Assembly (NCBI GenBank): GCA_002238865.1
Contig: MPNE01000002.1
Location: 124,001 to 188,000 of the forward strand
Direction: 5' to 3'
Length of the DNA stretch: 64,000 bases
DNA from: Gemmatimonadetes bacterium bin94
Lineage (GTDB): Bacteria; Gemmatimonadota; Gemmatimonadetes; Longimicrobiales; Gaopeijiaceae
Every line of letters starts with the position of its first letter. The stretch's first letter is position 1. Of the stretch, positions 1 through 64,000 are shown one piece after another. The position numbers and the translations under genes were made by a program. The notes below the pieces were generated by a model, which was given only the letters and a program-made list of their open reading frames with translations, did not search any database and was not told the origin of the DNA.

Positions 1-867
1 GTCGATGGCCCGCAGATCGGGCCGGGTGATTTCGTCCGCGCCGGACAGCTGCTGGCACTGATCGCGCCGATCAGCCTCGACAACTCGTATGCGCGGACGC
101 GCGCAGACGTCGTGGCGGCTCGGCTCGAAGCCGACAGGGCGGAACGCCTTTTCGAGGCCGGCGCCATACCGGCGCGGAGGCTGGAGGAGTCCAGGCGGAA
201 TCTCGAGGTCGCGACGGCCGCCTTCGAAGCCATCGGCGGAGTGCCGGCCGGCGTTGACGACGACGGCGACCCGACCCACTACCGCCTTCGCAGCCCGATC
301 GACGGCGTGGTTGCGGTTCGCGGTGTGGCGCTCGGGGAACAGGTCGAGGTCGGGGGACACGCCTTCACGATCGTGAATTCCGCCACACTGTGGTTTGTCG
401 CGAGGGTGCCCGCACGCCATGCGGCCGAAACGCCCCGGATCCGCGGCGCCTGGTTCACCGTCGAAGGCGGTACGAGCAACTACACGACGAGCCGGGTCCA
501 ATCGGTGGGGAACATGATCGACCCGGCAAGCCGTACGCTCGCCGTCCGGTTTGCGGTCCAGAATCGTGACGGGGTCCTCAAGCTGGGAATGCTGGCCGAA
601 GGACATATCCTGCTCGGCGAGCCCGTCGGGGGCGTCGCGGTCCCCGCTTCGGCAATCCAGGACGAGAACAACCTCCCGGTGGTCTACGTCAAGCTCACCG
701 GGGATACCTTCGAGCGCCGCGTCGTCGAAACGGGTCCCTCGGATGGGACCTGGACGATCGTCACGGCCGGAATCGACTCCGGCGAGCATGTCGTCACTGC
801 AGGAGCCTACCAGGTCAACCTCGCCGCGCTCGGCGTCGTCGCGCCGGCGCATGATCATGCCCACTGA
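1..867 (+). CDS. RND efflux membrane fusion protein (periplasmic adaptor), 5' truncated by window edge
   Basis: The frame is open from base 1, so the true start lies outside the window; 288 residues are visible. It begins inside the lipoyl/biotinyl-like half (GPGDFVRAGQLLALI). A short alpha-hairpin follows, with arginine/glutamate-rich helices around residues 30-75. Then come the second lipoyl half (LRSPIDGVV, residues about 97-105), the beta-barrel, and the membrane-proximal domain (VPASAIQDENN). This is the domain order of HlyD/CusB-type adaptors that link an inner-membrane RND pump to an outer-membrane channel. The C-terminus is histidine-rich (HDHAH), which could bind metal; that is inference. 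The stop overlaps the start region of the RND permease by 11 bases, so the two are surely co-transcribed. A metal-efflux (CusB/CzcB) role is favoured by the permease type but is not proven. Confidence 0.9.
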   Translation, partial: VDGPQIGPGDFVRAGQLLALIAPISLDNSYARTRADVVAARLEADRAERLFEAGAIPARRLEESRRNLEVATAAFEAIGGVPAGVDDDGDPTHYRLRSPIDGVVAVRGVALGEQVEVGGHAFTIVNSATLWFVARVPARHAAETPRIRGAWFTVEGGTSNYTTSRVQSVGNMIDPASRTLAVRFAVQNRDGVLKLGMLAEGHILLGEPVGGVAVPASAIQDENNLPVVYVKLTGDTFERRVVETGPSDGTWTIVTAGIDSGEHVVTAGAYQVNLAALGVVAPAHDHAH

Positions 868-3800
868 CGAAGTCCAGATGAACGAACCCGAGCGACGCGG
901 CATCCTCGATCACATCGTCGGCGCTTCCCTCAATAATCCCTTCCTCGCGCTGATCTTCGCGATGGGGCTCTTCGTGGGCGGCAGCTGGGTTGCCGCCACC
1001 TTTCCGGTCGACGTCTTTCCCGACCTGACCGCTCCCACCGTGACGGTGGTGACCGACGCCCACGGGCTGGCACCGGAGGATGTGGAGCCGTCGATCACCT
1101 TCCCGATCGAGACAGCGCTGAACGGCGCGCTCGGCGTCCGGCGGGTTCGCTCGAAGTCTGCCCAGGGGATCAGCGTCGTGTGGGCGGATTTCGAATGGGG
1201 TACGGACATCTACCTCGCGAGACAGATCGTGGGTGCGAGGCTCCAGTCGCAGTCGCTCGACCTTCCGGAAGGGGTGGATCCGCCGGTCCTGGCCCCAATC
1301 AGCTCCATAATGGGCGAGATCATGCTGGTCGGCATGAATGCGCCCCAGGAGCGACTCATGGAGGCGCGCACTACGGCGGACTGGATTGTCCGGCGGAGGC
1401 TCCTGGCGGTACCCGGCGTCTCGCAGGTGGTCACGCAGGGCGGGGACGTGCGCGAATACCAGGTTCTGGTCGATCCGCAGCGACTGCTGGCCTATCAGGT
1501 GGGGCTCGAGGACGTGCTCGCCGCGATCGAGGGGTCCAGCGAGAACGTGGCCGGAGGGATCTACTGGTCGAGCGGGCGAGAGATCCTGATTCGCGGAATC
1601 GTGCGTCCTTCGAGCATCGAGGACATCGCCGTTACCGTGGTGACGACACGTGACGGAGTGCCGGTTCTAATCGAAGACGTGGCCGAAGTGCGCATCGGTC
1701 CCAAGATCACGTACGGGACCGGCTCCGTGAACGGGGAGTCGGCGGTCATCCTCTCGATCCAGAAGCAGGCGGGTGCGAATACGCTGGAACTGACCCGCAG
1801 GGTCGATGCCGAGCTGGACCGGATCGAGAGCGAGCTGCCGGAGGGGATCACCTTCGCGCGGAATATCTTCCGGCAGGCCGACTTCATCTCCCTCGCAGTG
1901 GACAATGTGATCCTCGCGCTCCGCGACGGCGCGTTCTTCGTGATCGCCATCCTGCTGCTGTTCCTGTGGAACGTGCGAACCACCCTGATATCCGTGGTCG
2001 CCATCCCCTTGTCGCTGGCTTTGGCGATCATCGTGATGCGCGCCATGGGGGGCACGGTGAACACCATGACGCTGGGCGGCATGGCCATCGCGATCGGGGC
2101 CCTGGTCGACGACGCGATCATCTTCGTCGAGAACGTCCACCGACGACTCCGCGACAACCTCCGCCGGCCACCCGGCGAGCGAATCGCGACCCTGCCGCTC
2201 ATTCGCGGCGCCGCGAGCGAGATACGGGACCCGATCCTGAATGCTACCCTCATCATTACCATCGTCTTCGTCCCGCTGTTCTTCCTGACCGGCGTCGAGG
2301 GCCGCATGCTCAAGCCGCTCGGGGTGGCATACATCATCAGCATCCTGTCGTCGCTCGTCATTGCGGTATCGGTGACCCCCGCACTGTCGTATCTGCTTCT
2401 GCCAGCCGACCGCTCGGTGAGGAGGAGAAAGGAGCCGTGGCTGGTCCGGGGACTCGAGTTCCTCTATTCCCGGATCCTGAACCGGGCACTCCGACGTTCG
2501 GGGGCCGTCCTGATCGGGGCGGGGCTCCTCCTGGCCGCTACCCTGGCGGTGGTCCCGACCCTCGGCCGCGAGTTTCTGCCCGAGTTTCAGGAGGGCTCGC
2601 TGACGATCGCAATCATTACCGTCCCCGGGACTTCGCTGGAGGAATCCGACCAGATCGGCAGGCGTGTGGAGCGGCGGCTGCTCGGGGTACCCGGAGTCCT
2701 CTCGACCGCGCGACGCACGGGCCGCGCCGCGCTGGACGAGGAAGCGCAGGGAGTCAACACCTCGCATGTGGAAGCCCAGCTGGACCTGACCGGCCGCGAG
2801 CTCGCCGAAGTCATGGCCGAAGTGCGCGCGGACCTTATGGGGATTCCGGGAACCAGCATCACGGTGGGGCAGCCGATCGGCCACCGCATCGATCACATGC
2901 TCTCGGGCACGCGCGCCGCAATCGCCATCAGTCTTTTCGGACCCGATCTGCGAGAGCTGCGCGAAATCGCCGGGCAGATCGAGGTGATTGCCCACGAAGT
3001 CGAGGGTCTGGTTGACATCTCCGTAGAGCAGCAAGCGGAGGTGCCGCAGCTCCAGGTTCGGGCGAACCGGCGTGCGATGGCCCGCTACGGAGTAAGCCCC
3101 GGGGCGCTGGCGGACGCGGTGCATATCGCGATGCAGGGCGAGGCCGTGTCCATCGTTCGAGAAGGAGAGCGGACCTTCGATCTGGTTGTGCGCTATGCCG
3201 ACCACTACAGGACCGATCCCGAAGCCATTGGCCGCGCTCCGATGGCGACCCCGGCCGGGCCCACGGTCCCCCTCTCCCAACTCGGCTCGGTAGTCCAGGC
3301 GCGGGGGCCGAACATGATCACGCGGGAGAATGTGTCGCGGAAGATCGTCGTCAGCGCCAACGTGGCGGAACGCGACGTCATCGGGGCCGTGACCGAGCTT
3401 CAGGGGCATATCGCAGCCGACCTGGACCTTCCGGCGGAGTACTACCTGCAGTACGGGGGGCAGTTCGAGAGCGGCCAGGCTGCCACGCGCCGGATCACCG
3501 TACTGTCGCTGTTCTCGATCGGGGCGATCTTCATGATCATGTTCCGCGCCTTCGGGAGCTTCAGAACAGCCATGTTCCTCATGGTGAATCTGCCGCTAGC
3601 TCTGACGGGGGGCGTGATCGCGGTGTTGCTCATCGGCGGAACGGTGAATGTCGCCACGCTCGTTGGCTTCATCACGCTCTTCGGAATCGCCGTGAGGAAC
3701 GGCATGCTCCTTGTGAGCCGCTATCAGGACCTGTGCAAGTCCGGAGTTTCGCTCCCGGACAGCATCCGGCGCGGCTCGGTGGAGCGTCTCAGTCCCATCT

Positions 3801-4009
3801 TGATGACCGCCCTGACGGCAGGGCTCGCGCTCATCCCGCTGGCAATGGGGATCGGCGAGCCGGGGAAGGAGATTCAGGCGCCGCTGGCAGTGGTTGTTCT
3901 CGGCGGCCTGCTGACCTCCACCCTCCTCAACATGGTGGTCGTACCGGCTCTCTTCATGCGCTGGGGACGAATCCCCGTGGGTGAGCCCTCGCGAACGGCA
4001 ACGTCCTGA
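857..4009 (+). CDS. RND efflux permease, CusA/CzcA-like
   Basis: Inner-membrane proton-driven RND transporter of 1050 residues, the usual family length, with two repeats of one N-terminal TM helix, a large periplasmic loop and a TM bundle. The HME (heavy-metal) lineage is suggested by the stretch FEWGTDIYLARQIVGARL near residue 113 and by GEPGKEIQAPLAVVVLGG near the C-terminus. TM4 carries two adjacent aspartates (Asp418-Asp419, in GALVDDAIIFVEN), as in the drug-exporting AcrB type; CusA and CzcA usually have a single Asp at this place. Substrate is therefore uncertain. Two in-frame starts exist, ATG 857 (overlapping the adaptor gene by 11 bases) and ATG 878; neither has a strong Shine-Dalgarno. 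I report the longer. No outer-membrane channel gene follows; the next gene is convergent. Confidence 0.93.
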   Translation: MPTDEVQMNEPERRGILDHIVGASLNNPFLALIFAMGLFVGGSWVAATFPVDVFPDLTAPTVTVVTDAHGLAPEDVEPSITFPIETALNGALGVRRVRSKSAQGISVVWADFEWGTDIYLARQIVGARLQSQSLDLPEGVDPPVLAPISSIMGEIMLVGMNAPQERLMEARTTADWIVRRRLLAVPGVSQVVTQGGDVREYQVLVDPQRLLAYQVGLEDVLAAIEGSSENVAGGIYWSSGREILIRGIVRPSSIEDIAVTVVTTRDGVPVLIEDVAEVRIGPKITYGTGSVNGESAVILSIQKQAGANTLELTRRVDAELDRIESELPEGITFARNIFRQADFISLAVDNVILALRDGAFFVIAILLLFLWNVRTTLISVVAIPLSLALAIIVMRAMGGTVNTMTLGGMAIAIGALVDDAIIFVENVHRRLRDNLRRPPGERIATLPLIRGAASEIRDPILNATLIITIVFVPLFFLTGVEGRMLKPLGVAYIISILSSLVIAVSVTPALSYLLLPADRSVRRRKEPWLVRGLEFLYSRILNRALRRSGAVLIGAGLLLAATLAVVPTLGREFLPEFQEGSLTIAIITVPGTSLEESDQIGRRVERRLLGVPGVLSTARRTGRAALDEEAQGVNTSHVEAQLDLTGRELAEVMAEVRADLMGIPGTSITVGQPIGHRIDHMLSGTRAAIAISLFGPDLRELREIAGQIEVIAHEVEGLVDISVEQQAEVPQLQVRANRRAMARYGVSPGALADAVHIAMQGEAVSIVREGERTFDLVVRYADHYRTDPEAIGRAPMATPAGPTVPLSQLGSVVQARGPNMITRENVSRKIVVSANVAERDVIGAVTELQGHIAADLDLPAEYYLQYGGQFESGQAATRRITVLSLFSIGAIFMIMFRAFGSFRTAMFLMVNLPLALTGGVIAVLLIGGTVNVATLVGFITLFGIAVRNGMLLVSRYQDLCKSGVSLPDSIRRGSVERLSPILMTALTAGLALIPLAMGIGEPGKEIQAPLAVVVLGGLLTSTLLNMVVVPALFMRWGRIPVGEPSRTATS

Positions 4010-4043
4010 CGAGAAGACCCCGTCCGCACAGAGCGCCGCGTCC

Positions 4044-5219
4044 TCAGCTGCCTCGTTCGAGGCGCCAGACGTCGACGTGGTCGAGGTCGAGGCTGTCCCG
4101 CCGGATCGTGAGCAGGTAGTCGGAACCGAACGCCGGAACGACGTATTCCCTGCGGGGGGGCGCGGCAACGCTGCCAAGCAGCTTGCCCTCGGTATCAAAG
4201 ACCTCCCAGCGGTTTCCGGCCGTGCGCACGACCTCCACCCAGAGTTTGCCGTCCGGAGCGACAAAGAGATCCTCGATGAACGGTTTCGCATCCGGCCGCG
4301 TCGGCTCCCTCGGGTCGCACGAGGCGCCCGGTCTGGTCGCCAGCCACTCGTAGTACTCCTCGTTGGCCGCCCTCCACTCGTCATTGCCGAACGATTCGGC
4401 CGGCAGCGGCCGCTCGATCACCCGGAGAACCTCGGCGCCATCGTTCCTCGTGACGAAGATGCGGTAGTCGCTGGTGAGCGCCGAATACAGGACGCCGCCC
4501 GGTCCCGGATGTTGCAGAAACCGCGGAGCGAAGGGAACCACGAAGAGGGCGCGGCTACGGTCGTACCGGCACTCGATGTACGCCGGAGGGCCGCTTGACG
4601 GCCCGCGCAACGATGCCAGCGTGTCGCCCGTCTGGCCGCGACTGTTCAGACCGATGTAGCGATTCTCGAGATCGCGCCGGAACACCTCGTCCGGGCCGAC
4701 GGAATACAGGCGGAGAACATCGGGGGGACCGGTGACACCAGTCTGCGTGTTCCGCTGCCCGAGCCATTCGCCCTCCGCCGACCACTCGCCGATCCGGCCC
4801 TGCTCGGGATCGAAACTCAGGAGCCGGTCACCCGCCCACGCCAGCGAATTGAGGCTCTGGAACTCGCCCGGCCCCTCGCCTTCCCGGCCGAACGTGCGCA
4901 GGTGGGCACCGTCCAGCCCAAAGACCCTCACTTCGCGGTTGCGGCCATCCGCCACGAAGATCTCGTCGTCCGGTCCGAGCGCGACGCTCGTCACACGGCC
5001 GAACTCGTCGGGCGACCCCGTGTCGGTCAGGGTCTTCGGTCCGATCGAGACAACCAGATCGAGGCGTGCCGACGGCGGCGGGCCGGTGTTGGCGACGGGG
5101 GTGACGCCCTCGTAGTCGATCATGAAGTCGGGGGCGGGCGCGCCATCCTGGACGCAGGCGGCGGCGAGGATGAGTGGCATGAAGGGGATGACCCGGCTGC
5201 AGGCGGGACCGTCCGTCAT
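4044..5219 (-). CDS. 6-bladed beta-propeller lipoprotein, function unknown
   Basis: 391 residues. The start ATG at 5219 is preceded by a strong GGAGGG Shine-Dalgarno 6 bases upstream; the frame stays open further upstream, but without a similar site. A short signal peptide ends in a lipobox (LAAAC), so the mature protein should be an acylated envelope protein. The body contains NHL/6-bladed-propeller repeats: GRVTSVALGPDDEIFVADGRNREVRVFGLDG, read in pieces as 'ALGPDDEIFVADG' and 'EVRVFGLDG', followed by TFGREGEGPGEF, the hallmark phrase of this family. Such genes are numerous in Gemmatimonadota and usually have no assigned role; ligand or protein binding is the likely activity. A paralogue lies at 51546-52697. 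It ends convergently 34 bases from the RND gene. Confidence 0.85.
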   Translation of the reverse strand: MTDGPACSRVIPFMPLILAAACVQDGAPAPDFMIDYEGVTPVANTGPPPSARLDLVVSIGPKTLTDTGSPDEFGRVTSVALGPDDEIFVADGRNREVRVFGLDGAHLRTFGREGEGPGEFQSLNSLAWAGDRLLSFDPEQGRIGEWSAEGEWLGQRNTQTGVTGPPDVLRLYSVGPDEVFRRDLENRYIGLNSRGQTGDTLASLRGPSSGPPAYIECRYDRSRALFVVPFAPRFLQHPGPGGVLYSALTSDYRIFVTRNDGAEVLRVIERPLPAESFGNDEWRAANEEYYEWLATRPGASCDPREPTRPDAKPFIEDLFVAPDGKLWVEVVRTAGNRWEVFDTEGKLLGSVAAPPRREYVVPAFGSDYLLTIRRDSLDLDHVDVWRLERGS

Positions 5220-5566
5220 GGTATTCCCTCCTTCCAGCCCATGGGCCGGGGTGACGAAAGCAGGCTCCTCGACGTTACAGTACGGGAATTCCGGCGGTAC
5301 GGGTTTCCCGGCCTCGAGATCGTGGAAGCACGGCACCCCCCGGACCCGCGGTGGAGGACCATGTGACGGGACCGGCGCGGCCGCCTCCGGCTCGACGCCA
5401 TCCGAATCCCCTCCCGTCCGTTCGCTCACGCTCAACGGACGGGGTGGGATTGACCTCCAGGTCGGCTCCCGCCGCCCCTCCCCGTCCTCCCCCCCGCCCC
5501 CCCGGGCCCGCCCGCCTCCGGCTCGACGCCGTCCGAATCCCCTCCCGTCCGTTCGCTCACGCTCAG
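5220..5566. other. Intergenic region with duplicated tRNA-Ser-associated element
   Basis: No credible gene. The first part (5220-5380) holds only the Shine-Dalgarno region of the minus-strand propeller gene. Bases 5381-5451 and 5512-5582 are a 71-bp direct repeat (69 of 71 identical), described separately. Bases 5452-5511 are an extreme C-tract spacer (runs of 5-7 C). Confidence 0.6.
5381..5451 (-). repeat. tRNA-less copy of the tRNA-Ser 3' hairpin element
   Basis: Matches 5512-5582 at 69 of 71 positions. Read on the minus strand it begins with the last 16 bases of tRNA-Ser(GGA) (T-stem and acceptor strand, 5436-5451). A 15-base loop follows, then an inverted copy of the tRNA end, then the 18-mer GGCGTCGAGCCGGAGGCG (5382-5399). 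The rest of a tRNA is absent: beyond 5451 the sequence diverges at once. It is therefore a duplicated 3' fragment, not a tRNA gene. Confidence 0.85.
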
Positions 5567-5589
5567 CGGACGGGGTGGGATTCGAACCC
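5512..5589 (-). repeat. Inverted-repeat element at the 3' end of tRNA-Ser(GGA)
   Basis: The last 21 bases of the tRNA (5567-5587 on the window strand) and bases 5531-5551 are inverted copies, 18 of 21 matching, separated by a 15-base loop (5552-5566). The innermost 8 base pairs, CCCGTCCG against CGGACGGG, are perfect. The 18-mer GGCGTCGAGCCGGAGGCG (5513-5530, minus strand) abuts the inverted arm. The transcript could fold into a long hairpin that competes with the tRNA acceptor and T stem, or act in termination or processing; there is no U-tract. Confidence 0.8.
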
Positions 5590-5650
5590 ACGCGGGCAGA
5601 TGCCCACACGATTTCCAGTCGTGCGCCTTAAGCCACTCGGCCACCCGTCC
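5567..5650 (-). tRNA. tRNA-Ser (anticodon GGA)
   Basis: Seven-pair acceptor stem GGACGGG/CCCGTCC with discriminator G, anticodon loop CTGGAAA, long variable arm typical of class II tRNA-Ser, and T loop TTCGAAT. CCA is not encoded. Last gene of the cluster; its 3' end takes part in an inverted repeat. Confidence 0.95.
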
Positions 5651-5666
5651 AAAATTCCTGGCAAAA

Positions 5667-5740
5667 TCGGGGCGCCCGGATTCGAACCGGGGACCTCTGC
5701 GACCCGAACGCAGCGCTCTACCGGACTGAGCCACGCCCCG
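5667..5740 (-). tRNA. tRNA-Pro (anticodon CGG)
   Basis: Acceptor stem CGGGGCG/CGCCCCG, discriminator A, anticodon loop TTCGGGT flanked by CTGCG/CGCAG, T loop TTCGAAT. CCA not encoded. Reads CCG codons, in keeping with the high GC content. Confidence 0.95.
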
Positions 5741-5777
5741 TGACTACCGGGTCCATCCATGAGGGAAGTGATCCGAG

Positions 5778-5861
5778 CGGAGGCGGAGGGACTCGAACCC
5801 CCATGTGCTTGCGCACGCCGCATTTCGAGTGCGGTGCCTTACCAATTAGGACTACGCCTCC
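5778..5861 (-). tRNA. tRNA-Ser (anticodon CGA)
   Basis: Acceptor stem GGAGGCG/CGCCTCC with discriminator G, anticodon loop CTCGAAA, long variable arm with a GTGC/GCAC stem. The D stem is weak (one U-G pair). CCA not encoded. Unlike the other two serine tRNAs here, it has no inverted copy of its 3' end downstream. Confidence 0.93.
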
Positions 5862-5896
5862 TGTATCCGAAGCCGATTGTGAGACATGGGCGGGGA

Positions 5897-5958
5897 CGCC
5901 TCCGGCTCGACGCCGTTCGTCTCCGGCGTTCGCCCCTCCGGTCGTCTCCGGCGTTCGC
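5897..5958. repeat. Palindrome-rich spacer with short direct repeats
   Basis: Lies between tRNA-Ser(CGA) and tRNA-Ser(GCT). It contains a further copy of the 18-mer (5897-5914) and two copies of the 16-mer CGTCTCCGGCGTTCGC (5918-5933 and 5943-5958). A small hairpin (GCACC/GGTGC) follows near 5958-5971. No coding potential is apparent. Confidence 0.6.
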
Positions 5959-5973
5959 ACCTCCCGGTGCGCC

Positions 5974-6047
5974 CGCCTCCGGCTCGACGCCGTTCGTCTC
6001 CCACTACCTCGGTTCGCTGACGCTCACGGAGGGAGTGGGATTCGAAC
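5974..6047 (-). repeat. Inverted-repeat element at the 3' end of tRNA-Ser(GCT)
   Basis: Same architecture as at tRNA-Ser(GGA): the 18-mer GGCGTCGAGCCGGAGGCG (5974-5991, minus strand), directly followed by an arm (5992-6012) that is an inverted copy of the last 21 bases of this tRNA (6027-6047; 17 of 21 match), with a 14-base loop (6013-6026) of nearly the same sequence as the other loop. The arm matches this tRNA's own acceptor strand, not that of tRNA-Ser(GGA). Confidence 0.75.
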
Positions 6048-6111
6048 CCACGTGGTCACAGGGACCAACGCCTTAGCAGGGCGCCGCTTTTAGCCGCTCA
6101 GCCATCCCTCC
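6027..6111 (-). tRNA. tRNA-Ser (anticodon GCT)
   Basis: Acceptor stem GGAGGGA/TCCCTCC, discriminator G, anticodon loop CTGCTAA, long variable arm (GGTC/GACC), T loop TTCGAAT. CCA not encoded. Only two bases separate it from the tRNA-Gln gene upstream. Confidence 0.95.
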
Positions 6112-6113
6112 AA

Positions 6114-6188
6114 GTAGCCCCGCCTGGGCTCGAACCAGGACTCTTCTGATCCAGAGTCAGACGTGTTGCCAGTTACACCACGGGGCTA
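6114..6188 (-). tRNA. tRNA-Gln (anticodon CTG)
   Basis: Acceptor stem TAGCCCC/GGGGCTA, anticodon loop CTCTGGA flanked by TCTGA/TCAGA, D arm GTGGTGTAACTGGCAACAC as in other bacterial tRNA-Gln. The discriminator position reads C, where bacterial tRNA-Gln normally has G. CCA not encoded. Confidence 0.9.
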
Positions 6189-6201
6189 GTGCCATATCGA
6201 G

Positions 6202-6275
6202 AGCCACCGGTCGGACTCGAACCGACGACCCCGTCATTACGAGTGACGTGCTCTACCAGACTGAGCTACGGTGGC
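6202..6275 (-). tRNA. tRNA-Thr (anticodon CGT)
   Basis: Acceptor stem GCCACCG/CGGTGGC, discriminator T, anticodon loop CTCGTAA in stem CGTCA/TGACG, T loop TTCGAGT. CCA not encoded. Confidence 0.95.
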
Positions 6276-6329
6276 GATATCTGCTTCGGGCGGCAAGCTA
6301 CGCGCTTGACAGCCCCTGGAAGAAATCCA

Positions 6330-6402
6330 TGGAGCCGAGGGGAGTCGAACCCCTGACCTCAGCGTTGCGAACGCTGCGCTCTCCCAACTGAGCTACGGCC
6401 CC
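6330..6402 (-). tRNA. tRNA-Ala (anticodon CGC)
   Basis: Acceptor stem GGGGCCG/CGGCTCC containing the G3-U70 alanine identity pair, anticodon loop TTCGCAA, discriminator A. Outside the anticodon arm it is identical to tRNA-Ala(GGC) at 6805. CCA not encoded. Confidence 0.95.
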
Positions 6403-6414
6403 GAAATGACCAAA

Positions 6415-6488
6415 TGGGCGCGACAGGACTCGAACCTGTGACCTCCACGATGTCAACGTGGCACTCTAACCAGCTGAGCTACGCGCCC
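6415..6488 (-). tRNA. tRNA-Val (anticodon GAC)
   Basis: Acceptor stem GGGCGCG/CGCGCCC, discriminator A, anticodon loop TTGACAT in stem CCACG/CGTGG. CCA not encoded. Confidence 0.95.
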
Positions 6489-6497
6489 TGCCATCAA

Positions 6498-6571
6498 TGC
6501 GCCCGGGAGGACTCGAACCCCCAACCCCCTGATCCGTAGTCAGGTACTCTATCCAATTGAGCTACGGGCGC
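6498..6571 (-). tRNA. tRNA-Arg (anticodon ACG)
   Basis: Acceptor stem GCGCCCG/CGGGCGC, discriminator A, anticodon loop CTACGGA in stem CCTGA/TCAGG. A34 should be deaminated to inosine by TadA. The T stem has one G-U pair. CCA not encoded. Confidence 0.94.
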
Positions 6572-6590
6572 CCTGCCGAAAACTCCTGAA

Positions 6591-6674
6591 TGCCCACGAC
6601 AGGACTCGAACCTGTACGTCCTTTCGAACACTGGTCCCTCAAACCAGCCTGTCTACCAATTCCAGCACGTGGGC
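6591..6674 (-). tRNA. tRNA-Leu (anticodon GAG)
   Basis: Class II tRNA: acceptor stem GCCCACG/CGTGGGC, discriminator A, anticodon loop TTGAGGG in stem CTGGT/ACCAG, long variable arm. CCA not encoded. Confidence 0.94.
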
Positions 6675-6694
6675 GCTCGCCGTTCCACTTCGAG

Positions 6695-6779
6695 TGCTCG
6701 GGGAGGGACTCGAACCCTCACGGGGTTAACCCCCACAGGATCCTGAATCCTGCGCGTCTACCAATTCCGCCACCCGAGC
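6695..6779 (-). tRNA. tRNA-Leu (anticodon CAG)
   Basis: Class II tRNA: acceptor stem GCTCGGG/CCCGAGC, discriminator A, anticodon loop TTCAGGA in stem CAGGA/TCCTG, variable arm with a GGGG/CCCC stem. CCA not encoded. Confidence 0.95.
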
Positions 6780-6804
6780 CTTCCAGCGTACCGGTCCATC
6801 ACAA

Positions 6805-6877
6805 TGGAGCCGAGGGGAGTCGAACCCCTGACCTCCTGAATGCCATTCAGGCGCTCTCCCAACTGAGCTACGGCCCC
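6805..6877 (-). tRNA. tRNA-Ala (anticodon GGC)
   Basis: Acceptor stem GGGGCCG/CGGCTCC with the G3-U70 pair, anticodon loop ATGGCAT in stem CCTGA/TCAGG, discriminator A. CCA not encoded. Between it and the next tRNA (6878-6993) no further gene is visible. Confidence 0.95.
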
Positions 6878-6993
6878 AGCAGTGCGAACATGAACGAACA
6901 ATCCGCGCCAGCGTACCGCCCGCAAGCGGGATGCGCCCGGCGGACCGCCAGGAAAAACTCGTTCCACGACCCAGGTTTTCAACCAACGTCCAG

Positions 6994-7068
6994 CGGGGCT
7001 GACGGGACTCGAACCCGCGGCCTCCGGTGTGACAGACCGGCACTCTAACCAAACTGAGCTACAGCCCC
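6994..7068 (-). tRNA. tRNA-Asp (anticodon GTC)
   Basis: Acceptor stem GGGGCTG/CAGCCCC, discriminator G, anticodon loop CTGTCAC in stem CCGGT/ACCGG, T loop TTCGAGT. CCA not encoded. Confidence 0.95.
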
Positions 7069-7101
7069 ATTTTTCTTGCTTGGCCAGGTCAACCCGACCG
7101 A

Positions 7102-7173
7102 TACCCTCACGGGGAATCGAACCCCGATCTCCACCTTGAAAGAGTGGTGTCCTAACCGTTAGACGATGAGGGC
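7102..7173 (-). tRNA. tRNA-Glu (anticodon TTC)
   Basis: Acceptor stem GCCCTCA/TGAGGGT with a terminal G1-U72 wobble, discriminator A, anticodon loop CTTTCAA in stem CCACT/GGTGG. It is the only U34 elongator tRNA in the cluster. CCA not encoded. Confidence 0.94.
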
Positions 7174-7184
7174 AAGACTCCGTA

Positions 7185-7258
7185 CAGGCCCGGAGGGACT
7201 CGAACCCCCAACCGCCGGTTTTGGAGACCGGTGCTCTACCAAATTGAGCTACGGACCT
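7185..7258 (-). tRNA. tRNA-Trp (anticodon CCA)
   Basis: Acceptor stem AGGTCCG/CGGGCCT with one U-G pair, discriminator G, anticodon loop CTCCAAA in stem CCGGT/ACCGG. CCA tail not encoded. Confidence 0.95.
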
Positions 7259-7269
7259 GGATTCTCCAA

Positions 7270-7342
7270 TGGCCAGGGACGGAATTGAACCGCCGACACC
7301 GCGATTTTCAGTCGCGTGCTCTACCAACTGAGCTACCTGGCC
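7270..7342 (-). tRNA. tRNA-Phe (anticodon GAA)
   Basis: Acceptor stem GGCCAGG/CCTGGCC, discriminator A, anticodon loop CTGAAAA in stem CGCGA/TCGCG, T loop TTCAATT. CCA not encoded. Confidence 0.95.
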
Positions 7343-7462
7343 CATCGCCAACTGTCCCGACAAAAACCGACCGGGTCAATTCCGGCTCCGGACTCGTCGG
7401 GAGTCCGTACCGGACGACCTGGCCGATTCGCGCAGTCCGCTACCACGAACCGCTACGCCAGA

Positions 7463-7483
7463 AACGCCGCGCGAGGCGGCGTT
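7463..7483 (-). terminator. Hairpin downstream of the initiator tRNA
   Basis: AACGCCGC and GCGGCGTT form a perfect 8-pair stem around a 5-base loop, 20 bases after the initiator tRNA 3' end. On the minus strand it is followed by only a short T run, so it may be a weak terminator or a processing hairpin rather than a full stop before the remaining tRNA genes. Confidence 0.35.
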
Positions 7484-7502
7484 CCGGGCCTGGATGCAAT
7501 CA

Positions 7503-7576
<74 letters not shown>

Positions 7577-7587
7577 ACAAGATCTGA

Positions 7588-7616
7588 AAGTTATGAATTC
7601 TTTCAGCGAGCGTCAA
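7588..7616 (-). promoter_or_regulatory. Promoter of the tRNA cluster
   Basis: On the minus strand, TTGACG (7611-7616) and TAACTT (7588-7593) are separated by 17 bases. The expected start point would lie a few bases before the initiator tRNA. The same -35 and spacing, with a similar -10 (TAGCTT), precede the suf operon. Confidence 0.55.
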
Positions 7617-7623
7617 CACGGTC

Positions 7624-8700
7624 CTACGCTTCCGTCACGCTCGCTCCCAGGCGGCGGCAGTACCGGTCGATCCACCGGTTCGAGAAGCCCAGCACCCTGG
7701 CGCGACGGGTGATGGCCTCCACTTCTCCGCGTGTCATCTTGGTCTCGCGGGCGAGCACGTTCAGGTTGCCCCGGCTGAGAGCCAGGGTGCGCACCGCAAA
7801 CAGGAGCGGAAGCAGACAGAAGAGACGGACCCGGTGGTGCCGTCGTGGAATCAGGCGGATGTATGCCCGGGCCGCGGCAAGGTGGCGGTCCGCCTTCTCC
7901 ACGAGCCGGCCGAGAACCGCCATCGCCGCGCCCTGGTTGGCCGGGTCGAACAGCTCACCGACGGGTATGTGCGGTGCGGGAAGAAAGGCGATCGGCACGT
8001 ACACCCAGCCCCGGTCGCGGTCCTCGTGCAATCCGCGGATGACGTTCACCGTCTGGAGCGCCAGCCCGAACTCGCGTCCGAGTGCCATCATCCGTTTCTT
8101 CTCGCTCCCCACTCCCCGGAGCCGGAGCACAAACAACTCGGTGAGCAGGTGGCCGACCCGGCCGGCGACTTCGTGCATGTAGTCGTCGAGGTCGGCCTCG
8201 GTGCGGAAGACCGGGCCGCGCTGGGTCCAGCGCGCCATCCCGCCACTCGACTCACGTACCCGGCGCACCAGGATCTCCCGGGCCGCGGACGCCAACCGGT
8301 CCAGTCCCTCCAGCACGGTAGCGGCATGCCGGGCGACAAACGCGTCCGGCGTGTCCTCCTCCGCCTCTCCCAGCCGGTCGATCAGGGCATCCCGGTCGCC
8401 ACTGCCATCGAGCACGCGGCGCCACTCCTCGAGCAGAACGACCTTCTCGTCGTCGCCGAGTTCCTGATTGTCCTCCAGATAGTCCGACACGCGGAGGAGA
8501 AGGTACGCGACCGTGATTTCCCCCCGCAGCGGTTCGGGGAGGATCTCGATTCCAACCGCGAAGGTGCGGCTCGACCGGACGAGGAGTTCCTGAAGGGTGG
8601 CCAGTTCTAAGTCACCAACTGATTGATTTCGCCGTGTGGACGTGATCGGGCATGCTGTTTGGCCGAACGGGTGCTGTTCCGGCTTCGTCGGCAGGGACAC
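7624..8700 (-). CDS. Squalene synthase-like protein (squalene/phytoene synthase family)
   Basis: Predicted head-to-head prenyl synthase of 358 residues that would couple two farnesyl diphosphates. The first aspartate-rich motif is DYLED in LLLRVSDYLEDN, and the following LGDDEKVVLLEEW resembles eukaryotic squalene synthase (DTVEDD...EKK..LL) more than bacterial HpnC/HpnD. The second motif is NVIRGLHEDRDRGWVYVP, matching the NIIRD-x2-ED region. I chose GTG 8700 because GGAG lies 5 bases upstream; ATG 8736 and GTG 8760 are also in frame, without a good ribosome site. Squalene would feed hopanoids or sterols, but no cyclase is in the window. Phytoene synthase activity is the main alternative. 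Divergent from the RND gene at 8891. Confidence 0.82.
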   Translation of the reverse strand: MSLPTKPEQHPFGQTACPITSTRRNQSVGDLELATLQELLVRSSRTFAVGIEILPEPLRGEITVAYLLLRVSDYLEDNQELGDDEKVVLLEEWRRVLDGSGDRDALIDRLGEAEEDTPDAFVARHAATVLEGLDRLASAAREILVRRVRESSGGMARWTQRGPVFRTEADLDDYMHEVAGRVGHLLTELFVLRLRGVGSEKKRMMALGREFGLALQTVNVIRGLHEDRDRGWVYVPIAFLPAPHIPVGELFDPANQGAAMAVLGRLVEKADRHLAAARAYIRLIPRRHHRVRLFCLLPLLFAVRTLALSRGNLNVLARETKMTRGEVEAITRRARVLGFSNRWIDRYCRRLGASVTEA

Positions 8701-8890
8701 GCCGACTCCAATATATAGCTTTCCGACACTTGGCATGCTGATTGGCACCCATCCGGGCACTGGGCGCTGGCCGCCGGGGCCATTGCGCGCCTTCGCGCGG
8801 AGCCGTACACCTAATCCCCATGGAACGGGCGACCATGAATCCCACGAAAACCGACCCCGGCGCGAGCGCGCAGTGAATCGCGGGGGTCAC

Positions 8891-11800
8891 GTGACAGACC
8901 GCAAGGGCCCGATTGCTTTCATGGCGGGCAATCCCATAGCGGCGAATCTGCTGATGGCGTTCTTCCTGTTCGCCGGTCTGTTCGCCGCGGGCGACCTGGT
9001 TCAGGAAACGCTCCCCGACGCCTCGCTGGAACTCGTTCAGGTCGTGGTGCCCTATCCCGGCGCCGCCCCGGAGGAGGTCCAGCGGGCCATCGTCCGCAAG
9101 ATCGAGGAAGAGATCGGGTCGGTCGATGGCGTGCAGAGGATCGAGACGTCCGCTGCGGAGGGACTCGGATCGCTGATCGCCGAATTCAAGACGGGCACGG
9201 ACATTGGCCGGGCCCTCAACGACGTCAAGGCGAGGGTGGACCGAATTCCGAGCTTCCCCGCCGGGGCCGAACGACCCGAGGTCCGCGAGGTCACGAACCG
9301 GCAAAGCGTCATTCGGCTGCTGGTGCACGGCGACGTGCCGGAACGGGTACTCAAGGAGATGGCGTACCGCATCGAGGACGGGATTGCTCTGCTCCCCGAG
9401 GTGTCCTATGTGGAAACGAGCGGCGTTCGGGACTACGAGATCTCGATCGAGGTGCCGTCAAATCGGCTGCGTGCCCTAGGCCTCACTCTGGAGGACATCG
9501 CCAACGCCGTCCGGCGCGGCTCGCTGGAACTGTCCGCGGGCAAGATTTCGACCGGCGAGGAAGAGATCCGCGTCCGCACGATCGGCCAGAACTACGACCA
9601 GTACGACTTCGAGGAGATCATCGTCCTGACACGCCCCGACGGCACGTCGCTACGCGTTGGGGATATCGCCGACCTGCGGGACGGCTTTGCCGACACCGAG
9701 CTGATCTCTCGCTTCAACGGCAACCGGGCGGTGCGCGTGGACGTGTCCCGGACCGCCGACGAGCAGGTGTTGGAAATCTCGGAGGCGGTGCGAGCCTATC
9801 TGGCTTCCGAAGTGATTCCCACGCTCCCCGCGGGCGTCGGGGTCGAGATATGGAGGGACGACACGACGCTGGTCGGCAGCCGTTTGGCGCTCTTGTTCGA
9901 GAACGGGCTCCTTGGCCTCGTGCTTGTCTTCCTGGGGCTGGCTCTGTTCCTGGAAATCCGGCTTGCCTTGTGGGTTGCAGCGGGCCTGGTGGTCTCGCTC
10001 GTCGGCACGTTGTGGGTCATGCGAATCCTGGGCATCTCCATCAACATGTTCTCGATGCTGGCCCTGGTGCTCGCGTTGGGGATCGTCGTGGACGACGCCA
10101 TCGTGGTTGGCGAGAACATCTTCGCGGAACGGAAGAAGGGCCGTGGCGGACTTGCGACCGCCATCCGTGGCACGAGGCGGATCAGCGGTCCCGTCATCTT
10201 TTCGGTGTTGACCTCGATCACAGCATTTTGCGCCTTGCTGGCCGTACCGGGACCCTCCGGCAAGATGATGCGCAGCATTCCGGTCGTGGTCGTCATCATC
10301 CTCTGCATTTCTCTGGTGGAGTCCCTGCTGATACTGCCACGGCACCTTTCGCATCTGCCGCCGCACGGCACACGGGCCACAACCGCGGTCGGCCGATGGC
10401 TTGCGCGTATTCAGGGAGCCGTGGACAGGGGCCTGAAGCGTCTCGTCGATGGTCCGCTGGACCGGGGGCTCCGGCTCGCCACCGACCATCCGGGCATTGT
10501 GCTCGCCGGGAGCACGGCCGCGATCGTGCTGTCGTTGACCCTGGTTTCATCCGGGTTCATCAGAGTGGAATTCCTCCCCCAGGTCGAGGGGGATGTCGTG
10601 GCCGCCAACTTCGAACTTCCCACCGGGACGCCCGGCGAGCGGACCGCGGAAGTCGGTGCACGACTGGAGGCGGCGGGACATGTCGCCGCGGCACGATTGT
10701 CGGAGGGAAGACTTGAGGGCGACGTGTCAGCCCGCTGGAAAACCACCGTGACCGTGGGCGAGCCCGCGGAGCTGTACAATCCTCTTCGCGGCGACCGGAC
10801 GACACCACCGCGCGGCCATGTCGGAGCTGTCCAGTTCGCACTCCCGGATGCGGGAGGCGACGTGACCGCCAGCGACTTCGAGCGCGCGTGGCGAGAAGAG
10901 GCGGGAACGCTGCCGGGAGTCAAATCTCTCGTCTATTCGTCGGGCGTACTCGAACTGGCGCTCCCCGTGCACATGGAGCTTTTTCACCCCGACCCGGTCA
11001 CACTTGGTCGTATCGCCGAGGACTTCGTGGCGGCGTTGAGCAACGTTGACGGCGTATTCGGCATCCGGAGCAATCGGGACGACGGCTTTCGTGAACTTCA
11101 ACTGGAGCTCAAGCCCCAGGCCCGTACCCTCGGACTGACGCTGGACGACCTGGCACGCCAGGTGCGCTCCGCATTCTTCGGCAGCGAAGCCCTCAGGGTG
11201 CTGCGCGGCCGCGAGGACATGCGAGTGTATGTCAGGCTCCCGGCAGCGGAGCGGAATTCGGTGGCCGACATCGAACGCTACAACGTCCGCACGGCGCAAG
11301 GCTCGGAAGTCCCCCTCGGACAGGTTGCGTCCGCACACTTCACCCGGTCGTCCACCGCGATTCACACGGTCGACGGTCAACGGGTCATCGCGGTCACGGC
11401 CGGTGTCGATTCCAGGGTCACCAACGCCCAGCAGGTCAACGCCACCCTGGAGCGCGAGATCCTGGTGCCGCTCGCGGCCGACAACCCCGGATTCAGCTAC
11501 GCCTTCGGCGGCGAGCAGCGTCAGCAGCGACAGACGGTCGAAGCACTGTCGGGCTCAGTGATCATCGTCTTCATGATCATGTTCGCATTGCTGGCCATCC
11601 CGTTCGGATCCTACACTCAGCCACTCATTGTCATGGCCGCCATTCCCCTGGGATTCGTAGGCGCAATCCTGGGGCACCTGCTGCTGGGGCTCAGCTTCGG
11701 CTTCATGTCCATCCAAGGGCTCGTCGGCTGTTTTGGGGTCGTCGTGAACGACTCGTTGGTCATGATTAATTTCATCAACGAAAAGAGAGACGGCGGGCTT

Positions 11801-12088
11801 GAAGTCCGGGAGGCCATCATCGTCGGCACCAAGGCACGCGTCCGAGCCATACTGCTGACATCCGTGACGACGTTTCTGGGCGTGGCCCCCCTTGTTTTCC
11901 AAACGGACCCCGCGGCCCAGCACCTCGTCCCGGTGGCAGCGGCCCTGGCCTTTGGCGTTCTCGTCGCGACTCCCCTTCTCATGCTGGTTGTTCCCGCCCT
12001 CATGATGTTACAAGCCAATTTCGGGGCGGGGCTGCGTGCCCGCGTTGCCCGTAGCGCATCCCGATTGCAGTTGGGTCAACCAACCTGA
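8891..12088 (+). CDS. RND efflux permease, HAE-1/AcrB-like, without adaptor gene
   Basis: 1065 residues with the two-repeat RND architecture. N-terminal TM1 is around residues 15-35 (NPIAANLLMAFFLFAGLFA). The proton-relay pair is Asp401-Asp402 in TM4 (GIVVDDAIVVGENIF). The second repeat begins near residue 540, and GYxFGGEQ..Q-type funnel sequences precede the last TM bundle. It is typical of multidrug or hydrophobic-compound exporters. The start chosen is GTG 8891, preceded by GGGGG at 5 bases; GTG 8873 and ATG 8921 are alternatives. No membrane-fusion or channel gene is adjacent: the upstream neighbour is the divergent squalene-synthase-like gene, the downstream one a pterin dehydratase. 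It must recruit an adaptor encoded elsewhere or act alone. Confidence 0.9.
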   Translation: MTDRKGPIAFMAGNPIAANLLMAFFLFAGLFAAGDLVQETLPDASLELVQVVVPYPGAAPEEVQRAIVRKIEEEIGSVDGVQRIETSAAEGLGSLIAEFKTGTDIGRALNDVKARVDRIPSFPAGAERPEVREVTNRQSVIRLLVHGDVPERVLKEMAYRIEDGIALLPEVSYVETSGVRDYEISIEVPSNRLRALGLTLEDIANAVRRGSLELSAGKISTGEEEIRVRTIGQNYDQYDFEEIIVLTRPDGTSLRVGDIADLRDGFADTELISRFNGNRAVRVDVSRTADEQVLEISEAVRAYLASEVIPTLPAGVGVEIWRDDTTLVGSRLALLFENGLLGLVLVFLGLALFLEIRLALWVAAGLVVSLVGTLWVMRILGISINMFSMLALVLALGIVVDDAIVVGENIFAERKKGRGGLATAIRGTRRISGPVIFSVLTSITAFCALLAVPGPSGKMMRSIPVVVVIILCISLVESLLILPRHLSHLPPHGTRATTAVGRWLARIQGAVDRGLKRLVDGPLDRGLRLATDHPGIVLAGSTAAIVLSLTLVSSGFIRVEFLPQVEGDVVAANFELPTGTPGERTAEVGARLEAAGHVAAARLSEGRLEGDVSARWKTTVTVGEPAELYNPLRGDRTTPPRGHVGAVQFALPDAGGDVTASDFERAWREEAGTLPGVKSLVYSSGVLELALPVHMELFHPDPVTLGRIAEDFVAALSNVDGVFGIRSNRDDGFRELQLELKPQARTLGLTLDDLARQVRSAFFGSEALRVLRGREDMRVYVRLPAAERNSVADIERYNVRTAQGSEVPLGQVASAHFTRSSTAIHTVDGQRVIAVTAGVDSRVTNAQQVNATLEREILVPLAADNPGFSYAFGGEQRQQRQTVEALSGSVIIVFMIMFALLAIPFGSYTQPLIVMAAIPLGFVGAILGHLLLGLSFGFMSIQGLVGCFGVVVNDSLVMINFINEKRDGGLEVREAIIVGTKARVRAILLTSVTTFLGVAPLVFQTDPAAQHLVPVAAALAFGVLVATPLLMLVVPALMMLQANFGAGLRARVARSASRLQLGQPT

Positions 12089-12195
12089 CGGAAGCATCCA
12101 CATCCGGTCGCTGGCCCGGCACCGTGTTATCTTGGGTGGTCAGGACGAGCACGCTACTGGCTCGACAGCTACGGTAGACAGGCGGGCAGGAACCG

Positions 12196-12486
12196 ATGGC
12201 AGAGAAGCTTTCCCCGGAAGAAGTCGAGAATTGGGCGGCTGTCCATCCCAGGTGGAAGCACCATGACGACGCGATACGCAAGACGTTCACCTTCGACACC
12301 TTCCGTAGCGCGATCGTATTCGTCAACCGCGTCGCGACCATCGCCGACGAGGTGCACCACCACCCCGACATCACAATCCGGTACGACAGGGTCTCGCTCA
12401 GGCTCTGGTCACACGACGCGGGCGGGGTGACGGAGAGGGATCTGAAGCTGGCTGAGCGGATCGACTTCGCGACGTCAGCCCGCTGA
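12196..12486 (+). CDS. phhB: 4a-hydroxytetrahydrobiopterin (pterin-4a-carbinolamine) dehydratase
   Basis: 96 residues, the family's usual size. The active-site signature is present: Glu52 followed by His54-His55-His56-Pro57 (DEVHHHPDI), then Tyr and Trp-His further on (RYDRVSLRLWSHD) and a C-terminal LA..ID. The enzyme regenerates the pterin cofactor after aromatic amino acid hydroxylation, and related proteins also help molybdopterin-linked and other processes. No phenylalanine hydroxylase gene is in the window, so the partner is unknown. The 3' end overlaps the convergent aminotransferase gene by 12 bases. Confidence 0.9.
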   Translation: MAEKLSPEEVENWAAVHPRWKHHDDAIRKTFTFDTFRSAIVFVNRVATIADEVHHHPDITIRYDRVSLRLWSHDAGGVTERDLKLAERIDFATSAR

Positions 12487-13758
12487 ACGGATCACCGCAA
12501 CCAGAATCTCCAGACCCCGTTCAAGTTCTTCCCGGGTGAGCGTGGCCGGCGGGGTCAGCTCCACCACATCGCCCGCCTCGCCCGCCGGCAACACGATCAA
12601 GCCACGTTCCAGCGCGCGCTCCGCAACTGCCGCGCCGGCCCCAACCGGCTCCCCCGCCCTCGCTCGCAGCTCGATCCCCAGCATCAGGCCGCGGCCTCGC
12701 ACGTCCACGACTTCGTCGCAACCGTCCAGGCTCGCCACCAGGTAGTCGAGGGCCTCCCCCCCCAACCGCCTCGCGCGCTGCACCAGGTCCTCCGCCTCGA
12801 CCGCCGCCAGGAAGCCCAGTCCCCCCGCGCAGCTCAGTGGATGGCCCAGAAACGTGCTCGTGTGAATCGCCTCGCCGGTTGACGGGGGCCACGCATCCAT
12901 GACCGTCGCGGGACCAAGACAGGCCGAGATTGGCATGCCACCCCCCAGAGCCTTGCCCAGGCAGACAAGATCGGGAACGGCACCATCGCCGAAGGACGCC
13001 AGGAGGTGACCCGTGCGCCCCATTCCCGTGAAGATCTCGTCCGCGATCAGGATGGCGCCGCCCGCCCTCGCCCGCTCCCCCAGCTCCTTCAGAAACCCGC
13101 GCGGCGGCACGCGCACACCCGCTCGCCCCTGGATGGGCTCCACGATTACCGCCCCGACCGGAACCGGACTCGCCGCAGCAAGAAGCTCGCTGACGGTGTC
13201 CAGCGCCTGCTTCGCCCCGCTCCGGGACGACGGGAAGGGCACGAAGTGGACATGATCGGCCAGTCGGTCGGAGAACGGCCGCCGGAAGTGCTTCCGGTGC
13301 GTCGTGGCAAGCGCGCCCAGGGTCAGGCCGTGATAGCTCCCTTCGAAGGCGATGACTCCGACGCGTCCGGTGGCGACGTGAGCCGTCTTGAGAGCGGCCT
13401 CGACCGCGTCCGAGCCGCTCAGGCCGAGGATACCCCGTGCGTCGGGCCAGGGCATCAGGCTTGTCAGAGCTTCCAGGAACTCAACCTTGACCGCTGGCGG
13501 ATGGATGTCGCCCATGCCGTGAATCAGCTGTCCGGACTGCTCCCTGACCCGCTCGACGACCCGCGGATGCCGGTGTCCGGCAAAGGCTACCCCGAAGGCG
13601 CCGGTCAAGTCCAGATAGACGTTGCCCGCCGCATCACGAACGCCGGCTCCCCGGGCCTGCGTCCAGAACGGCGGAAGTCGCTCGAGAAAGGTGACGTTCC
13701 TGGATTCGACTCGCGCCAACCGCCGGGCCAGTCCCCGGTGCGATGCGTCAGTCGGCAA
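12475..13758 (-). CDS. PLP-dependent class III aminotransferase
   Basis: 427 residues, fold-type I, of the 4-aminobutyrate/acetylornithine aminotransferase group. Visible hallmarks are GLSGSDAVEAALKTA (phosphate binding), FEGSYHGLTLGAL, the ADEIFTGMGRTG aspartate motif that contacts the pyridine nitrogen, and the Schiff-base lysine Lys269 in CLGKALGGGMP. The substrate cannot be read from sequence. The start is TTG 13758, overlapping the upstream antiporter stop by 11 bases, which suggests translational coupling. It closes the minus-strand block ligA-polX-antiporter-aminotransferase, genes that share no obvious pathway. Confidence 0.85.
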   Translation of the reverse strand: MPTDASHRGLARRLARVESRNVTFLERLPPFWTQARGAGVRDAAGNVYLDLTGAFGVAFAGHRHPRVVERVREQSGQLIHGMGDIHPPAVKVEFLEALTSLMPWPDARGILGLSGSDAVEAALKTAHVATGRVGVIAFEGSYHGLTLGALATTHRKHFRRPFSDRLADHVHFVPFPSSRSGAKQALDTVSELLAAASPVPVGAVIVEPIQGRAGVRVPPRGFLKELGERARAGGAILIADEIFTGMGRTGHLLASFGDGAVPDLVCLGKALGGGMPISACLGPATVMDAWPPSTGEAIHTSTFLGHPLSCAGGLGFLAAVEAEDLVQRARRLGGEALDYLVASLDGCDEVVDVRGRGLMLGIELRARAGEPVGAGAAVAERALERGLIVLPAGEAGDVVELTPPATLTREELERGLEILVAVIRSAG

Positions 13759-14713
13759 GGGTGATCCAGGCCATGAAGCCTGCGTACACGACGAGCAGGA
13801 GGAACCCCTCCAGGCGCCTGACCTTGCGGGCGCTGCCCGCGACGGGCCACACCAGCGCCGACAGGATCAGGACCGCGGGAAGCTGAAGGGTCAGGATCGA
13901 AGAGTCGACCTGATAGCTTCTGACCAGCGCCGATCCGCCCATCACCGCCGTGAGGTTGAAGATGTTCGACCCCACGATGTTTCCCACGGCGATGTCGGCG
14001 TGCTTGCGCGCGGCGGCCACCAGCGACGTGACCAGCTCCGGCAGCGAGGTGCCGATGGCGACGATGGTCAGTCCGATCACGGTCATGCTCGCTCCGAGCT
14101 CGGCGGCGAGGAATGTGGCGCCTCGCACGATCGCCTGACCGCCGACCCCGAGTCCCACGGCGCCTGCAGCCACCAGCGCGAGGTTGCGCACCAGACTCTT
14201 CGCCGGCTCCACACCCTCCTCTCCCGCCGCCAGACTGCCGACTCCCTCCCGGATCTCCTGTATGTCCTCCTCGGCCGTGCTGAAGGTGAATGCCACGTAG
14301 ACCACCAGAAGAGCCAGCAGAATCACACCGTCCCCCAGGTCGATCTGGCCGTCCAGCACCAGCGGGAAGATCAGGACCGTGATCAACAACATGATCGGGA
14401 CGTCCCGGCTGATGACCCGATCCGCAACCGGCAGAGGACTGAGGAGGGCCGTGGCGCCCATGATGAGGCCGATGTTGGCCAGGTTGGAGCCCAGGACATT
14501 GCCCATCAGCAGGCCACCCTCGCCATTCAGGGTAGCGATGACGCAGACGACCAGTTCGGGCGCCGAGGTCCCCAGGGAAACGAGGGTGAGACCGACAACG
14601 ATGGGGCTGATGCCCAGCGTCGCGGCGATCCGTGCCGAGCCGCGCACCAGCCACTCGGCTCCGAAGTAAAGGGCGCCGAAGCCGCCGACGAGGAGCAGAA
14701 TATTCGCGAACAT
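13748..14713 (-). CDS. Calcium/sodium antiporter (YrbG-like, CaCA superfamily)
   Basis: 321 residues and about ten TM helices in two inverted repeats. Each repeat carries an alpha motif: GTSAPELVVCVIATLNGE and GNVLGSNLANIGLI in the first, GTSLPELVTSLVAA and GNIVGSNIFNLTAV in the second. The glutamates and asparagines in these motifs bind Ca2+/Na+ in NCX_Mj-type exchangers. The start is ATG 14713 (MFANILLL), since TM1 begins at once; the longer frame adds only a charged leader. It begins 5 bases after polX ends and overlaps the aminotransferase start, so it belongs to the same transcript. Confidence 0.9.
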   Translation of the reverse strand: MFANILLLVGGFGALYFGAEWLVRGSARIAATLGISPIVVGLTLVSLGTSAPELVVCVIATLNGEGGLLMGNVLGSNLANIGLIMGATALLSPLPVADRVISRDVPIMLLITVLIFPLVLDGQIDLGDGVILLALLVVYVAFTFSTAEEDIQEIREGVGSLAAGEEGVEPAKSLVRNLALVAAGAVGLGVGGQAIVRGATFLAAELGASMTVIGLTIVAIGTSLPELVTSLVAAARKHADIAVGNIVGSNIFNLTAVMGGSALVRSYQVDSSILTLQLPAVLILSALVWPVAGSARKVRRLEGFLLLVVYAGFMAWITLAD

Positions 14714-14718
14714 CCCGC

Positions 14719-20385
<5,667 letters not shown>

Positions 20386-20436
20386 CCGAATTGACCTGAA
20401 GTATCCAGCGCACCGTTCCCGCCCGCGCCTCCAGGC

Positions 20437-21306
20437 ATGACGACAACAACAGACCCGGCGTCGGCCGGTCGGATCATCCTGGCGGACAACCTCCCCGTGC
20501 TGCGCACGATGGAGGGGGGGAGCGTCCAGCTCATCTACGTCGACCCGCCCTTCAATACCGGGCGAGCGCAGGAGCGAACGCGCATGCGGGTCGAGCGAGA
20601 CGAGGCGGGAGACCGCACCGGCTTCCAGGGCGCGCGCTACCGCACCAGGATCCTGGGTCGCAGCAGCTACGACGATCGCCACCCCGACTACCTCGCCTTT
20701 CTCGAACCGCGGCTTCGAGAGGCGCACAGGGTGCTCGCGCCCACGGGGTCGCTCTTCCTTCACATCGACTACCGCGAAGCGCACTACTGCAAGGTCCTGC
20801 TCGACGAGATCTTCGGGCGCGCGTCCTTCATGAACGAGATCATCTGGGCGTACGACTACGGGGCGCGTTCCAGGAGCAGGTGGCCGGCCAAGCACGACAC
20901 GATCTTCTGGTACGCGAAGGATCCGGCGGACTACACCTTCAACTTCGACGAGATGGACCGGATTCCGTACATGGCACCGGGGCTGGCCGGCAAGGAGAAG
21001 GCCGCGCGCGGGAAGACGCCCACGGATGTCTGGTGGCACACGATTGTGAGCCCGACGGGCGGCGAGAAGACCGGGTACCCCACGCAGAAGCCTTTGGGCG
21101 TGCTCGAACGCATCGTCAAGGTGCACTCCAACCCGGGCGACACCGTGCTGGACTTCTTCGCCGGGAGCGGCACGACCGGGGAGGCAGCCGCCTTGAACGG
21201 CCGGAGCTTCATCATGGTCGACTCGAGTCCCGAGGCGGTGCGGGTAATGACGGAGCGTCTGGCCAGCTTCGCGCCGCAGGTGACCCGGACTCCGGAGCGT
21301 GTCTAA
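20437..21306 (+). CDS. Orphan DNA methyltransferase (beta-class N6-adenine/N4-cytosine)
   Basis: 289 residues. The catalytic motif IV DPPF (Asp36-Phe39, in YVDPPFNTG) precedes the S-adenosylmethionine motif I (DFFAGSGTTG, residues 239-248), the order of beta-class amino-methyltransferases. PTQKPLGVLERIV is motif X. No restriction endonuclease, specificity subunit or Vsr gene is nearby, so it is an orphan and may set a chromosomal methylation mark rather than defend. The C-terminal extension that gives CcrM its GANTC specificity is lacking. The start ATG has no clear Shine-Dalgarno. The 3' end overlaps the convergent ybjQ-like gene by 4 bases. Confidence 0.9.
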   Translation: MTTTTDPASAGRIILADNLPVLRTMEGGSVQLIYVDPPFNTGRAQERTRMRVERDEAGDRTGFQGARYRTRILGRSSYDDRHPDYLAFLEPRLREAHRVLAPTGSLFLHIDYREAHYCKVLLDEIFGRASFMNEIIWAYDYGARSRSRWPAKHDTIFWYAKDPADYTFNFDEMDRIPYMAPGLAGKEKAARGKTPTDVWWHTIVSPTGGEKTGYPTQKPLGVLERIVKVHSNPGDTVLDFFAGSGTTGEAAALNGRSFIMVDSSPEAVRVMTERLASFAPQVTRTPERV

Positions 21307-21626
21307 CCCTCCGGCCGCAACTCCACCGCCGTCCCGTAGCACATCATCTCGGCAGCGCCGCGGCTGACTTCGGCGGACTGGAAGCGCACCGTCAGGACTC
21401 CGTCGGCACCCAGCGCCCTGGCGTCGGCCACCATGCGGTCGATGGCCTGTTCCCTGACCTCAGCAAGGAGCTTGGTGTATTCGTACACTTCCCCACCCGT
21501 GAGATTGCGCAGGCTGGCTATCAGATCGCGACCCACGTGACGAACGCGGACGGAGCTGCCTCTGACCATGCCCAGGGTACGCACGACGCGGTACCCGGCC
21601 ACGGATTCGGTTGTCGCAAGGATCAT
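21303..21626 (-). CDS. YbjQ/UPF0145 family protein
   Basis: 107 residues, the normal length for the family, whose members form pentamers and are annotated as possible heavy-metal-binding domains. Recognised from VAGYRVVRTLGMVRGSSVR at the N-terminus, and ARALGADGVLTVRFQSAEV and MMCYGTAVEL at the C-terminus. ATG 21626 overlaps the anti-sigma stop (ATGA), making it the last gene of the sigma/anti-sigma operon. The role is unknown; the location suggests an envelope or stress function under the sigma factor. Confidence 0.85.
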   Translation of the reverse strand: MILATTESVAGYRVVRTLGMVRGSSVRVRHVGRDLIASLRNLTGGEVYEYTKLLAEVREQAIDRMVADARALGADGVLTVRFQSAEVSRGAAEMMCYGTAVELRPEG

Positions 21627-22057
21627 CGGTGAACGTTCCGGTAGGGGTCCGTGCCGTATTCTCTGTAGCGGTCCAGGATCACCTGTGCGAGCAGGACCAG
21701 GATACCTATCACGATGGCTCCGGTCGTGAGCTTGACCAGCATGGCGGTGGGCGACTTCACCAACACCCAGATTCCGTATCCCAGCCAACCGGTGAAGCCG
21801 GCCAGCGTCAGCATCCAGCCGACCGGCGTAGTGATGCGGGTCCTGATCCGATTCCAAACCGAATCATCGTCGTAGGAAACGAAGGAAAGGTCCTGGAACT
21901 CCTCCTTCATGGATACGAAGATGGCGAACTCGCGGCGGAGTTCGCTGGACGCACTCAGGCGCATCTCGATGTCGGTTCTCTCTTCCGGCGTTGCCTCGCC
22001 ATCCAGAAAGCGCATGAGGTCTTCGTGGCTGACTGGCCGGGATGGTTTTCCGCTCAT
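21623..22057 (-). CDS. Putative anti-sigma factor, membrane-anchored
   Basis: 144 residues. The N-terminus (HEDLMRFLDGEATPEERTDI) is the helical layout of anti-sigma domains that grip an ECF sigma factor, but the zinc-binding His/Cys set is missing. Two hydrophobic helices follow (WMLTLAGFTGWLGYGIWVL and a valine/isoleucine-rich one), so it sits in the inner membrane. It lies 53 bases after the sigma gene and overlaps the ybjQ-like gene by 4 bases. The function is inferred from the N-terminal pattern and the neighbour. Confidence 0.75.
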   Translation of the reverse strand: MSGKPSRPVSHEDLMRFLDGEATPEERTDIEMRLSASSELRREFAIFVSMKEEFQDLSFVSYDDDSVWNRIRTRITTPVGWMLTLAGFTGWLGYGIWVLVKSPTAMLVKLTTGAIVIGILVLLAQVILDRYREYGTDPYRNVHR

Positions 22058-22110
22058 GGGTCAAATCCGCCTTCGGAGCGACCGCTGTCGATGATCGTCC
22101 GTGGTCGTGT

Positions 22111-22704
22111 TCACGGGTGCGTCACCCCCGCCCCCCGCAGCACATCCGCCAGCGCCCGCCGCGCGTGGAAGAGACGGCTGGCTACCGTGCCTTCCGGAAT
22201 ATCCAGGATCCTCGCGATCTCGCCGTAGCGAAACCCCTCGATTTCCTTCAATACGAGGATCTCGCGGTGATCTTCATTCAGTTGGGCCAATCCCTTCCAC
22301 AGGAGTTCCTTCGCCGCCTTGCGCTCACGCACGCGTTCGGGCCCCTGTTCGGGATCCGCAGGCCTCATCTCGAGCCACTCGTCCAGAGCTTCGAGCCTGA
22401 ACCTCGCCTGTCGGCTCCGTAGCGCGTCCCGGCACTGATTCCTGAGAATCTGAAAGAACCAGGGACCGAACGGCCGTTCGAGCTTGAAGCGTCCAAGTGC
22501 CTTCCATGTCTTCACGAACGCGTCCTGCAACGCGTCCCCGGCGTCGTCCGGGTTGCCCATCATTCCGAGCGCGATCCGCATACCCGGCCGCTCGTAAGCG
22601 CGAACGATGGGTTCGAAGAACCGCGCATCCCCTGCCTGACACTTTCGCAGCAGTTCCCGCTCCAAGTCGGGGCGCAAGCTTCCTCCAGGTTGGGACCGAT
22701 TCAC
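22111..22704 (-). CDS. ECF-type RNA polymerase sigma factor
   Basis: 197 residues with the two domains that define ECF (group 4) sigma factors. Region 2 covers about residues 25-95 (NPDDAGDALQDAFVKTWKAL for -10 recognition). Region 4 is near residues 140-195 (LNEDHREILVLKEIEGF, then the helix-turn-helix YGEIARILDIPEGTVASRLF). No region 3. It leads an operon with the membrane anti-sigma factor and YbjQ-like protein, and is divergent from the exported TPR gene across 202 bases, where an autoregulated promoter would be expected but is not recognisable. Confidence 0.93.
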   Translation of the reverse strand: MNRSQPGGSLRPDLERELLRKCQAGDARFFEPIVRAYERPGMRIALGMMGNPDDAGDALQDAFVKTWKALGRFKLERPFGPWFFQILRNQCRDALRSRQARFRLEALDEWLEMRPADPEQGPERVRERKAAKELLWKGLAQLNEDHREILVLKEIEGFRYGEIARILDIPEGTVASRLFHARRALADVLRGAGVTHP

Positions 22705-22906
22705 GCAGTGACTACGCCAACGGCGAGAATATCATTCTAACGGCGGATCGGCGACCGGCCCGGGCCGGGGTCAAGGTCGTTTGCGACGGCCCGCTACCAC
22801 GGTCGGGACATGCGAAGCGGTGGGAGACTGGCGGCAGCCGCCGCATCGGGTCATGTTTTTTTTCAAATCAAGAAGTTAATCACCAGTCAATCGGACAAGT
22901 CAAGGA

Positions 22907-24532
22907 ATGGAACCTGCATGCCGGCGCCGGCGCGCCATCGTCACCGTTGCCGTCTTTTCTGCCCTCACGGCCATTGCGGCCGCCGGGACCACCGCTCAGG
23001 AAGTGGAATACCCAGCGGGTTTTGACGAAGAGGCCAAGTACTACCCGGACGCGCTGGGACCCCTGACCCGGTCGATTACGACCACGTCGTCCAGGGCGCA
23101 GCAGTTCTTCGACCAGGGCGTGCAGATGATGTACGCCTTCACGCCGTTGCGGGCCGCTCGCTCCTTCCGGCAGGCGCAGGTGGACGACCCCGCGTGCGCG
23201 ATGTGTTTCTGGGGCGAAGCCTGGGCATGGGGCCCCTACCTGAACGGGCCGATGGGCCCCGATGACGCGCCCCGCGCGTACGAGAACATCCAGAAGGCGA
23301 AGGAACTCGCGGCGGACCACGCCAACGAGGTGGAGAAGGCTCTCATCGAGGCCATGGCCGTGCGGTACTCGCCCGAGCACGACGCGGGCACGCGCAAGGC
23401 GCTGGATTCGGCGTACTCGCGGGCGATGGGCGATGTCTACGAGCGCTTTCCCCACGACCTGGACGTCGGGACGCTGTACGGCGAATCGCTGATGCTGCTG
23501 GAGCCGCGGCGAGGCCGGTGGGACATCGAAAAGCCGGCGGTGCAGAAGATCCACGGCGTCCTCGAGTCCGTTCTGGCCATGGACATCACCCACCCCGGCG
23601 CGTGCCACCTGTACGTACACGCCACGGAGCCCACGGTGAAGCCGGAGAAGGCGGAAGGCTGCGCGGACCACCTTGGCGCCGCGATCCCGGGGGCGAGCCA
23701 CATTCAGCACATGCCGTCCCACACCTACAACCGCATCGGGCGGTGGGGCGACGCCGTGCGGGGCAACCTCGCCGCGTGGCACTCCGACCTGCGCGCGGAA
23801 GAGGATATCGCATGGGCAATCTACCCGTCACACAACCTCCACATGCTCCTCTTCGCGGCTTCGATGGACGGACAGGGGGCGATCGCCATCCAGGCCGCGA
23901 AAGACTACGGCAAGATCGTGTCCGGCGGGACCTTCTACCACAGCATGACCCTCCTCCGCTTCGGCCGGTTCGACGAGATCCTGGAGCTGGAGGATCCCCC
24001 TGGTGGGGCCATCCAGCGCGGGTTCTGGGACTTCTCGCGCGGGTACGCCTACTTGCGTGCCGAAGAGCCGGGACGGGCTGCAGTCTACCTCGAACGGGTT
24101 CGGCGAGCCGCGGACAAGGCGGGTGATGGCGAGGTGTTCCGCGGTCACACGGCAGCGGATCTGCTGGGCGTGGTCGCCGGCATCCTTGAAGGGGAGATCC
24201 TGCGCCACGAAGGCGACGCCGACGGAGCCGTCAGAGTACTGGAAGAGGCGATCACACTGGAGGACGGCCTGCGGTACGACGAGCCGGAGCCCCTCAACTT
24301 CTCGGCCCGCCACTGGCTGGGGAATCTGCTCCTGGAGGGCGGACGCTACGAGGAGGCCGAGTCGGTTTTCGAAGCTGCGCTCGAGGACCATCCCATGAAC
24401 GGGTGGTCACTCCTGGGACTCGAGACCGCTCTCCGGGCGCAGGATCGGGAATCGGAAGCGGACGAAGTCGCGGATCTGTTCAAGGAAGCCTGGGCCAGGT
24501 CGGATACCTGGATCACGGCGCCGGTGTTCTAG
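22907..24532 (+). CDS. Exported TPR-repeat protein, function unknown
   Basis: 541 residues. ATG 22907 has AAGGA 2 bases upstream. A signal peptide (IVTVAVFSALTAIAAAGTTAQ) is followed by helical TPR-like units (FFDQGVQMMYAFTPLRAARSF; and LEGGRYEEAESVFEAALEDHP near the C-terminus). The middle carries an unusual set of conserved-looking His and Cys residues: CAMCFWGEAWAWGP, HPGACHLYVHATE, HMPSHTYNRIGRWGDA and NLHMLLFAASMDG. These could bind a metal or haem, which makes the protein more than a plain scaffold; that is inference. It stands alone between the divergent sigma operon and the suf operon. Confidence 0.8.
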   Translation: MEPACRRRRAIVTVAVFSALTAIAAAGTTAQEVEYPAGFDEEAKYYPDALGPLTRSITTTSSRAQQFFDQGVQMMYAFTPLRAARSFRQAQVDDPACAMCFWGEAWAWGPYLNGPMGPDDAPRAYENIQKAKELAADHANEVEKALIEAMAVRYSPEHDAGTRKALDSAYSRAMGDVYERFPHDLDVGTLYGESLMLLEPRRGRWDIEKPAVQKIHGVLESVLAMDITHPGACHLYVHATEPTVKPEKAEGCADHLGAAIPGASHIQHMPSHTYNRIGRWGDAVRGNLAAWHSDLRAEEDIAWAIYPSHNLHMLLFAASMDGQGAIAIQAAKDYGKIVSGGTFYHSMTLLRFGRFDEILELEDPPGGAIQRGFWDFSRGYAYLRAEEPGRAAVYLERVRRAADKAGDGEVFRGHTAADLLGVVAGILEGEILRHEGDADGAVRVLEEAITLEDGLRYDEPEPLNFSARHWLGNLLLEGGRYEEAESVFEAALEDHPMNGWSLLGLETALRAQDRESEADEVADLFKEAWARSDTWITAPVF

Positions 24533-24607
24533 TCGCGTCTCTGTAAGTCATTGAGTTTCTAGATCTTAGCCTACTACAGGCATGTAGTTGCGTCCTTGGG
24601 ATTCCAC

Positions 24608-24636
24608 TTGACGTCCGTACAGGGCTCCGGTAGCTT
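24608..24636 (+). promoter_or_regulatory. Promoter of the suf operon
   Basis: TTGACG (24608-24613) and TAGCTT (24631-24636) with a 17-base spacer, 56 bases before the sufC start. It closely resembles the tRNA-cluster promoter in both boxes and spacing. No Fur or IscR box could be recognised nearby. Confidence 0.5.
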
Positions 24637-24692
24637 TCGCAACTAATCAATAATCATTCTTGCTAGCTATCGAAGCAGCGGAGCCAGTTGGT

Positions 24693-25466
24693 ATGGACGA
24701 TACCCCAATCCTCGCCGTGACCGGCCTTCGGGCCAGGGTACCGGGCGTGGACCTCGATATACTGAAGGGCGTGGACCTCGCGATCAGGCCCGGCGAGATT
24801 CACGCGATCATGGGCCCGAACGGGTCCGGAAAGAGCACCCTGGCCAAGGTCATTGCCGGCCACCCCGCCTACGAACCCACCGACGGATCGATCGACCTGC
24901 GCGGGGAAGACCTGCTCGAAATGGAGCCGGACGAGCGCGCCCAGGCCGGCGTGTTCATGGCTTTCCAGTATCCGGTCGAAATTCCGGGCGTCTCGATTGC
25001 CAACTTCCTGCGCACCGCGCTGCAGGCTCGGCTGGAAAACGGTGACGAGCTGGATCTGTTCGACTTCCAGGAACTACTCATGGAGCGCATGGAGCTTCTG
25101 GACATGGACGTCGCCTTCGCTCAACGACCCGTCAACGACGGGTTCAGCGGGGGCGAGAAGAAGCGTAACGAGATCCTGCAGATGGCTGTGCTCAAGCCCT
25201 CGCTGGCTGTAATGGACGAGACCGACTCGGGATTGGATATCGACGCGCTCAAGATCGTCTCCAACGGCGTCAACACGCTCAAGAGGGAGAACCCGGAGAT
25301 GTCGGTGCTGCTGATCACCCACTACCAGCGGATCCTGGACCATATCGTCCCGGATGTGGTACACGTGATGGTGGGGGGCCGGATTGTTGAGTCGGGCGGT
25401 CCCGAGGTCGCTCTCGAGCTGGAGGCGCGGGGCTATGAAGAATACCGAAATGTCCATGTTGCCTGA
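24693..25466 (+). CDS. sufC: Fe-S cluster assembly ATPase SufC
   Basis: 257 residues, the family length. Cytosolic ABC ATPase that powers the SufBCD scaffold. Walker A is GPNGSGKST, the signature is [11 protein letters not shown] (the GEKKR form is specific to SufC), Walker B is [14 protein letters not shown], and the H-loop is [13 protein letters not shown] 24693 is chosen since conserved sequence starts at [13 protein letters not shown] lies 9 bases upstream. First gene of the suf operon, 76 bases before sufB. Confidence 0.97.
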
Positions 25467-25542
25467 ACGCATGCACGACGTGGCCGGTCCGGATTCCGGG
25501 TCCGGCTTGAGCAGCCCGACGGCTGCAGGGAGGAATTGAGAT

Positions 25543-26958
25543 ATGCCCGGCAACGAACTCGTTCAGGGCCTTGGGCTCGATGACTACAAGTTCGGCTTCG
25601 TCACCGACTCGGAACCGGTGTTCCGATCGCGCCAGGGCCTCGACGAAGACATCGTCAGGCAGATTTCCGCGCGCAAGGACGAACCGGAGTGGATGCTGGC
25701 CCGCCGTCTGAAGGCGCTCAGGATCTACGAGTCCAAGCCCATGCCCCAGTGGGGCGGCGACCTGTCCGAGCTTCAGGAAACCCTGAACGAGACCTACTTC
25801 TATGTGAGGCCGCAGGAGCAGATGGAACGCTCCTGGGACGATGTGCCCGACAACATCAAGGAGACGTTCGAGCGGTTGGGGATCCCGGAGGCGGAACGCA
25901 AGATTCTGGCCGGGGTCGGCGCGCAGTACGACTCGGAGATGGTGTATCACTCGCTGAAAGAGGAGTGGGAGTCCAAGGGCGTGATATTCGACTCCATCGA
26001 GGACGGCCTGAAGAACCACCCGGAGCTGTTCCGGCAACACTTCGGCACCGTCATTCCGGCCGCCGACAACAAGTTCGCGGCGCTGAATTCGGCGGTGTGG
26101 TCCGGCGGGTCCTTCGTCTACATCCCGCCGGGCGTGGAGCTGAAAACGCCGCTGCAGGCGTATTTTCGCGTCAACCAGGAGCGGCTGGGGCAGTTCGAGC
26201 GCACGCTCATCATCGCGGGCGAGGGGTCGCGAGCTCACTACATCGAGGGCTGCACGGCTCCAGTCTATTCGACCGATTCATTCCACTCCGGGGTCATCGA
26301 GATCATTGTCAACCGGGACGCGCGCTTCCGGTACACGACGATCCAGAACTGGTCGAACAACATGTACAACCTGGTCACGCAGCGGGCGCTGGTGCACCAG
26401 GGCGCGCACATGGAATGGCTGGACGGGAACCTCGGGTCCAAGCTCACCATGAAATACCCGTCCTGCTACCTCATGGGCGAGGGCGCACACGGCGATATCC
26501 TGTCGATCGCGTACGCCGGCGACAGCCAGCACCAGGACACGGGCGGCAAGGTCATCCACGTCGCACCCAACACGACGTCGAGCATCGTGTCGAAGTCCAT
26601 CTCCAAGGGCACGGGGCGCTCGTCGTACCGTGGCCTCTGCAAGGTCTACGATGGTGCCACGAACGCCCGGTCGAACGTGGAGTGCGACGCTCTCCTGATC
26701 AACGAGACGTCCCGGACGGACACCTTCCCGTACATCGAGATCGACGAGAAATCCGCCACGGTGGGCCACGAGGCGACCGTGTCCAAGGTGGGTGACGAGC
26801 AGCTCTTCTACCTGATGAGCCGGGGTATGGACGAGGCCGAGGCCATGGCGCTGATCGTGCGCGGGTTCATCGAGCCCATCGCGAAGGAACTGCCGCTCGA
26901 ATACGCGGTCGAACTCAACCGTCTGATCGAGCTGGAGATGGAAGGGAGCGTCGGGTGA
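25543..26958 (+). CDS. sufB: Fe-S cluster assembly scaffold SufB
   Basis: 471 residues, normal length. Preceded by GGAGGAATTGAGAT, a strong ribosome site. N-terminal SufB-specific helices are followed by the beta-helix core ([26 protein letters not shown]-type motif as [42 protein letters not shown]). The conserved C-terminal SRG...[15 protein letters not shown] is present. SufB holds the nascent [4Fe-4S] cluster in the SufBC2D complex. Its stop overlaps the sufD start by 4 bases. Confidence 0.97.
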
Positions 26959-28301
26959 GCCAGGTCGCCGTGGCCAGCGAACGCCAGCGCCGTACCATCG
27001 ACCGGAGTGCCGTGCTCAAGGCGGGCGCCGCCGATCCGGCATGGCTCAGAACCCGCCGCGAGGACGCGTGGGATACCTACACGGCCACGCCGATGCCGTC
27101 CACGCGCTCCGAGGAGTGGCGCTACACGGACGTGGCGAGGATGCTCCCGCTCGAGGAATTGACGCTGGCGCGCGGGGATGATCCCGAAGCACCGTATGGC
27201 GGCGCGTTGCCGGAGGGGTTGCGCCGTGCGATGGAACAGGACCGGGACAGCGCCGGTCGGATCGTTGACGTGGACGGATCGATCATCGCGGTGGAACTCG
27301 ACGAGACGCTCGCCGCACGGGGGGTGGTTCTCTCGTCGCTGCGCGAAGCAGCCAGGAACGGGGGCGGAGAGATCGAGGCGCTCCTGGCCACCGAGGCCGT
27401 CCCCGCCTCCGACGGCAAATTCCCTGCGCTGAACGCGGCTCTATGGAGCGATGGCGTGTTCCTGCGGATCCCGCGCGGGGTCCGTCTCGAGCGCCCCATC
27501 CGGCTGAGTCGCTGGGTGTCGCGCCCGGGCACGGCCACCTTCACCCGCGTCCTCATCGTGGCGGAAGAGCTGAGCCAGGTGTCGTTTGTGGACGAAATCC
27601 TGTCGCCGGACTTCGAGGTCGCCACGCTGGTCAACACGGCCGTCGAGATCTTCGCCCGGGGAGCAGCCCGGGTGCAGTACGTCTCGCTGCAGCGCATGGG
27701 ACGCGGGGCTTGCTACCTGGCCAACCAGCGGACGCTGGCAGAGCGCGACTCCACGCTGGACACGCTCAACGTCGCCCTGGGCGGGTCGCTCGGGCGAGTG
27801 GATCTGAACGCCCGGCTCGTGGGCCCCGGCGCCAACAGCGACATGCTGGGGCTGTACTTCGGAGACACCGACCAGCACTTCGATTTCAACACCAGCCAGG
27901 ACCATGTGGCGCCCCACGCTCACAGCGATCTTCTGTACAAGGGTGCGCTGGACGGATCCGCCAAGGGGATTTTCAGGGGCATCATTCGGGTCCACGAGGG
28001 TGCCCAGGGTACCGACGCGTACCAGACGAACCGGAATCTCATCCTTTCCGAACAGGCCGTCGCGACATCGTTGCCGAATCTCGAAATCGGGGCCGACGAC
28101 GTTCGATGTTCGCACGGGGCCACCGTGGGGCAACTCGACCCGGAAGCGCTCTTCTACCTGATGAGCCGCGGACTGAAGAGAGGACAGGCCGAGCGCCTGG
28201 TGGTGATGGGCTTCCTTGGCGAGGTCATGTCGCGTCTCCCGATGGGTGGCGTGGTGGAAAAGGTCACCGACGCCATCGAATCCAAACTCGGGTATGTTTA
28301 G
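26955..28301 (+). CDS. sufD: Fe-S cluster assembly protein SufD
   Basis: 448 residues. GTG start overlapping the sufB stop (GTGA). SufD family features: [16 protein letters not shown] near the N-terminus, [21 protein letters not shown] in the core, and [23 protein letters not shown] with the conserved Cys/His pair that sits at the SufB-SufD interface. Partner of SufB and SufC. Overlaps the Rieske gene by 8 bases. Confidence 0.96.
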
Positions 28302-28635
28302 CAGGAAGGCTGCCCGATCATCAGCGCCCACCTGGGTGCGGGTCGCTTCGGCGAGCGATGTGCCGCCGGGGACGCTCCGGGCCGCGTCAACGGACCGGGC
28401 AGCCGTCGTCCTGGCCAACGTGGACGGCGACATCTACGCCCTGGAGGACCGGTGTTCCCATCAGGACTACCCGCTCTCGGCCGGCGAATTGGAGGACGAT
28501 CAGCTGGAATGTCCCTTCCACGGGGCCCGATTCGATGTCTGCACCGGTCGGGCGACCCAGCTGCCGGCCATTTCCCCGGTGAGATCATTTCAGGTCGAAG
28601 TGCGGGATGGTGACGTATTCGTCCGGGTTGACTGA
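28294..28635 (+). CDS. Rieske [2Fe-2S] ferredoxin in the suf operon
   Basis: 113 residues, a stand-alone small Rieske protein. Cluster ligands are Cys54 and His56 (CSH) and Cys73 and His76 (CPFH), with the usual 16-residue gap between the two boxes. The ATG lies inside the last codons of sufD (8-base overlap) and the gene overlaps sufS, so it is surely part of the suf transcript. It could carry electrons for cluster assembly, or replace a sulfur-transfer partner step; no sufE or sufU gene is present. NirD- or dioxygenase-type ferredoxin is the family-level alternative. Confidence 0.9.
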   Translation: MFSRKAARSSAPTWVRVASASDVPPGTLRAASTDRAAVVLANVDGDIYALEDRCSHQDYPLSAGELEDDQLECPFHGARFDVCTGRATQLPAISPVRSFQVEVRDGDVFVRVD

Positions 28636-29902
28636 CGCGCCAGCGAGACCGGAGAGCGTTCGTCGCGGTGCGGGACTCGATGTCCGCGCGATCCGGGCGG
28701 ACTTCCCCATCCTCGACCAATCCGTCGACGGGAAGCCTCTCGTGTATCTGGACAGCGCCGCGTCGTCCCAGAAGCCACGTCAGGTCATCGACGCGATCTC
28801 CAACTACTACAAACGGGATCACGCGAACGTCCATCGCGGCGTTCATGAACTCGCACGACGGGCCACAGAAGCCTACGAGGCAAGCAGGGAGCGGGTCGCC
28901 CGGTGGGTCAACGCGACCGACGCCCACGAAATCGTGTGGACCCGCGGGACCAGCGAGGCGTTGAACCTGGTGGCCTTCTCCATCGGGCAGGCCCGCGTCG
29001 GTCACGGAGACGAGATCGTCCTTTCGGAGATGGAGCACCATTCCAACCTGGTCCCATGGCAGCTGTTGGCCACCCGCAGCGGCGCACGGTTGCGTTACGT
29101 GGGACTGACCGATCAGGGACAGCTGGACCTGGACCACCTGGCCTCGCTTCTGGGACCGCGAACCCGGGTCGTCGCCCTGTCCCACGTGTCGAACGCCCTC
29201 GGCACGATCAATCCGGTCCGGGAGATCGGCACCCTCGTACGAGCGAAGACGGACGCCGCATACATCCTGGACGGTGCCCAGGGCGCGCCCCACCTCCCCG
29301 TTGACGTCCAGTCTCTCGGGTGCGACTTCTACGCCTTTTCCGGGCACAAGATGTGTGGCCCGACCGGGATTGGCGCACTTTGGGGCAGGAGGGCCCTTCT
29401 GGACGAGATGCCTCCGTACCAGGGCGGCGGCGAGATGATCGAGACCGTGTACCCCGATCACAGTACCTGGGCCGAGGTGCCCCACAAGTTCGAAGCCGGC
29501 ACCCCGAACATTGCGGGTGCGGTGGGGATGGCCGCGGCCGTCGAATACCTCGACCGTGTCGGGCTGGCAGCCATCCATGAGCATGAGATGACCCTGACCC
29601 GGCTGGCGGTGACGCTGCTCTCCGGCGTTGAAGGAGTGCGTATATTCGGGCCCGCCAAGGCCGAGGAACGCGCCGGGGTGGTCCCCTTCGTGATCGAGGG
29701 GACATCGGCCCAGGACGTGGCCACCATGCTCGACGCCCAGGCAATCGCGGTTCGCGCCGGACATCACTGTGCCCAGCTGGTGGTCAACCGCTACGGCGTG
29801 TCGGCAACCACCCGGGCATCGTTCTACCTTTATAACACCATCGAAGAGATCGAGCGGTTCGCCGCCGGGGTACGAACGGCCAGGGACATCCTGCTTTCGT
29901 GA
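28607..29902 (+). CDS. sufS: Cysteine desulfurase SufS
   Basis: 431 residues from GTG 28607; TTG 28628 is an alternative start, and both overlap the Rieske gene. Type II (group II) cysteine desulfurase: PLP lysine Lys248 in FSGHKMCGPTGIGALWG, catalytic Cys388 in RAGHHCAQ, and N-terminal FPILDQSVDGKPLVYLDSAAS (given in parts elsewhere as family marks). It supplies persulfide sulfur to the SufBCD scaffold. Group II enzymes normally need SufE or SufU, which are not found in this operon. Confidence 0.95.
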   Translation: MVTYSSGLTDAPARPESVRRGAGLDVRAIRADFPILDQSVDGKPLVYLDSAASSQKPRQVIDAISNYYKRDHANVHRGVHELARRATEAYEASRERVARWVNATDAHEIVWTRGTSEALNLVAFSIGQARVGHGDEIVLSEMEHHSNLVPWQLLATRSGARLRYVGLTDQGQLDLDHLASLLGPRTRVVALSHVSNALGTINPVREIGTLVRAKTDAAYILDGAQGAPHLPVDVQSLGCDFYAFSGHKMCGPTGIGALWGRRALLDEMPPYQGGGEMIETVYPDHSTWAEVPHKFEAGTPNIAGAVGMAAAVEYLDRVGLAAIHEHEMTLTRLAVTLLSGVEGVRIFGPAKAEERAGVVPFVIEGTSAQDVATMLDAQAIAVRAGHHCAQLVVNRYGVSATTRASFYLYNTIEEIERFAAGVRTARDILLS

Positions 29903-29982
29903 TCCGTTCCCGGCCCACCGATGACGCGCGGGTGGCGGCCGTCCAACGCGTACACTATCAACAGGAAGAGAAAGGACCAACG

Positions 29983-30615
29983 TTGTCTACACGACCGAAC
30001 CCAATCGACTGGAGCAGGCTGGCTCTCCTTTTCGTCATCGTTGCGGCCGCGTGCGGGGGAGACCGGGCCGGAGAGTCCGACGCCCCCGAGCCGGACCCCT
30101 TTATCTCCACGGAGAGTCCCCGTGAGACGTTGACGGAAATCGACTACGGCGAATTCGATCCCGCCGATGTGGGACTGAACCTCAACTGGACTCGAAACGT
30201 CGTCTCGAAGGATCCCAATCCGAACGTGGATCCCGCGCAGCTTACGACGGTCACGACGGAACACTCACGAGGCTACGATCGCGTGATCTTCACCTTCCAG
30301 TCTCACATCCCCGGATATCGCCTGGGCGTGACTACCGAGGGCGGCGGGGGATGCGACGGAATGGAAGCCGCGTCGGACGCTCCCGCCCACCTGACCGTTG
30401 AACTCCAGGGTGCGCAGGCCAGTCAGGACGGGAGTCCTCTCGTCGGCGACCGCAACAGGAACACGGACTACCCGGCTGTGCAGAGTGCAATCCAGACCTG
30501 TGATGAGAACGACACGGTCAGGTGGGTGCTGGGTCTCACCGCCGCCAGGGCCAACTATCGCATCATGGAAACGCTTGACGAGCCACGACTGGTGGTGGAC
30601 GTCCGCCACCCCTGA
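29983..30615 (+). CDS. Lipoprotein with AMIN-like domain
   Basis: 210 residues. TTG 29983 is chosen because AAAGGA lies 6 bases upstream and the signal peptide starts there; the frame is open further upstream but without a ribosome site. Lipobox VAAAC. The mature part holds an AMIN-like beta domain: LNLNWTRNVVSKDPNPN, FQSHIPGYRLGV and the final ANYRIMETLDEPRLVVDVRHP phrase typical of polysaccharide/peptidoglycan-binding AMIN domains. Likely envelope-bound and carbohydrate-binding. It follows sufS by 80 bases and may be read from the same transcript. Confidence 0.8.
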   Translation: MSTRPNPIDWSRLALLFVIVAAACGGDRAGESDAPEPDPFISTESPRETLTEIDYGEFDPADVGLNLNWTRNVVSKDPNPNVDPAQLTTVTTEHSRGYDRVIFTFQSHIPGYRLGVTTEGGGGCDGMEAASDAPAHLTVELQGAQASQDGSPLVGDRNRNTDYPAVQSAIQTCDENDTVRWVLGLTAARANYRIMETLDEPRLVVDVRHP

Positions 30616-30745
30616 CGGCGAGCGACGGATTCTGTCGCAACGGGGCTTGCTCGGGGCGGGAACATTCGCCCCATTAAAGGGTGAAGGGTAACATCATCGA
30701 AGCTGTTTGCGCCGTTCGGCACCTTGTGTGCGACCTGGGGACGCG

Positions 30746-32032
30746 ATGCCGAAACACCTGACCGCCTCTGTGGGTCTTGCACTACACCTCACTTTCGTGA
30801 CGTCATGCACAGACAGCGGTGCGGTGGACCCGCCATTTGAACCGCCGCCGGACACCACGGATGACTTTGCGGCCACCTGCCAGGATGGGACTGCCGGGGA
30901 CTACACGTGCGACGGGGTCAACCTGGTCTCCCGGCTGAACAACCTGGAAGTAGGCGCGACCCTGGGTCTCGTCAACGACGTCTGGGGCTGGACGGACCCC
31001 CTGACCGGCACGGAATGGGCTCTCGTCGGCCATTCGAGCGGGACCTCGTTCGTCAACCTGAGGGATCCTCTGAACCCGCTCTACACGGGAATCCTGCCAA
31101 TGTCGCCCGACGCAAGCGCCAGCGTCTGGCGCGACATCAAGGTCTACCGGGACCACGCCTTTATCGTGTCCGATGCCGCAGGCCCCCACGGGATGCAGGT
31201 CTTCGACCTCACCCAGCTGCGAAGCGTCACCAGCCCGCCGCAGACCTTTCAGCCGACCACGACCTACTCGAACATCAACAGCGCCCACAACATCGTGATC
31301 AACGAAGAGACCGGCTTCGCCTACTCGGTGGGGGGCAGCGGCGGCGGCGAGACCTGTGGCGGGGGTCTCCACATGATCAATATCAAGGTGCCGGCCAGCC
31401 CCACGTTCGAAGGGTGCTTCGCCGACACGTCCACCGGCCGCGGGAGCACGGGCTACACCCACGATGCGATGTGCATCGTCTACCGTGGACCCGACTCCGA
31501 GCACCAGGGCAGGGAAGTGTGCTTCGGATCCAACGAAACCGCGCTCAGCATCGCCGATGTAACGGACAAGGAGAACCCCGTTGCCGTGTCGAGTACCGCT
31601 TATCCGAGTGTGGGCTACTCTCACCAGGGGTGGATCGATGAAGCCCACGAGTACTTCTACATGAACGACGAACTGGACGAGTTGTACGGCCAGGTGTCCA
31701 ACACCCGGACCCTGGTCTGGGACGTGAAGGATCTCGACGACCCGATGGTCGTGAGCGAGTACATTGCGTCAACCCAGGCGTCGGATCACAACCTCTACGT
31801 TGTGGGCGACTTCATGTATCAATCCAACTACAAGGTCGGGCTGCGGATCGTGGACATCTCCAACCGGGAAGACCCGCAGGAGGTGGGTTTTTTCGACACG
31901 GAGCCGACCGGAGGCGACGTGTCCGGCACCGACGGTTCGTGGAGCAACTACCCCTTCTTCAGGAGTGGCGTGATCCCGGTGACGTCGATGGATGGCGGTG
32001 TTATGTTTGTGATGAGATCGGGCGGGGGTTGA
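30746..32032 (+). CDS. Choice-of-anchor B family lipoprotein (LVIVD-type propeller)
   Basis: 428 residues. ATG 30746 with GGGGA upstream; a signal peptide ending in the lipobox FVTSC. The mature protein shows repeated LVIVD-like blades (WALVGHSSGTSFVNLRDP; HAFIVSDAAGPHGMQVFDL; FMYQSNYKVGLRIVDISN) and the histidine motifs HNIVINEETGFAYSVGG and GYTHDAMCIVY that mark the choice-of-anchor B group. Cell-surface beta-propeller; the ligand is unknown. Followed after 75 bases by a lipoprotein amidohydrolase in the same direction. Confidence 0.85.
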   Translation: MPKHLTASVGLALHLTFVTSCTDSGAVDPPFEPPPDTTDDFAATCQDGTAGDYTCDGVNLVSRLNNLEVGATLGLVNDVWGWTDPLTGTEWALVGHSSGTSFVNLRDPLNPLYTGILPMSPDASASVWRDIKVYRDHAFIVSDAAGPHGMQVFDLTQLRSVTSPPQTFQPTTTYSNINSAHNIVINEETGFAYSVGGSGGGETCGGGLHMINIKVPASPTFEGCFADTSTGRGSTGYTHDAMCIVYRGPDSEHQGREVCFGSNETALSIADVTDKENPVAVSSTAYPSVGYSHQGWIDEAHEYFYMNDELDELYGQVSNTRTLVWDVKDLDDPMVVSEYIASTQASDHNLYVVGDFMYQSNYKVGLRIVDISNREDPQEVGFFDTEPTGGDVSGTDGSWSNYPFFRSGVIPVTSMDGGVMFVMRSGGG

Positions 32033-32107
32033 CCGGCAACAGGATCGCCTGACGGGCAGCCGGGCCCGCCCCTGAACAGCAAACTCCGATCCGACGAGGG
32101 CCGGCCC

Positions 32108-33721
32108 GTGAAGTACATGACCCGCCGTTTTCCGGTCCCGGCCTCCCTGATCGTTCCGGCAGTCCTGGTCTCGTGCACGTCGACGGAGCGCACAGCCGAC
32201 CTCCTTCTGCTGGGGGGCTCGGTGCTGGACGGCTCGGGGAGCGAGGCCGTCGAGGCGGACATCTCGATAACGGGAGACCGTATCAGCTTCGTCGGGGACG
32301 CCACCGGCACCAGTGCAACAGCATCCGACACGGTCGACGCGACCGGGCTGATCGTAGCGCCCGGCTTCATCGACATGCACTCGCACGCCGAACTGGATGC
32401 GGACCACGGGCGCGACGCACGCGCGTTTCTGTACCAGGGGATAACCACGGTCGCACTTGGCATGGACGGAGGTGGCAGTCCCGATGTGGCCGAACAGCTT
32501 GCGTCGTGGACGGCGAACGGGATCGGAGTGAACGCGTTCTACTTCGTCGGCCACAATGCCGTGCGGCGACGAGTGATGGGGATGGACGACCGGGCACCCT
32601 CGGCGGACGAACTCGACGCGATGAGGGAACTGGTTCGCCGTGGCATGGAGGGCGGAGCCCACGGGCTGTCCTCGGGGCTGTTCTACCTGCCGGGCAACTA
32701 CGCCGACACGGAAGAGGTCATCGAGCTGAACCGTGTCGCGGCCGAGTACCCGGGGTCGATCTACGATACCCATGACCGGGATCTCGGCGCGGCCTATCCG
32801 CCCTTTGGCTACCTGGAATCGATCGCAGAGGGAATCCGCATCGGCGAGGAGGCCGGCACAAAGGTCATCTTCAGCCATTTCAACGCCCAGGGAGCGCACA
32901 ACTACGGGCGTGCGCCGGAGGGAGCAGCCCTGATCGAGGCCGCCCGCGCCCGGGGAGTCGACGTCGCGGGGGCACACCACTCCTACACGGCAACCCAGTC
33001 GAACCTGCGTTCGTACACGATCCCGAGCTGGTTCGTGGCGGGTGGCGACACCGCGATGCTGCGGCGCTTCGACCACCCCGACACGGTGGAGATCATCGAC
33101 CGCCAGACGCGCGAGATGCTCGCGATCCGGGGCGGAGCCGATCACCTCCTCTTCGCTGACCCGCGCCCCGATCTCAACGGCAAGACCCTCCAGGATGTCG
33201 CGGATGAATGGGGGATGGAAGCCTCCGCGGCCGCACGGCGGATCCTGCGCGAAGGGAACGCAGCGGTGATGAACCTCGGTCTCTACGATGTCGAGAATGT
33301 GCGTCACCTCGCTCGGCTCGACTGGATGATGACGTGCACCGATGGGCGCGATCCCGGGCCGTCGCGACCAGTCACCCACCCCCGCGCATTCGGGTCCTTC
33401 ACGAAGAAGATCCGCGACCTCGTGCTGGACGAGCGCCTGATCACGCTGCCGCACACCATCCGTTCCATGACGGGTCTGGCGGCCGACTTCCTGGGCTGGC
33501 CCGACCGGGGGTACCTGCGCGAGGGCTACGCCGCCGACATCACCGTCCTGAACCTGGCAGCCGTCCGCGACATGGCGACGTACGAGAACCCCCACCAGTA
33601 CTCACGCGGGACCGTACACGTCCTGGTGAACGGGGAGTTCGCGATCCGGGACGGAGAAGCGACGATGGCCCTCGCGGGCCGCGCGATCGTGCGCGGAGGC
33701 GCGGACTTCGATGGGCGCTAG
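32108..33721 (+). CDS. N-acyl-D-amino-acid deacylase-like amidohydrolase (lipoprotein)
   Basis: 537 residues, GTG start. Lipobox AVLVSC. Amidohydrolase core of the D-aminoacylase type: LLLGGSVLDGSGSEAVEADI, the metal pair in PGFIDMHSHAELD, the ALGMDGGGS strand, GLSSGLFYLPG, THDRD, IFSHFNAQG and a C-terminal HTIRSMTGLAADFLGWPDRG with Asp. In relatives these enzymes release D-amino acids from N-acyl derivatives or act on D-peptides; the exact substrate here is open. Signal plus lipobox place it in the envelope, as a nutrient scavenger. Its end overlaps the next gene by 11 bases. Confidence 0.85.
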   Translation: MKYMTRRFPVPASLIVPAVLVSCTSTERTADLLLLGGSVLDGSGSEAVEADISITGDRISFVGDATGTSATASDTVDATGLIVAPGFIDMHSHAELDADHGRDARAFLYQGITTVALGMDGGGSPDVAEQLASWTANGIGVNAFYFVGHNAVRRRVMGMDDRAPSADELDAMRELVRRGMEGGAHGLSSGLFYLPGNYADTEEVIELNRVAAEYPGSIYDTHDRDLGAAYPPFGYLESIAEGIRIGEEAGTKVIFSHFNAQGAHNYGRAPEGAALIEAARARGVDVAGAHHSYTATQSNLRSYTIPSWFVAGGDTAMLRRFDHPDTVEIIDRQTREMLAIRGGADHLLFADPRPDLNGKTLQDVADEWGMEASAAARRILREGNAAVMNLGLYDVENVRHLARLDWMMTCTDGRDPGPSRPVTHPRAFGSFTKKIRDLVLDERLITLPHTIRSMTGLAADFLGWPDRGYLREGYAADITVLNLAAVRDMATYENPHQYSRGTVHVLVNGEFAIRDGEATMALAGRAIVRGGADFDGR

Positions 33722-34587
33722 CCGGCGCGGGGACGTGAGCGACGAAGTTCTCGCCTCCCGCGACGGACCGATTCTCACACTCACGCTCAACCGGCCCCAC
33801 CGCCTCAACGCGGTCAGCATGGTGCTGTACGAGCGCCTCATCGGCGAGCTGGAAGTCGCGGCTGCCGACCCGCGCGTTCGCTGCGTGATCCTGACCGGGA
33901 GCGGGCGCGCGTTCTCCGGCGGCGCCGACCTCAAGGAGCACCGCGACGCCCCGCCGTCGCGCGGGGAGCGCCGCCGCCTGTGCCCCTGCCGGCCCGCCAC
34001 AAGGAGCCCGCCGCGCCCCCCCGCCGTCGCGCGAGGAGCGCCGCCGCTACATCGAGGCGGGACAGCGCGCGTGCCATCTCGTCCAGACGATCGGGACACC
34101 GGTGGTCGCGGCCATGAACGGACACGCGATCGGCGCGGGGCTCGAGATCGCGCTGTCGGCCGACGTGGCGATCGTGGCCAGGGAGGCCAGGTTGCGGCTG
34201 CCCGAGATCGCGCTCGGCACCTTCGTGGGAGGAGGCGCCGTCTACACCCTGGCTGACCGGGTCGGCGCGCTCAAGGCCCGTGAGATCATCTTCCTGGGCG
34301 ACTTCTTCACGGGCGCCGACGCGGCCGCGATGGGGCTGGTGAACCTGGCCGTGCCGGCCGGCGACGTACTGTCCGAGGCCACGAGGTGGGCGGAGCGACT
34401 GGCCCGCCGGGCCCCGATCCCGCTCGCCGCCGCCAAACGCCTCATCGCCTCCGCGCCGGACATGTCCCGCGAAGAGGCGCTCGAGCGCGAAGCCGCCGTT
34501 CTCGACGGGATCTTCGACACGGAGGACTGGGTGGAGGGACTCGCCGCCTTCCACGCGAAGCGCCGGCCCGACTTCAAGGGTACGTGA
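33711..34587 (+). pseudogene. Enoyl-CoA hydratase/isomerase, frameshifted by a 70-bp tandem duplication
   Basis: ATG 33711 has GGAGG 11 bases upstream. The first frame gives ILTLTLNRPHRLNAVS and GSGRAFSGGADLKEHRDAPPSR, normal crotonase sequence. The continuation, EERRRYIEAGQRACHLVQ, TPVVAAMNGHAIGAGLEI and the C-terminus, lies in the next frame. A near-identical 27-mer occurs at 33951-33977 and 34021-34047. The 70-base offset is not a multiple of three, so it shifts the frame. Removing one unit restores an intact protein of about 268 residues with its oxyanion-hole segments. The gene is therefore recently broken, or this is an assembly error. Its stop overlaps the acyl-CoA synthetase start (GTGA). 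Confidence 0.85.
33951..34047 (+). repeat. Imperfect tandem duplication inside the enoyl-CoA hydratase gene
   Basis: Copies CCGCCGTCGCGCG-(G/A)-GGAGCGCCGCCGC at 33951-33977 and 34021-34047 differ at one base. The flanking sequence before each copy is also related (AAGGAGCACCGCGACGCC against AAGGAGCCCGCCGCGCC), so the duplicated unit is about 70 bases and has partly diverged. Confidence 0.8.
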
Positions 34588-36743
34588 CACTGGACCGCGT
34601 CTTCGAGCCCCGCTCGATCGTGGTTGTGGGCGCCAGCGCAAACCCCGCAAAGCGAGGCCACCAGATCCTCCGCGCCCTGGGCGAGTCCGGGTACGAGGGC
34701 CGTGTCCATGCGGTGAACCCCGCCGGCGGACAGCTGCTCGGCCACCATGTGTTCCCCTCGGTGCGGGACCTGCCCGAGGCAGCCGACCTCGCGGTGCTGT
34801 GCACTCCCGCCGCGACCACCCCGGGTCTGGTCCGCGCATGTGGCGAACGGGGTGTGGGAGGCGCGGTGGTTCTGGCCGTGGGATTCGGCGAATCGGGTCC
34901 CGCCGGGCAGCGGCTGGAGAAACAGCTCGCCGAAGCCGGCCGGGCGAGCGGCGTTCGCGTCGTCGGACCCAACACGTCGGGCCTGCTGAACCTGCGCCGC
35001 GGCGTGAACCTGATCGGAGCCCGCGGCATGCGTCCGGGCGGGATCGCGCTCCTCGTGCAGTCGGGGAACATCGCGCTGTCGCTGATGAACGAAGTCACCA
35101 ATCGGTCGCGGCTCGGAATCTCGATCTGCTGCGGCCTTGGCAACGAGGTCGATGTCGGATTCGGCGAAGTCCTCCAATACCTGGGAAGGCACGACGACAC
35201 GACCGGGGTCATCGCCCACATCGAAGGCTGCAAGGACGCGCGCGCCTTCCTCCGCGCGGCCACCGCGGTCACGCCGCACAAGCCGGTGATCGTCATCAAG
35301 TCGGGACGCACGGCCGCCGGAGCCAGGGCGGCGACTTCCCACACCGGTGCGGTCGCGGGGCCCTATGACCGCCTTCGGGCCGGTCTTGCGCAAGCCGGGG
35401 TGGTCGAGGTCTCGCGCATCGACGAGCTGTTCCACGTCACCGAGACCCTGGCGTCCCAGCCAGGCGCCCAGCCCGGCACGGGCATCGCCATCCTGTCCGA
35501 TGGCGGTGGCCAGAACACGCTCGCGGTGGATGCCCTGCAGGAGATGGGCGCCCCGCTTGCCACCCTCGGAATGGACACGCAGTCCGCCCTGAGAGCGATC
35601 CTGGGACCGGCGGCCGCCGTCCGGAACCCCGTGGACGTGGCCGGAGCGGCCGACGCGGACCCGGGAGCGTTTTCCCGTGCGCTCGATGTGCTCGCCGCCG
35701 ACCCGACGGTGGGCGTTGTCCTCGTCGTCGGCCTGTTCGGCGGCTACGGCCTTCGCTTTGCCAACCGGCTTACCGCCACCGAGACCGGCACCGCGCAATC
35801 GATGGCCGAGACGATGCGCGACTGCGGGAAGGGGCTGGTGGTCCAGTCCATCTACGCGTCGGGGCACAGTGCTCCGCTCGACGTCCTGCGCGAGAACCGC
35901 GTTCCGGTGATCGAGTCTCTCGAGGTCGCGTGCAGGGCGGTGGTGGAACTTCCGCGGCGGGGGGGCCACCTCGCCCGCGCGGACCGGTTCCGGATGGAGA
36001 GCAAATCCGAATTCATAGCCCCCCCGGATCATCGATCGATCATCAACGCGCGCAACGAGGGGCGGCTCACGCTCACCGAGGTCGAAGCGCGGGCGCTGCT
36101 TGAGGGCGCCGGAATCGCGTTCGACAGGGCCGAGGCAGCGGAGTCGGCGGAGTCGGCCGCCGTCGCCGTGGACCGGGCCGTGCGTCCCGTCGCGCTCAAA
36201 CTCCTGTCGAGGCACATCACCCACAAATCGGACGCCGGCGGCGTCGTCCTCGATGTTGCGAGCGGCGACCAGGCCCGCGCGGCCTTCAAGGCGATCACGG
36301 CCAGTGCGAGGAGCTACGCCCGCGCCAATGGCCTCCCGGATGAGGCCTATGCCGTGATGGTGTCGCCCATGCAGGTCCGGCCGGTCGCCGAACTGCTCAT
36401 CGGCGCGTGCCGCGACCCCCACCTCGGACCCGTCCTGACCATCGGGGCGGGCGGCGTCTGGGTCGAGGTTCTGCGCGATGTGGCGCACCGGGTGCTCCCG
36501 GTCGATCCCGGCGAGCTCGAAGCGATGCTGGCCGAGCTGAAGGTGAACGCGCTGCTCGCCGGGGCGCGCGGTGGTCGTCCCGTGCAGCTGAGCCCGATCG
36601 TCGCCGCGGCGGCCGCGGTCGCGGAGTGCGTGATGACGCACCGGGAGATCGAGGAGGTCGAGGTCAACCCCCTCTTCGTCTACGAGGATCGGGTGGTTCC
36701 GGTGGATGCGCGCGTGGTGCTCACGGCTGCAACACCACCTTGA
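34584..36743 (+). CDS. ADP-forming acyl-CoA synthetase (acetate--CoA ligase family)
   Basis: 719 residues, alpha and beta parts fused. The CoA-binding Rossmann domain (SIVVVGASANPAKRGHQIL) is followed by two succinyl-CoA-synthetase-like flavodoxin domains with the phosphohistidine His253 in SHTGAVAG, then an ATP-grasp domain (LLSRHITHKSDAGGVVLDV; VEVNPLFVYED). It makes ATP from acyl-CoA and ADP, or activates acids in reverse. GTG start overlapping the enoyl-CoA hydratase stop, so the two were co-translated. The 3' end overlaps the convergent alcohol dehydrogenase by 23 bases. The acyl specificity is not readable. Confidence 0.9.
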   Translation: MTLDRVFEPRSIVVVGASANPAKRGHQILRALGESGYEGRVHAVNPAGGQLLGHHVFPSVRDLPEAADLAVLCTPAATTPGLVRACGERGVGGAVVLAVGFGESGPAGQRLEKQLAEAGRASGVRVVGPNTSGLLNLRRGVNLIGARGMRPGGIALLVQSGNIALSLMNEVTNRSRLGISICCGLGNEVDVGFGEVLQYLGRHDDTTGVIAHIEGCKDARAFLRAATAVTPHKPVIVIKSGRTAAGARAATSHTGAVAGPYDRLRAGLAQAGVVEVSRIDELFHVTETLASQPGAQPGTGIAILSDGGGQNTLAVDALQEMGAPLATLGMDTQSALRAILGPAAAVRNPVDVAGAADADPGAFSRALDVLAADPTVGVVLVVGLFGGYGLRFANRLTATETGTAQSMAETMRDCGKGLVVQSIYASGHSAPLDVLRENRVPVIESLEVACRAVVELPRRGGHLARADRFRMESKSEFIAPPDHRSIINARNEGRLTLTEVEARALLEGAGIAFDRAEAAESAESAAVAVDRAVRPVALKLLSRHITHKSDAGGVVLDVASGDQARAAFKAITASARSYARANGLPDEAYAVMVSPMQVRPVAELLIGACRDPHLGPVLTIGAGGVWVEVLRDVAHRVLPVDPGELEAMLAELKVNALLAGARGGRPVQLSPIVAAAAAVAECVMTHREIEEVEVNPLFVYEDRVVPVDARVVLTAATPP

Positions 36744-37971
36744 CCGCTTTGCTGCGGCGGTGGTCGTACGCCGCTCGGAGGGCGTCCCGGTATTGCGTGA
36801 GCGGGAAGACGTGCGTGACCATGTCGCCCAGGGCATGCGAGTCGCCCGCGATCCTCTCCAGCGCGAGCTCGAAGGTGTGCCGGCGGCGCCCATCCCATTC
36901 CTCGACACCGTAGCCCACGTAGCCCTGAACCTGAAGTTCCTTCGCCCAGAGCGACGTCAGATCGAGCTTTCGGACCTGTCCGGCGCACCCCAGCAGCACG
37001 ATGCGTCCACGCGCGGACGCGAACCTTAGCGCCTGCATCAGGCTGGACTCGCTGCCCACGCAGTCGAAGACCATTTCGAAACCGCCGCCCGCGTACACCT
37101 CGTCGCCGACCACCGGCATGTACGCTTGTGCCCCGGTCTCGACAAGCGCTTGCCGGGCCTCGTTCCCCGGCGTGACCGTCTCGTCAGCGCCGAGCATCCG
37201 GGCCAGGGATACCTCGTGGGGACGCTTGGCCTGCGCGACCAGGCGGCCGGTGTAGCCCATCGTGCGCAGAGACCAGATCGTTGCGAAGGCAATCGTGCCG
37301 CTTCCGATCACCAGGATCGGGCCGGGCGACCGAAGTGCCCGGCTGCGCAACACGCCATGCAAGCCGATCGAAAACGGCTCCGTCAGCACGGCGGTCCGGT
37401 CGGCGATGGAATCGGGCACGGCGAAGACCTGGCGCCTGTGGGCAACGATCTGTTCGCCCCAGCCGCCTGGAAGGCTCCGATGGTATCCGATGGTGAGACC
37501 GCGGGCCAGGGGGCCGTCACCCAGAGTCAACGGCCCCTCCTCGCCCGACTGCTCACACGTCGAGTGGGCGCCGGACGCGCACGAAGGGCACCACGATCCC
37601 TCGTCACGGCCCCGGGCTTCGCAGTGGAGCATCGGGTCGACCACCACGCGCTGGCCGGGGCTCACATGGGTGACACCCGGGCCGACCTCCACGACGCGGC
37701 CGAGGATCTCGTGCCCCAGCACCGCCGGAAACGAGCCGAACGGCTCCATTGCCGGACTCGATTCATAGGAAATGTTCCCCAGGTCGCTCCCGCAGATGCC
37801 GCACAGGAGCACCTCGATCCGGACCCAATCGTCCCGCGGAAGCACGGGGGCCGCTCTGTTCACCAAACCCAATCTGGAAGCGCGACCGTAGACGAAGGAC
37901 CTGCTGAATCGGCCCAGGCTTTTCGTGAGGATGTACCCGGGGATGGTTACGTTGAACTCTACGGCTTTCAC
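36721..37971 (-). CDS. Zinc-dependent alcohol dehydrogenase (MDR family)
   Basis: 416 residues. GroES-like domain with catalytic zinc ligands CGICGSD and GHE (LGHEILGRVVEVGPGV). The structural-zinc loop is expanded and contains CEARGRDEGSWCPSCASGAHSTC, read here in parts, so four cysteines are still available. Rossmann domain GSGTIAFATIWSL. GTG 37971 is chosen because the conserved sequence begins at KAVEF; a short upstream extension is possible. Divergent from the thiolase gene by 53 bases, suggesting shared control. The substrate is unknown; relatives oxidise secondary alcohols, polyols or threonine. Confidence 0.85.
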   Translation of the reverse strand: MKAVEFNVTIPGYILTKSLGRFSRSFVYGRASRLGLVNRAAPVLPRDDWVRIEVLLCGICGSDLGNISYESSPAMEPFGSFPAVLGHEILGRVVEVGPGVTHVSPGQRVVVDPMLHCEARGRDEGSWCPSCASGAHSTCEQSGEEGPLTLGDGPLARGLTIGYHRSLPGGWGEQIVAHRRQVFAVPDSIADRTAVLTEPFSIGLHGVLRSRALRSPGPILVIGSGTIAFATIWSLRTMGYTGRLVAQAKRPHEVSLARMLGADETVTPGNEARQALVETGAQAYMPVVGDEVYAGGGFEMVFDCVGSESSLMQALRFASARGRIVLLGCAGQVRKLDLTSLWAKELQVQGYVGYGVEEWDGRRRHTFELALERIAGDSHALGDMVTHVFPLTQYRDALRAAYDHRRSKAVKVVLQP

Positions 37972-38024
37972 TGGCTGTCCGTTGATGCGGTGTCCGGTCG
38001 AAGGTGGTAAGGTTGAGGTTTCCC

Positions 38025-39299
38025 ATGAAGACTGCAATCATTTCCGGGTGCCGCACCCCCTTCACCAGGGCGGGCACCCACTTCGCGCGTCTCACCGCCA
38101 TCGACCTCGGTCGGCACGCTGTCACCGAACTGTTGGCGCGCACGGACATCCCCCCCGAGACTGTCGAGCACCTGGTGTACGGCACGGTGGTGCACGACCC
38201 GCAGGCCCCCAACATGGCTCGCGAAGTCGGGCTGGGGACGCTGCCGGAGAACACGCCCGCGGTGACGGTGTCGCGTGCGTGCGCGTCCGCAAACCAGGCC
38301 ATCTCCGACGGTGTCAACCTGATCGAGAGCGGCTATGCGGGCGCGGTGATCACCGGTGGCTCGGAGTGCCTGTCGCGCATCCCCATCCTCGCGTCGGACC
38401 GGCTGTCCAGAACGCTGGTCTCGGCCTCCCGAGCCAGGACCCTCGGCGCCCGGATCCGGGTGTTTTCCAGGATTCGGCCACGCGATCTCGTCCCGGTGGC
38501 TCCGGCCATCGCGGAGTACTCCACGGGCGAGACAATGGGCGCAGCGGCCGAGCGCATGGCCAAGGAGAACGGCATCGCGCGGCAGGATCAGGACCGATGG
38601 GCGCTGGGGTCGCACATGAAGGCGCACGCCGGGGCCGAAGACGGCCGGCTTACCGCGGAGATCGCACCGGTCTACGTTGCGCCCCGCTACAAGGACATCG
38701 TCGAGCGGGACAATGGTATCCGACCGGATACGTCCATGGACGCACTGTCCGGGCTGCGTCCCGTGTTCGACCGGAGATTCGGCTCCGTGACCGCGGGCAA
38801 CGCCTCACCCCTGACGGACGGCGCGTCGGCGGTGCTGCTCATGTCTCCCGACCGGGCGCGAGATCTTGGGTTGAAACCGCTGGGCTACGTCCGCAGCTAC
38901 GCCTTCAGCGCGCTCGACCCTGGGGGGCAGCTGCTCCAGGGGCCCGCCTACGCCGTCCCCGTCGCACTGGACCGGGCCGGGATCACGATGGCCGACATCG
39001 ACCTGCTCGAGATGCATGAAGCCTTCGCCGCCCAGGTGCTGTCCAACCTACAGGCCCTGGACTCGGACGGCTTCTGCCGCAAGGAACTCGGTCGCCCGGG
39101 CCGCGTGGGTCACCCCGATCCGGACGCGATCAACGTCATGGGAGGCTCGATCGCCATAGGCCACCCCTTCGGCGCGACGGGGGGCCGCCTGACGATCACC
39201 CTGCTGAACGAATTGAAGCGGCGGGACGGACAGTTCGGCCTGGTTACCGTGTGTGCAGCCGGCGGGATGGGCTTCGCGATGGTGCTGGAGCGGGCGTAG
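38025..39299 (+). CDS. Thiolase (acetyl-CoA acyltransferase, FadI/FadA-like)
   Basis: 424 residues. ATG 38025 with TGAGGT 6-7 bases upstream. The nucleophile is Cys86 in VSRACASANQAI; LEMHEAFAAQ, GHPFGATGGR and CAAGGMGFAMVLE carry the other active-site His and Cys. The length and the loop after residue 125 resemble FadI (long-chain 3-ketoacyl-CoA thiolase) rather than biosynthetic PhaA. It would cleave 3-ketoacyl-CoA to acetyl-CoA, in line with the adjacent enoyl-CoA hydratase and acyl-CoA synthetase, although no acyl-CoA dehydrogenase or hydroxyacyl-CoA dehydrogenase is in the window. Confidence 0.92.
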   Translation: MKTAIISGCRTPFTRAGTHFARLTAIDLGRHAVTELLARTDIPPETVEHLVYGTVVHDPQAPNMAREVGLGTLPENTPAVTVSRACASANQAISDGVNLIESGYAGAVITGGSECLSRIPILASDRLSRTLVSASRARTLGARIRVFSRIRPRDLVPVAPAIAEYSTGETMGAAAERMAKENGIARQDQDRWALGSHMKAHAGAEDGRLTAEIAPVYVAPRYKDIVERDNGIRPDTSMDALSGLRPVFDRRFGSVTAGNASPLTDGASAVLLMSPDRARDLGLKPLGYVRSYAFSALDPGGQLLQGPAYAVPVALDRAGITMADIDLLEMHEAFAAQVLSNLQALDSDGFCRKELGRPGRVGHPDPDAINVMGGSIAIGHPFGATGGRLTITLLNELKRRDGQFGLVTVCAAGGMGFAMVLERA

Positions 39300-39481
39300 G
39301 GGAGGCCGGGACGGGTGTCCACACTCCGCCCCGGTGCATTATACTTCTTCGGGCAGTGAGGCGGTGCCCGGACGCGTGACACGCCAACGAGGAAGCTTTT
39401 GGATACTCGACACCTTCCGTTCAGGCCTTTGTTCAACTCGCATGCGCAGGATGTCGTGTCCGGACGGGGCCAACCGGCGCC

Positions 39482-40654
39482 TTGAACGCCCCCCCGCCCT
39501 CGGCCTATGTCGCCGGTTACGCCAAAGCGCGTGCGCTCGACCGGGAGACCGCGGACAACTACATCGCACACACCCATATCGGCGATCCTGTCATGGACGA
39601 GGTCGTGGAGGACCTGGCATCGCTACCTCAGCGCCGGGTCCACGAGCTCATTCACGCAGGCATGGAGGAGGATCGCCCCGGTCTAAGGAACGCGCCGCAA
39701 TCGCTGCGCGATTTCTTTTTCGACGCGCCGCAACCCGATCCGGATTGGCTGGATCGCGATGCCTTTCAGCCGGGCATCCTGTCCTTTCAAAGAAACTCCG
39801 TCCTCGTCCTCTCGGCCTTCGTAGCGGGCGTGCTGGTCGACGGCTTCTCCACGCTGATAAGCAAGTCGTTCGTGCAGACCGGGCGGATATTCGACAACGG
39901 TGTCTGGCGGCTCAAGCAGAACAACCGCCATCAGGTGGAGATCTTCCTGCCCGGCGGGCTGGAACGGTACGGCGAGGGGTGGAAGCTGTCGGTCCGCATC
40001 CGGTTCGTCCACGCGCAGGTTCGGAGACTGCTGGGCCAGACGGACGAATGGGAGCACGACGCATGGGGCGTTCCGCTCAGCGCCGCGCACATGGGCTACG
40101 CGGTCGCCTGCTTCGCGGCCCGCACCGTCAAGCACTCGGAGTCGCTGGGCGCGCGGTACAGCCCGGAGGAGCGGGCCGGCTTCCACGACGTGTGGCGTTA
40201 CGCCGGCTACCTCATGGGCATCCCGGAGACCATCCTCTTCACCGACGAGGAGCACGCGCTGCACCTGTACCGGATCGGCTCCGTTTGCGAGCCCCCTCCG
40301 ACCGATGACGCGATCATCATGACCAATGCGCTGATCAACTCCGCCCCGCTGGTCGCGAACATCGATGATCCGGCGGAACGGCGCAAGCTGGTCAACAAGG
40401 TCATCTACCCGGTTTCCCGGGCGCTCGTGGGCAACGGTCTTTCCGACCAACTGAGGTTCCCCAGGACGAGGGGAATGCCGTTCCCCTTGCTCGCGTACCG
40501 GATCGACCAGCGCCTGCAGCGGATGAGGGCCTGGACAAGGAAGGGAGGATTCCAGGTTTTTGCGGACCTTCTTGGGGCGTCAGCCTATGAGGCGGCCGGT
40601 CTCAGCTACCGGCTGCCCGACCACGCCCACGACGAACGGTCCACCCAGTGGTGA
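39482..40654 (+). CDS. Oxygenase MpaB/DUF2236 family protein
   Basis: 390 residues from TTG 39482; no clear Shine-Dalgarno, so the start is uncertain. DUF2236 features: GDPVMDEVVEDLASLP, a hydrophobic helix VLVLSAFVAGVLVDGF, and the family phrase VRIRFVHAQVRRLL, whose arginine and histidine lie near the haem in latex-clearing protein and in MpaB. WGVPLSAAHMGYAVACF is also typical. Expected to be a haem-b-dependent oxygenase acting on a hydrophobic substrate such as an isoprenoid; that is family inference. It stands alone, with a 182-base upstream region holding no gene, and converges on the membrane protein at 40739. Confidence 0.8.
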   Translation: MNAPPPSAYVAGYAKARALDRETADNYIAHTHIGDPVMDEVVEDLASLPQRRVHELIHAGMEEDRPGLRNAPQSLRDFFFDAPQPDPDWLDRDAFQPGILSFQRNSVLVLSAFVAGVLVDGFSTLISKSFVQTGRIFDNGVWRLKQNNRHQVEIFLPGGLERYGEGWKLSVRIRFVHAQVRRLLGQTDEWEHDAWGVPLSAAHMGYAVACFAARTVKHSESLGARYSPEERAGFHDVWRYAGYLMGIPETILFTDEEHALHLYRIGSVCEPPPTDDAIIMTNALINSAPLVANIDDPAERRKLVNKVIYPVSRALVGNGLSDQLRFPRTRGMPFPLLAYRIDQRLQRMRAWTRKGGFQVFADLLGASAYEAAGLSYRLPDHAHDERSTQW

Positions 40655-40738
40655 ACGGCCCGTAGGAGGCTCGTTGAAGAGACGCGCCCCGCGGCAAGAT
40701 CTGCCGGCGCTGGACGCGGCGTTTCACGGCAGGCCGCC

Positions 40739-41245
40739 CTACCTGCGCATCGCAACTTCGATCCGCCCTGCCAGCCTGCGAGAGAAACGCGACCCTACGT
40801 AGATCGACTTGCCGTTGCGCAGCACGACCTTGACGGCCTGGTTGCCGCGGATGGTCCACGCCGTCTTCCCCCCTCTCCAGCGCACCCCCCAGCCGCCGAA
40901 CTCGCGGATCGGGCTGTACGTCACCCCGCGGACCGACTCCACTTCCGTGTACGGGATTCGCTTGCGCAGCATGTGGACCGGTCCGAAGGCGACAAAGAGG
41001 TGGTCGGCTCGCACTTCCACGTCCAGGCACATGAACAGCGCCGTCATGAGGATCGGGAAGAGGGCAAGAAGACCCAGACCCAGAGTCGACATGGTCGAGT
41101 CGACGAAGGGCGCACCCGTGACCGCTTCCTGATATGCCCCGTGCGCCACCGTCCCGGCACCCAACAGGCAGGCGCCCCAGATCAGCACCCAGACCCACGC
41201 GGGCGCCCAGGTTCGTTCACGGTAGTGCGTTTGACGCTCGTTCAT
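40739..41245 (-). CDS. Small membrane protein with PH-like domain, function unknown
   Basis: 168 residues. Two TM helices (WVWVLIWGACLLGAGTVAHGAY and LGLGLLALFPILMTALFMCL, around residues 18-70) are followed by a beta-rich domain (VRADHLFVAFGPVHMLRKRIPYTEVESVRG; KVVLRNGKSIYVGSRF) that looks like bacterial PH domains. The ATG overlaps the stop of the FAD-subunit gene (ATGA), so it is the last gene of the molybdenum hydroxylase operon. No enzymatic motif is seen. Confidence 0.7.
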   Translation of the reverse strand: MNERQTHYRERTWAPAWVWVLIWGACLLGAGTVAHGAYQEAVTGAPFVDSTMSTLGLGLLALFPILMTALFMCLDVEVRADHLFVAFGPVHMLRKRIPYTEVESVRGVTYSPIREFGGWGVRWRGGKTAWTIRGNQAVKVVLRNGKSIYVGSRFSRRLAGRIEVAMRR

Positions 41246-42234
41246 TTTCCGTCCAGTCCTTCAAGGGCCCGCTTCACGAAGACCGGCACCATCGCCCGGC
41301 GCCACTCCGCGTCCACAATGATGTTCTCCAGCGGCCGGCACTGCGACCATGCCCGCTCCGCGAGCGCCTCGATCACCCGGCTGCCGAGCCGTTTCCCCGC
41401 GGCGATCTCCGTCCAGCCCGCAAGCACACGCGGCCTCGCGCCGAGCGCCGACACGACCCCCGTCAACCCGGCAACGGTCCCGTCGTCCTCGAATTCTCCC
41501 GCGATGGCCACGGACAGCAGCGGAAAATCGATCGAGTTTCGCTGTCTCAGCTTCATGTAACTGCTCCGGTGGCGACCGTTCGTGATCGGGATCACGACCT
41601 CGGTGACGATCTCGTCCGGTGCCCGCCGCGTGTTGAGAATTCCATCGGTCACGAAGAAGTCTCCGGCGTCGATCTCCCGTGTCCCGCCGGGGCCGGTGAG
41701 GCTCAGGCTGGCACCAAGGGCGATCAGGTTGGGAGGGGTGTCCGCCGAGTGCGCGGCCACGCACTTCCTGCCGACCCTGGTTACGTGACAGACGGTTCCG
41801 TCCTTCTTGAGACAGTAGCCGAGGGCGGCGCGCCAGAACTCCGTCTGATTGTAGTACGTGCAGCGGGTGTCGAGGCAAACGTTGCCTCCGATGGTTCCCA
41901 TGTTGCGGAGCTGCGGCCCGGCAACGAGACCCGCGGCTTCGGCGAGGCCGGGACAGTGTCGCCGGACGACAGGGTGCGAGGCAACATCGGCCAGCTTCTC
42001 CAGCGCCCCGATCCGCAGGCGGTCTCCGGCAGCGTTGAAACCGATCCCGCGCATCGCGTCGATGCCGTTCAGCGACACCACATGCGCCGGGGTGAAGAGC
42101 CGATGCTTCATGTTGGGCATGAGGTCGGTGCCGCCCGCGATCGGCATCGCATCGGCGCCGAACTCGGCCAGCAGGGAGGCGGCTTCCTCGATGGTGTCGG
42201 GGCGGTGGTAGCGGAAGGGGTGCAGTCGGAGCAT
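41242..42234 (-). CDS. FAD-binding subunit of a molybdenum hydroxylase, with 4-hydroxybenzoyl-CoA-reductase-like [4Fe-4S] insert
   Basis: 330 residues. FAD-binding PCMH fold (PIAGGTDLMPNMKHRL; MGTIGGNVCLDTR) and CO dehydrogenase medium-chain C-terminus. An insertion supplies four cysteines, Cys125 (RCTYYNQ), Cys141, Cys149 and Cys158 (RKCVAAHSADTPP). The spacing 16-8-9 equals that recalled for the extra [4Fe-4S] cluster of the Thauera 4-hydroxybenzoyl-CoA reductase beta subunit. Ordinary xanthine dehydrogenases lack this insert. It should pass electrons between a donor and the molybdenum subunit. Separated by 15 bases from the DUF1460 gene. Substrate prediction (aromatic CoA thioester or N-heterocycle) remains inference. 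Confidence 0.88.
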   Translation of the reverse strand: MLRLHPFRYHRPDTIEEAASLLAEFGADAMPIAGGTDLMPNMKHRLFTPAHVVSLNGIDAMRGIGFNAAGDRLRIGALEKLADVASHPVVRRHCPGLAEAAGLVAGPQLRNMGTIGGNVCLDTRCTYYNQTEFWRAALGYCLKKDGTVCHVTRVGRKCVAAHSADTPPNLIALGASLSLTGPGGTREIDAGDFFVTDGILNTRRAPDEIVTEVVIPITNGRHRSSYMKLRQRNSIDFPLLSVAIAGEFEDDGTVAGLTGVVSALGARPRVLAGWTEIAAGKRLGSRVIEALAERAWSQCRPLENIIVDAEWRRAMVPVFVKRALEGLDGK

Positions 42235-42249
42235 GGTCTGGCGGACGCC

Positions 42250-43314
42250 TCAGCGGTTCGGGAAACGGCCCCGCGCCACCCCGGCGGCGAGGGGCGACGC
42301 GGCTGACCAGGCCCCCGCGCCCGGGGCGGGCCACTCACCGGACCAGGCCTCCGTGCCCGGGGGGAGCGGCCGAGCGACCATGATCCCGTCCTGACCATCG
42401 ATCCGCAGGATTCGCTCGGCCAGCGACTCCTCGCTCAGCTGCACATGGGAACCCACCAGGGGAGCGTGCAGGAGCCTGAGGTCGCCGTCGCGCCAGACGG
42501 CGATCCCGGTGTGCGCGATGTCCAGCCCGGCTACCGTGCTCGTCGCGGCAATGATGTCGCCGTCGCGGATCAGGTGCGCCTTCGCAGCGATCTCTCCTTC
42601 GGGGATGTAGAAGCGCTCGACAGCTGCGAGCCGGCCTTCGATACGCACGATCCGGTCCAGGGTGGCGGGGTCGGCGAGTTGGCGGTAGGCGTCCGGGTGC
42701 GTGGACATGAAGTCGACGGGCGACGCATCGCGCGCGCCACCCAGCTCCCGGGACAGTGATCTGACCAGCGCCGCGGCGTCGTTGTCCGCGATCCATTCGC
42801 TGAAGTAGTGAAGCCGGCTGGCGTAGCCGTCCAGGGTTCCGCCCCGGTACCTGATGCGGGTGAGTTCGTCCCGGAAGGCGGCCTGGAAGCCGGCGGGATC
42901 GTCCGCGAGGCTGGTGGCAGCGTCCGTGAGGCCGGGCGGGGCGGTCCACGCCAGCCGCGCGAGGGCCAGCACGTTCTCGACGAATGTCACGCAGTCGAGG
43001 GCTTCCAGGTTGACGACCAGCCGTTCGGGGCCGGGGACCTCCAGCGTGTGGGGCCGATAGGGCGTGCCCACAAACCGCTCACCGATGCGCGCGAGGAGGT
43101 CACCGAAAGCGGGGTCCGCGTCCGCGCGCTGCCCGAGTGCCCAAGCGAAGTGCTCGTGGGCGATCTCCCAGTCCCGGGGGGTACCGGAGGTGGGGTGCTG
43201 GGCACCCACCCGGCTCTGCCACAAGAGAGTTCCCAGCACGCCGACCATCACGACGGTCCCGACGCCGCGCCAGACAGGCGACCGCGGCTGGCGAGCCTCC
43301 GGCCACCGGTTCAC
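42250..43314 (-). CDS. DUF1460 family protein (N-acetylmuramoyl-L-alanine amidase-like), membrane-anchored or exported
   Basis: 354 residues. GTG start overlapping the molybdenum-subunit stop (GTGA). An N-terminal hydrophobic segment (GVGTVVMVGVLGTLLW) directs it to the periplasm. The cysteine nucleophile lies in LEALDCVTFVENVLALA, with the histidine in GLDIAHTGIAVW, in the NlpC/P60-like DUF1460 fold. Family members are thought to cut peptidoglycan fragments. Its place between subunits of a cytosolic molybdenum enzyme, with tight overlaps on the upstream side, is unexpected. Confidence 0.85.
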   Translation of the reverse strand: MNRWPEARQPRSPVWRGVGTVVMVGVLGTLLWQSRVGAQHPTSGTPRDWEIAHEHFAWALGQRADADPAFGDLLARIGERFVGTPYRPHTLEVPGPERLVVNLEALDCVTFVENVLALARLAWTAPPGLTDAATSLADDPAGFQAAFRDELTRIRYRGGTLDGYASRLHYFSEWIADNDAAALVRSLSRELGGARDASPVDFMSTHPDAYRQLADPATLDRIVRIEGRLAAVERFYIPEGEIAAKAHLIRDGDIIAATSTVAGLDIAHTGIAVWRDGDLRLLHAPLVGSHVQLSEESLAERILRIDGQDGIMVARPLPPGTEAWSGEWPAPGAGAWSAASPLAAGVARGRFPNR

Positions 43315-45746
43315 GTCGCTCCTCCGACGCCGGCGGCCCGCAACCCGGCCACCCGGTCTCCACGACCGTCCTCGACCGCCCGCAGCGCCCGCCACACCCG
43401 CGGCGGCGAGAACGGCAGCGAGTCCATGCGCACGCCCACCGCATCGTGAATGGCGTTGGCAATCGCCGGGATCGACGGATGCAGCGGACCTTCCCCTGCC
43501 TCCTTCGCCCCGTAGGGCCCTTCGGGGTCGATCGACTCGACGATCAGGGACTCAAGCGCGGGTGTGTCCAGGCTCGTCGGAATCCTGTAGTCCAGCAGCG
43601 ACGGCGCGTTGTGCAGCCCCGCACGCCCCTGGTCGGCCGTCTTGAAGATCTGCTCCTCCATCAGCGCTTCGGCAAAGCCCATGTAGGCCGATCCCTCCAT
43701 CTGGCCCGCTACCAGCACCGGGTTCAGCGCCCGTCCGCAGTCGTGTGCGATCCAGATCTTCTCCACCGTCACGAACCCGGTCTCGACGTCCACCTCCACC
43801 TCGGCCACGTGGGCGGTGAAGGAGTACGCCGGCGAGGCTCCGATCGTCGCGCCACGGTACGTTCCATGCACGTCCTTGGGCGTGTTGTACGACCCCGTCG
43901 AGCCCAGCGTGCCATACATGGCCTCGGCCAGGTTGAAGGCCACCCGCAGCGGCATGCTCGTCGCCGTATCGCCGGCCCGCACGGCAAGGCCCCCGGCCAG
44001 CAGCACCTCGCCCGGCCTTGCGCCCCACTCCGCCGCCACCGCCTCCTGCACCTGCGCCTTCAATTTGCGCGCCGCGTCGATGCAGGCGTTGCCGAGCATG
44101 AACGTCACCCGGGACGAGTACGCTCCCAGATCGACCGGAGTGAAGTCGGTATCCCCGGCGAGGACTCGCACGTGCGCCAGCGGCACGCCCAGCTCCTCGG
44201 CGACGATGTACGCCACCATCGAATCGACGCCCTGGCCGATCTCGGACGCCCCCGAGAAGACCGCCACCCGCCCCGAACGGTCCACCTGCAACTGGATACC
44301 GGACTGGGGCATGTCGTTGGGGTACACGGGATAGTTGGTGCCCGTGATGTAGGTCGAGCCCGCCACTCCAACCCCGCGGCCGAAGGGCAGCCGACGGTGC
44401 TTGTGCTTCCAGCCGCTCGCCCGTTCCACCTCGTCCAGGCACTCCAGAAACCCGTTGGAGGTGACCCGCAGGTCGTTCACCGTGCGTGTGTCCGCGCCGA
44501 TGAAGTTGCGCCTGCGCAGCTCGATGGGGTCGATCGACAGCTTCTCCGCGATTCGGTCGAGCTGCACCTCGAAGGCAAAGCGCGGCTGCACCGAACCGTG
44601 GCCGCGTTTCGGCCCGCACGCGGGCTTGTTCGTGTAGGCGCGCGTGGAGTTGAACCGATAGGCGGGCATCTGGTAGGGAGCCGTGAGCAACTGCCCGGAG
44701 TAGTAGGTCGTCACCAGCCCGAACGATGCGTACGCACCGCCGTCCATGACGATCTCCGAGTCGACGGCGGTGAGCATGCCCTCCCGGTCGGCGCCGGTGC
44801 GGTACCGCATATGGAAGGGGTGGCGCCCTCGGTGCGAGTAGAAGACCTCTTCCCGCGTGTACAGGATCTTGACCGGACGGCCCGTCATCATGGACAGCCT
44901 GGCGACGCAGAACTCCAGATCGAAGGGCTCGGACTTGCCGCCGAATGCGCCGCCCACCGGGGGCTGAATGACCCTCACACTGGCCGGGTCGACGTCCAGC
45001 ACCCGGGCCAGTTCGCGGTGCAGGTAGTGGGGAACCTGCGTCGCCGACCACACGGTGAGTCTGCCGTTCCCCTCGGCAAGCCCGATCGCGCAGTGGGGCT
45101 CGATGGGCGTGTGCGTCGTTCCTTCGAAGAAGTAGTCGCCCTCCACCATGATGTGCGCGTCCTCCAGCCCGGCGTCCACATCGCCGAACTCGAGCTTCAC
45201 GGTCTTGGTGATGTTCCCGTTCCACCCCGGCTTGCGCGGCTCGTGGATGTACGGGCCCGAATCGGCGGCGATGGCCTCGTGCGGGTCGAGGTACGCGGGC
45301 AACTCCTCGTACGTCACATCGATGAGGTCGAGCGCTGCGATGGCCGTGTCCTCGTCCACCGCGGCGACCGCGGCCACGCCGTCGCCCACGTACCGGACAC
45401 GGTCCACGCACAGCGGGTACTCGTCCGGCGTCCACGGGATGATGCCGTAGGTCACGGGCATGTCGCGGCCGGTCACGGCGGCGTGGACACCCTCCAGCGC
45501 TTCGGCCCGCGAGGTGTCGATCGCGACGATGCGCGCGTGCGGGTGGGGACTCCTGAGGATCTTGCCGTGGAGCATCCCGGGGAACCGGATGTCGTCGGTG
45601 TAGCGGGCGCGGCCCGTGGACTTCGCCAATCCGTCGACCTTCCGCATCGGGCGGCCGATGGTCGAGAGGCCGCTTTCACCGTCGCGGGAACCGTTGCGCT
45701 GGGGATCACCGATTGAATGCTGCGTGGACTCGCGTCGCGAACTCAT
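43311..45746 (-). CDS. Molybdopterin-binding subunit of a xanthine dehydrogenase/aromatic-CoA-reductase-type enzyme
   Basis: 811 residues. Ald_Xan_dh_C domain at the N-terminus (GRARYTDDIRFPGMLHGKIL), then the molybdopterin-binding domain with QPPVGGAFGGKSEP, CGPKRGHGSVQPRFAFE, GASEIGQGVDS and the catalytic glutamate in GAKEAGEGPLHPSIPAI. ATG 45746 overlaps the [2Fe-2S] gene (ATGA). It forms the large subunit of an LMS-type trimer with the subunits at 45743-46210 and 41242-42234. No XdhC or MocA maturation gene is nearby. Shorter than eukaryotic XDH because cofactors are on separate subunits. Confidence 0.92.
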   Translation of the reverse strand: MSSRRESTQHSIGDPQRNGSRDGESGLSTIGRPMRKVDGLAKSTGRARYTDDIRFPGMLHGKILRSPHPHARIVAIDTSRAEALEGVHAAVTGRDMPVTYGIIPWTPDEYPLCVDRVRYVGDGVAAVAAVDEDTAIAALDLIDVTYEELPAYLDPHEAIAADSGPYIHEPRKPGWNGNITKTVKLEFGDVDAGLEDAHIMVEGDYFFEGTTHTPIEPHCAIGLAEGNGRLTVWSATQVPHYLHRELARVLDVDPASVRVIQPPVGGAFGGKSEPFDLEFCVARLSMMTGRPVKILYTREEVFYSHRGRHPFHMRYRTGADREGMLTAVDSEIVMDGGAYASFGLVTTYYSGQLLTAPYQMPAYRFNSTRAYTNKPACGPKRGHGSVQPRFAFEVQLDRIAEKLSIDPIELRRRNFIGADTRTVNDLRVTSNGFLECLDEVERASGWKHKHRRLPFGRGVGVAGSTYITGTNYPVYPNDMPQSGIQLQVDRSGRVAVFSGASEIGQGVDSMVAYIVAEELGVPLAHVRVLAGDTDFTPVDLGAYSSRVTFMLGNACIDAARKLKAQVQEAVAAEWGARPGEVLLAGGLAVRAGDTATSMPLRVAFNLAEAMYGTLGSTGSYNTPKDVHGTYRGATIGASPAYSFTAHVAEVEVDVETGFVTVEKIWIAHDCGRALNPVLVAGQMEGSAYMGFAEALMEEQIFKTADQGRAGLHNAPSLLDYRIPTSLDTPALESLIVESIDPEGPYGAKEAGEGPLHPSIPAIANAIHDAVGVRMDSLPFSPPRVWRALRAVEDGRGDRVAGLRAAGVGGAT

Positions 45747-46210
45747 GGGTCCAGCCTCGCGGCCGCCGCTTCGACGGCGTCGTAGATCTTCTCGTAACCG
45801 GTGCACCGGCAAAGGTTGCCCGACAGTGCGGCCCGGATCTCGCCGCGGCTCGGCGACGGGTTCCTGTCGAGCAGCGCCACCGAGCTGCACAGGATGCCGG
45901 GGGTGCAGAATCCGCACTGCGCGGCCCCGTTCAGGTCGAATTCGTCCTGGACCGGATGCAACTCGGTACCGTTCGCAAGGCCCTCCACGGTGCGCACGTC
46001 GCGCCCCTCGGCTTCCCACACCGGCGTGATGCACGACAGGATGGCCCGCCCGTCCACAATGACCGTGCAGGCGCCGCAGTCACCCTTGTCGCACCCCTGT
46101 TTCGACCCGGTGAGACCGAGGCCGTAGCGTAGCGCTTCCAGCAGAGTGTAGTGCGCAGGCACCCCGCAGACGCGCTCGTCTCCGTTCACCCGCAGGCGGA
46201 CGACTTCCAT
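45743..46210 (-). CDS. [2Fe-2S] subunit of the molybdenum hydroxylase
   Basis: 155 residues. ATG 46210 is fixed by AGGAGGG 6-7 bases upstream; the longer frame would start inside that ribosome site. The N-terminal plant-type ferredoxin domain has GCDKGDCGACTVIVDG and a following Cys. The C-terminal helical domain binds the second cluster through QCGFCTPG and CRCTGY. First gene of the operon, which continues into the molybdopterin subunit with a 4-base overlap. A TATTAT-like -10 lies about 20 bases upstream, but a convincing -35 is not seen. Confidence 0.94.
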   Translation of the reverse strand: MEVVRLRVNGDERVCGVPAHYTLLEALRYGLGLTGSKQGCDKGDCGACTVIVDGRAILSCITPVWEAEGRDVRTVEGLANGTELHPVQDEFDLNGAAQCGFCTPGILCSSVALLDRNPSPSRGEIRAALSGNLCRCTGYEKIYDAVEAAAARLDP

Positions 46211-46383
46211 CCGGAACCCTCCTTCCACCTATAATATCGGCGCGACCGGGAACCGCTGCCAGTACGGCCGTGCCGGGGAACCTCGAACCTCCTGGCACGG
46301 GTACCATCTGGAAACTGGCCGTGTTCCCCGGTAGACTAGTGGAAGCCTGCACAATCGACCCCGACGAACAGGATGCGAAAGAT

Positions 46384-46800
46384 ATGCCCTACCCCGAGAT
46401 GATGGTGGCCCCGATGCGCCAGGAACTGGTCGGTATCGGCTTCCACGAACTGCGCGACGCAGAGCAGGTCGGCCAGGCGATGGACGCCCTGGACGGGACG
46501 GTCCTCGTGGCAATCAACTCCGTCTGCGGTTGCGCCGCCGGCATTTTCAGACCGGCGGTGATGATGGCCTTGCAGGGCGACAAGCAGCCCGACCACAAGG
46601 TCACGGTCTTCGCCGGACAGGACCTCGACGCCACGGCTGCCGCCCGGCTGCATCTGGTGGGCTACCCACCCTCGTCACCATCGATAGCGCTGATGAAGGA
46701 CGGCGACGTCGTCTTCATGCTCGAGCGCTTCCAGATCGAGGGCCGTTCAGCCCCCGCGATCGCGGGTGACCTGCAGGCCGCGTTCGAGGAGCACTGCTAG
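46384..46800 (+). CDS. Bacilliredoxin (BrxA/BrxB, YphP/YqiW family)
   Basis: 138 residues. Thioredoxin-fold protein with the CGC motif at Cys48-Gly49-Cys50 (INSVCGCAAG). The N-terminal PYPEMMVAPMRQELVGIGF is typical. In Bacillus such proteins remove bacillithiol from protein thiols; whether this organism makes bacillithiol cannot be seen here. ATG 46384 is chosen by homology to the family N-terminus. Divergent from the molybdenum hydroxylase operon and convergent with the doxX-like gene, with a hairpin between. Confidence 0.92.
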   Translation: MPYPEMMVAPMRQELVGIGFHELRDAEQVGQAMDALDGTVLVAINSVCGCAAGIFRPAVMMALQGDKQPDHKVTVFAGQDLDATAAARLHLVGYPPSSPSIALMKDGDVVFMLERFQIEGRSAPAIAGDLQAAFEEHC

Positions 46801-46828
46801 CAGGACTGCCGGGGCTGCCGAGGCCCTG

Positions 46829-46846
46829 CCCCTGGCCCACCAGGGG
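46829..46846. terminator. Hairpin between convergent bacilliredoxin and DoxX genes
   Basis: CCCCTGG and CCAGGGG form a perfect 7-pair stem around CCCA. It lies midway between two converging stop codons (46800 and 46859), a natural place for a bidirectional terminator. There is no T-tract on either side. Confidence 0.45.
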
Positions 46847-46858
46847 ACCATCCGGCTG

Positions 46859-47263
46859 CTACATTGCCGCCTTTTGACGTGCGCGCATGCCATCCAGGGA
46901 GAAGTCGCCCGGCCCGTGCGCGAAGAAGAAGAGCCAGGTAAAGCTGTAGAAAGCCGCCAGTTCGCCCCCGTTCATGATCGGCCAGAAGCCTTGCGGCAGA
47001 TGCACCATGAAGTAGGCCACCGCCATCTGCCCCGAAACCAGGAAGGCGACGGGGCGCGTGAACAGCCCGACCATGATGAGCAGCCCACCGAAGAACTCCA
47101 GGATGCCGGCCATGCCTCTCAGGCCCATCAGGCTTTCCACCTGGTTGCCGCCCAGGGCCCCAAAGAGCTTCTGTGCGCCATGCAGCGAGAACAGGAATCC
47201 GGCCACGATGCGCAGCGCGTTATGGGTCATTTCCTTGAGTCTGGCGTTGTCCGTGTTGACCAT
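46859..47263 (-). CDS. DoxX family membrane protein
   Basis: 134 residues, four TM helices. ATG 47263 has AGGAGG 10 bases upstream. DoxX/DoxD-like phrases: ALRIVAGFLFSLHGAQKLFG, GMAGILEFFGGLLIMVGLFTRP and AYFMVHLPQGFWPIMNGGE. Members range from quinone-linked oxidoreductase subunits to partners in redox and sporulation complexes; no more specific role can be given. It stands alone on the minus strand, 100 bases from the DUF1707 gene. Confidence 0.85.
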   Translation of the reverse strand: MVNTDNARLKEMTHNALRIVAGFLFSLHGAQKLFGALGGNQVESLMGLRGMAGILEFFGGLLIMVGLFTRPVAFLVSGQMAVAYFMVHLPQGFWPIMNGGELAAFYSFTWLFFFAHGPGDFSLDGMRARQKAAM

Positions 47264-47362
47264 GAGCTGATCGCCTCCTGGAAGGGTTGGGTCGCCCGCG
47301 CGACGGGGGTGCGCGGGTAGGGTACGGCGACAGCACGCCTGACGCAAAGAAGCGTCGGATTG

Positions 47363-48079
47363 CTACCTGCGGCGGCGACGCTTCCGGCGGCGCTCCTTCT
47401 TTTCCCGCCGGCGGCGCCGACGGGCTTCCCGCTTCGATTCGCCCGTACGGCGCACCTCGACCTCGATCGAACCGAAGACGGCGAACCCATCGATCCGCAC
47501 CGATGGAGCATCCGGCCCGCCGAGCGATTGACGGGCTTCCCGCTGCTCGAAGCTGCCGAAAAGCGCCGAGCCGGCACACTGGACATGCAGCTCGGGCGGC
47601 ACGATGACTTCCACCGATCCCATCACCGCAACGGCCGTGAACACCGATTCGCCCGGCCCCAGCAGGGCTTCCCTGAGATCGATCACGTTCGAGCCCATGA
47701 CGGCGACCGCGGTGTTCCGCTGGGCCGGAATCCAGCGCCCTACCCGCTTCGTTTCTCCGAACACCGCAATGGCCCGGTCGGTCGGCCGCACCCTGGTCGA
47801 CGGCACATCGGGAGCGAGGCGGGGAATCGTCGCCAGAGGCCCTTTCCCGTCATCCCCGGCCGTGCCCGCTGCCGGACGCAGTCCTTCCAGGGCGGAACCC
47901 AGCTCCGGCATGGTGCGGGCGTTGTGGGCCAGCGTCAGACGCCTTTCGAAGTCGTTCATGGACAAAAGATCCTGGGCAAAACACTCGCTCAGGAGGTCGA
48001 TCGTCCTGTCGCGGGCGTCCGACAGGGGAATCGAAGGCGATCCCGGGTCTAGCGGCCCCGGTGGCCTCTCCTCGGTCAC
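47363..48079 (-). CDS. DUF1707 protein with LiaF-like C-terminal domain and polybasic tail
   Basis: 238 residues. GTG 48079 overlaps the channel-gene stop (GTGA). The N-terminal DUF1707 (SHOCT-like helical) segment reads PLSDARDRTIDLLSECFAQ... with FERRLTLAHNARTMPELGSAL. The C-terminal half holds short beta repeats (AVFGETKRVG, AVAVMGSNVIDL, AVAVMGSVEVIVP, AVFGSIEVEV), the cell-wall-active LiaF type. It ends in a tail of about 20 residues that is nearly all Arg, Lys and Glu (REARRRRRREKKERRRK). No TM helix is seen. The tail could bind acidic phospholipid or nucleic acid; that is inference. Confidence 0.8.
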   Translation of the reverse strand: MTEERPPGPLDPGSPSIPLSDARDRTIDLLSECFAQDLLSMNDFERRLTLAHNARTMPELGSALEGLRPAAGTAGDDGKGPLATIPRLAPDVPSTRVRPTDRAIAVFGETKRVGRWIPAQRNTAVAVMGSNVIDLREALLGPGESVFTAVAVMGSVEVIVPPELHVQCAGSALFGSFEQREARQSLGGPDAPSVRIDGFAVFGSIEVEVRRTGESKREARRRRRREKKERRRKRRRRR

Positions 48080-48945
48080 AGGTCCCCCACCTCCACCACG
48101 GTCCCTGCGCAATTCTTGCAGAACCGGGCATCTTCGTCGTGACCGGCGCTATGGCACCCCGAGCACACGAGAAAGCGAACATTCGGGGCGCCTTCCTTCC
48201 GTCCGGCGACGTGGGCGGCCTGGGCCAGTTCAACGCTGACGATACCGGTCGGCACGGCGATCAGTCCGTAGCCCATGAGCATGAGCAGCGCGGCCAGAAA
48301 CTGGCCGAACGGTGTTTGCGGCGTGATGTCCCCGAATCCCACCGTCGTCACGGTGACCACGGCCCAGTACACGGATTCGGGAATGGACGTGAACCCCGCG
48401 TCGCCGCCTTCAATGAGGTACATGAACGACCCCAGGATCACGACGAGAGTCAGCACCGTGATCAGGAAGACCACAATCCTGTAGCGGCTCGCCGCCAGCG
48501 CCCTGCCCAGGGTCCGCGCTTCGCCCAGGTATCGTACCAGCTTGAGGACCCGGAACACCCGGAGCACCCGGAGCACCCGGATGATGACGAGGAACTGCGC
48601 GCCCGGCAGGAGAACGCTCAGGTAGGTCGGGATGATGGAAAACAGGTCCACGATCCCGAAGAAGCTGAGCGCATACCTCCGCTTCGACTGGACGGCCGCC
48701 AGTCTTACCGCGTACTCGATGGTGAAGAGGATCGTGAAAACCCATTCCAGCACGAGCAGCAGCTGGTGATGCTGCTCGACGATCGTCTCCACCGAGTCGA
48801 GCATGACCACGAGGACACTGGCCAGGATGGCCAGGATCAGAGAGACGTCGAACGCCGTGGACGCTCCGTTGTCGGACTCGAAGAGGATATCGTAGAGGGG
48901 CGCTCGCCACGGCGGGCCGTTGAGGGGCCGGTTTGAAGGGGACAT
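48076..48945 (-). CDS. Voltage-gated potassium channel-type ion transporter with C-terminal zinc-ribbon-like motif
   Basis: 289 residues. Six TM segments: S4 carries spaced arginines ([19 protein letters not shown], about residues 115-135), and the pore loop holds the K+ selectivity filter TVGFGD in [16 protein letters not shown]. The cytosolic tail ends with [21 protein letters not shown], read here in parts: two CxxC pairs resembling a zinc ribbon, which is unusual for this family. ATG 48945 is preceded by AGGAAAGGG that overlaps the msrA stop codon region, so it is translated with msrA. Regulation by redox or zinc is a possible reading of the tail. Confidence 0.88.
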
Positions 48946-48952
48946 CCCTTTC

Positions 48953-49624
48953 CTAGTCCGCGGGCTCGAGAACGCCGCTGGGACAGGACACCCCGGTCCC
49001 GCCGATGCCGCAGTAACCGCCGGGGTTCTTTGCCAGGTACTGCTGGTGGTACTCCTCGGCGTAGTAGAACTCCGGAGCCTCCACGATCTCGGTGGTGATG
49101 GCGCCGAAGCCCATCCGCGCAAGTTCGGCCTGGTAGCGGACCCGTGAATCCTCCGCCAGGCGCAACTGCCCGTCGCCGACGGTGTAGACGGCCGACCGGT
49201 ATTGGGTGCCGATGTCGGCGCCCTGCCTCATTCCCTGGGTTGGATCGTGTCCCTCCCAGAAAGCCGAGAGCAGCGTCCCATAGTGGATCCTGTCAGGGTC
49301 GAAGACGACCAGGACTGCCTCCGTGTGTCCTGTCGCGCCCGTGCACACCTCCCGGTAGGTCGGGTTGGGGGTGACGCCGCCCTGATAGCCAACCGCCGTC
49401 GAGTAGACCCCTGGAAGCTCCCAGAACATGCGCTCGGCACCCCAGAAGCACCCCATTGCGACGTAGGCCCGCTGGAAGCCCTCCGGGAAGGGCGGCTTGA
49501 TCCGGTTGCCGCTCACATGGTGGAGGCCGGATACGCGAAGCGCCTCGGCTCGTCCCGGCAGTGCCTCACGGGGATCCGGAGTTTCGTGTTTCCTGCGACT
49601 TGCAAACATATGACGGGAATCCAT
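48953..49624 (-). CDS. msrA: Peptide-methionine (S)-S-oxide reductase MsrA
   Basis: 223 residues from ATG 49624; ATG 49609 is an alternative, and neither has a good Shine-Dalgarno. The catalytic cysteine is Cys59 in [38 protein letters not shown] and [13 protein letters not shown] are family marks. Cysteines near the C-terminus ([16 protein letters not shown]) can resolve the sulfenic acid. It repairs oxidised methionine. It leads a minus-strand operon with the channel and DUF1707 genes. No msrB is present. No signal peptide, so cytosolic. Confidence 0.95.
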
Positions 49625-49801
49625 TGCCCAAGGAAAGTAATCGAATCATTCACGCGGGTCACCACACCCGCTCCCTCACCACATTACTGTACAGTGCGGC
49701 GGGTCACCGCCATGGCCCGATGCCGCCGATGCCGAGGCATCTCCCGCTCCGGGCATCCTGACTTGAACTCTCCACGCATGGGAAGGGAGCGACCTTCAAC
49801 A

Positions 49802-50908
49802 GTGAGTTGGACGCTGAACCGCAACGCGGCTCCGGCAGGGGCCTATCCGGACCGCTTGAAGCCGGTCATCGGACTCGACGCACACCGGGCGGCGCACGCC
49901 GAAATCAGCTCCTGGCGAGGATACCGGAAGACTCCGCTGAGAAATGCCCGGAATCTGGCGTCCAGGCTGGGGCTGGAGTCGGTTTGGGTGAAGGATGAGA
50001 GCGGCCGTTTCGGGCTCGGGAGCTTCAAGGCGCTGGGCGGGGCCTATGGCGTGCAGCATGTGATGAAGGGCGGAGAAGGCGGCGCGGCCCGCCTCACGGT
50101 CACCTGTGCTTCAGACGGGAATCACGGCAGATCGGTCGCGTGGGGCGCTCGCATGTTCGGTTGCGACGCGGTCATCTACCTTCCCGCCCACGTCACCGAG
50201 GTCCGCGCCGATGCCATCCGGTCGTTCGGGGCGCGGATCGTGCGCGTTGACGGCGAATACGACGAGGCCGTGGCCCAGGCGGCCCGGGACGCGCGCACAC
50301 ACGGGTGGACGGTGATCTCCGACACGTCGTATCCCGGGTACATGGAGATTCCCCGCGTGGTCATGGTGGGATACACGGTCATGGTCGAGGAGACATCCAT
50401 CCCACCGCGTCCCAGCCACGTGTTCATTCAGGGCGGGGTCGGCGGCCTCGCGGCGGCGGTGATCGGCCACCTGTGGGAGCGCCTCGGCGAGGATCGCCCA
50501 GTGGCGGTGATCGTCGAACCGGAAGCCGCCGACGGCCTCCTGTGCAGCGCTCGCGCCGGTCGGCCTGCTGCCAGCCGCGGGAACCTCGACACGATCATGG
50601 CGGGGCTGAGCTGCCGCGATGTGTCGCCGCTCGCGTGGGACGTCGTGGGAGCAGGCGCGCACGCATTCATGACCGTGCCCGACAGCGGGATCGCGCCGCT
50701 GATGCGGGATGCCGCGCGGGGAGAGCTCGGGGAGCCGTTCGAGGGTGGAGAATCGGGGGTGGCGGGGCTGCTGGGGCTGATCGAGGTCGCGCGGGACGAG
50801 GATCGGCGCCGTGAGATCGGGCTGGACGAGCACTCGCGGGTGCTGGTGTTCAATACGGAGGGCGCGACCGACCCGGAGCTGTACGGGCGGATCGTGGGGA
50901 CCGGGTAG
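49802..50908 (+). CDS. Diaminopropionate ammonia-lyase-like PLP enzyme
   Basis: 368 residues from GTG 49802, with AAGGGAG 12 bases upstream; ATG 49778 is also in frame. Fold-type II PLP enzyme: Schiff-base lysine in FGLGSFKALGGAYG, substrate/phosphate loop CASDGNHGRSVAWGA, glycine-rich phosphate site QGGVGGLAAAVIGH and C-terminal FNTEGATDPELY. These match YgeX/DpaL, which converts 2,3-diaminopropionate to pyruvate and ammonia. Slightly shorter than the E. coli enzyme. Threonine dehydratase is the related alternative. Followed after 91 bases by the UGA-containing osmC-like gene. Confidence 0.88.
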   Translation: MSWTLNRNAAPAGAYPDRLKPVIGLDAHRAAHAEISSWRGYRKTPLRNARNLASRLGLESVWVKDESGRFGLGSFKALGGAYGVQHVMKGGEGGAARLTVTCASDGNHGRSVAWGARMFGCDAVIYLPAHVTEVRADAIRSFGARIVRVDGEYDEAVAQAARDARTHGWTVISDTSYPGYMEIPRVVMVGYTVMVEETSIPPRPSHVFIQGGVGGLAAAVIGHLWERLGEDRPVAVIVEPEAADGLLCSARAGRPAASRGNLDTIMAGLSCRDVSPLAWDVVGAGAHAFMTVPDSGIAPLMRDAARGELGEPFEGGESGVAGLLGLIEVARDEDRRREIGLDEHSRVLVFNTEGATDPELYGRIVGTG

Positions 50909-50999
50909 CCGGCGGCATTGAGGCGCGGCTTCCCCCGGTAGCACGGCCCCGCTTACCTTGCGAGGAACACCGACCCTTCAAGCAAAAGAGACGGCCCCC

Positions 51000-51464
51000 A
51001 TGAGTGACCCGTTCTACACCACCCGCTCCTCGGTCGCCAAGGTGGACGGCATCCACCGGCGCGCGACTCTGGAAGATGGCACCGAAATCGACTTCGGCGT
51101 CCACGGACCGATCAAGGCGCACTACCGGTTGGACGCCGAGCCGGATCGGCCCCTGCCCGTCGACTACCTGGTCGCAGCTGCCGCCGGCTGACTACTCGGG
51201 ACCCTCAACGGCGCACTGGAGGTGCGCGGGATTCCGATGGCCAATGACGCGATTCGCGTCAAGGCGGAAGGCGTGAACGAAGTCGTCGACAGGATGGTGG
51301 TGCTGACGCGAATTCACGCGCACTACACGATCCGGGTGCCGGAGGGGGCGCCGCGCGACAAGGTGGATCGCGCACTGGCGACCCATGTGGCGAAGTGCCC
51401 GACGGCACAGAGTCTGAAGGGCGCGGTGGATGTTACCTGGTCGGCGGATGTGACGGAGGGGTAG
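51000..51464 (+). CDS. OsmC family peroxidase, probable selenoprotein (in-frame UGA at codon 64)
   Basis: 154 codons from ATG 51000 to TAG, open except for UGA at 51189-51191 (codon 64). Before it: ATLEDGTEIDFGVHGPI and LPVDYLVAAAAG, the start of the long OsmC helix. After it, in the same frame: LLGTLNGALEVRGI, VKAEGVNEVVDRMVVLTRI and Cys133 in HVAKCPTAQSLKGAVDVTW. OsmC proteins reduce peroxides with two cysteines, the first following (A/G)A-x-G exactly where UGA stands. No second stop or frameshift is present, as would be likely in a decayed gene. A hairpin fitting a bacterial SECIS lies 25 bases after UGA. A recent Cys-to-stop mutation is the alternative. OsmC-like selenoproteins have been reported from metagenomes, as I recall. 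Confidence 0.75.
51211..51227 (+). promoter_or_regulatory. SECIS-like hairpin inside the OsmC coding region
   Basis: GCGCAC (51211-51216) pairs perfectly with GTGCGC (51222-51227) around the loop TGGAG. The distance from the UGA to the loop is 25 bases, within the 16-37 usual for bacterial SECIS elements, and the loop has G at its second position. CCC (51202-51204) and GGG (51228-51230) may add a lower stem beyond a bulge. The hairpin also encodes the family motif GALEVR, so part of it could be coincidence. Confidence 0.6.
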
Positions 51465-51473
51465 GACCCGGAG

Positions 51474-51545
51474 CTACTTCTCCAGACCGTAGACCCGCAC
51501 GTATTCCACGTTCTGCTCGTCGTGGCGGCGGCGAGTCCCTGGGCC
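51474..51545 (-). pseudogene. C-terminal remnant of a 6-bladed propeller gene
   Basis: Directly behind the stop of the propeller gene at 51546, and in the same frame, 23 codons run to another TAG (51474-51476) and end in DEQNVEYVRVYGLEK. That phrase is typical for the end of 6-bladed propeller proteins and resembles the end of the adjacent gene (DSLGVERVARVRFAPVP). It is probably what is left of a deleted tandem paralogue; stop-codon readthrough is a less likely alternative. Confidence 0.4.
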
Positions 51546-52697
51546 CTAGGGAACCGGTGCGAACCGCACCCGTGCTACTCGCTCGACGCCCAGCGAGTCA
51601 CGGGTCATACCGTAGAGGACGGACTCGGTGGCCCAGGTGGTCCATGTCTTTTTGACCCGGATCGGCCAGCGGTATCGAGCGACAAGCGTCATGCCGTCGT
51701 AGACGTCCGCTTCCCGTGTTTCCTCCCCGGCCGCAACTGATTTCTCGATCCACAGCCGGCCGCCGCGGTCGAAGAACATCCCATCCAGCGGAGGCTTGTG
51801 GTCGGGAATCCCGAACGGATGGTTCGTGATATCGGCTCGCCGGAGTTCGCTGTCGATCTGACCCTGAGCACGGATCCGTTCTTCCGGGCTGAGCGCCGGC
51901 CCCTGCTGCGCGGGAGCCTCTATCCGGGAAACGGTCCCATCGGGACGGTGGTAGCTGATCGAATACTCCGAGGTGACCGCCTCCGCCCACGTGCCCCCGC
52001 TGGCATGGGTGTGAATCCACTTTGGGCCGAAGGGCTGGTGGAGATAGATAATGGCCTGGGATTCTCCGATCATGCGCGGCACGGTGGTTTGGGCAACGTA
52101 TTGGCGATCCCGCTCGGCCGGAAACACGGTATCCACAGCCCCGTCGGCCCCGACATGGAGCCGCGCCGTGAGCATCGACAGGTCGTCGGAAAACACGGGT
52201 CCGATGTCGACGAGTTGGCTGTCCGCGTCAAAGGTGAACGGACCCATGGCACCAAATGAAGCGTGAGGGCTTCTGAGTCCTCTTTCGTACTCCGCGCTCG
52301 TCAAATCCAGCCTGAACGCGCTGTAGCGGGTGCTCTCGCGCACCCACAGCGCACCATCCGGGCCGAACTCCAGACAGCAGGGATCCGCCAGCTCGCCGGG
52401 GCCCTCTCCGTAGCCGCCGAAACGGAACGCGAATCGCCCGTCCGTATCGAACACCCGGATCTCGCTCGTCCGGGTGTCGGCAACGACCACCCGCCCGTGC
52501 GCATCCTCCACGATGGATCCGATGCTGGTGAAGAGGTACGGATCATCGCCGTCGATCTCCCCGATCTCAAGGTCGATCGCGCCTTCGAAGGTGGGGACGT
52601 CGGGTGGGAGGGCGGGACCCGGTGCGTCGGCGCAGGCTGTGCCGGTACTTGCTATTGCCGCCAACAGGCCCAGCCGTACCGTGTCCGCTGCCCTCAC
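51546..52697 (-). CDS. 6-bladed beta-propeller lipoprotein, function unknown
   Basis: 383 residues. GTG start overlapping the HEAT-repeat gene stop (GTGA), hence the last gene of the ECF sigma operon. Signal peptide with lipobox STGTAC. Propeller blades are visible in IGSIVEDAHGRVVVADTRTSEIRVFDTDG (in parts), FRFGGYGEGPGELADP, LEFGPDGALWVRES and FFDRGGRLWIEKSVA. Same family as 4044-5219. Envelope-bound; perhaps a sensor or output of the sigma system, which is inferred from position only. Confidence 0.85.
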   Translation of the reverse strand: MRAADTVRLGLLAAIASTGTACADAPGPALPPDVPTFEGAIDLEIGEIDGDDPYLFTSIGSIVEDAHGRVVVADTRTSEIRVFDTDGRFAFRFGGYGEGPGELADPCCLEFGPDGALWVRESTRYSAFRLDLTSAEYERGLRSPHASFGAMGPFTFDADSQLVDIGPVFSDDLSMLTARLHVGADGAVDTVFPAERDRQYVAQTTVPRMIGESQAIIYLHQPFGPKWIHTHASGGTWAEAVTSEYSISYHRPDGTVSRIEAPAQQGPALSPEERIRAQGQIDSELRRADITNHPFGIPDHKPPLDGMFFDRGGRLWIEKSVAAGEETREADVYDGMTLVARYRWPIRVKKTWTTWATESVLYGMTRDSLGVERVARVRFAPVP

Positions 52698-54562
52698 CTT
52701 CGCGTCTCTGGTGTTCCCGGCTTCGGCACGGTGTCGGGCCGTGCCCCTCCCAGCTGCTCGCGCAGGAATTCGACCGCCCGTTCAGATTCCGTGCTGCCAA
52801 TCCAGTCGATCGCTTGTTGCCGCACCCTCGGATCGGTCTCCCGACGCGCAAGCTCGATCATCTTGTCGATGGCCAGGGCGACTTGCTCCGCATCGCGGGA
52901 TCGAGACCGGCGGTGGAGAGCGAAGAACACGCGTTCCCTAAGCCTGGGCTCAAGCGATTCGTACGACTCGGACAGCCTCGACAGATCATTCATCGGCCCC
53001 CAGGCCCAGGCGTTCATCGCGGCCTGGCGGATCTTGACCGACTCCTCCTGATCCAGTGCCCGGTCGAACAACCAGTTGGTTACTTCCTCTTCTCCGGTAC
53101 CGGCCCTGCGGCCGAGAGTTTCGAGCACGCCGACCTTGAGATCCTCGGAACCGACCCTGCCGTAGGACGAAGTCAAGGACTCCGTAGGGACGTCGGTGCG
53201 TCGCCCGAGAGCGGTAAAGACTTCAGCGCGGAATTCCTCCGGCAGTCCCATGTCACGAAAGAGCTGCCAGAGCACCGTGCCCGAATCTTCGCGTCGATTC
53301 CGCCCAAGCGCCACGACTGCCGCACTCCGGAGATCTTCGTCGTCAGACTGCCTGGCGAACCCGGATAGTGTCCGAAACGAACCTTCGGTAACGAACCGAC
53401 GAAGTCCGAATATCGCCGCCTTCCGGACTTCCGAACTCGAATTGCTCGTGGCAGCTTTGATCAACTCCTGTTCGGCCTCCTCGGTGCTCTGTCGTGCGAG
53501 CCAGTTGACCGCCTGTCGACGTAAGTTCACGGAGCATTCATCCACGCGCTCCAGCACACTGCGCACGGGTCCCATCCGCTCTGTTTCCAGACGCAGCAAG
53601 GCCGTAAGCGCGGATTGCTGTACAGATTCGTTCTCGCAACCTTCTCGATGCCGGTTACGGCTGTACAACAGGCCCGATTCGACACTCGTCAACCCAAAGG
53701 ACTCCCGCCTTGACGCCGCCGATCCGGCCTGGGTCGCGATTGTCACGGCCGCTGTCGCCACCCGCTGAACCGCGGCCGATCGGGCCTGTGCGGACGCCAC
53801 GGTTGCTTCGGCCACGCGTCCCACACTATCGGCTCGTGCCAACTGCGCCGCCACCGACTCGGCTTGCGTTCGCCGCACTGAATCAGCTCGGGCCTGCTGG
53901 GCTTCCACCAAACCCAGACGCCCACGCATTATTGAATCCATTCGGGCCTGCGCCTGCCGGGTCGCTATCAACGATGTACGTGCACGCTGGGTCGAGTCTG
54001 CCCATGCCCTCCGCAGCAATTCACGGGACTCACGCAATACCTCCGCGGCGGCTTCGGGGTCGCCACTTTCCCCCTGCTGGCGCCGAATCCGAAGGTGCAG
54101 GTCCTGGACTTCGTCATGGAGCCGACCCTGGTTGCCGTAATTGTCTTCGCCGGCCACTCCTTCGTAACCGGCCGTAAGCGTCTCAAGGAGGAGCAGCGCC
54201 TCGGGCAGGTCCCCCAGCCTGAACCGGGCAAAGGCCTCCCAATAGTAGGAATCGGCGTCGAATCGCGTGGACGCATGAACATTCCGAAGGGTTGCGAACA
54301 GATCGGCGGCGCGTTCGAACTCTTCCTGATTGACGGCGTGCCGCGCCTCCAGAAACAACCGTTCTTCTTCCTGTCGGCTCACTCCGTCCTGGGCTGCAAG
54401 GCGTTTGTATCCGGGGCCATCGAGCGCCCCGCCAATCATCAACCCGGAGTCCGCCGCCAGGAGAGCGGCCAGGACTAGTCCAACAACTCGCGGCACGTGG
54501 ACAAAGCCGCGCGAGTACCGCAAGCGTCCAGGCACCATGCCATTTCGTGTGAGTTTGTACAT
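52694..54562 (-). CDS. Exported protein with TPR-like, coiled-coil and HEAT repeats
   Basis: 622 residues. ATG 54562 with GGAGG 8 bases upstream. An N-terminal hydrophobic segment (VVGLVLAALLAADSGLMIGGAL) acts as signal or anchor. Residues about 60-160 are helical and TPR-like (AVNQEEFERAADLFATL; FRLGDLPEALLLLETL). An Ala/Arg/Gln-rich helical zone with repeats of ARADSVRR-type heptads follows (about 175-280). The C-terminal half consists of HEAT repeats (VRKAAIFGLRRF, LRSAAVVALGRN, EFRAEVFTALGRR, VRQQAIDWIGST). Likely a periplasmic scaffold. It lies between the anti-sigma gene (31 bases upstream) and the propeller lipoprotein (4-base overlap). Confidence 0.82.
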   Translation of the reverse strand: MYKLTRNGMVPGRLRYSRGFVHVPRVVGLVLAALLAADSGLMIGGALDGPGYKRLAAQDGVSRQEEERLFLEARHAVNQEEFERAADLFATLRNVHASTRFDADSYYWEAFARFRLGDLPEALLLLETLTAGYEGVAGEDNYGNQGRLHDEVQDLHLRIRRQQGESGDPEAAAEVLRESRELLRRAWADSTQRARTSLIATRQAQARMDSIMRGRLGLVEAQQARADSVRRTQAESVAAQLARADSVGRVAEATVASAQARSAAVQRVATAAVTIATQAGSAASRRESFGLTSVESGLLYSRNRHREGCENESVQQSALTALLRLETERMGPVRSVLERVDECSVNLRRQAVNWLARQSTEEAEQELIKAATSNSSSEVRKAAIFGLRRFVTEGSFRTLSGFARQSDDEDLRSAAVVALGRNRREDSGTVLWQLFRDMGLPEEFRAEVFTALGRRTDVPTESLTSSYGRVGSEDLKVGVLETLGRRAGTGEEEVTNWLFDRALDQEESVKIRQAAMNAWAWGPMNDLSRLSESYESLEPRLRERVFFALHRRSRSRDAEQVALAIDKMIELARRETDPRVRQQAIDWIGSTESERAVEFLREQLGGARPDTVPKPGTPETRR

Positions 54563-54593
54563 CGTTATTCCTCCGTGACATCCACCACTCGGA

Positions 54594-55568
54594 TCAAATC
54601 TCCCCAAGGTCACTCGCCACGCGCAATCGCGTCAGAGTTCCCTGCCATTCCATGCTCTCCCGGGCCAACTGCCATTCGAATTCGGGCGCTTCCGGACCCA
54701 GCCGGGCGATCTGGATCAGCACCAGTTCCAGATCCTCGAGCAGTGCGTACTGCTGCGGCGACCGGGATCCCGGCATGTCCAGGAACGCACGTGTGTCCCC
54801 GAGCAGTTCCCGGGCCCATCTCGCCAGATCCTGCTGTGACCCGGGTGTGCCCTGGTCTATCCGGAACGCGGTAAGCAGTGTCGCGGCGCGCCCCAGGTGC
54901 TGAGTCGCAGGGTAGTGGTCCTCGGTATCAAACGGGTCCCGCAGGACCGCCGGCACTTCGAGATACGAGCCGTCGACCACCCCGGCCTCGGGCTCGCCGC
55001 CGGCGCGGGATGGCTCGACCACCGGTGCCGCGCGCACGATGTCGCTGGTCGTGGCCAGCTGATCGTGCAACGCGGGATCTTCGCCCGACCTCGTGGCTTG
55101 CGGCTCCGCCGCCGGTACGCCGAATGCGGTCTCCGGCTCGGAAGCCGGAGTTGCGACGGAGTGATCTGCCGACCCAACGAAGGGCTGTGTAGTGCGTGTG
55201 CCCCGGCCGAGAGCAAGACCGAGAACGAGCGAAGCGGCCACCGTCAGGGCCGTAGCCCAACCGGCAGCGTTCCCCCGTCTGGTCCACCATCGTGGCCGGA
55301 CAGGCCAACGGCGCAACGACCCGCGTGATTGCCCCGGCTGACGCCTACCGCCGATCTCAATGACCCCCGGCGACTCCCTCGAGACCCACGCCGCTTCGAT
55401 GACCTTCCACATCTCCTCGCGAGGCGCCACTGGCGGCACGTGGTATAGCTGTCCGACGAGCCGCGCCTCCACCCCACCCCACATCGCCTCGCCAGGCGTC
55501 TCCGGCGGCTCGTTGTACCCCATCCCCTCCCGTCGAACAAACTCGACAAACCGATCAAAATCGCTCAT
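54594..55568 (-). CDS. Putative anti-sigma factor, single-pass membrane protein
   Basis: 324 residues. ATG 55568 overlaps the sigma-factor stop (ATGA). The N-terminal 75 residues are helical (FDRFVEFVRREG; PREEMWKVIEAAW), with no zinc-binding set. One TM helix (AAGWATALTVAASLVLGLALG, about residues 105-125) leads to a periplasmic part of about 200 residues that includes a helical bundle (HLGRAATLLTAFRID; YALLEDLELVLIQIARL). The layout and coupling to the sigma gene argue for an anti-sigma regulator; the interaction itself is inferred. Confidence 0.75.
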   Translation of the reverse strand: MSDFDRFVEFVRREGMGYNEPPETPGEAMWGGVEARLVGQLYHVPPVAPREEMWKVIEAAWVSRESPGVIEIGGRRQPGQSRGSLRRWPVRPRWWTRRGNAAGWATALTVAASLVLGLALGRGTRTTQPFVGSADHSVATPASEPETAFGVPAAEPQATRSGEDPALHDQLATTSDIVRAAPVVEPSRAGGEPEAGVVDGSYLEVPAVLRDPFDTEDHYPATQHLGRAATLLTAFRIDQGTPGSQQDLARWARELLGDTRAFLDMPGSRSPQQYALLEDLELVLIQIARLGPEAPEFEWQLARESMEWQGTLTRLRVASDLGEI

Positions 55569-56107
55569 GATGCCCACTCCCCCGCATGCACCGCCAAGTC
55601 ATCGCGCAGTCTGCTCCGAGCGCGAAACAGCTGGCACTTCGAAGTCCCCGTCTTGATGCCCAGGATCTCGCCGATCTCCCGGTGCGTGTACCCTTCCACA
55701 TCGTGAAGCACGAATACGGCCCGGCTGCGCTCGGGAAGCCGGTCGATCGCGCGGTAGAGGTCCTCCCGCAGGTCGGGTTCAACGCCCGACACCCTGGAGC
55801 CACCGGTCATCTGGTCGTCCAGGGGCGTCTCACGTGTCCTGAACCGCTTTACCTTCCTCAGTCCATTCAGCGACACGGTCGTGGCAATCGCAACGATCCA
55901 GGTGCCGAACGCCGCATCGCCCCGGAACGTGTCGATCTTCGTGAAAGCGCGTACGAAGGTCTCCTGCGCAAAGTCCTGGGCGAGATCGTACTCTCCCGCA
56001 AACCGATAGCAGATCCGGAAGACCCGGTCGACGTGCGAATCGTACAGCGTGCGCGCGACCGACTGATCTCCGTCTTTCAACCGCTGTATGAGTTGCACTT
56101 CCGTCAC
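55565..56107 (-). CDS. ECF-type RNA polymerase sigma factor
   Basis: 180 residues from GTG 56107, preceded by GGAGA 9 bases upstream. The frame is open for 93 codons further upstream, but that part lacks sigma homology. Region 2: YDSHVDRVFRICYRFAGEYD and LAQDFAQETFVRAFTKIDTF. Region 4: RLPERSRAVFVLHDVEGYT and HREIGEILGIKTGTSKCQLFRAR. It heads the operon sigma/anti-sigma/HEAT protein/propeller lipoprotein. The 265 bases upstream hold no gene; a TTGGGC/TACTAT pair on the minus strand near 56290-56325 is a weak promoter candidate. Confidence 0.92.
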   Translation of the reverse strand: MTEVQLIQRLKDGDQSVARTLYDSHVDRVFRICYRFAGEYDLAQDFAQETFVRAFTKIDTFRGDAAFGTWIVAIATTVSLNGLRKVKRFRTRETPLDDQMTGGSRVSGVEPDLREDLYRAIDRLPERSRAVFVLHDVEGYTHREIGEILGIKTGTSKCQLFRARSRLRDDLAVHAGEWAS

Positions 56108-56372
56108 CAAGCCGAGTCTCCGGTCATGCGCCGGTCCTCCTGCCTTCCAACCGGTGACACCCCCACGTCGGCGATTGGTTGCACTGGCCGCACCGGGTCG
56201 TGCCCCGCCGAACGGTCCAGGGACCGGAGGGGCAGCTCGTGCACTTTCTGGACCCATGGCCCTGGCCTCCGCAGACGCGATTCGGATCACATGATAGTAT
56301 CGGGTGGACAACGCCTTTGCCCAATGGGTTGCATCGATCGCGGGGCGGATACCCGGTTGTCCTGCATTGGAG

Positions 56373-58430
56373 TCAGAGCCCTCCACCGTTCAGCGGCTCC
56401 TCCGGTGCCTCGAGGTACCCCGCCTCGATGAACGCCATGATCCCGAAGAGCCCACCCCAGGAATGGAACGGGTCGCTCGACAGCCGCTCGTCGTCCCCAG
56501 CCCCGGAGATCGAGGAGTAGTTCTCGCTGACGTATCCCTTGCGGTGCCATTCCGACACGAACATGTCAAGCGAACGGCGAGACAACTCGGCCGCAGTGTC
56601 GTACGTCTCCGCCTTCCGCAACCCCAGGTAGGTCAGGAAGTTCAAGGGTGGCCAGATGGCGCCTTTCCAGTATCTCTGCCGCGAGAAGGACGGGTCGTCG
56701 CGCGTCGTGGACGGCAAGACGTATTCGCCCCAGAACTCGGCTGGATTGAGCAGGTGCTCCGTGATCATCCGCCGCGCGCGGCCGGGGCCCGCAACTCCCG
56801 CCAGGAGCGGATAGAACAACGTCGGCGAGCGCCGGCCCGACGGCCGGCCCAGGTCCGTGCGATAGTTGAGGTAGTAGCCGCGTTCCTCGACCCAGAGGCC
56901 GTCCAGCGCTTCCGAGAAGCGCCGGCCACGCTCCTCCAGCTCCGCCGCCTCGGCGGATCGCCCCAGCACCCTTGCCAACTCCGCCAGGGCGCGACAATCG
57001 GCAATGTACAGGCTGGTCAGTCCCACATCCTGCAGCTCAAGCGTGTTCTTCGCCGGATTGAAGGGGACGTCCTCGTACATCGGGGAGTCGTCCATGCCGG
57101 ACTCGTAGCCGGCGGTGCGGTTCGTGCGCACGTCCGGTTCGTCGAACGGGTTGCGTGCCTCGTGGGAACCGTAGCTGAGGAGCCCCTCGTTGAGCCGCTT
57201 CCTCGGCCACCAGCGATTCCATTGCAGCAGCGGATCGAAGGCGGCTTCCAGAAACCAGCGCTCGGGGTATCGCCGGTACACCTCCCGCACCATGACCCCG
57301 CCGACCGGAGGCTGTGAACGGTCCCACGACTTGCTGCCGTTGCCCCGGTTGTCGTTGGGGAGGAAACCCTCGGCCGTCGCGCCCCGCAAGTGCTCGATCA
57401 CATTGGCAATCGCAAGCTCCCGGTCGTCGAGCGAGGTCATGTAGGCCAGGAAGAAGTTGTCCCAGCCGAAGAGGGCCACACCGCCGTATTCCTGGTTCCA
57501 GAGGCGTCCGACGGTCGACACGACGCGTTCGTGGCGCGGCTCGTAGACGGTATTCCAGGCGATCCCGGACGAGACGGCCATGTAGGCGTCCGCGAGGTCG
57601 CCGTAGCGGTCGGCGCGCGCTTGCAGCGCCTGTTCGGCGGCGTGCAGCGCGGTGCGGATCTCGTCCAGACCGCGTGGCCGTCCGCTCGACACGCCCACAG
57701 CGCCGTCCAGGCGGACCACACGGTGCGGGAGCAGCGTCCCGGTGTAGGGATCCATCTCTGCGGTTCCCGCGACATGGATGGATTGCGTGCCGTTGGGCAG
57801 TCGCGCCAACAGGCCATCCGGGGCGGACTCGACCGCGCCGGGGCGGTTCCAGGCCAGCCCCGCGCTGACAACCAGTTCGTAGTGGCCAGGTTTGTCGGCC
57901 ATTTCGGGCCCCAAATGGCGGACAACGTCCGTGGGGACCGTCTCGCGCGGCGTGACCAGGACCACCAGATCCTCCCAGGCGTGGCCCGCTTCGACCGTGG
58001 CCGAGAGTCCCTGCCACTCGATGTCCAGCCGCATGTACGATCCGTTCAGCGCGTGGACGCCGGGCCGGATCCGCTCCACGTCCTCGCCGCGCCGCCCGAT
58101 CAGGGCATCGCTCAGGTAGCCCTCCTCGAGCCACGCGTGCCGCTTGAGCGCCAGGTCGACGGTCAATCCCTCGGGAAGGAGTACGTAGCGCAGCACGTCG
58201 CGGCTGTCCCAGGTGTTCCACCCTTGCGCCAGTTCCGCCTGGATCGCCCGGTATTCCTGGACATCGCCCACCTGCGAGTGGTACTCGGCGAGTCGGTCGG
58301 GCCACGGGCTCGCCACCTCCGCCACACGGTCATCGGCGTCCGGCGTCCCCTGCGTATCCCCGTCCACACACGCGGTCAGGCAAGGCCACACGAGCATGGC
58401 GGCAACGCCGCAAATCGGCTGGATGCGCAT
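56373..58430 (-). CDS. GH63/MGH1-like glycoside hydrolase, lipoprotein
   Basis: 685 residues. Signal peptide with lipobox CLTAC. Beta-sandwich N-terminal domain up to about residue 250, then an (alpha/alpha)6 barrel. The barrel phrases GVALFGWDNFFLAYMTSL, WDRSQPPVGGVMVREVY, RYWKGAIWPPLNFLTYLGL and YSSISGAGDDERLSSDPFHSWGG (read in parts) match the clan GH-G enzymes YgjK and mannosylglycerate hydrolase, where Asp and Glu in these positions are catalytic. Expected to cleave alpha-glucosides or related sugars at the cell surface. Divergent from a sugar-type symporter with 51 bases between starts, so the two are probably co-regulated. Confidence 0.82.
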   Translation of the reverse strand: MRIQPICGVAAMLVWPCLTACVDGDTQGTPDADDRVAEVASPWPDRLAEYHSQVGDVQEYRAIQAELAQGWNTWDSRDVLRYVLLPEGLTVDLALKRHAWLEEGYLSDALIGRRGEDVERIRPGVHALNGSYMRLDIEWQGLSATVEAGHAWEDLVVLVTPRETVPTDVVRHLGPEMADKPGHYELVVSAGLAWNRPGAVESAPDGLLARLPNGTQSIHVAGTAEMDPYTGTLLPHRVVRLDGAVGVSSGRPRGLDEIRTALHAAEQALQARADRYGDLADAYMAVSSGIAWNTVYEPRHERVVSTVGRLWNQEYGGVALFGWDNFFLAYMTSLDDRELAIANVIEHLRGATAEGFLPNDNRGNGSKSWDRSQPPVGGVMVREVYRRYPERWFLEAAFDPLLQWNRWWPRKRLNEGLLSYGSHEARNPFDEPDVRTNRTAGYESGMDDSPMYEDVPFNPAKNTLELQDVGLTSLYIADCRALAELARVLGRSAEAAELEERGRRFSEALDGLWVEERGYYLNYRTDLGRPSGRRSPTLFYPLLAGVAGPGRARRMITEHLLNPAEFWGEYVLPSTTRDDPSFSRQRYWKGAIWPPLNFLTYLGLRKAETYDTAAELSRRSLDMFVSEWHRKGYVSENYSSISGAGDDERLSSDPFHSWGGLFGIMAFIEAGYLEAPEEPLNGGGL

Positions 58431-58481
58431 TCGAAGTCTCTCGGTTAGGTTGGCTCCTGCTCACAACCTGGAACCGAAGAC

Positions 58482-60011
58482 ATGTCCTTTCAACCACTCG
58501 ACGTCGCCGCCTTCATCGGCTTTCTGCTCCTTGTGGTGGGCATCTCCCTGTACGCGTCGCGCGGAAAGCACGACGCAAGCGACTACTTCCTCGCCGGACG
58601 CAACCTGCCGTGGTGGCTGATCGGTTTCTCGCTGATCGCGTCCAACATCTCGACCGAGCACTTCGTCGGCATGGCGGGCCAGGGGTACGATCTCGGCCTT
58701 GCCATCGCCAGCTACGAATGGATGGCGGCGGTTACCCTGGTGCTGGTCGGACTCTTCTTCCTGCCCCGGTTCCTGCAGGCGGGCATCTACACGATCCCGG
58801 AATACCTGGAGTTCCGCTACGACGTGCGCACCCGCACTCTGATGGCGGGCTTCATCATGGCGGCGTACGTGTTCGTGGCGCTGGCGACGGTGCTCTATTC
58901 GGGCGCCCTCGCGCTCGAGTCCATCTTCGGGATCGACACGCTCCTGGGCATCTGGCTGATCGGCATTCTGGCCGGTGGCTACACGATCTACGGGGGCCTG
59001 AAGGCGGTCGTCTGGTCCGACCTCATTCAGGGCGTGGCCCTCCTGCTGGGCGGCGTCGTGGTGACGGTGCTCGGCTTTCGCGCCATGGGCGGGATCGACC
59101 CCTTCCTGGAGGCCGCGGACGGCAAGCTGCACACGGTCCTTCCGTGGAATCACCCCGAAATGCCGTGGCTGGCGGTCTTCATCGGCGGGCTCTGGATCCC
59201 GAACCTCTTCTACTGGGGATTGAACCAGTTCATCACCCAGCGCACGCTCGCGGCGCGAAGTCTGGCGGACGGGCAGCGCGGGATCTTCCTGGCCGGGTTC
59301 ATCAAGCTCGGCATACCGTTCATCATCGTCTTCCCCGGGATCATGGCCGCCGAGCTGTTCGCCGATCAGGTGACGAACCCCGACCAGGCGTACCCGGTCA
59401 TGATGCGCGAACTGCTCCCCGCGGGGCTGACCGGCGCCATGTTCGCCGCACTCTTCGGGGCGGTTATGAGCTCGCTCGACTCGATGCTGAACTCGGCCGC
59501 GACGATCTTCAGCGTGGATCTGTTCAAGCGGCACCTGCGCCCGGAGGCGTCGGCGCGCCGGCTGATGAAGGTGGGACGCTGGACGACCGCGGCGCTGGTG
59601 CTGGTCGGATGCCTGTGGGCGCCGGTGGTGGCCCGGGCGGGCAGCGTCTTCGAGTACATCCAGATGTTCTGGGGATTCATCTCGCCCGGGATCGTGGCCG
59701 CGTTCCTCTTCGGGCTTTTCGTGCCGCGGACACCCCCGAAGGCCGCGTTCGGTGGAATGATCCTCGGGATTCCGGTCTACGGCCTGCTGCTGTGGTTCCT
59801 GCCCGAGGTCGCTTTCCTGCACCACATGGCCATCACCTTTCTGGTGATTTCGGCGTACATGGCCACCCTGACGCTGCGTCAGGGTTTGGCCGAGCCGCGG
59901 GTGCTGCCGCGGGCGGCGGCCAAGGTGGACCTGACGCCGGCGCCGGGCGCGAAGTGGTGGGCAGGAGGGGTGATCGCCGGGGCGGCGGTGCTGTATGCGA
60001 TCTTCTGGTGA
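58482..60011 (+). CDS. Sodium:solute symporter (SSS family, SGLT-like)
   Basis: 509 residues, about 13-14 TM helices with the LeuT fold. Family marks: DYFLAGRNLPWWLIGFSLIASNISTEHFVGMAG (in parts), the AGGYTIYGGLKAVVWSDLIQG signature near residue 170, QRTLAARSLADGQRG and GAVMSSLDSMLNSAATIFSVDLFKR with the serine/aspartate residues of the Na2 site. The closest model is Vibrio SGLT. The neighbouring glycosidase suggests a sugar cargo. The 3' end is 12 bases from the convergent peptidase gene. Confidence 0.93.
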   Translation: MSFQPLDVAAFIGFLLLVVGISLYASRGKHDASDYFLAGRNLPWWLIGFSLIASNISTEHFVGMAGQGYDLGLAIASYEWMAAVTLVLVGLFFLPRFLQAGIYTIPEYLEFRYDVRTRTLMAGFIMAAYVFVALATVLYSGALALESIFGIDTLLGIWLIGILAGGYTIYGGLKAVVWSDLIQGVALLLGGVVVTVLGFRAMGGIDPFLEAADGKLHTVLPWNHPEMPWLAVFIGGLWIPNLFYWGLNQFITQRTLAARSLADGQRGIFLAGFIKLGIPFIIVFPGIMAAELFADQVTNPDQAYPVMMRELLPAGLTGAMFAALFGAVMSSLDSMLNSAATIFSVDLFKRHLRPEASARRLMKVGRWTTAALVLVGCLWAPVVARAGSVFEYIQMFWGFISPGIVAAFLFGLFVPRTPPKAAFGGMILGIPVYGLLLWFLPEVAFLHHMAITFLVISAYMATLTLRQGLAEPRVLPRAAAKVDLTPAPGAKWWAGGVIAGAAVLYAIFW

Positions 60012-60023
60012 CGCATGTAGCTC

Positions 60024-62414
60024 CTAACCCACCGGCCGCACGATCTCGTACTGACTGGGCGGTTCGGCCCCCAGCAGGTGACGCACGAAGTAGTCCCAGC
60101 GCCTGCGGATGAAGTAGGGCTCGTTCAGGCCGTGGGCCCGGTCCGGCGCCCAGATGAGGTCGAAGTCGCGGTTGGCCTTGATCAGCTCGTCGATCACCTG
60201 GACGGTCATCGCGGGATGGACGTTGTCGTCCATGTCGCCGTGCATCAGCAGCAGCTTGCCCTCGAGGTTGGCGGCGTAGGTCTTGTTCGCAGAGGCCTCG
60301 AAGTTGTCGCTGCCCGCGGAATCGGTCCGCATCACGCCCTGGTACTTCTCGGCCCAGTAGATGTGGTAGCTCCGGTTGTCGTGGTTGCCCGCCCCGGAGA
60401 CCGCAACCTTGAAGAACTCGGGGTAGCGCAGGATGGCGTCGGTCGAAGCGAACCCGCCGCCGGAGTGTCCGTAGATGCCCACGCGATCCAGATCGATGAA
60501 CGGATAGCGGGCGGCGAGCTGCTTGATGACCGCGATGTGGTCCGGTATGCCGTTGTCGATGAAGTTGCCGTAGTAGCTGTCGTGGAACGCCTTGGAGCGG
60601 TGCGGCGTCCCCAGGTGATCGATCTGCACCACCACGAACCCCATCTGCGCCAGGGCGAAGTCCTCGCCCCCGCCCTTGAACTCCCAGGCGCCGACGCTGC
60701 CCACCTGGGGCCCGGGGTAGATGTGCGAGATGATCGGGTAACTGGCGTTTTCGTCGAGGTCGGGCGGCAGGTAGAGCACGCCGTACAGATCGGTAATGCC
60801 GTCACGCGCCTTCGCGCTGAACACTTCGGCCGGGGCAAAGCCGACCTCCTCGAGCCGGGAGATGTCCGCCCGCTCCAGCTCGCGCACGACACGGCCGTCA
60901 ACGGCGCTGCGCACCACCGTGACCGGCGCCTCGTCAACGCGTGAGTACGTGTCCACGAAGTAGCCGCCGCTCGGCGAAAACACGATCTCGTGATTGGCGT
61001 CCTCGGGTGTGAGCAGTGTCAGGTTCGAGCCATCGAACCCGACGCGGTACAGGTGCGCGTGATAGGGATTGCGACCCGCCTCCCGGCCACGCGCAACAAA
61101 GTGGATGCGTTCGCGTGCTTCATCGACGTGGAGCACTTCGCCCACGACCCAGGGGCCGGAAGTGATCCGGTTCTTGAGGTTGCCCTCGCCGTCGAAGCGA
61201 TAGAGATGACCCCAGCCGTCGCGCTCCGACCACCAGATCACGTCGTCGCCGCTCTCGGACACATGCCACGAGGGGGTACCACCGCTCGACCCTCCGCCTC
61301 GGTGCCCCAGGGAGACGAACGTTTGCGTGGAATCGCCCAGGATGACCCGTGAGGTACCCGTCGCGGGGTCGATCTCCGCCAGGAACACCCGCTGGGACCC
61401 ACGCGTGAAGTAGTTGACGTGGAGCCTGGACCCGTCCGCGCTCCAGGCCGAGTCCGGCGCCGAGCCCGCGAACGAAAGCTGGTGAGGGGTCGGCGCCACC
61501 TCGACGCGGTGGTTGGCGGCCGCGCGCAGGGCCGGGCCGTCCCCGGAAGTCGGTTCTGCTTCCTCCAACGCCACGATGTGAACGGTCGGCAGCGGGATCA
61601 CCGAATCACCGGGGAGCGCGTACGGCTGGGAGAAGTGACGGGGACGCTGAGGCGTGTACGAGATGTAGTGCATGTGCTCCACATCGCGCTCGTCCTCCCG
61701 CGAGACCGCGATGTAGCGGGAATCGGGGGACCAGGACAGCGTGGGCGCGCGCGGCCCGGGGCCCTGGCGCAGCTGATTCGGGCTTGGCTCGTTGTGCCCG
61801 TAGGCATGGTACTTCTCGCCGTCCGTGGTGAGCTGGATCGAGTCGCCACCGCCTGAAGGACGCACGTACAGGTTGTGCTCGTGCGAGAACGCCTCCCAGC
61901 GGCCGTCCGGCGATTCCACGTAGGGCACCCGCGAGGGGAGCGTGTCGCCAACCATGCAGGCGTATCGCGCGATGTCGCAGGTGAACCGCCTGCTGTTGGC
62001 CGCGAACTCGATTTCGTCTTCGCTGTCGCCGAAACGGAAGGTGCTGAAGGGAAGCTTGTCGGGCACGTAGCTGGTGTCGTTGGCCAGCGACATGGCACCG
62101 GCCAGGCGGTAGTGGTCGAAGAGTGGCTCGCGGCTCCCCGTGGCCGGGTTCACCAGCACGAACTCGTAGCCCGATCCCGTGTTGTTCCGGTACCAGAAGC
62201 GGTCGGGGTCGCCGGTCTTCATCCAGTTGGGAGCGACCTCCGCTCCGGCGATGAGGCGCTCGGTGTTCCACGTCAGGAAACGCTCGGCACGGGAGTAGTC
62301 GATGGTCTGCGCGAGAGCCGGGGACGGGCCGGTCACGCCCGCGAAGAGAGCCAGCGCCGCGAAGGCGCGGGCGGGAGCGGCAGGGGCGCAAGGTGCAGAA
62401 TCGGGGTACCGCAT
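60024..62414 (-). CDS. Exported S9-family prolyl oligopeptidase (DPP-IV type)
   Basis: 796 residues. ATG 62414 has GGAGG 6-7 bases upstream and a signal peptide (FAALALFAGVTGPSPALAQ). The N-terminal eight-bladed DPP-IV propeller has PDGRWEAFSHEHNLYVRP, LSWSPDSRYIAV and IWWSERDGWGHLYRF. The C-terminal alpha/beta hydrolase has the triad Ser651 (GIYGHSGGGFAS), Asp in GDMDDNVHPAMT and His in DRAHGL. It removes Xaa-Pro dipeptides in relatives. Periplasmic or secreted, it should feed peptide uptake. Divergent from the beta-galactosidase gene. Confidence 0.93.
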   Translation of the reverse strand: MRYPDSAPCAPAAPARAFAALALFAGVTGPSPALAQTIDYSRAERFLTWNTERLIAGAEVAPNWMKTGDPDRFWYRNNTGSGYEFVLVNPATGSREPLFDHYRLAGAMSLANDTSYVPDKLPFSTFRFGDSEDEIEFAANSRRFTCDIARYACMVGDTLPSRVPYVESPDGRWEAFSHEHNLYVRPSGGGDSIQLTTDGEKYHAYGHNEPSPNQLRQGPGPRAPTLSWSPDSRYIAVSREDERDVEHMHYISYTPQRPRHFSQPYALPGDSVIPLPTVHIVALEEAEPTSGDGPALRAAANHRVEVAPTPHQLSFAGSAPDSAWSADGSRLHVNYFTRGSQRVFLAEIDPATGTSRVILGDSTQTFVSLGHRGGGSSGGTPSWHVSESGDDVIWWSERDGWGHLYRFDGEGNLKNRITSGPWVVGEVLHVDEARERIHFVARGREAGRNPYHAHLYRVGFDGSNLTLLTPEDANHEIVFSPSGGYFVDTYSRVDEAPVTVVRSAVDGRVVRELERADISRLEEVGFAPAEVFSAKARDGITDLYGVLYLPPDLDENASYPIISHIYPGPQVGSVGAWEFKGGGEDFALAQMGFVVVQIDHLGTPHRSKAFHDSYYGNFIDNGIPDHIAVIKQLAARYPFIDLDRVGIYGHSGGGFASTDAILRYPEFFKVAVSGAGNHDNRSYHIYWAEKYQGVMRTDSAGSDNFEASANKTYAANLEGKLLLMHGDMDDNVHPAMTVQVIDELIKANRDFDLIWAPDRAHGLNEPYFIRRRWDYFVRHLLGAEPPSQYEIVRPVG

Positions 62415-62661
62415 TGGGGCCTCCGGAAGCAGCCAGGGATTCGCGATCGTCAGGCGGGCGGATCGTGGACTCCGCCAGCGGCAGGATAGTCCGTGACGCA
62501 GTCGCGGAACAGTCCCCGCGTGCGGCGTTGCTCCCCATATATCCATCGTCGCCATACCTGGGCACGAGCGGCAGGCGTTACCTTCATGGCCGATCCGGTC
62601 GAGATCTTCGACGAACAGGGACTTCTGGTCGGCATCGCCCACGGATCGGCGTTTGCCCTGA

Positions 62662-64000
<1,339 letters not shown>

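Follow-up and report, generated by a model that had tools for sequence, protein, structure and literature searches.

A gene in the analysed window, the whole 64,000-nucleotide stretch of DNA, very probably encodes a thiol peroxidase of the OsmC/Ohr fold that carries selenocysteine (Sec), inserted by SelB, as its predicted peroxidatic residue. To judge from the sequence, the UGA that interrupts its reading frame almost certainly specifies selenocysteine, which would make the product the selenium counterpart of a common enzyme that detoxifies peroxides. The frame starts with ATG and runs through 63 sense codons, TGA as codon 64, 90 further sense codons and TAG. The features of the coding region are as follows.

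51000..51464, plus strand: predicted OsmC-family selenoprotein gene, 154 residues including Sec64, then a TAG stop.
51162..51164, plus strand: Asp55, acidic residue nine positions before Sec, invariant and aligned to Glu of YhfA 1ML8.
51189..51191, plus strand: UGA codon, predicted Sec64, at the peroxidatic Cys position, TGA in 48/48 distinct genes.
51396..51398, plus strand: TGC codon of Cys133, the probable resolving cysteine, invariant in 51 aligned Sec-OsmC proteins.

The initial annotation had described a single in-frame UGA in an otherwise intact 154-codon OsmC gene, placed it at the first redox cysteine of the family and noted that the second cysteine was retained; coordinates and residues were all confirmed. 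The sequence reads VAAAAG-U-LLGTLNGALEV around the UGA and HVAKCPTAQ around Cys133. The PF02566 OsmC match spans the UGA (residues 49-147, E-value 5.5e-15, 56.1 bits against a gathering cut-off of 27.5). In the alignment, Thermus OsmC (1UKK), YhfA (1ML8) and ordinary Cys-OsmC proteins from this phylum all have Cys in the UGA column. Residues U64 and C133 are invariant and reproduce the OsmC spacing of about 65 positions between the two redox residues.

The AlphaFold2 model, built from the window protein's own alignment, adopts the OsmC/Ohr fold (pLDDT 96.1, pTM 0.88), and OsmC/Ohr structures rank first by both Foldseek and VIA-align. The best solved matches are Thermoplasma Ta0195 (2ONF), YhfA (1ML8), E. 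coli OsmC and Ohr proteins, with Z-scores of 12-15.7. The long central helix (53-75) carries U64, and C133 is placed where the last two helices join; the two residues align with the OsmC cysteines. The protein shares the fold (Z 13-14) and both redox positions with E. coli OsmC (1NYE) and Chromobacterium OhrB (6EB4), whereas these OsmC/Ohr reductases, at about 15-20% identity, have Cys where the window protein has Sec. YhfA of E. coli (Z 14.6, 22% identity) likewise has Cys at this position, and it too has an acidic residue at -9 relative to the redox residue.

We infer the peroxidase function and its reductant from the fold and the residue positions. By analogy with Ohr/OsmC enzymes, Sec64 of the folded enzyme would most likely attack an organic hydroperoxide and be converted to a selenenic acid, which Cys133 would resolve to a selenenyl-sulfide; a dithiol, for example a lipoyl protein, would then reduce the latter. 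In Ohr-type enzymes a Glu lies ten residues before the Cys. The equivalent position here is Val54, so substrate and rate could differ.

It is possible, though clearly less likely, that this OsmC-fold selenoprotein is not a hydroperoxidase but a disulfide reductase, a selenium or sulfur carrier, or a YhfA-type enzyme handling electrophiles. Such roles would agree with the YhfA-like acidic residue nine positions ahead of Sec, with YhfA 1ML8 and Ta0195 2ONF being the best fold matches, and with the lack of conserved partner genes alongside it beyond the genus. However, both OsmC/Ohr redox residues are in register and invariant, and at comparable sites in other proteins Sec goes together with peroxide chemistry.

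The neighbouring genes, for MsrA, an ion channel and a PLP enzyme, recur mainly among members of the genus and are mostly missing outside it. They therefore give little functional hint, and the idea of a conserved operon from which the substrate could be read was rejected. The MsrA gene (48953-49624, minus strand) encodes a Cys form (GCFWG) and overlaps the start of the ion-channel gene; an MsrA gene near the Sec-OsmC gene is common to members of the genus. Elsewhere in the window, 17 tRNA genes are clustered at 5566-7577 on the minus strand.

The genome (97.5% complete, 83 contigs) was searched for the selenocysteine machinery, and all four components that the initial annotation had proposed to look for are present. 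The tRNA-Sec, with anticodon UCA, scores 79.7 bits, over the Rfam cut-off, and SelB, SelA and SelD score 306.6, 487.9 and 388.4 bits, each over its cut-off. The SelD gene (L099 1281-2498, minus strand) contains an in-frame UGA in the motif GAG-U-ACKLG. In-frame UGA is known for SelD selenoproteins, and the SelD of this genome is itself a probable selenoprotein. Among 148 relatives, SelB exceeds the curated cut-off in 77/82 genomes with UGA-OsmC versus 27/66 without (Fisher p=1e-12, a value that is overstated because related genomes are not independent). Four of the five UGA-OsmC genomes without SelB over the cut-off have SelA. The fifth, G024, is a fragmentary assembly (88% complete, 830 contigs) with neither SelB over the cut-off nor SelA.

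The UGA is followed by a hairpin within the coding sequence.

51211..51227, plus strand: bacterial SECIS-like hairpin, 7-bp stem GCGCACU/GGUGCGC, apical loop GGA at 51218-51220.

It sits 19-36 nt after the UGA, with its loop beginning at 26 nt. The stretch 51189-51240, 52 nt that start with the UGA, folds better than shuffled sequence (z-score -3.0), and the folding energy of the 48 nt from the UGA is -18.9 kcal/mol. The consensus model for the bacterial SECIS specifies a loop of 3-9 nt, a stem of 4-16 bp, a G among the first two loop nucleotides, a location 16-37 nt after the UGA and an energy <= -7.5 kcal/mol (PMC13188914); the hairpin at 51211-51227 agrees with every item of this model. Across 47 distinct sequences, 98.5% of the cells are paired and 17 are double compensatory, and sliding the partners abolishes both signals. 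In the second OsmC subfamily (see below), the stems are mostly GCGUGCU/GGCACGC or GCGCGCU/GGCGCGC, which represent paired changes; between the subfamilies, double changes of C-G to U-A and A-U to G-C keep the pairing.

In the window gene's own subfamily, codon usage within the hairpin is nearly frozen. Six consecutive codons are near-fixed (GGC 48/48, GCA 47/48, CTG 48/48, GAG 45/48, GTG 48/48, and CGC 47/48), and the same amino acids outside the hairpin use three or four codons. The hairpin Ala is GCA in all but one of the 48 genes, while conserved Ala elsewhere is mostly GCG or GCC. Median synonymous divergence (pS) is 0 in the hairpin versus 0.44-0.48 elsewhere. Genome content and RNA conservation together suggest that SelB with Sec-tRNA(Sec) would recognise this hairpin and insert Sec at codon 64.

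The UGA has to be decoded somehow, and Cys would be chemically suited to the position; near-cognate decoding as Trp or Cys, or genome-wide reassignment of UGA, is nevertheless very improbable. The genome holds a complete Sec system including tRNA-Sec(UCA), the association with SelB is strong, the tRNA-Trp encoded in the window carries the standard CCA anticodon, and a frozen, covarying hairpin after the UGA is needed only for SelB-dependent decoding. Reassignment of UGA was rejected on the Sec machinery and the hairpin. The assignment of the UGA to Sec64 in the initial annotation is thus supported by tRNA-Sec, SelA, SelB and SelD, by the covarying downstream hairpin and by the invariance of the TGA.

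This invariance was assessed with genes from whole genomes and from a second collection, which held mostly the same genes; removal of duplicates left 47 relatives, which together with the window gene make 48 distinct genes. TGA occupies the column in all 48, which come from independent assemblies and extend down to about 60% identity, and so it does not reflect chance or sequencing error. The second OsmC subfamily, at 30-45% identity, likewise has TGA at this column. The dN/dS ratio against genus members (NG86) is 0.105 before the UGA and 0.118 after it, and values of about 0.11 on both sides indicate that the frame downstream of the UGA is translated and under selection. A pseudogene or a sequencing error, to which a lone stop codon inside a gene that is intact elsewhere might point, is scarcely credible and was rejected, given the identical TGA in these independently assembled genes and purifying selection that is as strong behind the stop as in front of it.

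A profile search was run on 395 genomes of the phylum, and all of the best 150 matches listed carry exactly one TGA. Twelve genomes with weaker matches were opened for inspection. The matches above 80 bits in them are UGA forms, a stop-free match of 67 bits is a fragment that breaks off at the Sec column, and those with Cys are distant, ordinary OsmC proteins scoring <=43 bits. No Cys orthologue of Sec-OsmC was found among the best 150 matches listed from the 395 genomes and in these twelve genomes. Sec proteins and Cys proteins are split with full support in the tree. The initial annotation had anticipated Cys at the UGA column in close homologues; instead, all of them show UGA and none has Cys, which makes the evidence stronger than the predicted Cys column. 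The contig scan of the second collection returned Gemmatimonadota plus one bin labelled Deltaproteobacteria (RHO3_bin_65), in which the gene lies on two contigs (L063, L064) with neighbours as in Gemmatimonadota, matching those seen in the genus of the window; this bin is probably mislabelled or mixed. A plasmid search for homologues gave no match.

The same genome contains a second UGA-containing OsmC gene (L096, G000:C13:16698-17135, minus strand), about 33% identical, with the motifs ULVGT at Sec and RCPVY at the resolving site. Within the phylum, both genes appear to exist in the Sec form only. A divergent UGA-OsmC in another genome (L101, G141:C14:160354-160809) does not form the common hairpin and may use a different SECIS.

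As the initial annotation had stated, OsmC-like selenoproteins are known from marine metagenomes: three sequences with the motif UxxT were reported from the Sargasso Sea in 2005 (PMC1088965) and five from the Global Ocean Sampling in 2008 (PMC2398784), and they appear in reviews (PMC9312934, PMC13188914). The main texts of these four papers make no mention of Gemmatimonadota. Like the earlier proteins, the window protein has a PF02566 OsmC domain and a predicted redox motif that includes Sec. However, this motif is U-L-L-G-T, that is, UxxG with Thr at +4, and differs from the published UxxT; moreover, the earlier reports comprised three to five Sec sequences beside Cys forms, whereas we found a large family and no Cys member. 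The window protein scores 32.8 bits against the NCBIfam model NF041052 (OsmC_like_Se), below its cut-off of 95, and reaches the cut-off of no NCBIfam OsmC model. A distant relative of its clade scores 26.6 bits with NF041052, and the second subfamily, including L096, has no match. Thus, the kind of protein is already known, and the branch of the window gene is a distinct and larger one that, within the Gemmatimonadota genomes, is apparently Sec-only.

This Sec-OsmC branch is widespread in Gemmatimonadota. Judged by bin names, many of the relatives look like members of sponge MAG sets, which fits the report that SelA and SelB are common in sponge-symbiont bins and absent from most related references (PMC5649159). 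Annotation pipelines tend to truncate such genes at the UGA, and the OsmC_like_Se model does not reach the branch, so a widespread Gemmatimonadota enzyme is probably mis-annotated. The tight link with SelB suggests that these bacteria keep the selenocysteine system partly on account of such OsmC proteins. We put forward, tentatively, that Gemmatimonadota have two ancient, obligately Sec-containing OsmC subfamilies with no Cys forms, spread over several families, many of them sponge- or sediment-dwelling and probably oxygen-exposed. If true, this would amount to selenium-dependent peroxide defence in aerobes and would run counter to the view that selenoproteins are seldom retained in aerobes and that Cys and Sec forms can stand in for each other. 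The apparent absence of Cys forms makes a strict need for Sec in the reaction testable.
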